From the NCBI RefSeq assembly GCF_009727055.1, contig NC_052349.1, positions 92,464,902 through 92,528,901 on the forward strand: a DNA stretch of 64,000 bases. The letters are read 5' to 3'. The DNA comes from Benincasa hispida (lineage: Eukaryota > Streptophyta > Magnoliopsida > Cucurbitales > Cucurbitaceae). Both the position numbers and the translations under genes were made by a program. Positions 1-64,000 of this stretch are shown in pieces. Position 1 is the stretch's first letter; the number at the start of each line of letters is the position of its first letter. A model generated the notes under the pieces. It saw only the letters and a program-made list of their open reading frames with translations, had not been told where the DNA came from and ran no database searches.

Positions 1-100
1 TGAAATGTTAATACCATATTTCGTCTGTATGATCTTAATGTTTTGTAAAATAAAATTCGGATATCGATTCTTTTCATACAGAGTATCATCTACTCTTTCA
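1..100 (+). repeat. 3' tail of a Cop-B Copia LTR
   Basis: The first 100 bases match the ends of the LTRs at 11063-11212 and 54665-54769, including the shared closing stretch GTATCATCTACTCTTTCA. A primer-binding site follows directly, so this is the end of a 5' LTR whose remainder lies left of the window. Confidence 0.8.
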
Positions 101-946
101 ATTGGAATCAGAGCACGGTTGAATCCCAATTTTGATTTTTGAATATTATTCAGAATAATGGTGGGTTTATGATTATGCCTTGATGAATGTTGAATGGGTT
201 TTGCACATTTGGATGTTTTGTGATTGGCCTTTTACAATTATGATGCATTTTATGATTCGGTATGTAAAGGGCCCTTTGTTTTGGGCATGAATAATTGCTA
301 CCGAGTCTTTCATTCAAAGTCTGGGTCGTTTGTGATTTTTTTTGGCTTCGATTTGGTGAAAAATGAAGCAAAATTGGAGAATTTTGGCTGATCGGGCGAG
401 CAGAGTATGCTTACTGCTCTGGAATGTGAGGTTGTAGTGTAACGACACTCGCCTTATGCTGCAAGGTAGTAAGCATAACGTCCCTAGCGTAGCATTACAC
501 TACAGCTAGCAAAAAGCTAGTGTAACGACACTGCTGTCGAGTGTCTTACGCTTCAGACATAAGGCATGAATGCGCGAGATCGGTCCAGATTAGTGGTTCG
601 TGACTTCTTAGGATTCAAGTGGTGGTTCTTCTTGTTTTTTTTTTAATTATTATTTGTAATTATTATGCATTTTATTATTTTTTGATTATATTAATTTAAT
701 TAATATTTTAGGAAGCCAATCCCGATCCAAATTATTGCTTTTAATTTCACATGTGATGTATGATTATTTTTATTATTATCTATGCCATATTGCATGTCAT
801 ATTGAAAAATTCCATCATAGGATATACATTTGTTCATGCATCATTTTAATATAAATGTTATATTATAAAGTTGCATGATTTATTAAGCATGCTCGTGAAT
901 CATATTGTATAAATATTATTAAGTATGAATGCATGCATAAGCATTT
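101..946 (+). mobile_element. Cop-B internal leader, copy 1, left part
   Basis: Non-coding leader between the primer-binding site and a missing gag. It aligns nearly base for base with 11213-12055. It holds short repeated motifs such as GTGTAACGACACT around 435-535. The leader stops at 946, where a Gypsy LTR was inserted, and resumes at 4240. No open frame in it looks genuine. Confidence 0.75.
103..114 (+). other. Copia primer-binding site (initiator Met-tRNA type)
   Basis: TGGAATCAGAGC lies two bases after the LTR end. It differs by one base from TGGTATCAGAGC, the usual Copia site pairing with the 3' end of initiator tRNA-Met. The same site recurs at 11215-11226. Confidence 0.8.
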
Positions 947-1073
947 TGTTTGAAGTCAGGTTTTATAGATTCGTTGTTACCTATGATCTTCTGACTAAAA
1001 AAATGAAATATGTTCATTGAGCCTAACACTTATACCAAAAGAGCAGTACAAGCAGTAAGTACGAGGTTGAATT

Positions 1074-2932
1074 TGTTGGAGTTAATGTCCTAAATCGAGT
1101 GTATTTTGTAGTTTGCAAAGACAAATCATATATCTAATAAAATAAGAGGCCTTTTATTAATGTTTAGACTATATTAAATCAATCCAATAAACTAAGATCC
1201 AAGGTTATTTTATGAAACAACATGTATATGGCGACAAACAGGTAGATCACGTTTAAGTGATAACCTAAATGATTTGTAGTAGATGCATAAGGCTGTGTAC
1301 TTTATCCTTGTGACACTACGAATACGACTTGCTTAGTAGATGTTACAATTGTTGTAAACTGCTACAAATGATCTGATCCAGATCATTCATGTGAAGACAT
1401 GCGAGCGGGGGTATTCTATTACAAAGAGTTTGTATAATATCGGACCACAAAATAAATAGTCTCTCTATATAACATCGTTGCTAGAAGAGACTTACATTTC
1501 ACTAGGATGACCATAGATGACTTGACCTTAATCCTAAGTGAGTTGTGAACTCCTGTTTATAAGGGCAATAATTTGATTTGTATGGGTGAGAGTGATCTTG
1601 TTAGCCGACTCAACAAACCTACCATTTTGGAAACTTGTCCGAGTAGGGAGCTAGGAACACAACTACACAAGATGGAATTCACTTCTTTCCTGACTTTAGA
1701 GAAAGTAGATAAATTGTTCCCTTAATTATTGATTCTAGGTCTTAAACATTAAGGCCTCAACCTCTCACTAGTACGAGAGATGTTAGTTTATAATTGGACT
1801 ATAAACTGTTTGTTCATTAGAGGGATCAATGATATTAAAGAGTTAGATATAACTACAGGGGTAAAACGATATTTTGACTCAGCCATAATTATGAGCAATT
1901 TGTGAAGGGTCGACTCACTGTTGATTAGTTACATCCTTGGACACAAAAATAAATCTACAATGCAAAGAGTGCAACTGTCGGTCTTTAGTAGAGTGCCCAG
2001 TAGTTAATGAAAATTGCTTAATTTAATTAAAGAGTTTAATTAATTAATCTTATATCATTGGAGCTTCTAATTTGTAGATCCATAAAGTCCCCTTGTTAGC
2101 ACACTAAAGGATATGTAAGATGAATAGTTTGAATTGTTCAAATCAATTACATATTAATGAGATTAATATAATATGGTTAATTATAGATGCGATCTATAAT
2201 TAAAAGAGAAAAGTATTTGAATAAGATTCAAATATTAAAGAGATGTATACATTATATGATAATTATATGTTGATTAATTCTATATCAAATATGATTTAAT
2301 ATGTTGTTTAATTGATTAATTAATTAATTTTTTTAGAAGTAGAGATAAATAAATCTGTGATGTTCATTTATTTATTAATTAATTATATATATTAAATTGG
2401 ATTTAATATATATGGTTATTTAATTATTGAACTAATTAATTAAATAAAAGTTATTTAATTAAATTAGAACTAGAGTAGGAATAGGAAAGACTAGGAGAAA
2501 GGTCACCCCTCCTCTCTATAAATAGGTCTTCATGACCCATGTTTGTGACACAGTTGAATTAGGAATTCTGAATCCTAGTCTCATTCTCTTAAAATCTCTC
2601 TTCTTTTCTTTACTACATCTTCTTCCTCTTCCAAGCCTTGGAGACCACACATTTAATTCTTGAGATCCTAGAAAATAAAAAGGTTTTCCTTATGGTGGTG
2701 TCCCTTGATCATTGAAGAGACGTTCCAGAGAAGACTCGAAGGGAATCGTGAAGAATTTGGGAATCTACAAAGGTAAGGTTTAGCTCTTCCCTATTTTATT
2801 CTCTTAAATGCATGCTAATCTTGATTTTTTTATCCATTATGATATTATTTTTATACCATATTTTGTTTATGTAAAATCGAAAACAAAATTGCAAGGCGAC
2901 TACACGCTTCCGCTTGGGATCCGATCCCTTCA
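1074..2932 (+). repeat. Cop-B solo LTR nested in Gyp-C
   Basis: Starts TGTTGGAGTTAATGTCCTAA and ends CTTCCGCTTGGGATCCGATC plus CCTTCA, a common Copia LTR end. No primer-binding site follows; the Gyp-C LTR resumes at once. The flanks GAATT (1069-1073) and AAATC (2933-2937) fit a decayed 5-bp duplication of GAATC, the base order seen in the intact Gyp-C copy. Length is 1,859 bp. Confidence 0.8.
2513..2525 (+). promoter_or_regulatory. TATA box of Cop-B LTR
   Basis: CTCTATAAATAGG in the 3' third of the LTR at 1074-2932 is a strong plant TATA box and would place the transcript start about 30 bases downstream. Prediction by motif only. Confidence 0.5.
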
Positions 2933-4239
2933 AAATCCACAGGGAAACAATGAACTAGCTAGGATGATAAAAGAATTTCATGCAAGAGGGGGTTTGGTTT
3001 GGTTTGTAATGAATTGGATTAAAAGTAAAGTTCGAACAAAATCAGAGCGTGCAATTGAGTTTAAATGAACCAATAAAAGGCTCTTGGGAATAATTCGTTA
3101 TTTTCAATTTCAATCATTAGATGTTAAGAAACAATGTCAATTCCATGAACTCCACAACCTATTAGTAAAAACTCAAATGTGAGATTAATCAAATTGACCC
3201 TAAATTAATTTTCAACTTTTCCTTCTCAACAAAATCCAAACCAAAACTAATTTGCATTAATACTAGGGTTCATGCTTTGTGACATTCTACAAGTTGGAAA
3301 GTCTAGACTCATAGAATGATTCATTGAGTTAGATGAAATTAGGGCAGACACATGTGAATTCAGAAAAAGTCTTAGTTGACAAAAGAATTCCTAATTCATA
3401 TAACCTACTCTACAATTATACAAAGCCGCCATGTAGAAGTTGCGTACATGAACCCAATAAAAATGATTTTCAGATTAGTTCTATCAAATTCTATTGAAAC
3501 TAAACACAAATCAAACTCAAGAGTTCATAGGATTCAACATCATTAATTAAACATCCTCAAGAAATTAAAAAAAACTACTGAACCCAAGAAGAAATGGTTA
3601 CCTAGCCTTGCATCTTCTTGAAATCAATAAAAATAATTGAGAAATTGAAAGCAATAATGAAAGGAATTGAAAAATGGAGGAAAGAATAGTGAAAATTTGG
3701 TGAAACTCCTAAAAAAATCGTCCCCAATGCGGCTTAAACTCGTTCTCTCCTAAGCGGAATAGAAAAGATGTTTTTATAACCAGGTTGCAGTGTCGCAATG
3801 CTGATTAAGAGCATTGTGACGCTCAGTTGTGCGCACGCGAGGCGAAGATTTTCGCCGAAAGTCGTAGCATTGCAAAGTTGTTGGGTAGCGTTGGAATACT
3901 ACTCTATCCAGCAACTACTGCCTTCTAACGTCAAGGTTCTTGATATCATGAGCATTGTGACGGTCCGATTATGGGTGATGTGTGAATTCCGATGTTGAGG
4001 TAGAGTCAAGGGAGGGCTGCAATGTTGTCCTAAAGGATAGTTTGGTAATTTTGTTGTCTTCTGTCAACATGGTGTATCCAACTCTCATTCTTGGTTATTT
4101 TTTACTCAATTTTCATCCAAATGAAATATTTGCTCCTCGAGATTATTTACCTGCAAATAAGACAATTTAAGCATAAGAATTATTCAATATGGTGAAATTA
4201 AGGACATAGTATTAGCTCTTTTTTAGAGCTAACACATTT

Positions 4240-4870
4240 CTATGCATAATTTATATTATAACTGTTATAATATATAGTTTAGATGTATGGATATATGTTG
4301 TTTTTTTTTTCATTACCTTAGTATATAATTGTTATGTATGTAATATAATGAAAAAAAGATTGCATGATACATGACACCACTTTAATAAATTATAATTGTT
4401 ATAATTTTTTAAAGTATGTCATTAGATGCATGTATAGGTTTTAATTATTTCATTTAATCTTTATAATAGTTATAAGTTAAATGAAATTAGTAATAAAATC
4501 TATAATAAAAAGTTGCATGCTAACATAGGTTATTTTTTTAAATAGTTTAAAATTATTTTCACATTATACCTATGTTTAATAAATTTCTATTACAATTAGA
4601 AATAGGTTTAATCTTTTAACTTAGTTTAATAGGATTAAATTGACTTCGAATAAAAGATTAAATTTGTAACAAATGTATCTATATGGGACCTTTATCTTGG
4701 GACAATTATGTCTAGGCTGGGGTATTTAAGCTGATGGAAATGAAACACCCCTACCTGAGAATTGACTTGGAATGTGAATTAGATAAATTTGTTACAAGCA
4801 TGCAATGAATGATTAAATTTTGTTAAAGTGTTTAATGAACAATAGTCAACATTGTTAAACTATCCAACAT
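4240..4870 (+). mobile_element. Cop-B internal leader, copy 1, right part
   Basis: Continues the leader interrupted at 946 and aligns with 12061-12717. It is AT-rich and non-coding. It ends at the E-type LTR remnant starting near 4874; the paralogue continues there with a different sequence, so this junction is another insertion or break. Confidence 0.75.
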
Positions 4871-4873
4871 AAA

Positions 4874-5910
4874 TGTCACACCCCTCCTAGTTTACCCTCT
4901 AAAACTGTAAGGGGATGTGACAACAGCAGTTACCGACCTACTTGTCAGCACTTACTGCCTAATTGATCAATAAAACCTGCTTAAAACCTTGATATGCAAA
5001 TACGACTTAGTGGCAAAATAACTATGACTTTGACCAGCAAAAGCAACTTAATTACATTTTAGAAACGATGACAAGACATATGTCCATCAAAACAACACAA
5101 GGACAACCACATGGGTCCCAAAAATAAAATCCACTAGTCCCAAACTTCTCTTATAAACATGTATACATTAATTATAAGCTTAACCTAAGCTTCCTCCTTC
5201 CTAGTTGAGTCTTGAGTGGCAAGCAGCAGTGGGTTGAACCTCGGAGAATCTGACCACTACTTGGGAAAAAGGAAAACATTTGAAACGGTGAGCTGGTTGC
5301 TCAGTGAGTGACTCATAGAAAAACAATTCGTCTCAAGCCTTTCATACACATATAATATTAAACATGTAAGCATGTTGGAAATAATCTTAAGCAACTTACG
5401 TAGCAACATACATTAAACATAGCATCATAATCGTACATATTATCAAACCTTAGTTGAGAACGAGCTTTCGTAGCTCAAGCTCCCAACGTCCATTCATGGT
5501 CGTGAGACCCATACTTCGGTCCCATTATAATGACTGTGGCCAAGAGACCTATACTTCGGCCTCTCATACTGAACTACCTACGTGCACGTGGAGTATACTA
5601 AGTACCATCAATACCTTAGGTACTTCCTTGGATACCTTCTATACCTTCAGCATCCGACTTACTAGAATCGTGCCATTCATAGAAAACATGTGTAAATAAA
5701 GCTTTAGGCATATCACTTACCTAGCTTTCACCACAAGAGCATTGTCACAATTCAACATGCATGCTTCACGAATTATAAACATTTAGTTTTTACAATACTT
5801 TAGCATTCAACTTGACATGCGTTAGAATTAGTAAAACTTATTTAAATAGTTTAAAACATCATGCTTAAGAAATGCCATGAAATCCTTAAAATCGTAGGTA
5901 TAGACTTTAG
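4874..5910 (-). repeat. E-type (Tekay-like) Gypsy LTR fragment
   Basis: On the minus strand it matches the 3' half of the LTR at 35362-37879: two copies of a GGCCGAAGTATGGGTCTC-like stretch (about 5500-5560, compare 37170-37230), the block around AAGTGCTGAC, and a closing GGGTGTGACA. The LTR start is missing; it abuts a Cop-B LTR at 5911. Confidence 0.7.
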
Positions 5911-7800
5911 TGAAGGAAATTTTATACAAGAGTACCTCTAAGCGGAAGCAAATCTTTTCAAAGACATTGTGACAGAATTACCACACTTGCATTCAAATAG
6001 ATAGATATGCATTATACTACAAATTACCGGCATGCTTAGAACAATAAGCAAGAAAAGAACAAATACATACCAGTTGACTCTTTCTTCACAGCAAAAACTC
6101 ATTCTCTCTAAAGGACGACTACTCTTGCTCTCGCTGGAACGTCAAGCAATCGTTCACTAACACCATTGGTCATCTACACACGAATGACCTCCACATGAAT
6201 AGAACAAATGGGGGTGACACCACCACTTGGAACCCTCGGTATTCTTGGTGTGAGAATCCAAAGAGTGGTCTTTTTTGGAATTTGGTAGAGGGAAGGAGGA
6301 TATGAATATCATATAGCACGACCAAGCAAGTGGGAGAAGGGCAGGATCTATCGTATAGACTATGCTTGATCGTTTAGAAGAAGGAATACGATCGTTTAGT
6401 AAATAGGCTGTAATCATGTAGACGATCCTTTAGTAAACACTCGACGCTAGACAATCATTTAGTAAAACGTAGGTGATCGTTTAGAAAGATGCGCGTGCGT
6501 GTATGCGATCGTGTAGTAAATTCGAGCTATGTATAGTCTCTTAGTTTACTAAGCGATAGGCAGCATACACTTTACTTGAGTGAATTACTTGTTCTTTTGC
6601 AAAATGAAAACGATTTTCATTTTATTCTTCAGTTACAAAAATTGATTGAAACTTCCCACTATCACACAGTTACGGAGAAAACGACGGCTAATTATCCCAT
6701 AGTTTTCCAGTTAATAATAATAAATATAATCATATTATATTCATTAACCTATAGTTTAATATCACATATAAACCATAGTGTTTTCTCCTCCACTAGATAT
6801 AAATCATATTCATATCTATTTTCCTCCAATTAATGTATCTCATACATAAAGTCAACCATATCATATATAATTAATCAGTTCAATCATATCATATATAATC
6901 AAACTCCCTCTTGTCAATTTGAATATTTCAAATTGACCCAAAAATTGATTCTCAACTTGAATCCATTGAGCTATCAAGGGGATCTTATGGACCTATGGCT
7001 CGAAGCTCCAACGGTACGTGAATAGCTGACTGAACTCTTTAGCCACGAGATCCACCATTCGTTAACTGCCTGGCATTCCACTAAAGATCGAAAGCTGAAC
7101 TCTCCTTACCACAGATATATTTCTTTGTCCATCGGATATAACCAATCAACAGTACGATAACCCTTCATAGATGTTTGTAAGTACAGTTGGGCCAATTTAC
7201 TATTTTGTCCTTGTAGTTACATCTTACTCCTTGAGTACCACTGATCCCTCTAATGAACAATACAACATAGTCCTACTATGTGTGGACAGTCCTGCTATGT
7301 GTGAACACCTCTCGGGCCATGAAAAGGTGTGTGGTGCCACATCGTTCAAGCCCCGGGATCAGCCCTTAAGGGAGCAATCTTTCTACTTACCCCTGCTTTG
7401 AGGAAGGAGTGAATTCCATCTTGTGTAATTGAGTTCCCAGCTTCCAAATTAGACGAATCCCCAAAGTAGTAGGGCTAAGTCGGCGACCTGGCCACTCGCA
7501 TCCATGCAAATCAAAAGACCGCCCTCAAAGACAGGAGTTCCCAACTCATTCAGGATTGAGGTCATGTTACCTATAGTCATCCTAGTGAAGTGAAGTCTTT
7601 GTCATGAACAACGTTATATAACTAGACGTTAACACTTCGTGGTCAGGTCTTATACAAACTCTTTGTATAGGACGCTCCCGCTCGCATGCCCCCATACGAA
7701 TGATCAGGATCAGACCATTTCTAGCAAGTCACAACACTTGTAACTATTCTACAAAGCGGGCCGCATTCGTAGCGTTATGAGGATAAGGTTTCCCTCCTAT
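5911..7800 (-). repeat. Cop-B LTR, inverted and 5'-truncated
   Basis: The minus strand matches the LTR at 51978-54059 from about 200 bp inside its start to its end, closing in TTTCCTTCA at 5911. It contains an array of ACGATCGTTTAG-like palindromes (6340-6560). Its first ~200 bp are missing at the junction with the Cop-A LTR near 7800. Confidence 0.7.
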
Positions 7801-8528
7801 GTAAAAGGGTTTGAAGTCATACCTTTGTAGAACTCTTCAAGATCTCGATTCTCAGCTGTTGTCTTCTTTGAAACTTGCTGTGAACCACCTCAAGATCTTC
7901 CCCATTATCCTCTTGGAGCTTTAGAATGAGTTGTGGGGCTCAAGAACAGCTTGAACGAATGGAAACAAAGAGAGTAGCTCACTACTATAACTCACTTTGA
8001 AGAATAATTCTTCAGCTCGATTTTTCTTAAAAACTCTTTGAATACATGCTTCAAATCCACTCAAATCTTCTTTATTTATTGCAGATTAATATGCAATGAA
8101 GATGGCTGCATGAGATGCAGCTCATGCTTGGAGTAATTGAAGAAAATGTGAATGAGTTTTGTGTGAGCTAGTAGAAGAAGATAATGGAAAATCTCATTTT
8201 TCCATTTTGTGTAAGTTTTCCAATTTTTCAATTTTGTATCAAATGATTTCAAAATCAATTTGATTTTAAAATTGAAATTTTTATAAAATTAATTTAAATT
8301 AATTTTCTAATAAAACTAATAAATAATTATTTAAATAATTCAAATAATTCTAATTAATTTAATATCAAATATTAAATTAATTTTTACACAAATCCACCTG
8401 CATATATTTAAATCATATTTAAATATAAATTCTCGTATACCGTTTAATTCTAATTTGAACGTTTCAAATTAGCTTATCATGCTACGCTAAAGCTAATCCA
8501 TTTACGAGCTAGTAGGGGGACCTCGTGG

Positions 8529-9899
8529 TGTTGGAGTTGATATCCTAAAGTCTCGTGTCCTATAGTTTGTAAACAATTTGTTCGAACGCTTGTGTTGTAT
8601 AATATATGATATTTACTTCACATCTTATATTTTGCTCAGTTGCTTGTTTTATTTGCTTTACCACAAACCAATAAACATAAAATCCCTGGTTATCTGTATG
8701 TGACTCAAGCATGTATGTGGTGACATACAACTGGATCATGTCTTGAGTGATAACCAAAATGGTCTGTAGTATATGGATATAGGAGGGTGGATCTCGAGGC
8801 TACAGAGTTTAGTCAGCTATTCATGGACCGTTAGAGCTTCAAGCCACAGGTGCATTAGGTCCCCTGGGTAGCTTGGATAAAGCCGAGAATCGGTATTTGG
8901 TTTAATTTGAAATGTTCAAATTGACAAGAGGAAGTTCGATTATATATGATATAATTGGACTGGTTAATTATATATGATATAATTGGCTAAATATATGAGA
9001 TACATTATTTTGGAGGAAATTAGATATAAATATGATTTATATCAAGTAGAAGAGAAATTACTATAGTAGATATGTGATATCAAACTATAGGGTAAAAATA
9101 TAATATGATTATATTTATTAATATTTTAATTAAGCCAAAATCACGTTCGGACATGCGTTAGTGGAAGAGCATTGGTTATTGTAACCGATAAATTAAAATA
9201 AAATTTGTTTCAATTTTGAACGGTTCGATGGAAAAAGAGATAAAAAAGAGTGCGTTGGTGAAATTGTAATCGATCGCTTAAAATCGAGAGCCTATACGAT
9301 AGTCATTCTACGCCTAAACAATCGCACACTAAGTCCTTAATGATCGGTTAGCTTTCCTAAATGATCGTATAGTGTGTCGTGTTTGCTAAACGATCACCTT
9401 CTATTTTCTAAACAATCGTTTAGTAAAATCTACACGATCGTGTAGTTTCTCCTAAACGATAAGCATCTTGCTATACGATAGCATCTTTTTCCCTCCCACT
9501 TGCTTATTGCCTACACGATTTGTTCTTCCTCTTTCCTCTACCAAACTCACCGAAGACCACGCTTTGGGTTCTCACTCCGAGAATACCTGGGGCTCTTTTG
9601 TGGTGGTGTCGTCCCCGTTGCGTTCGTGTTTGTGCGGTTGTTCGTGCTGCTATAGTCGACGCATTTGCTGAGCGTTGGTAGATCGGGTAGAGGTTTTCGT
9701 TGCGTTGCGTTCCAAAGGTTGAAGACTGTCTTCAACTGATATGGAAACTCTCTCCCTTGTAATTTCTTGTTCAAAACATGTTGATAATTACTGTTTGTTT
9801 GCATAACTGCGTGTTTGAATGTATTTGATATATTTTGGTCACTGTGAAATTGAAGTGATCCAAACGTGATCATGGAACTCTTCGTCAAGAGCTCCTTCA
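8529..9899 (+). repeat. Cop-B solo LTR nested in Cop-A
   Basis: Starts TGTTGGAGTTGATATCCTAA and ends GAGCTCCTTCA, 1,371 bp. Flanks CGTGG (8524-8528) and TGTGA (9900-9904) match at 3 of 5 bases, an eroded target duplication; the host LTR reads continuously once the insert is removed. It holds an ACGATCGT-palindrome array at about 9265-9480. The apparent reading frames inside it are LTR sequence. Confidence 0.8.
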
Positions 9900-10430
9900 T
9901 GTGAACCTACAGATCATGGACTCCAACAATCCGAGATTAATTGGCTAAACTCACTATACCGAATTAACCCCCATTCGTTAATTAATGGGTCACTCTACTA
10001 AAGTCCATAGTTGAACTCCCTTCACTGTAGATATATTATGTCCACTTAATATAACCATGATGAGTAAGTTGATTCTTTACAGGTTGTTCGTAATCACAGC
10101 TGGTTCAAGTCCTTTCTCTATCATGACCCTTTAATGAACAATTTTTTATTCATAATACCTATGAATCAAGTCCTTTCTCTATCATGAGAATGCGGGGCCC
10201 CGATTGTTCAAGACCTGGAATCAGTACTTAAGAGAATAACCTATCTGCTAACCTTAAATCAGGTAGGAGTGAATTCCATCTTGTAGGGTTATGTCCTAAT
10301 CTATTCATCCGATCTTATCCCCAAAATGGAAGGCTTATTGAGCAGTGATATTGAACTAATTTCACCCATATAAATCAAAGGATAATCTCGAACAAATAGG
10401 AGTTCATAGCTAGCTAAGAATTAAGATCGA

Positions 10431-10831
10431 GTTAACCTAGGTTACTCAATAATGAAATAGTCAGCTTTAATAGTAAACGGTCGTTATAAAGAAAAGTGAC
10501 TATTTTCGTGGTTCAGTCTATGTTCAAACTCATTGCATAGGATGTCTCCACTCACATGTCTCTACATGAATGATTTGTGGATCACATCATTTGTACTACC
10601 TACAAAATAGGCCGCATCCAATAGTGTTATGGGTTAACCTAGGTTACTTAATAATGAAATAGTCGGTTTTAACAGTAAACGATCGTTATAAAGAAAAGTG
10701 ACTATTTTCGTGGTTCAGTCTATATGCAAACTCATTGCATAGGATGCACCCACTCACATGTCTTTACATGAATGATTTGTGGATTACATCATTTGTACTA
10801 CCTACAAAATAGGTCACATCCAATAGTGTTA
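10431..10831. repeat. 202-bp tandem duplication within the Cop-A LTR
   Basis: GTTAACCTAGGTTACT begins a unit at 10431 and again at 10633; the units align along their length with scattered differences. Sister LTRs carry one copy, so the duplication happened in this copy. Confidence 0.85.
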
Positions 10832-11062
10832 CCAGGATGAGATACCCAATTTTATCCATATACTTATTAGACCATTTAGGTTATATACTTTTAACTTGAT
10901 CCTGTTTATGTCACCACATAAAGTTAAAGTATTCAAACTATAGTCATGAATATGTTTATTGGATTTTCATAATAGAATACAAAAAACAACAATTACTCAA
11001 TAATATTTTATTAATAAATAGAATGTTTAACACGAACTGTGAGTTCTAGGACATTCCTAACA

Positions 11063-11212
11063 ATCTATTGATCATTTCTTCCTCTTCAATTTCAATATAA
11101 AGTATGCTTAGTTGAAATGTTAATATCATATTTCGTTTGTATGATCTTAATGTTTTGTAAAATAAAATTCGGATACCGATTCTTTTCACATAGAGTATCA
11201 TCTACTCTTTCA
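11063..11212 (+). repeat. 3' tail of a Cop-B 5' LTR
   Basis: Near-identical to 1-100 and to 54620-54769. The upstream part is cut off by the inverted Cop-A LTR that ends at 11062. Confidence 0.75.
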
Positions 11213-12717
11213 ATTGGAATCAGAGCATGGTTAAATCCCAATTTTGATTTTCAAACATTATTCAGAATAATGATGGGCTTATGATTCTGCCTTGATGAAT
11301 GTTGAATGGGTTTTGCACATGTGGATGTTTTTGTGATTGGCCTTTTAGAATTATGATGCATTTTATGATTAAGTATGTAAAGGGCCATTGTTTTGGTCGT
11401 GATTAATTGCTACCGAGTCTGTCATTCAAAGTCTGTATCATTCGTGATTTTTTTCTAGCTTAGATTTGGTGGAAAATGGAGCAAAATTGGAGAATTTTCG
11501 CTAATCGGGCAAGTAGAGTAGGCTTATTGCTCTGGAGCATGAGGTTGTAGCATAACGACACTCGCCTTATACTGCAAGGCAGTGAGCGTAGCGTCACTAC
11601 GCTCCAGTCGCAACGTTAATTGTGATGTTTGTAATGTAATGAAAAAGGAATTGCACGGACATGAGGCATACACGCACGAGACAGGTCCAGACTGGCAGTT
11701 CGTGACTTCCAGCGATTCATGTGGTGGCTCATCTTGTTTTTTAGTTATTATCTGTAATAATTATATATTTTATTATTTTTTCATTAATTAAATTAATATA
11801 ACAATTAATTAATGTTTTAAGAAGCCAATTCCGGTCCAAATTATTATTTTTTTAATTATGCATGTGATTTATGGTTATTTTTATTATTATATATACCATA
11901 ATATATGTCATATAGAAAAACCCCACCATAAGTTATACATTTGTTCATGCATCATTTTAATATAAATATTATATTACAAGGTTGCATGATTTATTATTCA
12001 TGCTCATGCATCATATTGTTTAAATGTTATTAAGTATGAATGCATGCATAAATAACATTTCCATGCATAATTTATATTATAACTTTTATAATATATAGCT
12101 TAGATGTATGTATGTATGTTGTTTTTTTATTTTTCATTACCTTAGTATATAATTATGATGTTTGTAATGTAATGAAAAAGGGATTGCATGATGCATGACA
12201 CCATTTTAGTAAATTATAGTTATTATAATTTTTTTAAAGTATGTTGTTTGATGCATGTATAGGTTTTAATTATTTTATTTAATCTTTATGATACTTATAA
12301 GTTAAATGAAATTAGAAATAAAATCTATAGTAAAGAGTTGCATGCTAACATAGGTTAATTTTTTTTTATAAAAAAAAAGTTTAAAATTGATTTCACATCA
12401 TACCTATGCTTAATAAATTTTGAATACAATTTGAAATAGGTTTAATCTTTTAATCAATTAAATAGGATTAAATTGACTTTCAATAAAAGATTAAATTTGT
12501 AACAAATGTATCTATAAGGGACCTTTGTCTTAGGACATTTCTGTCTAGGTTAGGGTATTTAAATTGACGGAAATGGAACACCCCTACCTGGGAACTGACT
12601 TAGAAGGTGAATTAGATAAATTTGTTACGAGCATGCAATGAATGATTAAAGTTTGTTAAAGTGTTTAATGAATAATAATCAACATTGGAAAACTATCTAG
12701 CGTAGATGTCACTTTGA
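11213..12717 (+). mobile_element. Cop-B primer-binding site and leader, copy 2
   Basis: TGGAATCAGAGC at 11215-11226 is the initiator-Met-tRNA primer site, followed by about 1.5 kb of non-coding leader. It is the uninterrupted counterpart of 101-946 plus 4240-4870 and keeps the empty site of the Gyp-C insertion at 12056-12060. Confidence 0.75.
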
Positions 12718-13492
12718 AAAAAGTTAACAAATACTTAATAAAAATTATTAGCAGAATTTTTCTAAATTAATCAACCCTAGGTAAAATATTGAATGGGAGG
12801 AAAATGGGGTATATGATACTTCATTTTTCTTTTCGCATTTCTCCCTAAATGTTCACATCGTGAGACCTATACTTGGCATCAAGACACCTTTGCTTGTGTC
12901 TCCTTATGAGTGGTGTTTGCATAGATCAGTAACAAGGTGAATGGAGAGAGTGTTTATGGTAAGTGAGAGAGAGATGCGTGTCAACACATCCTATGGTCTC
13001 CTTCATTAGTTTGTAGTAAATTTCCATGCTTGACCTCGAGACACCTTTGCTTGTGTCCCCCTACGGATAGTGTTTGCATAATTTTTTACTCAAACTCTAG
13101 GAATGGATAGAATTGCTTTAGTTTCTGCCTCATTTGGTTTTTTCCTATGGTTGACTCATTGTGGTGGAACTCTAGAATCTAAAATGAGGGGTTACACTTA
13201 TAAGAAAATGTTAAGTTAACAATTTCTAAACAAAACAATGGCGACTAATAATTACAGGAATAAGAGTTATTCTGGTATAATTATTAGTTGAGATTGTTTC
13301 AATTTAGTGGAGGGGTAACTGATAACCCACGATTGCTGTTATTCTGTCCCACTGAAGCATCATTGCAAAATAGATGTCACATAGGGTAAATTTGATTTTT
13401 TTTTTTTTTGCTAAATTGATTAGTTGTTTTATTGGGTAATGTGTCTAATAACTAATATAAATAAATTGTATGATTTCAAAAATTTCACTATG
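12718..13492 (+). other. Unassigned leader or spacer upstream of gag
   Basis: No gene seen. Two direct repeats start AGACACCTTTGCTTGTGTC at 12881 and 13039, each followed by a GTGTTTGCATA segment about 20 bp on. The end next to the gag ATG, with a 12-13 base T run near 13400, is probably genuine Copia untranslated leader. Confidence 0.4.
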
Positions 13493-15110
13493 ATGAGCGT
13501 TACTTTAAACCTGCTTTCCACTGATAAGCCAAACAATGATAACTATCCGAGTTGGAAAAATACTACTAATACTGTACTCATTATCGATGACCTATGATTC
13601 ATTCTAATTAAGGAATGTCCTTAAGTCCAGCTGCCAATGCAATCTGAAATTTTTGAGAGGCACGTATATCTTGGCCAACTTGTCTGAAGTTTTAGCCAAA
13701 AAGCATGAGCCCATGCTCACAGCTCGTGAGATCATGGAGTCCCTGAGGGGAATGTTTAGACAACCGTCCACACAACTCAAGTATAACGCTCTCAAGTTCA
13801 TCTTCAATGCCCAGATGAAAGAAGGGACCTCAGTTCATAAACATGTTCTGACATGATGATCCTCTTTGACATAGTTGAGATGAACGGGTCTATCATCGAT
13901 GAAGTTAGTCAGGTTAGCTTCATCTTGGAAACTTTACTTGAAAGTTTTCTTCAATTCTGCACCAACGCTGTCATGAACAAGCTTGACTACAACTTGACCA
14001 TCTTTCTCAACGAGCTACAGACATACTAGTACTTAATGAAAATTGAGGAACAGAAGGGTGAGACAAATGTTACCTTGTCGTCCAAAAAGTTCTACAGAGG
14101 TTTGACCTCTGGAACGAAGTCTGCACCTTCTTCCACTGGCACCAAAGTGGAAGAAGATGAAGGAGGTCAAGGGAAAGCTAACCCCGCTGCTGCCCAAAAG
14201 GGCAAGAAGGCCAAGGCTGCGAAGGGAATATGTTTGCATTGCAACCAGAAGGGACACTAGAAGAAGAATTGTCCCAAATATTTCCAGAAAAGAAGAAGGC
14301 CAAACAAGGTAAGTATGATTCACTCGTGTTGGAAACTTATTTAATGGAGAATGATGATTCTACCTTGATAATTGATTCAGACGCCACTAACCATGTTTGT
14401 TCTTCATTTCAGGGAATTAGTTCCTATCGGCAGCTGGAGACTAGTGAAATGACGATGTGGGTTGAAACTGAGCACGTCTTCTTGGTTGTGGCAGTGAGAG
14501 GTCTCCGGTTGACTTTAAAGAACAAATTTTTCATTTCAGGGAATTAGTTCCTATCGGCAGCTGGAGACTAGTGAAATGACGATGTGGGTTGGAACTGGGC
14601 ACGCTGTCTCAGCTTTAGTGTGGAAGGACTCCGTTTATATTTACATAAATCATATCTTTTGTTGAACAATGTATATATAGTTCCCGACTTAGAAAAGGGA
14701 CTTTATTTCTACAAATGTTTGTTAGAACAATCATATACTCTAAATTTTATTGTGAATAAAATGTTTATTTAAGAAAATGGTGTTAATTTTTTTTTTTTGC
14801 AAACTTAGAGAGTAACCTTTATGTGCTAAGGCCATTAGTATCTAAGGCTTTACTTAATACTAAAAATTTTCAAAACTTTTGTAATTGAAAACAACAAACA
14901 AAATGTTTCTCTTAAAGAAAATACCCAACTTTGGAATCTAAAATTAGGTCACATTAATCTTAATAGGATTGAGAGATTTGTTAAAAGCGGACTTCTAAAT
15001 GACTTAGAAGAAAAATCTTTACTAGTATGTGGGTCATGCCTTGAAGACAAAATGACTACGTAAACTTTTACTAGAAAAAGTCACAAAGAAACTCTTAAAA
15101 TTTATACCTT
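13493..15110 (+). pseudogene. Copia gag-protease-GAG_pre-integrase remnant
   Basis: The ATG at 13493 opens a Copia gag: an N-terminal segment with NDNYPSWK, then VYILANLSEVLAKKHEPML-like helices (about 13660-13710), and a lysine-rich linker. The nucleic-acid-binding zinc knuckle, CxxCxxxxGHxxxxxC, lies at 14230-14275 with its Trp codon turned into TAG. The aspartic protease motif near 14370 reads DSDATNHV, where active copies have DSGATNHV, so the catalytic site is altered. A 127-bp tandem duplication follows (copies from 14404 and 14531). The HHCC GAG_pre-integrase segment is at about 14930-15070 (LGHINLNRIERFV, then CxxC). Stops, for example TGA at about 13594, and frame changes make it non-functional. 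It ends where the LTR-derived cluster at 15113 begins; the integrase core is absent. Family known, activity excluded by sight. Confidence 0.85.
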
Positions 15111-15112
15111 TA

Positions 15113-15293
15113 ATAATCAATGACTAAGATATATACTCAAACTTGATCCACTTAAAATTTTTAGTTTTGGATCCATTTAGCTTGATCCACTTAAGTAAAA
15201 GGTCTCTTAGTCATTGACTATATACTCAAACTTGATCCACTTGTTTTGTACCTTTGTGGTCATACTTAAGTGGATCAAGTTTGAGTATATAGT
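15113..15293. repeat. Cluster of inverted and direct LTR snippets
   Basis: Copies of ACTCAAACTTGATCCACTT occur at about 15136 and 15222, with a short partial near 15185. The reverse complement AAGTGGATCAAGTTTGAGT occurs at about 15267. This motif is a segment of Cop-A LTRs, so a piece of LTR was copied back in inverted orientation at the breakpoint. It can fold into a hairpin. Confidence 0.75.
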
Positions 15294-16965
15294 CAAAACA
15301 GTCTATAAGTATAGAGATAAGGCCAGGTACCTTATTTTGGGGACATTATGGATGCGGCCCACTTTGTATTTGATACAAGTGATGTGATCTTGAATCGTTC
15401 ATGTAGAGACATGCGAGTGGGAGCATCCTATGCAAAAGATGTTTGCATAAGACCAGACCATGAATTAGTCACTTTTCTTTATCACTCTGTTTACTGTTAA
15501 AACTAACTTTTTCAGTTCAATGACTCTAGTCAACTTGATCTTAATCTTGAGTTAACTATGAATTGCTGTTTATTCGGGATTATCCTTTAATATGCATGGA
15601 TGAGAGTGGCTCAACATCGCCGACATAATAAGCCTTCCATAGCGGTAAGACTAGGTAGATAGTTGGGGACATAGTCCTACTAGACGGATTCACTCCTACC
15701 CGATTTCAGGGTTAGTAGATAGGTTGTTCCCTTAAGTTCTGACTCTTAGTCTTGAACAAGGGGCCCCTTCTATGGCTTGAGAGAGATTAAGTTTAGTAGT
15801 AGGATCACAAACCAATTGTTCACTAGTGGATCAATGGAGACTTAGGGAGCAAGATGTATTATAGGGGTAAAATGGTAATTTTGACCTAGCTGTAATTACG
15901 AACAACTTGTGAAGGATCGACTTACTGATCATAGAAATATATCTATAGTGAGGAGAATGCAACTATTGGCCTTTAGTGAAGTGACCCGATAGTTAACGAA
16001 TGTTGGTTAATTTAGTTAGAATTTAGCCAGTTAATCTTGGATCATTGGAGCTCATGATCTATAGGTCCATTAGGTCCTCCTACTAGCTTATAATGGACTA
16101 AATCTTAGAATAATGTGATGAGAGAATTTGAAATGTTCAAATTCAGTTTAAGGGAATTATTAATTATATATGATATAATTGAATGTTTAATTATCGAATT
16201 AAACAAATTAGAGAGTTGTAAATATTTAAATTTGATTTAAATACTACATACATGAATAAGGATTCATATTCACATTAGGTGTTTTATATTAATTTAATAT
16301 TTGATATTAAATTAATTTAAATTATTTAATTAATTATTTAAAATTAAAATTAATTTGAACTAATTGTATTTTAAAATTAAAGAAAATTCAAGTTAATTAT
16401 GAATTTTTAGAAATTCATTTAAATTGAATTTGAAAAATTAGAAAGTTGAAAATTCTCACATTTCTAATTTAAATTGAATTTTAAAATTAGAAAGTAGAAA
16501 GTTCCCACATTTCTAATTTTTTACACCAAATTGCCCACTAAATTACTGTTGATTAAGTGTTATTTGTTGAAGAATTAAGTTTGCATTTATAGTAGTAAAA
16601 ATATAAGTTTATTTCATGAAACAAACTTCATGCAAGATTGGATTATCAAAAGAACTTTTGTACTTTTAATTTCTACACCAAAAGTACTCCAATCTCCAAT
16701 TTTTCTCTCTAATTCCTTCTCATTTTTGGATCTCACAATCCGATCTAAGACTAAAGGATAGTTGGAAAGATTCTTGTGGTAGTCTACAACTTCTTCGTGA
16801 TCAAATTTCGTGGAGAAGTTAAATCAATTGGAGGTTCTACAAAGGTTGTTAAGATAAACCCTAAATGTGTTTTTTCATGAACATGCATGCTTAGAATCTT
16901 TTATGTAATTAGAGTGTTTATGATCAAATCAGCTTCTGCATGTTGAATGTCAACTCTTTCAAAAA
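15263..16965 (+). repeat. Cop-A LTR, 5'-truncated
   Basis: Follows the Cop-A order (segment near GGATGCGGCCCACTTTGTA, then TCATTGGAGCTCATGATCTA, an AT-rich block, then a terminal CAACTCTTTCA) but lacks about the first 200 bp. It cuts the Copia gag-pol remnant. No convincing primer-binding site follows. Confidence 0.7.
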
Positions 16966-17571
16966 ATGCATTAAGTATATAATAAAGACACATCGATTTG
17001 ATTAAGGTGGAGAGTATATGGATCTAAAATTCTAGAACTATTTGGTGGAACATGGAATTATATTCCAACTCTCGAGACCTTGTACACCTTAGCAGAACAA
17101 TTTATCAGAAAGGAGAAATCAAACCTTGTTAGACATGATTCATGTAAGACCTCAACTTAGATTAAAGAATAAGCCAAACAACCACTTGAGTCAAGGAGTA
17201 TGAAGAAAGTAAAAGCTAGATTAGAAGGCTAAAATTTGAACAAGTGTATGGGTTATGCTTTGAAGGGAACAATAGTACTTAGAAAAATTTTAACTTTTGA
17301 GATCATGAGATTGAAGCATAGTAGGTTGAAGTCAGAATTTTGGCTAAGTATGTAAACTATGCTATGAACTTATAGCAGAGTGGAAAATTTTACTAAGTGT
17401 TCAAACCACACTATGAACTTTAAGAAACTATGCTATGAGAGTAAGAGTTAAATCCATAACATAGTAAAGAAGGAAGAACTTTGGCTAAGTGTTAGTAGAG
17501 GGATTTGACTCACAGTATAAACTTGTAGCATAGTTAAACAAGCCCAACTTATAGCATAGTTAAGTGTTGGG
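16966..17571. other. Unassigned repeat, possibly chromovirus LTR start
   Basis: No gene. From about 17144, TGTAAGACCTCAACTTAGAT resembles the start of the E-type LTR at 35362. Irregular repeats built on AACTATGCTATGAAC occupy 17345-17560 and continue at 19185-19270 beyond the inserted Gyp-C LTR, so the two pieces were once one. Confidence 0.35.
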
Positions 17572-19061
17572 TGTTAGCTCTAAAAAAAAGTTAATTTTAT
17601 GTCCTAAATCCTATCGTTATTGAATAATTCTTATGTGTAATCTGTCTTATTTGTAGGTAAATCAATCCCAAAGAGCAAGTGTGTTGTTGGAATGAAAATC
17701 GATGATGCACCATATTGAGTGAAGACGTCGAAGTTACTAAACTTTCCTTAAGGGCAGCATTCCAACCCTCCCTTGACCTTTGAATGATGCTGAAAGGTAA
17801 AAAGTATTGATTTTGGGATAAGCAATCAGCGTCACAACGCTAGGTCAATGCTTCAGCTCGATGTTATTGGACAAAAGCGAGCGAATAGAGTAGCGTTACA
17901 ATGCTACAAACTCCAAAAGACAAGTGGCTTTCGCACTTGCAACACATCGTCATAGCAATGTTGTGTCTCTCCTTGGACGCTTGAGGTCTGATTCGGCAGC
18001 AACGTTGTAATGCTCTTTGTAACGTTGCAATGCTGCGATTGTTCTTCAAATAGAAGGTTTTGGTTTCAACTGAAGGTGGAAGAAAATTACAAAAGGAAGA
18101 ACAATTTTGGCTACGATTGGGATGATTTCTGGACGATTTTCCACCAGATTCATCATTCTTTCCTCTTCATTCATTAATCTTTTCCATATGCCTTTCAACT
18201 TCCCAATTTATGTTGTTGATTTGAGAAAAATGCAAGGCCAGATAATTTCTTTCTTGGGTTTAGTTGAACGTTCAATTTCTTGAAGATATCTAATTAATTG
18301 TACTGAATTATGTGAACTCTTGGGTATGATTTGGATTATTTTTAATGGAATTTGATTGAATTGGTCTGACAAATCGATTTTATTAAATTCTTGTTTGAAA
18401 AATCTTCATGGCGCTATGCATAATTATTGATTATGTTACATGAATTAGGATTACATGTATAAGCTAAGAATATTTCTGATCTCACACGTGTTTACCCTAG
18501 TTTAATCTTGCCCAATTAATCATGTTCTAAGATTAGGTTTTCCAACTTTGAGTATGTCACAATGCATGAACCCTTTCATAATGAATTTAGTTTTTGATTG
18601 GATTTCGTTGAGAAAAAAGAGTTTTAAATTAATTTAGGGTCAATTTGATTTAATATAGAATTTGGTTAATTGAGCTATCAGTATCTCTAATAGGTTGTGA
18701 AGTTCATGAATTCAGTGTAATTAATTTGCATCTAATGATTGAAATTGGACATATAAACTATTCTCAAGACCCTTTTTATTGATTTACTCCAACCCAATTG
18801 TATGCCCATTCTTGTTCAAACTTCTTTTCTTTGCATGTTTAATTTTTATTCTGTTTCTTTCACAAAAACAAACCAAAAACCCCTTGTCACATGGAATTCT
18901 TTAATCAACCTAGCTAGTCAATAGTTTTCCTGTGGATTCGACCCCGTTCTTACTACTTTTACTACGTTTTTTGTATAAGTCTTAGGATCCGTGAATATAT
19001 TTCTTTTGTTTGAGTCAGTGATTCTATATGATAATGTTTCTATTAAATATGACGACAAACA
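17572..19061 (+). repeat. Gyp-C solo LTR
   Basis: Starts TGTTAGCTCTAAAAAAAAGT and ends GACGACAAACA, 1,490 bp, flanked by an exact 5-bp duplication TTGGG (17567-17571 and 19062-19066). It is the second copy of the family at 947-4234. It includes a GTGGATTCGACCCCGTTC segment at about 18932, typical of the end of Athila-like Gypsy LTRs. Host repeats on both sides match, confirming insertion of a single LTR. Confidence 0.85.
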
Positions 19062-19799
19062 TTGGGCGCATGGGGGAGGTAACTCTGATGCATAAAAGAC
19101 CTCCGAGAAACCCTAGTTGGACAACTTAAATACAAGCTAAGGGGAAGAAGTCACCTTGGACGCATAGAAAAGCATCTTGGAAACTATGCTAGAGAATGAG
19201 GAACTATGCTATGAGAATAAATGACTATGCTATGAGAATAAGAAACTATACTATGAACTTTAAGAAACTCCAAGTTGAAATTGACTAAGTACTATGGATA
19301 TAAAGAGTAGGGGCTTCACTTTGGAAAAATCATTTCAAGTGGAACATATTGTGGGAAGTGAAGGAAGACTTAGATGCATACTAAGTCATTTCAAGATGGT
19401 CCATCAACAATAATAGTTGCTCTTGAGAAGTCACCAAGGGTCAAGGGAAGGTTGTTGATGGTCCATCTTGAAATGACTTATCCATCTTGTTGACTAACAG
19501 TTGTTAACTAAGTACCAACTTGAAATGACTTGTCCATCTTGTTAATTAAGTACCGTTGTTAACTAAGTACAAGCCCTCTAGGGCAGTTTAGGGAGGGTTA
19601 TCCATCTTGTTGACTTATCCATCGTGTTGATGGACTTATCCATCTTGTTAACTAAGTATTGGTTGTTGTCCATTTCAAGCAGCAATGCAACCCTCTCTTG
19701 ACCCTCGTTTTTAACTAATCTCTTAAACCTTGGATAAGTTATTTCAAGCTGGTCCATTAACAACAATTGTTATCCCATCACACCTTCTCAAGAGTTAAG
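19062..19799. other. Scrambled repeat region upstream of Copia pol
   Basis: No gene. 19185-19270 continues the TATGCTATG repeats. 19380-19780 is a mosaic of short segments such as TCCATCTTGTTGACT and GTTGTTAACTAAGTAC in both orientations, including the hairpin at 19383-19479. Confidence 0.5.
19383..19479. repeat. Long hairpin with 27-bp arms
   Basis: The arm 19383-19409 (AAGTCATTTCAAGATGG and on) is the reverse complement of 19453-19479 with one mismatch; the loop is 43 bases. Confidence 0.85.
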
Positions 19800-21456
19800 A
19801 ATGCCTCAATGTAGTGGGAGGGTTATTCAATATCCTGAACACTACATGGGTTTAACAGAAACTCAGGAAATCATACTTGATGATGGCCTAGAGGATCCAT
19901 TAACCTTTAAATAGGCAATGGATGATGTTGATAGGAAACAATGGATTAAAGCCAAGGATGTGGAAATGGAGTCAATGTACTTCAATTATGTCTGGGAACT
20001 TGTAGATCAACCACATGGTGTTAAACCTATAGGTTGTAAATGGATCTACAAGAGAAAACGAGACCAAACTGGAAAGGTGCAAACCTATAAAGCCAAACTT
20101 GTGGCAAAAGGTTTTACCTAAAAGAAGGGGGTTAACTATGAAGAAACATTCTCTTCTATTGCCATGATAAAATCAATTAGAATGTTTTTATCCATTGCCA
20201 CATATTATGACTATGAAATATGGAAAATGGATGTCAAGATAGCTTTCTTAAACGGCCATCTTGACGAAAGTATTTACATGTCTCAACCAGAAGGGTTCAT
20301 TGAACAGAGTCAAGAACAAAAGTTTGTAAGCTTAAAAGATCTATTTATGGGTTAAAACAAGCTTCTAGATCCTGGAATATAATATTTGACACTGCGATCA
20401 AGTCTTATGGCTTTGAACAGAATGTTGACGAACCATGTGTATACAAAAAAATAGTCAACAAAACTTTAGCTTTCCTGGTCCTTTATATTGATGATATCTT
20501 GCTCATGTGGAATGAGACAAATTCCCTTGCTGACGTAAAGAGATGGTTAGCATCACAATTCTGAATGAAAGATTTAGGAGATGCTGAATACGTTCTTGGG
20601 ATCCAAATTTTTCGAAATCGCAAGAACAAAACCTTAGCACTGCCTCAAGTATCTTATATTGACAAGATGTTGTCAAGATATAATATCCAAAAAGGGTATA
20701 TTACCTTTTAGACATGAAATTCATTTGTCAAAGGAATAATGTCCTAAGACGCCTCAAGAAGTTGAGGAAATGAAAAGAATTCGATATGCTTCAATAGTTG
20801 GGAGTCTAATGTATGCTATGTTGTGTACACGTCCTGACATATGCTTTGCAGTAGGAATCATCAACAGGTTCCAATCTAACCTTGGACACATTCATTGGAC
20901 TGTTGTCAATAACATCCTCAAGTATCTTTAGAGAATGAGGGACTATATGCTTGTGTATGGGCCTAAGGATTTGATCCTTATAGGATACACCGATTCTGAT
21001 TTTCAAACGGATGTAGATTCTGGGAAATCTACTTTAGGATCAATTTTCACTCTTAACGAGGGAGCTATAGTATGGAGAACCATCAAATAGAGTTGTATAG
21101 CTGACTCCACCGTGGAAGCAGAATATGTAGCTACATGCGAAGCATCTAAAGAAGCAATATGGCTATGTAAATTTCCGTCAGATTTGGAAGTAGTTCCAAA
21201 TATGCATCTGCCCATTACCCTATATTGCAACAACGGTGCAGTTGCCATTTCCAAGGAACTAAGAAGTCAAAAACGTGGAAAACATATCGAAAGAAAGTAC
21301 CGTCTCATTAGAGAGACAGTACACCGAAGAAATGTGCGAGTCACGAAGATAGCCTCAGAAGACAACCTTGCTGATCCTTTTATGAAGACTCTCTTGGTTA
21401 AAGTGTTCGAGGGCCACCTGGTCGAACTAGGACTACGAGCATCATATCCTAGCACA
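19800..21456 (+). pseudogene. Copia reverse transcriptase-RNase H remnant (Cop-A)
   Basis: The C-terminal half of a Copia polyprotein. RT starts near 19918 (QWIKAKDVEMESM, WELVDQPHGVKPIGCKW) and carries the catalytic YIDD at about 20485. RNase H follows with DSTVEAEY at about 21101 and the C-terminal segment HIERKYRLIRETVH, then ADPF. Stops at about 19912, 20119, 20353 and 21088 and frame changes disable it. Gag, protease and integrase are missing. The reading direction and the 3' LTR at 21586 fit one element whose 5' half was lost or replaced. It would have copied element RNA into DNA in cytoplasmic particles. Confidence 0.85.
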
Positions 21457-21571
21457 AGTGGGAGAATGTCAAGGGTATTTGGATACCCTAGTTTATTGTA
21501 TTTTTTCTCTATTTTTTCTCAACATTGTAAACATTATTTATTTGTATATTTGTATCTCACTGGAGTATTAG

Positions 21572-21585
21572 TCCAAGTGGGAGAT
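21572..21585 (+). other. Polypurine tract of the Cop-A element
   Basis: CCAAGTGGGAGAT-type purine run directly before the LTR start, the usual plus-strand primer for Copia replication. Confidence 0.6.
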
Positions 21586-23449
21586 TGTTGGGAATGTCCT
21601 AGTTAACATATTCTATTTTATCAATAAAAGTATTATTGAGTATTTTTTTCAATAAATTATTATTGCATTCTATTATAACAATCCAACAAACGAATCCATG
21701 GCTATAATATGAATACTTTAACTTTATGTGGCGACATAAAAGAGGATCGAGTTTTAGTATATAGCCAAAATGGTCTATAAGAATATAGATGAGATTGGAT
21801 ACCTCATCTTGGTGACATTATTGGATGCGACCCATTTTAGGAGACATGTGAGTGGGGGTATCATATGCAATTAGTTTGCATGAGACTGGACCTCAAAATA
21901 GTCATTTTTCTTTATAACGACCGCTTACCGTTAAAAATGACTATTTCAAATTTAATGACCTAGGGTAACTCGATCTTAATCCTTAGCTAATTATGAACTC
22001 TTGTTTATTCTGGATTATCTTTTGATTTGCATAGGTAAGAGTAGCCTAACAACACTGCTCAATAAACCTCACATTTTGGGGATAAGACTAGATAGATAGC
22101 TGGGAACATAGTTTTGCAAGATGGAATTCATTTATACTCGACTTAGGGTTAGCAAATAGGTTATTCTCTTAAGTGCTGATTCTTGGTCTTGAAAAATGGG
22201 GCCCCACCCTCTCATTATCGAGAGGGTCATGGTTTATAAGTTGGATTATAGACCAATTATTCAATGGAGGATCAGTGGAAGCTTAAGGAGCAAGATGTAT
22301 TTATAGGGGTAAAATGGTAATTTTGACCTAACTATAAATACAAACGACTTTTAAAGGACCAACTTATCAATTATGGTTAAAATGGATAAAAATATACTAC
22401 AGTGAGGAGAGTGCAACAATTGAGCTATAATGGTGTGTCTCGGTAGTTAACAAATATTGATTAATTCGGTCTAAAGAGTTTAGTCAATTAATCTCAAATT
22501 GTTGGAGCTCATGATCTGTAGGTCCATAAGGTCCCTCTACTAGCTCGTAAATTAGATCTTGGATTAGTGAATTGAGCAAGTTTGAAATGTTCAAAATCGA
22601 AATTAGAATTTTGAATTTGAAGTGATCAAATTCAATTTAGAGTTTGATTAGTTATATTAGATATAATTAATGAAATTGGAGATTTTAAAATATTTAAATA
22701 ATGATTTAAATGTTTGATGAGGTGAAATATAATAATAATATTTGATATTAAATTGAATTAATTAAATTAGTTTAATTAATTATCCAATTTAATCCAATTT
22801 TGAAATTAGTATTCAAAGTTGGCAATTTGATTAATTAAAATTTTGGATTTTTTGAAAATTCAAAATTATAAAACTTAATTTAGAATTTTTTTTTAAAAAA
22901 AATCAAAATTAATCAGATTTTACCAAATTATATTGAATCTAAATAAATTAATTAAAAAAAATAGAAGAGAAAGTGGGAAAATCCAAAAACTCTTAAGATT
23001 CCACCTCATGCCACTTCAATTTCAATGGAAATTGAAGTGGCATCAGCTTTGCTAACCTATTTGCATGGTCTTCATATATAAATTGAAGTATTGGTACTTC
23101 AATTTGTGGTCTATACAAGTATATAGATGCTGAAAATCTGAAAAATTGGCTGTTGTTCTTCCTCTCCAAACCTTATTCATTTTAAGTTCAAATCCTACTC
23201 AATTTAGTGTTTCCACCACACAATCCAAGCTAGAGAATAATACAGAAGATCTCTGTGGTGGTCCATTGCTGATTTGAAGCCTCAATTCGTGGAGAGTAGC
23301 AGTGTTTTGAAGAGATTCATCAAAGGTAATGCGTTCATAAAACCCTTTCTAGAAAACTGTTTCTTTGCATGTTTTAAAACCCAAATTAAATACAAATAGA
23401 GTGCATTTTGATTATGATTTATTCTGTTGCATGTTAGTTTACTCTATCA
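21586..23449 (+). repeat. Cop-A 3' LTR
   Basis: Starts TGTTGGGAATGTCCTAGTTA after the polypurine tract and ends GTTTACTCTATCA, 1,864 bp. It serves the pol remnant at 19800-21456. Confidence 0.8.
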
Positions 23450-23752
23450 GGGAGGACCTCATATCACCATACAACTCAAAAAGCAATTGAAAAAGACTTA
23501 AAAGGGAAGTGATTGGGGAAACGTTGGACTGACTATTCATTGAAGGTCACATATATGCATTGAAGAGGATCAACCATGGATCCAACATGGAATTTAGGAA
23601 TTGAGAAGGGCAATCAAGGCATCCAGGTATGTTGCCATGCGTCAAATTGATGCTAAAGATCACCCTGCATCCAATAGCTGTCTTTTCCAAATCCGAAGGT
23701 TTAGTTTGGGTCTTTTGGGTTAGTAAGCTAGGTTTAGGGTTAAGGAGGTGTT

Positions 23753-25438
23753 TGATAACGGGTAGAAATACACGTTATTACAGCTCAAATAAGTAAAACA
23801 ATGAGAGAATGCGACGGTAAAATAAGCACTATCATGTCCAAAAGCACTAAACTGAAAGGAATTGCGATCGCATGCACCCATCGCATAAAAGTAGTTAATT
23901 TACTTATTTTGTGCAGGAAAAATGAGATAGCGCAAGTAAAATTGCGATCCAAAGGAATTAGGCGTCAGCACGCTTGAAGTTTTTGATCGCAAAGTCATAC
24001 GATCATATGCGATCGTGAGAAGTTGCTAAAAAAGGTGGCCGCATAAAGGCTGTGCATCAAGGTGACAACATAATAAATCATGATGGGACGAAAAGCTGAT
24101 GATGGTTGAATTCGAATTTAGTTGACAAGCCGTGAAAGCCACACTATAGCAAGTACACTCAACTTTCGGTGACGATTAATCGGCGCCTCAGAGCAGGAGA
24201 TTTAATGATCGCCCATCAATGCAATCATTAGAGAGAAAGGCTGCTTCACCTTGAGCTCTATAAATACTGAAGGCCATCATTGTAACAAGGGATGAATATA
24301 GAGAATATATATAGTTAGAGAGCCGTTAGTCTGTTCACGTACATACTTATACTTATATTTAGAGGACAGAGACGAGCAAGGAGACGAGGAAGTTGAGAGA
24401 TCATTTCCGGACAGATCGAGAGACTTCCGGAAAGCACTACAAGGAGAGAGAGCCAACTCTTGCAAGAGCAAGGATATACATCTAGACAGAGTTGGAGTGA
24501 AAAAGAATAGTGTAAAAGGCCACGGGAAGCAAGACATAGCTTATCGAGCTTCTTATATCTCAATTCCATTTGTTATTTTGTATTGAGCACTCTATTTATA
24601 GAAAATGGAAATCCCATTTCAACCTAAGTTCAATCTCTCCATACTTCGCATGAGTAGCTAAATTTTCGAATGGGTTGAGAAGCACTTAGATAGCATGACT
24701 TAAGATTCACATTTTATGCGATCATCTTGTCTTATGTATGCGTCATTCACCCTTTAGAGATACTTAAGAGAGTAGTCTAAAGATAGAATCTAGACTTGAG
24801 AGAGTTACATTAGAATCTAGGCTTGAGAGAGTCAGATTAGAACCGCATAAGCAAGAAATAGAAACTTAGACATAAGTTCTATTGCTATTAACACATCGCA
24901 TGCACCCTAGAAATAGGATATGACAGTATGCGGTCACATTGTTTTATATTTGCATCATTCATCATCGCATAGACAAGAATAGAGGCTTAGACATAAGTCC
25001 TATCGACTTTTTCGTATACATCGCATGTGTCCTAGAAATAGGAATTATGGCATTTTGCATTGAGAGATGACTTGCTGTTATGTGTGTGTAGCATGATCGC
25101 ATAATCTGTACATAATCTTAGGAAGTGTTAGCTAAACCCCTTCTCAACCCCTTCGTCGCATACTCATTGCAACTCTTGATTTCATCAACTCTGCGTTCAA
25201 ACTTTGTCGCATAGAAAAATTCTTAATCAAAACACCATCCAACTCATTTGTTTTCACCGCCGCAAGAGAATCAAAGTAGCTGTTGCATATTTACTTAGTA
25301 GTCCCTGTGTTTGACCCTGGACTTACCAGGTAACCTGTGAGGCTTCTACTTGGGTCTTATTAGGAAAACTTGCATGTTCACTGCATAACACATCACCGCA
25401 AACTCACACCATAATCGCATCACAATTCACATGCATCA
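23753..25438 (+). repeat. Gyp-D solo LTR
   Basis: Starts TGATAACGGGTAGAAATACA and ends CACATGCATCA, 1,686 bp. Flanks GTGTT (23748-23752) and TTGTT (25439-25443) match at 4 of 5 bases. Sister copy at 42990-44537. The segment TGTTTGACCCTGGACTTACC at about 25310 is the familiar near-3' LTR segment of Athila-like Gypsy elements. Confidence 0.8.
24256..24267 (+). promoter_or_regulatory. TATA box of Gyp-D LTR
   Basis: CTCTATAAATAC, in the same LTR position as TGTATAAATAC at 43494-43504 in the sister copy. Confidence 0.5.
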
Positions 25439-26386
25439 TTGTTCTAAGGTTATATTAGCCCTAAACACGGGATTCTAAAGTTATTATGATTCATTACAGG
25501 CTCGGGTTCAAGGAAAAATTCAGAAAGCTAAGAGGGAACCTAGGAAGAAGTGTTGCTACCAGTTAAGTGTGAGTGATTGTTTTAAAAGGAAATATTGTTT
25601 TAGAAAAGCTTTAGAAAGTATGTTCTTATGCTTTGAGTTGATGAACGCTCTATTCATGTGTTAAGCTAAAAGTTATGGTTTTTTTATAGTGATTTCAAAA
25701 TCATTAGATTTAGTACCAAGCCAAGAGCTCTGCATGCACGTATGACAGTAGCTATATGTTCAGTAGGTTCTACATTAGCAAAGATTGAGTATGTTGTGTT
25801 GGTTCCACCTCAGTAACTGGGAGTATTGCGTCGGTCTACCCCAGAGCGGTTTGGGTACATATTTGATGTATGATTTATTATGCGCTCAGTAAGTTTATTA
25901 AAATGCTTTGTTGCATAGTTTTGTCATGCGTTGCTTTAAGAAATTTTTAAAATGAAAAGTTTTTCTTCTAATAAAATGTCATTCATTGGACTTTCCAGCT
26001 TATGTTTTCCAAAATATTCCCCTGTTCCTCAGGTAACGAAACAGAGGAGTTCCAGGTGTTGCTGAGGTCAAAATCTGCCACACAACAATAACACTTCTAG
26101 ATTTATGTTTTTTGTTTTGAGTTTCTATAATTATGAGTCTTGAGTTGTTAAGCTAAGTTTGGGAGTTGTATAAACATTATGTTGGTTGTAAAAAAATTAG
26201 TTAAACCAAGGAATTGTTGTTTATTCACTTGGCTTTGAGATTAGTAAGCAAAACAAATTCAGATGGATAGTAGGTATCACAAAACGATAGTATCATCGTC
26301 CCTATGCCTTTTTTCAGGCTTGAGAGGTGAGCTCGGAAGGGGGTGTGATAGTTCAGTCTATTGCTCATCACCATATATTCACCGCT

Positions 26387-27329
26387 TGATGTGTGTAAGC
26401 ATATGTATATTTAACTAAAAATCTTAAGCTGCGCCTAGATGAAATGTGTAATAAATACAATGGTGTAGCACAAATTTTCCGTGTTTGAACACAAATACAA
26501 ATCCAAACAAGATTTTCTAGTAAGTCCAGGATTGAACACAGGGATTTGGTAACGTGATTTTTTGAATGCTTCAATGATCTCTTGCGGTGAAGTGTAAATC
26601 GTAAGCAATGATGATGTGTTTATACTAAGTATGTTAATAACTTCAATGGTGATGGTGATGATGATGCAATGAATGTGAGATGGTAACTAGGTGAGTAATA
26701 TAAAAAATAGCAAACGATGGAATGAGGTTAAAAAGTGATGGATGAATTAGGGTCAAGAAGATTCGCTAACAATTCTTTAATCATAGCATATGTAAGCATT
26801 CATATATCAACTTTTGTTAATGAACCCACATCTCGTTGTTAGAAGCCACATTTTTTCTATCTTTAGAATGCATGCTAAGTTGATTGTTTCACAAAAGATA
26901 TATCTTTATCTCTAAAGATAATTATTTTCTTATTTAATTAAGTCTAAGTCACTTGCTCTCTCAAGTAGTTACCACTTATACTTTGTGAGTTGACAGTTAG
27001 CCAACCACGTTGCCGCTTTGTGGTTTCTTTGTGTATTAGAATCTTCCTCTAATGGCTATTCTATGCGTGCAAGTTTTGCATCACCTTCATATTGTCTCTA
27101 TGATTAGGGCTACAACTTTCATCTTTTCACGAGGTGGTTACTCTTTTTTTATCAAATCCTTCATCAAAAGATGTTAGAATTTTTTATAGGATATTATTTA
27201 TTGTAAACATGTGATTGCGTGGCTTGAATTATCTTTTTGGATTCTCCTCGAGTTCACACATTTTCTTCTTATTTTCCTTAATTATTTTAAATAAAAAGTT
27301 ACAATAACTTGTATTTATACAAGTTATCA
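26387..27329 (-). repeat. Gyp-F LTR, probable 3' LTR of the Athila-like element
   Basis: On the minus strand it starts TGATAACTTGTATAAATACA at 27329 after a purine-rich TTTGGGGGTG tract, the layout of a 3' LTR. Near its end, at about 26510-26550, it carries the reversed form of a CCCTGTGTTCAATCCTGGAC segment like that of Gyp-D. The left end is uncertain (26350-26390). It lies just downstream of the minus-strand plant-transposon protein, which fits an Athila-type element read leftwards. Confidence 0.6.
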
Positions 27330-28964
27330 CACCCCCAAATTTAATTTCTCTTCGCATCATTGTTATTATTGGGTACGGGAGGAACGTTGTCATGCTGGAA
27401 TGATTGGGATTGTTGAAGAGTTGGTGGAATGACTGGAGTAGGGACACATTGGATAAAGACATCAATATAATGCATCAACACTTAAAACTACTCATTATGC
27501 TACTAAGACTGCCTTTTGAACGAAATCCCTCAGTTTGGCTTACTCTCTCTACATCTATCCAAGCTGTTGTAGGATCTAATCTTGCTCATACTGAAGGCGA
27601 GCAAACTATTCACCTTGTTGTTGGGGAGCTTCTCTTATCACCTCCACTTGATTAACCAGTGTTTTCTGATCGCGTTGAAAATCAATCTGCTGAAATGTCA
27701 GAGCCCATTGGTTATTTGACACCTAGTCAAGTGTGTCAAGGTGGGTATGACATGATCAATAATGAAGGCGAAGAGGTCTTCAGATTCCTCCTTATAAGAC
27801 ACATCTCTTATAGATTGATATGGTTGTGGATCATTTCGATACTTGAGAGGCGGCCTTGTCTCCCCCAACAAGCGATCAATGTAGAGTTTGTGAAGTGGTG
27901 CCTTGATCACATGCGTCATTAATAGGCATTGGAGAAGATGGCAATGCGATATACAAGGGCTCCATAGGTTTTGGATCCCTTGCTTGGTTTTTCGCAATTT
28001 GTAGAGGGAAAGGAAACAAAGGCTATTTTGGTGGCGGTGATTTTTGTTGTTTGGGAGGGGGAGAAGTTTTCTATTGAGAAGGAAGGGGAGACTTTTCTTT
28101 CTGACGAGAACGAGGGGTAAGAGCTCTGATGTCAGTCTGGGAGCTTGTACTCCTGCTTTTCACTAACTTTCTTCTTTTTAGTGGTGAGAGCTCTAAGGAA
28201 TGAGCTGTATGAGATTGCTAGGATAGATGCTTGTGCTTGATTACCTCTGGTTAGAGTGCTGAATGTGCCAAAAATCTTCAGAGGACTTTATTGGTTCCTT
28301 CGATTCATTTGCCATATTAGGAATGGATTTTAAACACAACATCATCGCGGTTGAAGGGAAGAAGAGCTGCCCCGTTGACTTCTGATGCATGCTCCGTATT
28401 GGGGTGGCCATAATTCTCCCAATGTTCATGGGGATGAGTTGCATTATACAATAAATGACCATTACCCTATCTCTCGATATTAAGATGTCATAGAGGGTGG
28501 GCATCGACTTCCTTTAATGAAATAAAGCCATAGATTGGCTTTCTGCCCCAGGCTATTTGAGGTAAGAGATAACACCCCTCTGGGCGATGAAGTTCATTAT
28601 GCCCTAGTCTTGGCCTCCACCTCTAGCGCATGTTGCAACTTAGCTTCAGTAGGGTTGTGGATTATGCGTTCCCTTCAGCTTTGAGGTCATCAACCTGTAT
28701 AATTCATTAATCGTTTCCGCGTCAAAAGGCACATTGACCCCATTAAATCTCGCATAATCCCTTGTGCGATAGAAGTTGCCAGCGTAGAAAGCGATTGCCA
28801 CATTTGGTCGGATTGATGAGTGGCCTACACAATATTTTTGCCACCCAAATGCATTCACCACGTCGGTGATCAACATGGGTAAAGGCCCATCAGTCGGGAA
28901 TAATTCCATCTCCAAGTGTAGCTTTGGTGGGGGATCTTCCCTTGGTTTTTCTTCCTCCTTTATT
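27330..28964 (-). pseudogene. Athila-type plant transposon protein, main part
   Basis: Minus-strand frames carry the domain often annotated as putative plant transposon protein, found at the 3' end of Athila/Tat Gypsy elements. Seen between about 28960 and 28640: FGWQKYCVG, then VAIAFYAGNFYRTRDYARF and VNVPFDAETINELYRL. A second frame at 28504-28241 continues with YDILISRDRVMVIYCIMQLI. Further minus-strand frames to about 27700 are weak. The apparent start codon at 28981 lies in the inserted LTR; the true N-terminus is at 42647-42984 and 37880-38203. Role is unknown; the family is recognised by pattern only. Stops and shifts break it. Confidence 0.7.
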
Positions 28965-30634
28965 TGTAAAAGTGTGGCCAATTTTGGCTAAGTATGGAAA
29001 AAAAAAAAGGAAGTCATGATGTGGTAGATGGCCTAGGTGGCAAAGTGAATGAAGGATGAATTGACCGGTTGAATTTCACTAAGTGTTGGCTAAGGATGAA
29101 GCTCATGCAATGGACTTGGAGATGCGGAAAGGTGTGAGTGGTAGTTTTCAATCGGATAGCAAGCCAAGCATGAGGTGGCAGGCCGAATGTTGGAGGGTCA
29201 TGTTTGACGTTAGAGTGTATAGTGAGCATATGGATGAGGCCATGCAATTCTTTGAGGTGTAGTGCTAAATTAACACTATGGGTGGAGTTAGGAAAGGAAA
29301 CTTGGTTAAATACTAGCCCTTCATCACATTAGTGGGCAAGGTGGCACAAGGAGTTTTCATGCTGGAAGGGCGACTTCATTTAATTGGTTTGAACAAATTA
29401 CTTGGGCTATTTGTGTTATTCTAGTGGCATTCGAAAGCCTTGTGTGTCTACTTTTTATGGCTAGGCTGATATAGGAAACAATTGCTGGAATAAGGCGAGA
29501 GGAGTAACATTAGGGGCGAAGGGTCCATTTCTTGGGTGAATTTAAGCCATCAGTGAAGCATTGAAGCTCCAGGACGAATCGCGAAAAGTGTTGAGCTGAA
29601 AATTTGGGGTTATTTTGTGAGCTTAATTGTAAACAACTTTGTAGAAGGAAGTTTCTTAATATGATGTCTGGAATTCGAGTTGTATATTTTTGAAGTCTAA
29701 ACTGAATTTCTTTTAACAAGTAGGCAATTGCTTGAATTGGGGCCAATGATGAAGTTTGAAGCTCAGATCAAACGATGAGAAATTTTGAGCAAAAATTTAT
29801 GTTAATGTTTTTAATACAATTATGAACGACTTTTTAGAAGGATATTTCTTGAGATGAGTTCTGGAAATTCAGTTATGAATTTTTAAAGTTGAATATGGAA
29901 TTTGATAGTCAAGTAGAAAACTGTTTGGTATAAGTAAGCTAGCAGCTCGATCGGAAGGAGGCCACAAGCATGCGGGCTGAGCGAGGATCACACGAGAGGA
30001 GATTTTGCATGTGGGGGGAGAAGAGGTGGCCGCCAAGGACAAGCGTGAAGGCCAGCCGCTGGTGCGAAGGAGCGCCAAAGTGTAGAGGCATGTGAGCTTG
30101 GTTTATTTAAAAGAAAGTTGCTTGAAATGATTTCAGTATGTTTACATGTCTTATATAAATGAGAAGCATGGCATGTTATGTTTTCTAATAGTCATTCACT
30201 GGGCAATTAGCTTACGATTTTCAAATGTTTTCTTCCCCTAGGTAGTAGGAAGATTCCTCGAGATTGATCTAGCTGCTGCTTGCCACATAAAAACCCCGCG
30301 AGCCAAAGAAACTGAGGTTAACAGTTGTATATATGTACACATGTTGTGAGGAGTGTCAGAGACTTGTCTATATAGTTTTGGGCCAAGCTGTAGTCATGTT
30401 GTCTATAAATATGTTGAATGTTGTATGTGGAGTTAATGGATGTATGAATGAAGTTATGTGAACTCCTATTTATAATCTAGCTTGAGAAGTTATGTAGATG
30501 TTATTGAACTATTTACCAGGTGCATAATCCAGAAGTCAGGTTAAGAGTAGGCAGTAAGTGCTAACTACGGTTAGTAACTGCTGCCATCACATTTTCTTCC
30601 AGGTCAAAAGGGTAATTTGGGTGGCGGTGTGACA
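28965..30634 (+). repeat. 5' LTR (E-type) with two deletions
   Basis: Aligns with the 3' LTR from its base ~137 on. It lacks the first ~136 bp, the break falling at a TGTAAA found at both ends of the missing piece, and about 710 bp corresponding to 36644-37353. 1,670 bp plus both gaps equals the 2.5-kb 3' LTR. Ends GTGGCGGTGTGACA. Confidence 0.8.
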
Positions 30635-30740
30635 AGTTTTATCAAATTAGAATATTTTGGGAATGAGAAAGAAAGTCCATGCATAAGTCTAAGTCCCTAA
30701 AGTGTGAGTCCCTGACATGTGTACATTTTAATAGGTGAAA

Positions 30741-31860
30741 ATGCCGAGGCAGAGTGGTAGATAGAGTAAGCAGACAGGAGACAGGAGTAGTGACCCTACT
30801 GCTAGAGGCCCTGAGGTTAGAAAGAACCCAGCGGCAAGAAGGAGAAGAGTAAGAGAGCCAGTAAATCAGGAAACGACGTCTGAGGGAGAGTCTAGTACTC
30901 CTCAGGCTAGGGCAGATCCTTAGCTAGAGGATAGAGTATTTAACAAGATAGCTCAAAGACTGGCAGCTAGTGTAGGCTCTGTGCAGGCTGATCTAGAGAA
31001 GAAGTACAACATAGAAAGGCTTAAGGCCTTATGAGCTGTGACATTTGAAGGCACAACAAACCCTAAAGTCGAGGTATGGCTAGATATGATTGAAAAGTAC
31101 ATGTTATGGGCTGTCCAGAAGACAAAAAGGTTGGGTTAGCCACGTTCCTACTGCAGCAGGGAGTAGAAAAGTGGTGGAAAGTGATATCCGTCAGACGAGC
31201 CAATTCGGATGTAATGTTATGGCCAGAGTTTAGGAAGGCCTTTGAAGACAAGTATTATACCAGCTCTTTTCGAGATGCGAAAAGAGACGAGTGCCTTAGA
31301 TTGACGCAGGGAACAATTAGTAGTAGAAATTCATAGAACTGTCATAGTATTCCCTACCAATTATTGCTGAAGAGAGAGACAGATGTAGGAGATTTGAGAA
31401 TGGACTGAGGAAATAGATCCGAACCCCGATTACGTCTACTGCTAACTGGCTAGACTTTAACCAGTTAGTAGAAACTACGATTTGAGTGGAGCGAAGTCTA
31501 GCATACAATGAGTAGTTACAAAAGGAAAGTGGAGCACCAGTAGGGCCGAGAGACAGGGGATCCCTACCCTCAGCTTTAGGTCAGTCGAGAAGGAGTAGAT
31601 TTAGAAGTATGAGCTGGCAAGAATCCATGAAAAAGAGATCAAGATCCATGATTAGTGTAGCTAGTAGGCTAGGGATGCCACGAGCTTGCGAGTCAGTGGT
31701 CAGTACAGACAAGAAATGTATATGCCTGTGTTGTGGCAAGAGATATCAGGGAGTATGATATAGCGGAAGTGGTGTATGCTTCCAGTGCGGTCAAGCAAGA
31801 CACTTCAAGAGAGATTGTCCTCAGGTGAATAGGGAAGCTCCAACAGTATAGCAAGTGATT
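30741..31860 (+). pseudogene. Gypsy gag (Tekay-like)
   Basis: The ATG at 30741 opens MPRQSGR then a TAG. A basic N-terminal tail is followed by a retrotransposon gag core: FEGTTNPKVEVWLDMIEKY at about 31040-31100, a frameshift near 31130, then LATFLLQQGVEKWWKV and FEDKYYTSSFRDAKRDE (31240-31290). The RNA-binding zinc knuckle CFQCGQARHFKRDC sits at about 31776-31820 and is intact. Several in-frame TAG/TGA codons look like C-to-T decay of CAG, CGA or TGG. The product would have packaged element RNA into particles. Confidence 0.85.
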
Positions 31861-31961
31861 TCTTAGATAGTAACCAGTCGAGGGGTGTTAGGAATCGAGG
31901 CGAAGGATTAAGTGGTGCCAAGTAGAAGGGTGTCATGGGTCGACCCCAGGATCAGGGGTGA

Positions 31962-32477
31962 GTGTACGCAGTGGTACACCAGAAGGCAGTAGAGTCTTTA
32001 GACGTAGTGACTAGTAATGTGATGTTATGTAGACAGCCTGCATATGTTTTATTTGATCTTGGTGCCACGCATTACTTTATATCCAACATGTTTGTATCTT
32101 GCATAGATAGATTTTCTAAGCCTGTGTTTGAAGGTTTATATATCTCCACTCCTCTGGTAGATGTGATAGTGGTAGGTGAGTGTTATAAAAATTATGATGT
32201 GCTGATAGGCAACCAAAATTTTTGAATGGATTTACATCCCTTAGACTTGTTAGAGTTTAATGCAATTTTGGGGATGGATTTCTTGAGTAAATATCATGCC
32301 TTTGTGGACTATTATAAAAAGGAAATAGTATTCAGGAAATCAGATATACAGGAAGTGATTCTGGTGGGGACTAAGAGAATGACTCCAGATAGTTTGATAT
32401 TAGCAGTGAAGGCTAGAAAGCTGCTGAGCAAGGGATGTGAAGCCTATTTGGCTCATGTTATGGTCGTTCAAGGATAG
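31962..32477 (+). pseudogene. Gypsy aspartic protease
   Basis: The active-site loop reads DLGATHYFIS at about 32055-32085, where the family has DSGATHSFIS; Ser to Leu next to the catalytic Asp. A conserved pair follows: a first segment to 32225, a stop at 32223, then LLEFNAILGMDFLSKYHAFVD (32250-32310), the usual end of retropepsin-like domains in Gypsy elements. It would release gag and pol domains from the polyprotein. Confidence 0.8.
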
Positions 32478-32499
32478 AAGTTAAATCTAGAATATGTTC

Positions 32500-33800
32500 C
32501 AGTGGTGAATGAGTTCTTAGATATTTTCCCTGAAGAATTATAGGGACTGCCACCTGGTGGAGAAGTTGAGTTCACCATTGACCTAATTCCAGGAACAACT
32601 CCTATTTCACAAGCACCGTACAAAATGGCACTAGTTGAGTTAAAGGAATTAAAAGTGTAGTTGCAGGAACTAATTGAGTATTGGACTCAGTATATCGCCT
32701 TGGGGAGCTCTAGTGCTACTTGTAAAGAAGAAAGATGGTACACTTAGACTGTGTATTGATTATCGCAGCTAAACAAGGTAAGGAGGAATAATTGATGATT
32801 TTTCAATCAGCTGAGAGGAGCTATTGTATTCTCAAAGATAGATTTGAGGTTAGGCTATCATCAGTTGAAGGTAAAAGAGGTTGACGTTCCTAAAACTGCA
32901 TTCAAGACAAAATACAGACATTACGAGTTCATAGTAATGCCATTTGGTCTAACGAATTCTTCTGTAGTATTCATGGATCTAATGAATAGGATATTTCATC
33001 CCGACTTGGACTAGTTCGTGATAGTTTTCATTGATGATATATTGGTGTATTCAGGCAGTAGGGAAAATCATGTAAGCCACTTGAGAATAGTCTTGCAGAC
33101 ACTGCAAGAGAAGTAGTTCTATGTCAAGTTTAGTAAATGTGATTTCTGGTTAGATCAGGTTGTATTTCTTGGACATGTAGTTTACCGCAGGAGTAAGTAC
33201 GGACCCACAAAAGGCCGAGGCTATAGTGAATTGGTAGAGACCCACCAATGAATCTAAAGTGCACAGTGTTCTGGGTCTAGCAGGTTACTACAGATAGTTT
33301 GTTGAGGGTTTCTCGAAGATAGCCCTCCCATTGACAAGTCTGATGGGGAGGGATGTAAAGTTTGTGTGGTCTTCTGAGTGTGAGAGCTTCCAGGGTTGAA
33401 GCAGAGATTGGTATCAGCTCCTATATTCACTTTACCTACTCTAGGTAAAGAATTTGAGATCTATTGTGATGCATCCTAACAAGGACTAGGGTGTGTTCTG
33501 ATGTAGGACAGGAAGGTGATTGATTATGCTTCTCATTAGCTAAAGAAACATAAATGCAATTACCCTACTCATGATCTAAAGTTGGCAGCAGTTGTGTTAG
33601 CCCTAAGCTATGGAGGCATTATCGATTTGGAGAACGTTGCAGGAAATTTACAAATCATAAAAGCCTTCTTTGATCAGAAGGAACTGAATGTGAGGCAAAG
33701 AAGATGGATTGAACTGATCAAAGATTGACTGCTCAATTTTGTAGCTTATGCATCAAGCAGGAAGTCCTCAGGATCTAGAGCAGTTATTGGATCAGTAAGA
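32500..33800 (+). pseudogene. Gypsy reverse transcriptase and RNase H
   Basis: RT begins near 32500 (VVNEFLDIFPEEL, stop, [14 protein letters not shown]). The palm motifs follow: [15 protein letters not shown] at about 32835-32880, MPFGLTNSS at about 32938-32965 and the catalytic FIDDILVYS at 33027-33053, intact. The connection segment GYYR-like and WSSECE-like are near 33280-33390. RNase H starts near 33445 (EFEIYCDAS) with many stops. The protein would make element cDNA. At least ten stops or shifts across the stretch. Confidence 0.85.
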
Positions 33801-33879
33801 GGGATATTACTTCAGGACTTCAGGAATTCTAGAGCTGCCCTATTAGTAGGTCAGTCAGGAGGATTGATACCCTCATTTC

Positions 33880-35288
33880 ATGTAAGACCTAGTTTGATGG
33901 AAGATCTTAAGCATGAACAATTGAAGGATCCTTATCTCTAGAAGATTACAGAAGAAGTGAGAAAGGGAATGAGAATTGATTTTTAGTAAAAAGTAGATGG
34001 TGTTTTAGTAAAGGAAGGAAGAATATGTGTGTCTAACATGTTGTAGCTTAAGCAAGCTATTCTAGAAGAGGCTCACAGTTCTACTTACACCATATATCCA
34101 AGAAGCACCAAGATGTATAGGACCTTGAAGAGATTGTATTGGTGCCCTGGAATGGAGAAAGACATAACTGAGTATGTAGACCGATGTTTGATTTGTCAGC
34201 AAGTGAAACTTGAGAGATAGAGGCCGGTAAGATTACTTAATTTACTCCCGGTATCTGAGTGGAAGTGAGAGTACGTGATGATGGACTTTTTATTTGGACT
34301 ACCTAGGACGCCCTCAGGATATGATGGCGTATGGGTGTTTGTTGATAGGTTGACCAAGACGGCCAAGTTTATAGCAGTGAAACTTACCTTTAGGCTGGAC
34401 TATCAAACTAAGATTTAGCTAGACAGAATAGTCAGTCAGTATGGAATCCCAGTGTCGATAGTGTCAGATCAAGGCTCAAGTCTATTTCAAAGTTTTGGCC
34501 TAGTCTGTAGAAAGGTACTAAGTTACATTTTAGTACGACTTTTCATCCGCAGACGAATGGATAGTCGGAGAGAACGATTCAAACACTGGAAGATATGTTA
34601 AGAGCTTGTGTGTTATAGTTCAAATGTAGTTGGGATATGCAGTTGTCATTGATTGAATTTGCGTATAATAACAGTTATCAATCAAACATCAGAATGGCTC
34701 CATATGAAGTGTTATACGGTAAGCCTTGCTGGACCCCTATGTGTTGGAATGAAGTTAGAGAGCGGGAGTTATTGGGTCCAGAGTTAGTTTAGTAGACCTC
34801 TAAGAATTTAAAGCTTACCAGGGATAACGTAAAAGCCACTTGAGATTGACAAAAAAGTTATGCTGATAAGCGAAGAAGAAAGCTAGAATTCGAAGTCGAA
34901 GATCAGTTATTCCTTTGATTATCTCCGTGGAAAGGAATTCTAAGGTTTGGAAAAAAAAGGGAAGTTAAGTCCTTGATACATAGGATGCTATGAGGTTATA
35001 GAACGGGTTGGACCAGTAGTGTATCGGTTGCAGTTACCTTCAGAACTAGCTCGTATTCATGACGTATTCCATGTATCGATGTTGAAATATGTGCCTGATC
35101 CTATGCACGTACTAAGAGAACAACTTGTTCAGCTCAAAGAAAATTTGCCATACCAGGAAGAACCGATTGGGATTCTAGACAAGAAAGACCAAGTGCTCAG
35201 GAACAAGATGATACCTCTAGTGCAAGTATTATGGAACAATCATGGCATTAAGAAGGTAACCTGGGAGCCCGAGGAGCAATTAAAGTAG
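33880..35288 (+). pseudogene. Gypsy integrase with C-terminal chromodomain-like segment
   Basis: Zinc-binding N-terminal part at 34050-34210 (EEAHSSTYT, MYRTLKRLYWCPGM, CLICQQVK). The catalytic core follows with DFLFGLPRT (34285), FVDRLTKTAKF (34340) and SQYGIPVSIVSDQGS (34435). YNNSYQSNIRMAPYEVLYG is at about 34665-34720. The closing open frame 35019-35288 (LARIHDVFHVSMLKY, later VTWEPEEQL) is the chromodomain-type tail of Tekay/Del elements, thought to guide insertion to heterochromatin. Broken by several stops, for example TAG in 34400-34430. Confidence 0.85.
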
Positions 35289-35346
35289 AGATATCCTCAA
35301 CTTTTCAGTTGATGTTCAGGTAAATTTGAAGGAAAAAAATTTCTTT

Positions 35347-35361
35347 TAGGGGGGAGGAATT
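35347..35361 (+). other. Polypurine tract of the Tekay-like element
   Basis: AGGGGGGAGGAAT directly before the LTR start TGTAAAGTCC at 35362; primer for plus-strand synthesis. Confidence 0.75.
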
Positions 35362-37879
35362 TGTAAAGTCCAAACTCTAATTACTTTAAGTAAGAGTAAG
35401 TAATATGATGTCTTCTAATGAGCTATGATGGAATCATGTCTTAGGAATTATGGAAGATGGAAGCAAGCTGAGGAAGAATAAAGCTCTCGGGTGATATATG
35501 TAAAAGTGTGGCCAATTTTGGCTAAGTATGGAAGAAAGAAGGAAGTCATGATGTGGTAGATGGCCTAGGCGGCAAAGTGAATAAATAGTGAATTGATCGG
35601 TTGAATTTCACTATGTGTTGGCTAAGTATGGAGTTCACAAAATGGGGTTGGAGATGAGGAAAGGTGTGGGTGGTAGTTTGAAATCGGGTAGCATGCCAAA
35701 CATGAGATGGTTGGCCGAATGTTGGAGGGTCATGATTAACGTTGGAGTGCATAGTGAGCATATGGATGAGGTCATGCAATTCTTTGAGGTGTAGTGTTGA
35801 ATTAACACTATGAGTGGAGTTAGGAAAGGAAAATTGGTTAAATCTTAGTCCTTCATAACATTAGTGGGCAAGGTGGCACAAGAAGTTTTCATGCAGGATT
35901 TTGGGCGGTGGTAAGCAGGAAGGCCGACTTCATTTAATTGGTTTAAACAAACTACTTGGGTATTTTTGTTATTTCAGTGGCATTTGAAAGCTCTGTGTAT
36001 CTACTTTCTGTGGCTGGGCTGGTGGAGGAAAAATCGTTGGAATAAGGCCGGAGGAGCAAAATTAGGGGCGGAGGGTCCATTTCTCGGGTAAATCTGACCA
36101 TCAGTGAAGCATTGAAGCTCCAGGACGAATCAAGAGAAGTTTTGAGTTGAAACTTTGGGGTAATTTTGTGGGCTCAATTATAAACAACTTTGTAGAAGGA
36201 AATTTCTTAACATGAGCCTGGAATTCGAGTTATATATTTTTAACTTTTAAACTGAAATTTTTTTGAATAAGTAGGTAGCTGCTTGGATTAAGGCCAATGA
36301 TGAAGGTTTGAAGCTTAGATCAAACGACGAGAAATTTTGAGCAGAAATTTTATGTTAATGTTATGAACGAATTTGTAGAAGGAAGTTTCTTGAGATGAGT
36401 TATGAAATTTAGCTATGAATTTTTTAATTTGAATATGGAATTTGGTAGTCAAGCAGGCAACTGCTTCGTATGAATAAGCTAGCAGCTTGATCGGAAGGTG
36501 GCTGTGGGCGTGCGGGATGAGTGAGGATGATGTGAGAGGAGGTTGTGCACGTGGGGGGAGAAGTGGCGGCAACCAAGGACAGGCGTGAAGGCCGCCATTG
36601 GTGCGAGGGAGCGTCAAAGTGTAGAGGCATGTGAACTTGGGTTATTTAGTAGGCCTAAAAGGAAGTCTAATATGACAACTAAGTAGTATGCATATATGTA
36701 TAGGTTCAACGTCCATTAGAGAAGCCTATCAAGCCTTAAGGAAGAAAACCTGAAGGATCCGTGAGTGGCTAAATAATCTCAATGTTTTCAATGTTTTAAG
36801 AATAATAGACCATGCGATTTCAATGATGTTTGATGATAAGCTTATATGTTTTCAAGAAACTATGTTTTATGAGATTGCATAGCCTTTTACTCAAGTATGT
36901 ACATTTTTTATAGCATTCCAAGTTGATATCTCAGTTTTATTTCAAAATTAAGTATTTTATGTTGAAGTATGCATGTTAAAGACTATGGCTAAGTTTCTAC
37001 CAAATACTATGCTAAAAGCTACATTCTAAAAGATTCCTAATGTGTATTGTTTAAAGCATGATATGTTTTTAGTAAGTCGGATACTTAAGGTATGGAAGGT
37101 ATCTAGGAAGTACCTAAGGTGTTGACAGTACTTAATAACTCCACTTGCATGTAGGAAGTTTCGAATTAGAGGCCGAAGTATGGGTCTCCTAGGCTATATT
37201 CTAGTAACTTGAGGCCGAAGTATGGGTCTCTTGGCCTGATACAGATGTTGTGAGCTAGATTTGTGTATGGTAATTCTCAACTAAGGTTTAATGATGGTTA
37301 ACGACGTTTAATGAATTTTCTTCTCAAAATGTTGATGTTATGACTATGTTTATGTTTTAAAAGAAAGTTGTTTGAAATGATTTTAATATGTTTACATGTC
37401 TTATATAAATAAGAAGCATGGCATGTTATGTTTTCTAATAGTCACTCATTGGGCAATTAGCTCACAATTTTCAAATGTTTTCTTTCCCCAGGTAGCGGTT
37501 AGATTCCTCAAGATTGATCCTGCTTCTGCTTGGCACACAAAGACCCGACTAGTCGAAGAAGCTTACGTTAATAGTTGTATATATGTATACATGTTGTGAG
37601 GAGTGTTAGAGACTTGTCTTTATAGTTTTGGGCTCAAATGTAGTCATGTTGTCTGTAAGTATGTTGACGGTTGTATGTGGACTTAATGAATGTATAAAGT
37701 TATGTGAACTCTTGTTTTTAATATGGCTTGAGAAATTTTTTAGATGTTATTGACCGGTTTATCAAGTGCATAATCTAGAAGTCGGGTTAAAAGTAGGCAG
37801 TAAGTGCTGACTAGGGTTATAATTGTTGCCGTCACATCTTCTTCTAGGTTAAGAGGGTAATCTAGGAGAAAGTGTGATA
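35362..37879 (+). repeat. 3' LTR (E-type), full length
   Basis: 2,518 bp from TGTAAAGTCC to GTGTGATA. Holds two GGCCGAAGTATGGGTCTC segments (about 37170 and 37211) and the block near 37490 resembling other chromovirus LTRs. The short open frames inside are not genes. Confidence 0.8.
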
Positions 37880-38203
37880 AATACTGTGGAGAATATCTCC
37901 AAAAACATGTCTGTCATCTATTTTCCTTGTTTCGCTTATTTCTATTAAGTCGCTATAATTGGAGGTTGTGCTTGTTGAGCCGCTCCTGATTTAGGGCCAT
38001 CAGGTTGAATTCTTTCCCTCTCTTCTCTGGTAGTGGGAAGCTTCATTGTTTGTTTTCTTTCTAGGGGAGAAGATGAATGAGATAGGGTAAGTCGTGTTGG
38101 GTGGATTACAGCCAAAGGTTTAGTGGCTTCAGAAAGTCCATGTCTTCAGATAGTAGAAGGAGAAGCTTGAACAACTTTGGCTGAATTAATGCGATGGTTG
38201 GTT
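37880..38203 (-). pseudogene. Athila-type plant transposon protein, middle part
   Basis: On the minus strand a frame runs from 38203 with INSAKVVQASPST, LAVIHPTRLTLSHSSSP and TREERERIQPDGPKSGAAQQ, low-complexity and charged, then several stops near 37950. It lies between the Copia-A insertion and the Tekay-like insertion. Its frame connects to 42647-42984 upstream and to 28964 downstream. Confidence 0.65.
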
Positions 38204-38551
38204 TTAAGCGTTGGGTTTTATGTCCTAGAACTCGTAGTTTGTAAAAATTAAACATATTCTATTATCAATAAATATGTTATTCAACATTTCTTCAATAAAG
38301 GTATTGAATCTTTTAATTGCATTCATAAAGTCTGAATCCAATAAACTAAGATCCATGGCTATTATATGAATACTTGATCTTTATGTAAAGACATAAAGAT
38401 GGATAAAGTTCGAGTAAATAAACAAAACGGTCTATAGTATATGATTAAGGTTGGGTACCTTACTCTGGTAACACTATTTGATGCAGCCTACTTTGTAGCT
38501 GTTACAAGTTGTTGTAAAGATACTACAAACGAAGTGATCTATATTCGTTCA

Positions 38552-40356
38552 TGTTGGGTTTTATGTCCTAAAACTCGTGGTATGTAAACAATGGAGCTTA
38601 TTCTAAAAATTCAATAAAGGTGTTATTGAATAGATCTATTGCTTGAATAGAAATCCAATAAACTTAAAAGTCCCTTGACTATTGGATGAGTACTTGAACT
38701 TTATGTGGAGACATAAAGGTGGATCAAGTTCGAGTAAATAGTCAAAATGATCTATAGTACATGGATAAGGTTGAATACCTTATTCTGGTTACACTATTGG
38801 ATACGACCTGCTCTGTAGTTGTTACAAGGAGTTGTAAAGTGCTACAAAGGAAGTGATCCTAATTCGTTCATGTTGGACATGAGGAGTTGGGGTGTCCTTG
38901 TGGAAAAGAGTTTGTACAAGATCGGACCACGAAATGAGTCACTTTTACTTTATAACGCTATTTACTGTTTAAGACTGACTATTTCAAAGCGATGACCTAG
39001 GTAACTTGGCCTTAATCCTGAGCTAACTATGAACTCCTGTTTATCTGGGATTGCCCTTAGATTTGCATAGGTGAGGGTTGGCTCAACAGTGCCGGCCCAA
39101 TTTGATTGCCATTTCAGAGGTAAAACTTGATAGATAGCTAGGGACATAGGGTGCAAGAAGGAATTCACTCCTACCCACTCTAGGGATAATAGAGAGGTTG
39201 TTCCCTTAAATGCTGATTCTAGGGCTTGAATAAGGGATCCCGCCATCTCATTTGACATCAGAGGGACTCGGTTTTGTGATTGGATGATAAAAAAATTGTT
39301 CATTAGGAGATCAGTGGGGACTTAAGGAACAAGAGGTAATTTTGGGGGTAAAACAGAGATTTGACCCAGACGTTATTACTAACAACTTGTGAAGTGTTAA
39401 CTTACTAATCATGGTTTTATCGAGTGAATATAATATATCTACAGTGAGGGAAGTTCAACTATGGGCTTTAATGGAATGACCCATTAGTTAACGAATTGGG
39501 GTTAGATCAGTCTAATGAATTTAGCCGATTAATCTCGGATCGTTGGAGCCCATGATCTGTAGGTCCATGAGGTCCCCCTACTAGCTCGGAAATGTATAGC
39601 TCTAAAGTAGCGTGAGAAGTTAATTTGAAACGTTCAAATTAGAATCAAAAGGAATTAGAGGAAATATATTTAAATATGATTTAAATATATGAAGATGAAT
39701 TTGTGTAAAAATTAATTTAATATTGGATATTAAATTAATTAGTATTATTTAAATTGTTTATGAAATTAATTTGTAAAATTAATAAATTATTATTTTAGAA
39801 ATAAAATGTTATTTTAAAATCAAAATGGATTTTGGAAATTGAAAATTACATAAAACATGAAAAATGGGTTTTTCATTTCATCTTCAACTAGGTTACTTGG
39901 AACCCACCACCTATTCCTTTGCTTTACTCCAAGCATGAGCTGCATCCCATGCAACACATCTCTTTGCATGATAGTCTGCAATATATTGAAGAGATTGGAG
40001 TGAAGAAAGGAAGGAGAACTGACTAAATTTTTGCTGAAAAATTCGAATGAAGAAGGTGTTCTTCAATGGGTTATGTTCAGTGAGTTTTCTCCATATTCCC
40101 TTTGATTCCAGCTTATTTTGAGTCCCACAACTCAATCTAGAGCACCAAGAGGATAATAAGGAAGATCTTGTGGTGGTCTACACAAGGATTCGGAGGATTT
40201 TGCAGCTGGAAATGAAAATTTCATTGGTTTGGCTAAGGTATGTTCATGAAACCCATTAAACTCTGTTTTTAGCATGTTTCTTTTCAACAAAAATTAATTA
40301 ACTAGAGTGCTTATGGATCCTGATTTCTTCCGCTGCATGATGGTGTTGATCCAACA
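38552..40356 (+). repeat. Inner Cop-A LTR
   Basis: Starts TGTTGGGTTTTATGTCCTAA and ends TGATCCAACA, 1,805 bp, followed at once by the primer site, so it is a 5' LTR. Confidence 0.8.
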
Positions 40357-40358
40357 AT

Positions 40359-40370
40359 TGGTATTAGAGC
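40359..40370 (+). other. Copia primer-binding site
   Basis: TGGTATTAGAGC, one base from the initiator Met-tRNA complement, two bases after the LTR end. Confidence 0.8.
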
Positions 40371-40841
40371 ATCTTATAAGCATTCTGTCCAGATTAATTC
40401 TTGTTTGGTGGGTGTTTTGTATGAAGATATGAAACTGCTGTAATGATATAGTTTTCTGAGTTTTGGCCTTTAATTTCTCTTTAATTTCCCATTTAAATTT
40501 ATAATTGGCTATTGTTTGATGAGCTTTAATGTCTTCTCAAGAGTCTGTAATTTATTTCGAGTCATTAGAGTTAGAATTAAGCTGTAATTTGAAGAAACAA
40601 GTGAAGGGGTCAAGTTGCAGATTCCAGACGATCAGCCTCTGTTCATATCGACGTTGAGCTTCAGTAGCTAAACGATCGTTTAGCTTCATACGTTAGATGA
40701 TATGAAGGAAAATCTAAACGATCGTGTAGCTTTGGGAGTTAATCATTTAGGTGTTGTGCGCTAGACGATCGTCTACCTCGAAAGCTAAACAATGCGTTGT
40801 TTTACTATGCGATGGCACTACACGATCGTGTAGTTCTATAC

Positions 40842-40879
40842 CTGTCTCTTATACACATCTAGATGTGTATAAGAGACAG
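40842..40879. other. Nextera mate-pair junction sequence (artefact)
   Basis: CTGTCTCTTATACACATCT followed directly by its reverse complement: the 19-bp Tn5 mosaic end twice, tail to tail, exactly the circularisation junction of Illumina Nextera mate-pair libraries. Not plant DNA. Confidence 0.95.
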
Positions 40880-41001
40880 GCACTAAGAAATCGCTTACAT
40901 GATCATTTACCTATGAGTGATAGCTGAGTGATGCGTCGATTGCTATGCAATAGCACTAGGCGATCGCTTACCTCGGGTGCATGTTAAACGATCAAGACGC
41001 G

Positions 41002-41258
41002 ATGTTAAACGATGGAGCTATGCGACAGTGTTTGACACTAAGCGATCGTGTAGCATCCTCCGGCGCTAGACGATAACACTATACGATAACGCTAAGCAAT
41101 GAGGGGCCGTTAGACGATAAGTCGGAATCAAGATCTGTCTCTTATACACATCTAGATGTGTATAAGAGACAGATGTTAAACGATGGAGCTATGCGACAGT
41201 GTTTGACACTAAGCGATCGTGTAGCATCCTCCGGCGCTAGACGATAACACTATACGAT
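41002..41258 (+). repeat. 86-bp exact duplication around the second junction
   Basis: 41002-41087 and 41173-41258 are identical; the second begins right after the junction sequence at 41135-41172. Best read as an assembly duplication. Confidence 0.9.
41135..41172. other. Second Nextera mate-pair junction sequence (artefact)
   Basis: Same 38-bp perfect palindrome as at 40842. Two exact copies 293 bp apart amid strongly decayed repeats rule out an old insertion. Confidence 0.95.
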
Positions 41259-41380
41259 CGAAGGAAAATGTTATACGATCATGTAGCTTTGTTAAACAAT
41301 GGTTGCTAAACGATCAAGCAAACACTAAGCGATCAAGCTAATTACATGACGATGGTTGTCAATGCTAAACGATATGACTT

Positions 41381-41596
41381 AGTGAGATTTTGAGCGACAG
41401 CAAGAGAAGCCGATTCGACCGGTTCTCTTGAGGTTTGGTCCGGTTCAGCTTCAAATGGTTTGTGGTTGGTTCGTTTTAGTCTCTGCTGGTCCCGTTCAGA
41501 CGGTTCGGGTCCGGTTCAAGTGGTGCAAGCGGTTTTGGAGCGGTTAGGTTCAGTCTTTGCTGGTCCCGTTCAGAGCTTCAAATGGCTTGATAGTTA
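41381..41596 (+). mobile_element. Copia leader with CGGTTC-rich motif
   Basis: Non-coding; repeats built on GGTTCGGGTCCGGTTCA and GCTGGTCCCGTTCAG. Ends at the resumed outer LTR. Confidence 0.5.
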
Positions 41597-42641
41597 TAGT
41601 GGTGAGTGAGGAGAGTGCAACTATCGAGCTATAGTGGTGTGACTTTATAGTTAACGAATACTGATTAATTTTGTCTAAAGAGTTTTAGCAAATTAATCTT
41701 AATCGTTGGAGCTCATGATCTGTGGGTCCATAAAGTCCCTCTACTAGCTCGTAAAACATGAACACTTTGAATTAATAAATTGAGTGAATTTTGAATGATA
41801 TCAATTTGAATTGTTCAAATTGAATTAGGGTTTGAATTTTAATAAGTTCAAATTCAAATTAGGGTTTGTACAATTATATTTGATATAATTAATTAACATT
41901 TAATTTATTAAAATTAAACAAAATTGGAGACATTATAATATTTAATATTGATTTGAATATTAATTATATGAATGGGATTCATGTTTCAAATTTGATGTGT
42001 GATTAGATATTTAATTAATTAATTAATTAAATATATTTAACTAATTAAATTCAAATTAATTTTCAATTATAAATTCAATTTAAGAAATTGGATTTTGATA
42101 TTTGATTAATTATGAATTACTTAAATCATTTTTTAATTAATTGACTTTTGAAATGAAAAATTGGATTAAGTTGGTTTTTCCCACAAACTCTACAAGCATA
42201 CACAAATCCCACCTTTAATTGAAGTAGGTGCTAGCCATTTGATGGTTGAGGAATGCTTGTATGCTGAAGAAATATAAACTCTCACAATTTGCTGAAGACG
42301 AGGAAGAAGAGGAACTTGAGCTGTAAAAACTGGGTTTCTGCTACTTTATCTTCTTTCTCACAAACTCTCTTAATTTTCTCCACCAAATTCACTCAAATTC
42401 GAGTTCCACCACTCAAATTCAAGGTTGAGAATAGTAGAGAAGATCTATTGGTGGTTCACTGTCAATTTGGAGCTGAAAACACGTGAACAACAGCTTGGAT
42501 TTGGGAGAAATCAACAAAGGTATGTTTATCTTGAAACCCTTTTCAGTTTTATGAAATAACATGCTTTAGAACTCAAATTAAATATAATTAGAGTGCTTAT
42601 TGATTATGTTTTCTTCTGTTGCATGCTTGTGTATTCCATCA
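41597..42641 (+). repeat. 3' portion of the outer Cop-A LTR
   Basis: Aligns with 56285-57375, from AGGAGAGTGCAA to the end GTATTCCATCA. The TTAAG duplication follows. Confidence 0.75.
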
Positions 42642-42646
42642 TTAAG

Positions 42647-42984
42647 TGCAGAATAAATCCTTTGACTACTTTGAGAAATAGGACGATGCATATTTTGAGT
42701 CATAGTAGGACGACTCTATTGAGACTGAGAGATGAAAGGCTTTTTGGTTTAGGAAGTTTGCTTAGCTTCAGAAGAGGAGGGGATAGTCATCTTTTTGTCG
42801 GCCATGGTGAAATTTGAATCTTGAGATTGGAAGGGTAATCAAAAGGTTACTGAGAGAGTTTAGGCATTGTAAGATTTGGAGAAACAGAAATGAAGGAGTA
42901 GAAGTGGGGTGATAGTGGGGGAGTTTTTAAAGGCAACAATTTTGCATGTGGAAACCGACGTGCATATGAAGGCAAAATGTCAGT
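42647..42984 (-). pseudogene. Athila-type plant transposon protein, N-terminus
   Basis: The minus-strand ATG near 42805 opens MADKKMTIPSSSEAKQTS, a stop, then KKPFISQSQ, a stop, and a Ser/Gln/Arg-rich stretch. The frame runs to the TTAAG at 42642-42646 and, with the Copia complex removed, continues in phase as SALKTN into 38203-37880. The purine-rich sequence above the ATG is likely leader. Function unknown. Confidence 0.65.
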
Positions 42985-42989
42985 ACGAG

Positions 42990-44537
42990 TGATAACGGGT
43001 AGAAATGCATGTTATTACAGCGCAAAGATATAAAACAATGAAGGATTACGACGGTAAAAATATATAAAATCCTATCCAAAAGCATTAAGTTTAGAACATT
43101 ACGATTGCATGTGTCCATCGCATTAAAGTAGCTAACTTATGTATTTTGTGCAGAAAAATACGTTGGCGCAAGGCGAAATTGCGATCCAAAGAATTTAGTG
43201 TCTGAGCGTATTAAGAGATTACAACTGCAAGGCTATGCATCATATGTGTTCGTGAAAATCTACTCAAGAAGGTGGCCACATAGAGCCTGCGCATCAAGGT
43301 GAAAGCTTAATAAATCATGATGGGACAGAAAGCTGATGACGGTCGAATCCGAATTTAGTTCACAAGTCGTTAACGACACACTATAACAAGTACACTCAAC
43401 TTTTCGATGACAGTTATTCGGCGCATCAGACAGAGAATTAATGACATCCCATCAGTGCATTCATTTGAGAGAAAAAGCTCTTCATCCTAAAGCTGTATAA
43501 ATACTGATAGCCACCTTCGTTAAAGAAGTTTGGTTCTATTCCAGCTGAGCCATATAGAGAGTTCACTATACAGAATATAGTTAGCCTTTATTCATAGTTT
43601 TCTTATACTTAGAAGGCGGAGGTGAGTGAAGGGAGAAGATGCTTGAAGATCGTCCTGGTTAACTCAAAAGAGCGTCGGGGAGCGTTGAGAACAGAGAGAG
43701 GGCTGACTCTTGCGGAAGCAAGAACATCTTTCGAGCAAAATGGAAAAGACTCAGTGTAAAAGCCTTGAGAAGCAAGATATTATCACCAGGCTCTCTATCC
43801 TTATTTTCCATTGTCATTTTGTATTCTAATCTTATCTATAAAATGGAAATTGCATCTCTATATCTATCCACTCTCTTTATATAACCTGAGATCTTTACTT
43901 TATGCGATCATCTTGTATTATGTATGCGTCATTTTTCCTTTAGAGATACTCGGAATGGTGGTCTAAGGATAGAATCTAGGCTTGGGAGAGTCAGATTAGA
44001 ATCACATAATCAAGAGATAGAAACTTAGGAATAAGTTTTGTTTGCTATTAATGCATCACATGCACCCTAGAGATAGGATATGATGGTATGTGGTCACATT
44101 GTATCTGTGTTCATCATTCATCATCGCGTAGACAAGAAATAGAGACTTAGGAGTAAGTCCTATAGACATCATCGCATATAGTACATGCGTCCTAAAACTA
44201 GGAGCTATCACATTAGCATTGGAAGATGAATTGCTGTCGCATGTGTGTAGCATGGTCACATAACTTGAACGCAATCTCAGGAAGCGCTAGCCTCAACCCG
44301 TTCCCCCGCATAGAATCTATACATTAAACAAATATACCAACCAACGCATTGTTTTATTTGTCATCGCAAAGTCATCAAAAATCACCGTCACATACTATTT
44401 CCATAGTCCCTGTGTTTAACCTTGGGCTTACCAAGCAACTTAGTAGGGTTCATATTTGGATCTTGCAACTTGCATGCACAATGCATACTCCACCATCACA
44501 TTATACACCGTTATTTCATCGCATTAACCATGCATCA
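42990..44537 (+). repeat. Gyp-D solo LTR, second copy
   Basis: Starts TGATAACGGGTAGAAATGCA, ends AACCATGCATCA, 1,548 bp, flanked by an exact 5-bp duplication ACGAG (42985-42989 and 44538-44542). TATA box TGTATAAATAC at 43494-43504. It separates the integrase end from the plant-transposon protein of the minus-strand Athila element. Confidence 0.85.
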
Positions 44538-44542
44538 ACGAG

Positions 44543-45448
44543 CATACCGTATTAAATACTGATTTGACATCTTGGCGGCACACGTTCCACCTTCTTAATT
44601 GGATAAGAACTCTAATAGTCTACCCTAGGCGATGATCTGAATCCGACATAAATAAGATGCTTATTTGATGCCACAATAACTCATTGCCTTTCTTCATTTC
44701 CATTCTCTCCATTTTAAAACTTCCCATACTTCATTTAAAGCAACCTCGGCGCAATTTTTTTTACAAAAATAAAAATAAAAACAATTAAACTAAAAGAGAT
44801 AGGGGCAATCAAAAGAACTTGATAAAAGAACAAAATATAAAAAGTCACAAAAATGGAAAAGGATGTGTCCCCTGAATTGGTGAGATTGATTTCATCGCAG
44901 GGATCATCCACGCGTTATTTCATCATTCAAGTTGGCTAAGTCTATGGGGGACTTTTCCCTATTGAAGTTGCCTCCATAATAAGATTTGATGCGTTGGCCA
45001 TTAACTTTTAACGCGTCTGTTCCATCTTTTCTAGTCAACTCGATGGCTCCATGCAGAAAGATTCTTTAATGATAAAGAGGCCAGACCACCTTGACTTTAA
45101 TTTTCTTGAGAAAAGACGTAAGTGAGAGTTAAAGAGTAATACTTTCTATCCTACATAGAAATCTCGCTTACACATGCAGCTATCATGCCACGCTTTTGTC
45201 TTTTCTTTATAGATTTTGGCCCTTTTGTATGCCTTAAGCCTTCATTCAGTTAATTTGTGCAACAACATCTTGCTCGTCTCACCTGCAAGATTCAAGTCGA
45301 GATTAATCTTTTTGAGTGCCCAGAGAGCTTTGTGTTGCTACTTTAGTGGTAAGTGTAAGGCTTTTTTGAACACCAACGCATATAGGACATCCCAATGGGA
45401 GTTTTGTATGTAGTTTGATAGGCTTAGAGTGCCTCATCCAAATGTTCT
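44543..45448 (-). pseudogene. Athila integrase C-terminal part and downstream spacer
   Basis: Minus strand from 45443: HLDEAL, stop, AYQTTYKTPIGMS, then LNLAGETSKMLLHKL and AYKRAKIYKEKTKAWHD (about 45200), KVLLFNSHLRLF and LKSRWSGLF (45110-45060). This is the usual C-terminal order of Athila/Tat integrases, which bind and join element DNA to the target. Below about 44935 the sequence is non-coding spacer to the Gyp-D LTR. The N-terminal side is cut by the solo LTR at 45449. Confidence 0.75.
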
Positions 45449-46913
45449 GGATAACTTGTAGAAATAAAAGTTATTGTAGTCTTTTACTTAGAATAATAAG
45501 GATTAGAATGAGAAATATGCGTCAATCTGATTAAGAATTCATGCTTTAAATGTGTTTTTGTTAAAGTACACTAAGGCTGGCCACTAACCACATTTCATGA
45601 GTTTTATTGCGACAAAGTGTTTATTTTGCAATTGATCGCAAGAACTATCGCATGCATTGATCTTCAACCCGATGAAAAATAGTTGATCGCGTGCTCGAGA
45701 TCTCTGAGCCTATGCCAGCAAATCTTCTGTCAAATCCTCAGAATGTTGACCATGGTTGTAGTGCTAACATCTCACCTACAGTGTTAGAGAAGACAATTTA
45801 TCAGAGCGGGAGTCCTAAAATTGTCAGCATGGCTCTATAAATAGAGCCACGGCTCCCACGAAGAGAGAGTAGAGAGAATTATAGATTTTTCTGAGAGCTT
45901 CCATACCTAAACTTCAACTCGATTTCTCATAGGAGCTTCGCCAGATGAAGAGTCTGAGAGAGCCTACTCCACTCCACACTTCCATTCCTTCACCAGTAGC
46001 CTTTACATCCATATGTTGAAAGCCAGAAATTGCTGAGAACTGCCCCTCCCCTTTATTCTTTACTATTGCTTATGGTTGTATTGCATTTTAACAATGAAAT
46101 TAATGGTTTTGTAATCAACTACTCTATTTTCTATTCATATATCCCATCATGTCTACTTTTATCATTTCCTCTATTTCATTTTTTCATTCACCATGAGTTA
46201 CTAATTATCATGGAATAAGGGGGAAGATTAATGTCATGAGCTAAGTTAAACCTTTAATGGGTAATCCTATTTGCTTAGTGTATGGTGATTTAAATGCTTG
46301 CCTATGATCACTCATTGAGTCAAGCAGCTATAACTAACTACCTGAGAAGATAAAGAGTTGTGGAACTCACTATGCAAAGTAAAAAGTATTTTTAGAGATA
46401 GAAACAACCTTACGCTCAAATGCAACATCACTCACATCATAGAAATATGACAAGTGTGGCTGGCCACCGAAAGGTGTGCGATGAATGAATGATGCAAGCC
46501 AGGACTAACCTTCAAAGTAAAACTTAGAGATACGACATTGATCTCCACCAAGCCCTGCCTTCTTCATACATTTTTCATATGTTTAAGCTGTTGTTAATCG
46601 CAAATTCCTTAGAATCAATCTTGAAGTATTCTCTGCTTGTTTATATTCTTTTATAACATAGTTTAATTAATCGCATGATATTTAACTCACGTTCAATTAT
46701 TTTAGTACTTTCCACATTCACACATTGCAAAAATTTATAATACAAATCCTTGAGTTCGATCTTGGATGACTCCAAGAAATTTTAGTTTGTTATATTTGGA
46801 AAACTATAAGAAAACTTGTGATAAGTGCATGATCAACTGCATTTAGACGAACAATCAGATTAATGCATAGACACTTTAGTATAGTTTATGTCCATCACAT
46901 TTAGCAATCAACA
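45449..46913 (+). repeat. Gyp-G solo LTR inside Athila integrase
   Basis: Starts GGATAACTTGTAGAAATAAA (first T changed) and ends TTAGCAATCAACA, 1,465 bp, with an exact 5-bp duplication GTTCT (45444-45448 and 46914-46918). Removing it restores the integrase frame DWAE-HLDEAL. Related to Gyp-F by its start. Confidence 0.85.
45831..45848. promoter_or_regulatory. TATA box within a perfect palindrome
   Basis: GGCTCTATAAATAGAGCC: 8-bp arms around a central AA, with the TATA box CTATAAATAG in the middle. In the expected LTR position. Confidence 0.6.
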
Positions 46914-47640
46914 GTTCTGCCCAATCTTTCCTTGAAGTATTTACCACTTTTTCGAGGATGGTCTTAGTCTCTCTGTTGGATACTTCTGCTTGATGGTTGG
47001 TCTGTCGATGGTAGGTGGTGGCAATCTTATGATTAACATTAAACTTTGTCAATAATTTAGAAATGATACAATTGATGAAGTGTGTACCTTCATCGCTTAT
47101 TAGGGTGCAAGGCATCCCAAAACGTGTGAAGATGTTCTTTAAAAATTTGCAAACAATCGTTGTATCATTCTTCATACGGGCGATAGCTTCAACCCATCTA
47201 GACACATAGTCTATAGCCAAAAGGATGTATCAGTGTTTGCCTGAGGAGGGAAATGGTCGCATAAAATCAATGCCCCCCACGTCATATAACATAACCTCCA
47301 GTATTGAGGTTTGTGGCTTATCATTTTTCTAGGATAAATTTTCGTCCTTTGAAAGCCATCACAGTTGACCACATAGGCACGAGCATCCTTGAATAGTGTT
47401 GGCCAATAATAACCACAATGTAGTACTTTAGTTGTGGTTCGTCATCTTCTAAAGTGTTCACCATAAGGTGCTTCGTGGCATTTTGCTAAAAGTCTCTTGC
47501 ATCTCAAACTCAAGAACACATCTTCTCAGAATGTGATCAGGACCCAACTTGTATCAGAACCCAATTTGCAATCATGGACTAGTTTCTTACGCTAGTGGTG
47601 GTTGAAGTCATCTAGCCACGTCTTGTAGACTAGGTAATTT
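46914..47640 (-). pseudogene. Athila-type integrase, zinc-binding and catalytic parts
   Basis: Minus strand. The N-terminal zinc segment at about 47520-47360 shows CHEAPYGEHF, VLHCGYYWPTLFKDA and CDGFQRT. The catalytic core is at 47220-46919: DYVSRWVEAIA, FTRFGMPCTLISDEGTHF, TTYHRQTNHQAEVSNRE, RKDWAE. The DDE-type Asp of SDEGTHF and the Glu of AEVSNRE are kept. Frame breaks lie near 47280-47340. Integrase lying downstream of RNase H on this strand marks a Gypsy element. Confidence 0.85.
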
Positions 47641-48250
47641 ACAATATCAACGTACCATGACTCATTTTCTTCTATTTTTAGTAGCTTTTCATCAGGGAAA
47701 TTGTCTCAAATATCTTTAGTAGTATGATGAAAAGGCTCATTCTTAAGTCTTGAAAGATGACTGGCAACTTGATTTTCGATGCCTTTGTGGTCACAATCTC
47801 CAAATCAAATTCTTCAAGCAATAGGATCTATCGAGTTAACCATGGTTTAGCATCCTTTTTCTCCATTAGATACTTGGTTGCTAAATGATTAGTATGGACA
47901 ATGACTTTTGATCCCAAAAGATACGTGTAGAACTTTTCTGCGGCGAAAACCACTGTGAGCAACTCTTTTTCTGTAGTCGTATAGTTTTCTAGAGCTTCAT
48001 ACAAGGTTTTGCTCGTATAGTAGATTGGATGAACCATTTTGTATTTCTTTTTACCTAACATGGTGCCTATTGCTAGATAACTTACATCACACATGAGTTT
48101 AAATGGATGAGATCAATCTGGCATTATGCGAATAGGCCTTGAAGAAAATGCTTGCTTAAGAGTTTGGATTGCGTGTTCGCATGAATCAATAAAATCGTAG
48201 GGTTGATTAAGTCCGAGCAAGGTTTAATAACTCTAAGAAAGAGCTATAAT
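47641..48250 (-). pseudogene. Athila-type RNase H and RT end
   Basis: Minus strand 48094-47828: CDVSYLAIGTMLGKKKYKM, HPIYYTSKTL, NYTTTEKELLTVVFAAEKF, GSKVIVHTNHLATKYL. This is the RNase H of Athila/Tat elements, with the first Asp and Glu visible and the later Asp replaced by Asn in HTNH. 48250-48095 carries the RT thumb end (AIQTLKQAFSS-like). RT palm and gag are not in the window, so the element is cut here or continues in lost sequence. Confidence 0.8.
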
Positions 48251-48487
48251 TCCTAGGTTAACTCAAGCTTGTTAGTATATTGTTAATGTTAATTATTCAA
48301 TTTTGCAAGTATCAAGAAACCATGAGGTATAATCGAGTGTTTGGAGCCAAACGGGGATAATTTAAAGCAATTTAGAGTCAATTTGAGCATCTGACCTTCA
48401 AAGGAGTGAAAATGACCAAACTTCCCTTGACATGGGTGCTACAACGATTATCAATCCTTTAGGCCGTACTAGACCAATGTTGAATAT
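48251..48487. other. Unassigned AT-rich sequence
   Basis: Nothing recognised. Lies between the broken Athila RT end and an inverted Cop-B LTR fragment. Confidence 0.3.
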
Positions 48488-48838
48488 CCCTACTCACATG
48501 TCTCCACATGAATGATCAAGATCAGATCATTTGTAGCAGTTTACAACAATTGTAACATTTACAAAACAATCCATACTCGTAGTGTCACCAGGATAAGGTA
48601 TTCAAGCTTATTTATCTACTACAGACCATTTAGGTTATCACTTAAACATTATTCACTGATATGTCTCTACATACATGTTTAAGCTATAAGATAACCTTGG
48701 ATTTTAGTTTATTGGTTTGTGGTTAATCCAACTAATTTTGAAATAAAACATCACATATTTTATTACGTAAATAAAATGTTTGTACAATACAAATACAAAC
48801 TATAGGACCCTATGAGATTTAGGGCATCAACTCCAACA
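48488..48838 (-). repeat. Cop-B LTR fragment, inverted
   Basis: Minus-strand start TGTTGGAGTTGATGCCCTAA at 48838; only about the first 350 bp remain. It directly abuts Copia pol at 48839 within a codon, so the LTR inserted into or recombined with that gene. Confidence 0.75.
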
Positions 48839-50748
48839 ATTGAAACCTCGTTCAAAATTGTGCCAATTAGCAAGCTACCCCAAAGGAATGAGAGGTGGTT
48901 ACTTCTACAATCCTAAAGATAATAAATTGTTCTTATCAACAAATACTACATTTTTAAAAGAGGACCACATTAGGGAGTACAAACTGCGCAGTAAGATAAT
49001 ATTAAATGAACTTTCTAGCAAAAACACTGAACCTTCAACAAGAATTGTTGAAGAGCCTAGTACATCAACAAAAGTTGTAGATATCGATTCATTTAGTAGA
49101 TCCCATCCACCACAACCATTGATAGAACCTCAAAGTAGTGGAAAAGTTACGAATCCACCTGTTTATTATATGAGTTTAACAAAACCCTAACCGTCATATC
49201 TGATGGTGAAGTGGAGGCTCCATTGTCCTATAAATAGGCAATAGAGGTCATAGACAAAGATGAATGGATCAATGCTATGGATATCGTAATAGAGTCAATG
49301 TACTTCGATTCAGTTTGGGATCTTGTAGATCGACTTGATGGGGTGAAACCTATAGGCTGCAAATGAATCTACAAGAGAAAAAGAGGTGAAGATGGTAAGG
49401 TGCAAACTTTTAAAGCTAGACTGGTGGCAAAGTGTTATACCCAAGTTGAAGGAGTTTTCTATGAGGAGACTTTCTCACCTATTACCATGTTAAAGTCTAT
49501 CTAGATACTCATGTCCATTATCATGTATTATGACTATGAAATTTGGCAAATGGACGTTAAGACTACCCTTGTAAATGGCAATTTTGAGGAGACGATCTAT
49601 ATGCAACAACCAAAAGGATTCATCACCCAAGATCAAGAGCAAAAGGTTTCCAAGCTTGATCGATCGATTTATAGACTGAAATAAGCTTCACGATTCTAGA
49701 ATATAAGGTTTGATACTGTGATCAAATCTTATGGCTTTGATCAAGATGTTAATGAATCTTGTGTATACAAGAAAATCATCAATAGTTCACTCGATTTCTT
49801 AGTGTTACTTGTAGACATAAAATAGTGGGTGGCAGCTTAATTCCAAATGAAAGATTTGGGAAAGGTGCAGTTTGTTTTGGGTATTTAGAGTTTTAGAGAT
49901 CATAAAAACAAATTGCTGACCTTGTCTTAGGCATCATAGATTGACAAGATGCTTGTCAAGTATTCGATGAAAAACTTCAATAGAGGTTTGCTACCTTTTA
50001 GGCACGGAGTTGTCTTGTCTAAGGAACAGTGTCCTAAGACACCTTAAGAAGTTGAGAAGATGAGACAGATCCTCTACGCATCGACTGTTGGCAGCTTGAT
50101 GTATGGAATGTTATGTACTACACTAACATTTACTATTCAGTGGGGATAGTCAGTAGGTATCAGTCTAATCTAGGATTAGATCACCAGGCAACCGCTAAAA
50201 CCATCCTCAAGCATCTTAGAAGAACGAGGGACTACATGCCTATGTATGGGTCTAAGGATCTGATCCTTACAGAATATACTGACTATGATTTTCAGATTGA
50301 TAGGCTTTATAGGAAATCCACTTTAGGATCAGTGTCTGCTCTCAATAGAGGAGTTGTAGTCTAGAGAAGCACCAAGTAAAGGTGCATTGCTGACTCCACT
50401 ATGGAGGCCAAATATGTAGCAGCTTGTGAAGTTACCAAGGAGGTTGTTTAGCTTAGGAAATTCTTGACTGATATGGAAGTTGTTTCAGACATGTCAAGGC
50501 TTATCACCCTTCATTGTGATAATGATGTTGTGGCTAGTTCTAGAGAGCCTAGCAGCCACAAGTGTGGAAAGCATATTGAACGCAAGTATCACCTGATACG
50601 AGAGATTGTGCATCGAGGAGACATGATTGTCATGAAGATTGCTTCGGAGCATAATGTTGCTGATCCATTTACAAAAGCCCTCATGGCTAAGGTGTTTAAG
50701 GGTTACTTGGAGAGTATGGGTTTGCAAGACAAGCCACATTTATTCTAG
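48839..50748 (+). pseudogene. Copia integrase end-RT-RNase H remnant (Cop-B)
   Basis: Begins inside the integrase C-terminus (LKPRSKLCQ, YFYNPKDNKLFLSTNTTFL), then an acidic Ser/Thr/Pro linker (49000-49190). RT at about 49250-49950 shows GVKPIGCK followed by a stop, FYEETFSPITMLKS and MKDLG. The catalytic YVDD is gone: the sequence jumps from FLVLLVDI to WVAA near 49800-49830, a deletion removing the Asp pair. RNase H at 50390-50745 reads DSTMEAKY where MEAEY is expected, then RKYHLIREIVHRGDM and ADPFTKAL. At least eight stops. The final frame ends at 50746, followed by a purine tract and LTR. Confidence 0.85.
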
Positions 50749-50869
50749 GGCAAGTGATAGATTTTACTGGGCGTGTATTGTATCCCCTATTTTCTTGTCT
50801 TTGTGTACTATGTATTTCATTATACTTTTGTTATTTACATCCCACTAGCTTTAGGAAAAGTGGGTGATT

Positions 50870-53800
50870 TTTCGGGTTGATGCCCTAAATCTTGTGATAT
50901 TATAGTTTGTATTGTAATGTACAAACAATTTTATTTATCTTATAAAATAAGAGGTAATTTATTCGACATTTAGTTGCATTAACCCACAAAAACCAATAAA
51001 CTGAGATCTAAGGTTATCTTCTATAACTTAAATATGTATGTGGAGACATATAGGTAGATCATGATTAAGTGATAATCTAAACGGTCTGTAGTAGATGGAT
51101 AAGGTTGGATACCTTATCCTGGTGACACTAAGAATACAACTTACTTTGTAGTTGTTACAATTCTTGTAAAGTGCTATAAATGATCTGATCCAGATTATTC
51201 ATGTGGAGACATGTGAGCGGGGATCTCCTATACAAATATTTGTGTAAGACTGGACCACGAAATGAATAGTCTCTCTATACAACACCATTGCTAGAAGAGA
51301 CTTACATTTCATCAGAATAACCATAGGTGACTTGACCTGAATCCTGAGTGAGTTGTGAACTCTTGCCTATAAAGGTGGTGCTTTTATTTGTATGGTGAGA
51401 ATGGTTATTTTTGCCGACTCAATATGCCTATCATTTTGGGGATTCGTCTGATTGGAGAGTTGGGAATGCAGCTACACAATAAGGAATTCACTCCTACCTT
51501 ATAGTTAGGGTAAATAGATAAGTTGCTCCCTTAAAGGCCGATTCCGGGGCTTGAACAATGTGGTGCCGTACCTTCTCCTAGCTCGAGAGGGTTCAGTTAT
51601 AGTTAGACTATAACTTATTGTTCATTAGAGGGATCGGTGGTACTTAAGGAGTTATATGTAACTATAGGGACAAAACGGTAATTTTAGACTAGTTGTACTT
51701 ATGAGCAATTTGTGAAAGGACACAAAAATATATCTATAGTATGAAGAGTGCAATTTTCGGTCTTTAGTGAATTTGGAAGTTGATAATTTAATTACAAATT
51801 TTAATTAATTAATCAAGTACTATTGGAGCTTCGTGCTGTAGGTTAATAAGGTCCCTTCATTTGCTCAATTGGGATTAATGAGAATTGAACTAATTTGGAT
51901 TAATTTTAATTGTTGAAATTAACAAAGGAAATTAATTAATATAAAATTATTTATATGAGAAATAATAATATATATGATGTTGGGATTGGTGTCCTAATTC
52001 TCTCGGAGTCTCGTAGTTTGTAATTTATACACATTGTTTTAAATAAAATAAGAGTTATTTTATTCTGGCATTTACTCATATCCAATAAACAAAGGTCCAT
52101 GGTTATCGTATGTAAACTTAAGCATGTATATGAGATATATAAGTAGATCATGCCTTAAGTGATAACCTAAATAGGTCTGTAGTATAAGGATTAAGGAGGG
52201 ATACTTGATCCTGGTGACACTACGGATACGGCACGCTTTGTAGAGGTTTGCAAGTGTTGTGAACTACTACAGATGGTATATCCTTACCATTCATGTGGAG
52301 ACATGAGAGCGGGGGTGTCCTATATAAAGAGTTTGTATAAAACTAGACCACGAGATGACTAGTCTCTATATATAATGCCATTAATACTGGAGACTTACAT
52401 CTCACCTAAACAACCATAGGTGACATGACCTCAATCCTGAGTGTTTTGGGAACTCCTGCCTTTGAGGTCGGTCTTTTGATTAGTATGGGTGAGAGTGGCC
52501 AGATTGCCAATTTAACATGCCTACCTTTTTGGGGACTTTTCTGATTTGGAGGGCTGGGAACTCAGTTACACAAGATGGAATTCACTCCTTCCCGGAAGCA
52601 GGGGTAAGTACATATATTACTCCCTTAAGGGTCGATTCCAGGGCTTGAACGTAGTGGCCACAACTTCTCTTTGAAAGAGTGGACTCAGTCATAGTAGGAC
52701 TATGACTTATGTTCATTAGAGGCATCAATGGTACTTAATGAGTTAGATGTAACTACAGGGGCATAACGATTATTGGCCCAGCTATACTTACGAGCGACCT
52801 ATGAAGGGTTATCGCGCTGTTGATTGGTTGATATGGACATATAATATATCTGTAGTAAGAAAAGTTCAATTGTCGGTTTTTAGTGGAGTGTTTGGCAATT
52901 AACGAATGGTGATCCCGTGACTAAAGAGTTTAGTCAGTTATTCACGTACCGTTGGAGCTTCAAACTACAGGTCCATAAGGTCCCCTTGGTAGCTCAATTG
53001 ATTCAAGTTGAGAATCAATTCTTGGTGTTGATTTGAAATGTTCAAATTGACAAGAGGTAATTCAATTATATATGCTATGATCGGTGTGATGTATGTGATA
53101 CATCAAGTGGAGGATTAATGTAAATGAGATTTTACATTAAGTGCCATGAAATAGAAAAAGAGCTATAGTTTATATGTTTCATGAGATGAAATATTAAAAC
53201 TAAAGGTTATAAGTATACTATGGTAAGTTGTTTATCATATATATTTATAATAATATTAATTATTGGATAATTATCTCTTTTTCTGTAATAACCAATTGAG
53301 TGGGAAGTTTATTGGTGGTTTCATGGTAACTGTGAGATAAAAAAGAAAAATGTTTTCTGAAATTTAGTATGATTGAGATTTTCTATTCTAGGAAAGACCC
53401 ACGGTGGCTGTCAAGTGAATTAGATTTACTAAACAACAGCTGAAGAAAGACTAGACGATCGTGGAGTGACACTACACAATAGTTCACTCAGTTGGCTGAT
53501 AGCTAAACAATCGTGGAACTTTTGCTAAACGATCGCGGAGCTTCTTTTTAAACGATTGGGCATCGTCTATACGATAGACTTTGCCATCTCCCACTTGCTC
53601 AATCGTTTACACGATTTTCTTCCTCTGGTCTCGTCCTCTAACCAAGACCACACAGAGCCCACACTTCTGGATTCTCACATCGAGAATACCAAGATAGCCA
53701 TTGTGGTGGTGTCGTACTCAACTCGACATAGTCGAGATTTTGGAGGCCGTTCGCTGTGCTCGTGATATTGGAGATCATTGTGTTCGTGGTCGCTGTGATC

Positions 53801-54769
53801 ATGCAGTGTAGCGGTCGAAGTGTTCGAGCGTTCGTGATTGTTGTCTTACTGTGAACGAGTGTTCGTGATCAAGGGTGTTGAAGATGAGTCTTTAAAGGTA
53901 TGTGTATTCTTTCCCTTGATCGTTTAGTAAAGCATGTTGTAATTTCGTTTTGTGCATGGCCTGTATGTTTCTGTTTTGTGATTGTAATTGTCTATGTTCA
54001 TATACGAATAAAATTTGGAATGATCATTTCGCTGCCCATTGAAATCCTCATGTCCTTCATATGATACATTATAATGTAAAGTTTTATTTGAGAGAATAAA
54101 TATTTGAATATAGTTCAAATATTAATATGTATGTGATTCATTAAAAGCTATAAGTTAAAATTAAATGAGTTTGATTCATATTAAATACTATAGGTTAAAT
54201 GCGAGAATATTGAACTAAACGTTATATTATGTGATATAACATAAACTATAGGGTATTTGTTATATTAGATATGACATATGGTTTTTAATATATGTGTAGA
54301 TGTATATATGCTCTCAACATGTGGAAGTGGAAAGGTATGGAGGTGGTAGATGAACCATCCTCTTCTTGCATTCAAAAGGACACAAAAAATAGAAAATCCT
54401 GAATGAACTTTGCTCTCTCAATATCAAGAGCAACATCCCTTCCAAATTAGTCTTGATGAAGCCCACAAAACACTTATCGTTTAACCCTTCGAGAATAACG
54501 AGGTTTCTACATGGATTTTGCATTTTTTTTTCTGGTTGCTCATGACTTCAAAGGGAATTTGAAAATTCTGTGACTTTGAGAGGAACGTGAAGATTTTTGA
54601 TCCTCTAGGGTAAGTAATCTATTGATCCCCTCTTCCTCTTTAAGTTATGTATAAAGCATTCTTAATTGAAATGTTAATACCATGTTTTGTTCTCTGTATG
54701 ATCTTAATGTTCTGTAAAATAAAATTGGGATATCAATTCTTTCTGCACAGAGTATCATCTACTCTTTCA
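50870..54769 (+). repeat. Cop-B 3' LTR, split by a solo Cop-B LTR
   Basis: Preceded by a purine tract (AGGAAAAGTGGGTGA). It begins TTTCGGGTTGATGCCCTAAA, is interrupted at 51978, resumes at 54065 and ends ATCTACTCTTTCA at 54769. Without the insert it is about 1.8 kb. It belongs to the pol remnant at 48839-50748. Confidence 0.8.
51978..54059 (+). repeat. Solo Cop-B LTR nested in a Cop-B LTR
   Basis: Starts TGTTGGGATTGGTGTCCTAA, ends CTCATGTCCTTCA, 2,082 bp. Exact 5-bp duplication TATGA at 51973-51977 and 54060-54064. Carries an ACGATCGT-type array at 53450-53620. Confidence 0.85.
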
Positions 54770-54940
54770 GAGAGAACCAAGCATGAAAACGTAATATATC
54801 ACTTCCTAAGAATTTAGCAAAGGGTTAAGGTGATGAAAATTGGTATTGCTGATAATCTTGCTGATATGTTCACAAAACCAGTTCCACATGGTAGGTTCTA
54901 ACATTGCTTCTTTTGTAAAACTTTAAGGCATGAAAGAGAA
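54770..54940 (+). pseudogene. Copia RNase H C-terminal fragment, other lineage
   Basis: Codes for RVKVMKIGIADNLADMFTKP, the conserved end of Copia RNase H, preceded by a TKHENVIYHFLR-like segment with a frame change. Differs from the Cop-A/B pol genes. The gene's upstream part is displaced by the Cop-B LTR at 54769. Confidence 0.7.
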
Positions 54941-55622
54941 TTGGGGTACTGGCAATATTGTTTATCTTGCATCCGTTATCTGTGGGAATTGGTTTAGGGG
55001 ATGTTTAATTATTCTTTAATCTTATAGGCATTATTTGCTAATACATTATTAGTGAATCGCGTAAATTTGTGTGTCGGATCTTTTCTATTCTTTTACGTTA
55101 ATCCTCCAACTATCTCCACAATGGGTATGATATTGTCCACTTTGGATATAAACCCTCATGACTTTGCTTTTAGTTTCACCCCAAAAGGCTTCATACCATT
55201 GGAGATAATTATCCTCTCTTATAAACCTATGATCATCCTCTTATTTGACCAATGTGGAATGGTGTGCTTAATTTTTTGCATTTTTGGTAAAATATTAGAA
55301 TTGTAGTTTGTCCCACATTGGAAAAATTGAAGAAAGTGATGGACTCTTACCAGTATAAAAGGAGCCTACGCCTCTAGTTTAAATTCGCCCCAATTAGAAA
55401 TACTTTAAGCTTAAGTATGCTAACTCTGGTTAAATTCTCTTTATATATTATCTAGTTTGAGAGTTGAAAAGGGGGGAGCAGTATAAAAGCTTTGATAGTG
55501 CTCTTGTAATTGGGAGTAGGAGAAAGAATTATTTTTCTATGTAAATTCTTGTGTTCTCAGTTTTTATTGCTTTCTTTTAGTTTTTCTGTTATTTTATGTT
55601 TTTTCTAGAATTGGGAGGTTTT
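54941..55622 (+). repeat. Probable LTR or 3' region of that Copia element
   Basis: Non-coding, with a TATA box TATAAAA at 55354-55360 preceded by GTCCCACATTGG at about 55310. This spacing is typical of short Copia LTRs. Ends not resolved. Confidence 0.45.
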
Positions 55623-57375
55623 GGGGTCTATAGTACATGATTAAGGTTGGGTACCTTATTCTGTTAACACTATTGGATGCAACCTACTTTATAGTTGTTA
55701 CAAGTTCGTTCATGAATTGACATGAGGAGTGGAGGCATCTTATGCAAGGAGTTTACATAAGATCAGACTAAGAAATAAGTCACTCTTACTTTATAACATT
55801 GTTTACTGTTTAAGATTGACTATTTCGCTTAGATGACCTAGGTAATTCAATCTTAATCCTGAGCCAATTATGAACTCCTTTCTATTCGGGATTATCCTTA
55901 GATTTTCATGGGTGAGGGTTGACTCATCAACATCGGCTCAATAAACCTCCCATTTTAGGGGTAAGACCAAGTAGATAGCTGGGGACATAGGGTGGAAGAT
56001 GGAATTCACGCCTATCCGATTTAGGGATAGAAGAAAGGTTGTTCTCTTAAGTACTGAATCCAGGTCTTGAACAAGGGGCCCCACTCTCTCACTGGCCCGA
56101 AAGGGATCCAGTATAGTAATTAGATCATAAGCCAATTGTTCATTAGAGGATCAATAGAAACTTAATGAACAAGACGTAATATCGGGGGTAAAACAACATA
56201 TTGACCAAGCCATTATTATGAACAACCTATGAAGGATTGACTTCTTAGTTATGGTTAAATCATGTGGACACAAATATATTTACAGTAAGGAGAGTGCAAT
56301 TATTGAGTTATAGTGGTATGACTTGATAGTTAACGAATATTGATTAATTTGATCTAAAGAGTTTTAGCCAATTAATCTTAATCGTTGGAGCTTATGATCT
56401 GTAGGTCCATAAGGTCACTCTACTAGCTCGTAAAACATCAACATCTTGAATTATTAAATTGAGTGAATGTGGAATAATATCAATTTGAAATGTTCAAATT
56501 GAAATTAGGTTTTGAATTTGGATGAGTTCAAATTCAAATTAGGGTTTGCACAAATTATATTTGATATAATTATTTAAACGTTTAATTTATTGAAATTAAA
56601 CGAATTTAGAGAGTTTATAATATTTAAATATTGATTTAAATATTAATTGCATGAATAGGATTCATGATTGAAATTTAATGTGTGATTAATTTGATATTTG
56701 ATATTAAATTAATTAATTAATTAAATATGTTTAATTAATTAAAATTTAAATTAATTTCCAATTTTAAATTCAATTTAAGAAATTGAATTTTGATATTTGA
56801 TTAATTATGAATTAATTAAATCATTTTTTGATTAATTTTGAATTAATTAATTATTGAAATGAAAAATTGGAAAAACTGGATTATATGGGTTTTGCCCGCA
56901 AACACCTTGAGAAGGAGGTGTTCTTCCTAGAAGCATACACAAATCCAACTTGAATTGAGAAGTAAGTGCTGGCCATTTGATGGTTGAGGAATGCTTGCGT
57001 GCCAAAGAAATATAAAACTCTCAATTTCAAAGAAGAAAATTAGTGGTTCTTGAGCTGGGAAAAAGGTTTTCTGCTACTTCATCTTCTTCTTCACAAGTAC
57101 CCTCAATATCCTTCACCAAATTCACTCAAATTCGAGTTCCACTACTCAAATTCAAGGCTGAAAATAGTAGAGAAGATCTCTTGGTAGTTTACTTTCGATT
57201 TGGAGTTGATTTGGAGTGAAGAGTAGCTTGGATTTGTGAGAAATCATCAAAGGTATATTCTTCTTGAAACCCTCTTTTGAATTTCTGAAGTAGCATGTTT
57301 TAGAACTAAAATTAAATATAATTAAAGTGCTTATTGATTTTGTTTGTTTTCGTTGCATGCCTTTGTATTCCATCA
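55623..57375 (+). repeat. Cop-A LTR, lacking its first ~220 bp
   Basis: Begins inside the family consensus at GTCTATAGTACATGATTAAG (compare 38431) and ends GTATTCCATCA. GTTTT occurs on both sides (55618-55622 and 57376-57380), odd for a truncated copy. Confidence 0.75.
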
Positions 57376-57960
57376 GTTTTTCCCAACAATAATTGCCATA
57401 ACCCCTGTACAAATTAGAAACATATAAGAATGGCAGAATCCATACGATTTCGAAGCCTTCAAATCCGAGGATTCATTGAGTAACATACACCCAAAACCAT
57501 TAATATCAAATGTTTCTTTACATGACAGAGCATCCCTAAATACCAAACAGACTCAACAAAGCTCCCTTTAACTTGTCAGGATCCCAATGGTCCAAATGAC
57601 CATTAAGAGCTCTAAGAAAATCCACGATCCCCTCACAACGAAACACAACGGAAGGAGAATCATCATTATGGACTACCTTATTTCTATCCCCCCATATATT
57701 GCCCAAGCACCAACACTAACTAAAGCAAAATTATCTGACGACAACTGGGTGAACTCACCCACCAATAACTTTTCATCAAAATTCTCCACAAGATCCGTTG
57801 CGCCTTAACACAACCAGAAATTGTGTGTTTAGGGCACCCTAGGGAAACATCCAAATGCAGACGATGTAAGTTTAATCAAGTCAACACGTAATTATGGAAC
57901 ACTCTCCACACAAATTCTGTTGGGCTAATGACCCTTCACAAGTCCCAAATACTCAAGATA
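57376..57960 (-). pseudogene. Possible LINE pol C-terminal remnant
   Basis: A minus-strand frame at about 57810-57560 reads like the linker before RNase H in plant LINEs: AWAIYGG/IWGDRNK-type text, VVHNDDSPSVVFRCE, IVDFLRALNGHLDHWDPDK. Stops and shifts throughout. No poly-A tail or RT motif is visible, so the call is tentative. Confidence 0.4.
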
Positions 57961-58515
57961 AACATTGGAGAGATGAATAAATGGCTCAGAATAATTCTAC
58001 CAAATCTTTGATACTCAGAACTCGATGCTCGACTGCTTGCTACTCGATCCTCAAGCAGAATTTCCTTCTTCGTCTAACTCGTCTCTGTTAAATCCTCGAA
58101 ATAACTTGATGACAACAAAACTAATACTCGATCATACTCGACGGTTTTTGAACGATACTCGGTGCAACTCGAAGATGAAAATGATGTACTCGGAGCTAGT
58201 CGATAGCAATGAATCGATGCACGATTGACTCGATAATCTGATTACTCGATACGATTTGAAATGAGAACGATTGGCGCATGATTTGCAGTAAAGAATTACT
58301 CGATTGAATAAGAAAGTTAAGGGAAGAAGAAAGAGACACATTGTTTATATGGTTCGACAAGGATGCCTACGTCCACGGAAAGATCTGAATTCTTTAACTT
58401 AATAAAAATTGCTTACAGGTTTTGATATTTGTAGGAAATTGACTGTTACAAGTGTTAGTTATAAACAAACAGAAATCTGAGGTATTTGAGTTAAAGCTTC
58501 TTCAAATTCTCCACC
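57961..58515 (-). repeat. Probable Copia LTR segment with ACTCGAT motifs
   Basis: The minus strand holds TTTCCGTGGACGTAGGCA at about 58368, a segment common in Tork-type Copia LTRs, just beyond the end of the minus-strand pol. ACTCGAT-like heptamers recur between 58020 and 58310. Confidence 0.45.
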
Positions 58516-58519
58516 TTGA

Positions 58520-59467
58520 CTCCAATTCCTTGCAATCTTCATGATCTTCCTGATTCTGACTGGTTTGTCTACCCTATGTCTGGAAGCTCAAAACCAAACT
58601 ATTTTAAACATTTAAACAGTTTAAGCTTTGAAACAGGTTTTCTTAGTATATCAGTTGCATTATCAGAAATATGGACTTCTAAAATTTCTATCTCCTCTGT
58701 CTCATTTTTATCTTTAATGAAATGTATTTGATATCAATGTGCTTAGTTTTTGTGTGGAATTGTGGATTACAGGACAAACGGATAGTACTTTGGTTATCAT
58801 AGTAGAGTTTCACTACTGTTTGATCTATTCCAAAGCATTTCAGCAGTTCCTTGAGCCTTAAAGCCTCTTTGATAGCTTTAGTTAGAGCCATATATTCAGC
58901 TCAGTTGTAGATAGGGATACTATAGGCCATCATGATACTTTTCAGCTGATTAGATTAGGAAAAAAAAGGAAAAGGTAACTTGTTAAGAACTTTCTTTTGT
59001 CCAAATCACCAGCATAGTCAACACCAACATATCCATAAAGCTCTAAATTTGGTTCAGCTGACCTTTGTTAGACTAACTTTGAGTTTTTAGAACAAACTAG
59101 ATACCTTAAGATCCATTTAGTAGCCTCCCAGTGTCTCTTGCCAAGATTAGACATATATCTACTAACTAAGCTAGCAGAATATGAGAGATCAAGTATAGTA
59201 GAAATCATTAAATACATTAGGCTTCCGAAAACTTGACTATAGAGTATGACAACCATTTTTTTTTTTTTTTTTTTTTATGTTCTTGATCAGAATCCTTAAG
59301 AGAGTTGGCTGAGGACAGCTTAAAGTGCTGAGCAATGGGTAAATTCACAATCATTCATGATGAACCTTTTAAGGATCTTCTCACAATAATTGGACTGACT
59401 GATGCTTGAATAAACTCCTCTTTGTTCCTATGGATCTCTATTCCTAGGACCTTGCTTACTTTTCCTA
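58520..59467 (-). pseudogene. Copia RT end-RNase H remnant, minus strand
   Basis: Minus strand: VLGIEIHRNKEE at about 59460-59420 (RT end), GSLMYLMISTILDLSYSASL (59230-59170), HWEATKWILRYL (59130-59090), then RNase H EYMALTKAIKEALRLKELL, LYYDNQSTIRLS and TKHIDIKYISL (58900-58710), ending with a TDILRKPVS-like tail near 58640. The tract at 58900 has EAEY changed to a stop-containing codon. It is cut at 59468 by the CACTA terminal repeat. Non-functional. Confidence 0.8.
59256..59276. repeat. Run of 21 T
   Basis: Homopolymer inside the minus-strand Copia pol remnant, where sister genes have none; could be an insertion footprint or slippage. Confidence 0.8.
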
Positions 59468-59521
59468 CACTAGAAGAAATTCAGGCTTTAATGTTGGTTG
59501 GAAAAAGTGAAATTGGATGTA

Positions 59522-59577
59522 TAATGTCGGTTTTAAAATAGAAAAATGGATCTTTAATATCGATTTTAAACCGACAT
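59522..59577. repeat. CACTA subterminal inverted repeat
   Basis: TAATGTCGGTTTTAAAA and TTTTAAACCGACATTA face each other about 25 bp apart; such motifs are where the TnpA-like protein binds in En/Spm elements. Confidence 0.7.
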
Positions 59578-61779
59578 TAAAGGTGTAACGTTTTTTTTCT
59601 TATTTTATTAAATAATATATCCCTAATATCGTGCTCCTTCTCGATTTCTTTACACGCCCAAACCCTAATTCCTAATTCCTAGGACCTTGCTTACTTCTCC
59701 TTCTCGATCTCCTTCACCTTTCTTCACACGCTGTCGATCTCCTTCACCTTTCTTCGCTCGTCGTCGCTCGTTATTCACCTCTCTTCGCTCTCCATCGATC
59801 TCCTTCCCATGTCCTTCGATCTCCTTCACGCCGTCGATCTCCTTCTCTTCTGTGAGAGGTGATTATTTAAACCTCTGATCATTTGCAACTCTTTTCATGT
59901 TTGAGCAGTGTTATTTGCAACCTCTTATCATTCACAACTCCTTTCATGTTTGAGTAGTGTTGGAATTTTGAGCAATGTTATTTGCAACCTTTGAGTAGTG
60001 TTGGAAAGCAGTGTTTAAGTTCTTTTTTCCTTTCCATATACATTCTTTCACAAAACCATTTATAGTGTTATTCTGAATAATCTTTGATTTCAAATGATAA
60101 AAAAAGCAAGTGAAAATTTTGATACAATGTAAACTATATACATATTTGTAAGCAAATTTCTTTTGAATTTATCATTTAGCTTGTAAAATGAGTTTATTAT
60201 GTTGATGACATTTTGTTCATTTGATTTTGGTTGCTACAGTTTTTTAAGGATAGAACCAAAGGGGAAGGGGAAATTTTATTAGGAGTGTTAATTACTCAAC
60301 AGATGATGTATATTTTACTTTTTCTTATATAAATTCGCAATTTCTATGAATTATCTTAATGGCATTAATTTGACTTCTCAATTGTTGTTTGTGATAATGC
60401 CTGATTGAATAAAACCCAATATTTTTAGTAGAGAGTGTGAGATTGTTGGATGGTTAGGGTTGATAATTGAAGTCATTTTTAGCTTGCCCACTTGAGGAAA
60501 TGACATCTCCCAAACTTATAGATTAAGCCCTCTGGTCAAACTAGTAGGATAATTTTGATTCCTTTTGCTAAATGATGGAGAACTCTGATGATATTGAGGC
60601 TTGAATTCAACAGACTCTAAATCTTTGTTTGGTTTTTGTGAGTCATTATCAAGTGTGAGCTTCTAGAGATTGAAAGGGCCAAACAAGTAAGAAAGATGAA
60701 AGTTTCTTTTTCTTTTTCCTTTTCATAAAACATGGAAAATGAGGTGATGTTATTATGCAGCAGTTATCAATGTAGCTCCTAATTGGTATGCCTCTTTTAT
60801 TTTGCTTAATAGATGTGTGAACTAATTGGATATTGGTTTCACTATCTCGTTTTCTCTATGATTAATTCGCTTGAATTAAAGAGTGCAAAACTTTGGATTG
60901 TTAGTGAAAGTATTTTTAGCTTTTGAGTTTGCTTGTTCTATTGCATAATTTTGAATTAAAACATTTGTTGCTTTCAGTTAGATTTACTTGTATTTTCTGA
61001 ACACCAACTTCTTACTTTATTATTCAGAATAACCCTGAAAATTTTGTTTTTGGCTTTTCTTTTCATCATAGGGAACTGAGTCCTTGATATTTGACTCATA
61101 TAAAATTCTAAGGACACGATTTTTTGTGATATTTGTTTTTGATTCAATACTTGATTTTGAGGTGAAGTTTTTCATTTGTTAGGTTCAAATTTGACGTGTA
61201 AGTCTAAATTTTGATTCTTAGGGCTTGGGAAAGAAGATAGGAGATTGCATTGGACGTTTTTTAAGAAGGTTTGACAAGTGGAGAAGGTGCACCCAACGTA
61301 AAAAGAGACTTCATAAAAACATTATAATAACAAGGACAAGGTTTAAATATTTTATTAAGATGGCTTATTCTTAAAAGTTCTAGTTGTTCTAAATTTGTTC
61401 ATGTGTCATTATTTTACAATTTCATAATTTTATGCTTTTAAATTTCTTCCGTTGTTTTATTATTTTTTTGGTAGATTAAGTTGCTATTTTTACAATCATG
61501 ATAAGTCATGGATGAAATGGAATAGATGTCAGTTGAGTATGGTTAGGGGTCGGTGTTTTATTAAAAATGGTCTACAAACATTTCAAATATACCGAATATC
61601 ATGAGTTGTCCATGTTTGAAGTGTGTTATGCAAAGACTCTAGATGTGAACAAAATAACGAGAACACTTATTTTTTAATGATACAGATCAAAGTTTTCAGA
61701 CATGGATTTTTCATAGTGAATCATTACTGATTAAGAGAAACAATGAAAATGTGTCTACTTAGTGAAGAGAGACGAAGTT
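59578..61779 (+). other. CACTA 5' non-coding region
   Basis: No convincing gene. 59697-59850 is a degenerate tandem array of TCGATCTCCTTCACC. 59885-60005 repeats a TTTCATGTTTGAGYAGTGTT unit. The rest is AT-rich and may hold untranslated exons and introns. Confidence 0.55.
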
Positions 61780-63960
61780 GATGATATTGATGTTGATGTG
61801 ATGACACAATTGGAATTGTTTGAGGCTGCATACAATAACTATTTTTAGTGTGAAAATCTGATAATTTTGAAGAATTATTAGATGATGCGAAGAAACCATT
61901 GTACCCAAATTGTAAAACTTTTTCCAAAATATCTACATTGGTAAAGTTATATAATTTAAAACCTAATTTGGATGGAGCGATAAGAGTTTCACTGAGTTGT
62001 TGGAATTAATTCATGACATGTTACCTAGTCCTAATAAAATTTCAACTTCTACTTATGAAGCAGAAAAGATGTTGGGTACTCTTGGAATGAAGTACGAGAA
62101 GATTCATGCATGTAGAAACGATTGTTGTTTGTTTAGAAAAGAACTCTCTAATGCAAATGTATACCCCATTTGTGGTACGTCAAGATGGAAGCTTCAAAAA
62201 AATTTAAACAAAAGGGCTAAGAATATCCCAGCAAAAGTGATGTGGTATTTCTCCCCAATTCCAAGATTTGAAAGAATGTTTCGAAGTAAAGAAACAGCAA
62301 GTTTATTGACGTGTCATGCTAAAAAAAAGAAATAAATGGTTTATTAAAACATCCAAAGATGCCCTATTGTGGAAAAAAATAGACAATTTGTGGCCAGAGT
62401 TTGGGTTAGAACCTAGAAATCTTCATTTTGCTCTTTCGAAAGATGGGGTAAATCCACATGGAGATCTTAGTAATAGATATAGTTGTTGGCCAGTGATGTT
62501 AGTGACGTACAATCTACCTCCATGGTTGTGCATAAGCAAAATTTTTTTATGTTGACTGCATTAATATCTGGTCCTAAACAACCAGAAAATGACATAGATG
62601 TTTATTTAGCTTTGTTAGTAGATGACTTGAAAAAGTTTTGGAAAGATGGGGTAGAATATTACGATGCATATGAAGAACAACATTTCATGCTTAAAGCCAT
62701 TTTATTATGGACCATTAATGATTTTTCTACGTATGGTAACTTGTGTGGTTGTACAGTTAAAGGATATCATGTATGTCCAATTTGTGGAGAGAATACTTCA
62801 TCCACTTATTTACCAAAAAGGAAAAGGATGGTATATCTCGGGCATCACAAGTTTCTACCCCGCCATCATCCATATAGGAAACAAAAGAAAGCGTTTAATG
62901 GCGCACAAGAATTAGAATTTGGTCCAAAACCATTGAGTGGGGAAGAAATTCTTGCAGAAACAAGTAAGTATCAATATTTATTTGGTAAGAAAAGTATCAA
63001 AGAAAAGAACAGTGGAGATAGCATTTCAACTTATTGGAAGAAAAAATCTATTCTTTTGAGTTAGAATACTGGAAGTATCTTGACGTGTGACATTGTTTAG
63101 ACGTGATGCATATTGAAAAGAATGTATGTGCAAATCTTATTGGCACTGAACATTAGATCAGAGTTAGCCCCTCAAGTAGGAGAGAAAAAAGTCTTTTTAC
63201 CTCCCGCATGTTATACATTAACACGAGCTGAGAAATTGAGCTTTTGTAAGGTACTATCAGAAATTAATGCACCTGAAGGCTATTCATCGAACATTCAAAG
63301 TTTAGGGTCACTCACATATTTGAAACTTTACGGACTTAAGTCGCATGACCATCACGTTCTTATGCAACAATTATTTCCGGTAGCCATTCGTGATATTTTA
63401 CCCAAACATGTAAGACTTGCAATTACTCGCCTATGCTTCTTCTTTAATGTTATATGTTGCAAGGTGATCGATTCATTTCAGTTAAAGAGTATGCAAGAGG
63501 ATATTGTTATCACTCTATGCCTCTTAGAGAAGTATTTTCCGCCATCATTCTTCACAATAATGGTACACCTTGTAGTGCATCTCGTATGAGAAGTTGAGTT
63601 TTGTGGACCTGTTTATTTGAGGTGGATGTATCCTTTTGAACAATACATGAGTGTTGAAAACTTCTGTATGAAATAGAAATCAACCAGAAGGATGTGTTAG
63701 AGAAAATTATATTGTTGAAGAGATTATAGAGTTTTGTTCTAAATTCATATCTGGTGTTAATTCTATTGGGCTAAACTCATCAACAAAGAAAGCAAATTCA
63801 AACATTGATAGAGCATTGTTAGCTACTTCTTTTATCAGATTGAGTAAGGATGAGTTGGATCAAGCTCATCTTTATGTCATTCAAAATGTAAATGATATTC
63901 TTTCTTACGTCGAGTATGTAGATCTTCATCTTATTCTTGTTTTAGGTTACTTGATTATTC
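61780..63960 (+). pseudogene. CACTA transposase, Tnp2 family with DUF4218-like end
   Basis: Tnp2-type transposase, which cuts the element at its ends. In order: LELFEAAYNNYF (61810-61848, stop), EELLDDAKKPLYPNCKTFSK (from 61871), then DMLPSPNKISTSTYEAEKML and MKYEKIHACRNDCCLF (62010-62140), the CxxC at 62165, AKVMWYFSPIPRFERMF (62238-62285). The frame shifts at the A8 run 62321-62328 to WKKIDNLWPEFGLEPRN and SNRYSCWPVMLVTYNLPPWL, and again near 62535 to LTALISGPKQPENDIDVYLA, TINDFSTYGNLCGCTVKGYH and CPICGE (62540-62800). DVMHIEKNVCANL is at 63103, then a DUF4218-like segment (CYTLTRAEKLSFCKVL, DILPKHVRLAITRLC) to about 63590, with weaker matches to 63960. Three or more shifts suggest a dead copy, though introns could explain one. 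Confidence 0.85.
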
Positions 63961-64000
63961 AATAATCTACTAACTTTGTCATTTATAATAGGCAACATAT

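What the first reader, a model, noticed from the sequence alone, without database searches (positions are those of the whole stretch)
40842..41258. Sequencing-library junctions and a false duplication embedded in the assembly
Two exact 38-bp copies of the Nextera mate-pair circularisation junction sit at 40842-40879 and 41135-41172, and the second is followed by an exact 86-bp copy of 41002-41087. In a mate-pair read the two sides of such a junction come from ends of a long fragment, so the order and distance of sequence here are likely false. It may also explain why the Copia element here lacks an internal region.
Basis: partly seen in the sequence, partly recalled or inferred. Interest (0 to 1): 0.9.

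Follow-up and report, generated by a model that had tools for sequence, protein, structure and literature searches.

The report
Library adapters left in gourd assembly
Two pieces of laboratory adapter, with a falsely repeated stretch beside one of them, sit in this plant genome assembly as leftovers of the sequencing library; it is an error rather than biology, and the same adapter piece occurs about ten thousand times in the same assembly.

Summary
Two exact 38-bp palindromes lie at 40842-40879 and 41135-41172, each the 19-bp Tn5 mosaic end joined to its reverse complement, and 41002-41087 recurs exactly at 41173-41258. They are untrimmed Nextera-type mate-pair junctions. The assembly around the window (912,946,352 bp) holds the 38-mer 9,991 times, reversed control 0; its size matches the published wax gourd assembly B227, built with 2- and 8-kb mate pairs.

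In the 11 fetched paralogs of this repeat (of 40 scored candidates) the blocks keep their order; none has the 47 bp at 41088-41134 or a junction there. So 41088-41258 is most likely a false 171-bp insert, and junction 1 stands where paralogs have 35-315 bp of array. Order and strand look sound; distance is off by hundreds of bases. The junctions do not explain a missing retrotransposon interior: paralogs share the LTR-array layout, and the window's copy breaks at 41545-41605, where no junction lies.

Verdict: assembly artefact of practical interest.

The parts
40842..40879 (.). junction 1: 19-bp mosaic end + its reverse complement, 38-bp palindrome
   Evidence: exact; 9,991 copies in the assembly
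41135..41172 (.). junction 2, identical to junction 1
   Evidence: exact
40600..40841 (+). segment A, left of junction 1: element leader and start of a CGAT-rich array; aligns to paralogs up to 40833, its last 8 bp do not
   Evidence: 90-93% to 11 of 11 fetched paralogs
40880..41001 (+). segment B1, right of junction 1: array units
   Evidence: 81-88% to 11 of 11 fetched paralogs (partial in some), 35-315 bp after A
41002..41087 (+). segment X, first copy (86 bp)
   Evidence: 88-96% to 10 of 11 fetched paralogs
41088..41134 (+). 47 bp between X and junction 2, not found in the 11 fetched paralogs; 37 bp of it, with the 25 bp before, are exact on another contig (C2:27657518-27657579)
41173..41258 (+). 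segment X, second copy, exact; false duplication
41259..41420 (+). segment C2, which follows X in the paralogs
   Evidence: computed gap to X 0 in 5 of 10 paralogs, -9 to -35 in 4 (extrapolated from partial alignments); in the tenth, L150, one search shows X then C2 directly
40581..41520 (.). CGAT-rich array in which both junctions lie
   Evidence: 25 CGAT in the block; 2.5-4.0 per 100 bp in A, B and C against 0.23 in the rest of the window
38552..40357 (+). LTR of the element (ends approximate), followed by a primer-binding-site-like motif at 40359-40370
   Evidence: four longer paralog stretches align from 38549/38552; motif
41605..42641 (+). part of an LTR of another subfamily; not the partner of the LTR at 38552
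   Evidence: 81.7% to 56284-57375 over 1,098 bp, against 73.3% over 400 bp to the upstream LTR

Best explanation
The two palindromes are circularisation junctions of a Nextera-type (Tn5 tagmentation) mate-pair library that were not trimmed from the reads and were assembled into the genome. Tagmentation puts the mosaic end on each fragment end; closing the circle joins two of them head to head into 38 bp. The locus is a CGAT-rich array in a dispersed LTR element, hard for short reads, and the assembler crossed it with reads that ran into junctions. At junction 1 array sequence between A and B was replaced by the junction. At junction 2 the path left X through 47 bp of a related copy, crossed the junction, re-entered X at the first base after the junction, and went on into the true continuation C, leaving a false 171-bp insert (41088-41258). 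Shown: the adapter letters, their number in the assembly, the absence of the insert from 11 fetched paralogs, the order in paralogs. Inferred: that the reads were untrimmed, the exact assembler step, and whether the molecule behind junction 2 was a small circle or an ordinary mate-pair circle meeting a repeat.
For: 38-mer exact 9,991 times in the 912,946,352-bp assembly, reversed control 0; the 19-mer 10,766 + 10,764 times, control 0. Size equals the 912.95 Mb stated for B227, whose methods list 2- and 8-kb Illumina mate pairs, ALLPATHS-LG and PBJelly (passages). Fragment ends follow Tn5 target preference: at 94 ends from 47 junctions of this assembly G is 43% at position 1, C/T 79% at 4, A/T 84% at 5, A/G 76% at 6, C 39% at 9 (no background computed there); all four ends in the window fit YWRA, window background 5.4%. 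No 9-bp target duplication at either junction. Paralogs. Same signature elsewhere in the assembly: 17 of 47 sampled junctions have a flank repeated within 500 bp, control 0 of 309. One place has four junctions in 167-bp steps with the identical 129-bp unit in the three gaps and again after the last.
Against: The reads were not seen. PMC6856369 says 'Illumina standard protocol' and its main text has 0 occurrences of Nextera and of adapter. 30 of 47 sampled junctions show no repeated flank within 500 bp. A toy simulation of gap extension made a junction join in only 2 of 300 runs. The paralogs' blocks are roughly 80-96% alike to the window's, not alleles, so the exact true sequence at this locus is not known; three other copies of the array also match the palindrome.
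Confidence: 0.99

Rival explanations
1. Long-range chimera: the two sides of each junction lie 2 or 8 kb apart in the genome and were put side by side. (This and the next are rivals about the mechanism inside the artefact reading.)
For: This is what a proper mate-pair junction is (passages). The 47 bp left of junction 2 do not belong to the family's usual order, and 62 exact bases (X tail plus 37 of the 47 bp) lie on another contig.
Against: A, B1, X and C2 keep order and strand in the 10 of 11 fetched paralogs that have all four. No second copy of either flank of junction 1 within 40.8 kb upstream or 23.1 kb downstream; one other junction of the assembly without near repeat (C1:586297) has no near-identical flank copy within 9 kb on either side, only one 76% hit over 63 bp. 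In public plasmids with a junction, relatives hold both flanks together: span 1,976 against 2,038 bases in the 11 other records listed for one; for another the closest relative spans 2,045 against 2,038 and ten more distant ones 2,048-2,049 for 2,033. The third plasmid region was inconclusive.
Confidence: 0.12
2. Small circles: at junction 2 a fragment of 133 bp (41002-41134) was closed into a circle of 171 bp, and reads running round it gave X, 47 bp, junction, X.
For: Exact geometry 133 + 38 = 171. Four junctions in 167-bp steps with an identical 129-bp unit elsewhere in the assembly. Symmetric repeats of 78-190 bp at 7 of 47 sampled junctions.
Against: The second copy matches for 86 of 133 bp only. 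In the public survey 13 of 18 symmetric repeats are 64 bp or shorter, which I take as too short for a closed duplex circle (recalled). It would explain junction 2 but not junction 1.
Confidence: 0.4
3. A real mosaic-end sequence in the plant genome, from a Tn5-like insertion or a transgene.
For: The 38-mer is in the record.
Against: Recalled natural Tn5 ends differ from the mosaic end at 3 and 4 of 19 bases. No 9-bp target duplication at either junction or at 47 others. The same 38-mer occurs in unrelated bacterial, viral and plasmid records.
Confidence: 0.003
4. The 86-bp repeat is a natural array duplication and only the 38-mers are foreign.
For: The locus is an array with related units; 2 of the 11 fetched paralogs have two X copies (L146, L150).
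Against: The copy is 100% identical while the other array units listed are 71-86% alike to their reference unit, and it begins at the first base after the junction.
Confidence: 0.03

Closest known systems
Nextera mate-pair circularisation junction (two Tn5 mosaic ends head to head)
   Same: Letters (recalled), length, palindrome, orientation to the flanks, Tn5 target preference of the cut ends.
   Different: It sits in an assembly instead of a read.
Adapter junctions left in public assemblies (bacterial/archaeal contigs, viral contigs, plasmids)
   Same: Same 38-mer; a flank repeated within 400 bp at 38 of 143 unique junctions, control 6 of 3,384.
   Different: In the public survey 37 of 154 places lie within 500 bp of an N run, control 154 of 1,581; 0 of the 47 sampled in this assembly do.
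IS50/Tn5 insertion
   Same: The mosaic end is derived from Tn5 ends (recalled).
   Different: 3 and 4 mismatches to the two natural ends (recalled letters), no element between the ends, no target duplication.

Membership tests
Nextera mate-pair junction | 19-bp mosaic end followed at once by its reverse complement | tested here: met
   that these letters are the kit's junction is recalled; PMC11575248 (passages) gives Nextera read-through sequences that begin with the same 19 bases
Nextera mate-pair junction | ends of the flanking fragments follow Tn5 target preference | tested here: met
   4 of 4 ends in the window fit YWRA, background 5.4%; but only 12 of 94 ends in the assembly sample and 38 of 296, background 3.6%, in public records fit the full core, so it is a weak marker by itself; consensus quoted in PMC8224930 (passages)
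Nextera mate-pair junction | library type used for this assembly | tested here: inconclusive
   mate pairs of 2 and 8 kb named, Nextera not
Nextera mate-pair junction | present across the assembly, not at one locus | tested here: met
   9,991 copies
Tn5/IS50 insertion | 9-bp target duplication | tested here: not met
   flanking 9-mers differ at both junctions; 0 of 47 in the assembly sample; 1 of 148 in the public survey
Long-range (2 or 8 kb) chimera | a flank recurs 2-8 kb away in outward order | tested here: not met
   junction 1: none within 40.8/23.1 kb; junction 2: only the copy 133 bp away. Absence could also mean that the true place is not assembled
Copia-type LTR element at this locus | LTR followed by primer binding site | tested here: met
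   motif at 40359-40370 and in 4 of 4 longer paralog stretches; that the motif marks a Copia-type binding site is recalled, and no polyprotein domain was tested at this locus
Copia-type LTR element at this locus | two matching LTRs around this interior | tested here: not met
   the LTR piece at 41605-42641 is closer to 56284-57375 than to the upstream LTR

The most novel reading that the evidence does not exclude
Some junction repeats in this assembly are imprints of real ligated DNA circles of about 116-228 bp, so the repeat lengths at the 9,991 junctions might carry the helical phasing of DNA cyclisation: an accidental physics experiment stored in a genome record.
Probability: 0.15. Interest if true: 0.35.

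Novelty: not a real feature. Interest (0 to 1): 0.22.

Why it matters
If the identification is right, a published crop reference carries 9,991 exact adapter junctions, about one per 91 kb, some with false duplications of tens to about 200 bp. Repeat annotation, structural-variant calls against this reference, and gene models that cross a junction can be wrong. One reading frame of the 38-mer is open (VSYTHLDVYKRQ), so adapter peptide could enter predicted proteins. The junctions are easy to mask by exact match.

Tried and rejected
Natural transposon end: rejected (mismatches, no target duplication). Long-range chimera at junction 1: judged unlikely from paralogs and lack of a second flank copy. 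Link to a missing Copia interior: rejected; the break lies at 41545-41605. Rfam: 0 matches at gathering scores. Pfam on 4 ORFs of 150 aa or more: 2 without a family, 2 with Transposase_21 and DUF4218 at 62-64 kb. A toy simulation of gap extension gave 201 clean closures, 97 open and 2 junction joins in 300 runs and was not informative. Look-ups of two further junction regions: one no match in phages, one matched plasmids only in short pieces, mostly the adapter. E. coli complete genomes and phage records: no match to the 38-mer. Momordica charantia (Nextera mate pairs; PMC5381343, passages) was considered as source and dropped when the assembly size became known. One protein search gave melon proteins as closest named hits, the best 73% over 91% of the query, melon hits 56-79%. 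Paper searches on adapter leftovers, on cucurbits with Nextera mate pairs and on wax gourd with adapter terms (15 of 4,115 listed), read as listings: I saw no title or abstract start reporting these junctions in B227. Full texts were not read for this, and most subscription journals are not held.

Full report
Observation. The window holds two identical 38-bp palindromes, 40842-40879 and 41135-41172, each the 19-mer CTGTCTCTTATACACATCT followed by its reverse complement. Stretch 41002-41087 is repeated without change at 41173-41258, starting at the first base after the second palindrome; the offset is 171 = 133 + 38. Chance is excluded (4 matches against a shuffle mean of 0.02). There is no N in the window and no exact match to the 11 other recalled adapters that I tested.

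What it is. The letters are those of the Nextera mate-pair junction (recalled; the 19-mer begins the Nextera read-through sequences quoted in PMC11575248, passages; tagging with junction adapters, circularising and shearing are described in PMC6298255, passages). The natural Tn5 ends, recalled, differ at 3 and 4 of 19 bases. No 9-bp target duplication flanks either palindrome.

Whole assembly. The window lies at G000:C1:92464902-92528901 of an assembly of 912,946,352 bases in 1,791 contigs. The 19-mer occurs 10,766 times forward and 10,764 reverse, the 38-mer 9,991 times; the reversed control gives 0 in each case. That is one junction per 91 kb. The total size equals the 912.95 Mb given for the wax gourd line B227 (PMC9905507, passages). 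The B227 paper lists mate-pair libraries of 2 and 8 kb, ALLPATHS-LG contigs, mate-pair scaffolding and PBJelly gap filling; 'adapter' and 'Nextera' do not occur in its main text (PMC6856369, passages). It gives 2,197 scaffolds, 397 of them anchored to 12 groups; I did not reconcile this with 1,791 contigs. A transposase fragment from the window has melon proteins as closest named relatives. The later paper attributes many large rearrangements in B227 to misplaced scaffolds (PMC9905507, section 10 read); it has 0 occurrences of 'adapter'. The identification as B227 is therefore strong but indirect.

Elsewhere. Of 143 unique junctions in the contigs with at least 100 bp on both sides, 38 have a flank repeated within 400 bp (18 symmetric, 20 one-sided), against 6 of 3,384 pseudo-junctions. 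37 of 154 places lie within 500 bp of an N run, against 154 of 1,581 control points. Ends at the junctions follow the Tn5 preference position by position, in public records (296 ends) and in this assembly (94 ends). The full core YWRA is met by 38 of 296 (background 3.6%) and 12 of 94 ends, so the window's 4 of 4 is more than typical and is not proof by itself. In the public survey 1 of 148 junctions has equal 9-mers on both sides. In two of three plasmid regions tested, relatives hold both flanks together within tens of bases; the third was inconclusive.

In this assembly. I fetched 40 stretches around the first listed junctions, all in the first 6.1 Mb of one contig; they hold 50 junctions, 47 after dropping identical flanks. 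7 have symmetric repeats (78-190 bp), 10 one-sided, 30 none within 500 bp; 0 have a 9-bp target duplication, 0 lie within 500 bp of an N run; the control for repeats is 0 of 309. One place has four junctions in 167-bp steps; the same 129-bp unit lies in the three gaps between them and follows the last.

The locus. Both junctions lie in a CGAT-rich array (40581-41520) that follows an LTR and a primer-binding-site-like motif. A search of the assembly with 40600-41420 had 3,351 first-look candidates, of which 40 were scored, with 113 matches; I examined the 11 best loci other than the window itself. All 11 have A and then B1, with 35-315 bp between. X is present in 10; it follows B1 directly in 6, with 43 bp between in two and an overlap of 21 in one, and for L150, which has a second array copy, the table does not apply. 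C2 follows X with a computed gap of 0 in five and -9 to -35 in four (extrapolated where alignments are partial); for L150 the hits show X followed directly by C2. The eleventh, L151, has no X. None of the 11 has a match to the 47 bp of 41088-41134, and none has a junction in the fetched 3.4-3.9 kb; L142 and L150 hold 58 and 45 N. Three other loci in the match list also match the palindrome, at 91-100% (C11:78689337, C12:77505612, C1:52774986), so this array may have attracted junctions more than once. The 62 bases 41063-41124, which include 37 of the 47 bp, are exact at C2:27657518-27657579, in a different array context. So the insert 41088-41258 is most likely false, and junction 1 stands where paralogs have array.

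How it arose. Untrimmed junction reads were used where the array stopped the assembler (inferred). For junction 2 the picture is X, then 47 bp of a related copy, junction, X again, then the usual continuation. A small circle of 133 + 38 bp would give this, but the second copy stops matching after 86 bp; an ordinary mate-pair circle whose other end lies in a related copy would also do. I cannot decide between them without reads. No second copy of junction 1's flanks exists within 40.8 kb upstream or 23.1 kb downstream.

The Copia remark. The 11 paralog stretches align with the window from the LTR side (as far as they were fetched) to 41520-41545; four longer stretches begin at 38549/38552 and carry the binding-site motif. 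So LTR, binding site and array in a row are the family's normal layout. After the point 41545 the four longer stretches are 90-94% alike to each other over 0.4-1.0 kb, and none matches the window there: it is the window's copy that is broken, and an LTR piece of another subfamily begins at 41605. No junction lies at that break.

Verdict. An artefact, explained in kind though not in every step, with one useful consequence: the reference should be masked at about ten thousand places.

Noticed in passing
40581-41520 and dispersed copies in the same assembly: A CGAT-rich array of degenerate units sits just downstream of the primer-binding-site motif in a dispersed LTR family; A-to-B1 spacing varies 35-315 bp among 11 fetched copies.
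   Followed up: partly
L197 positions 9437-9474 (C4:14267736-14267773): Another adapter junction lies 7 bp before a second copy of part of the same LTR, so LTR pairs in this assembly may be misjoined too.
   Followed up: no
14403-14464 and 14530-14591: An exact 62-bp direct repeat at offset 127 without an adapter between.
   Followed up: no
10431-10831: A 202-bp tandem duplication, two copies, 92% matches.
   Followed up: no
62483-63586: Transposase pieces (Transposase_21, DUF4218), CACTA-type by recall; best named relatives in melon.
   Followed up: partly
40844-40879: One frame of the junction is open and reads VSYTHLDVYKRQ, a possible contamination tag in predicted proteins.
   Followed up: no
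plasmid records NZ_CP032357.1, NZ_MT039157.1, NZ_KY978628.1, NZ_MF589339.1, NZ_MF918372.1: Records in a plasmid database that carry the same adapter junction; the four fetched are titled complete sequence.
   Followed up: partly
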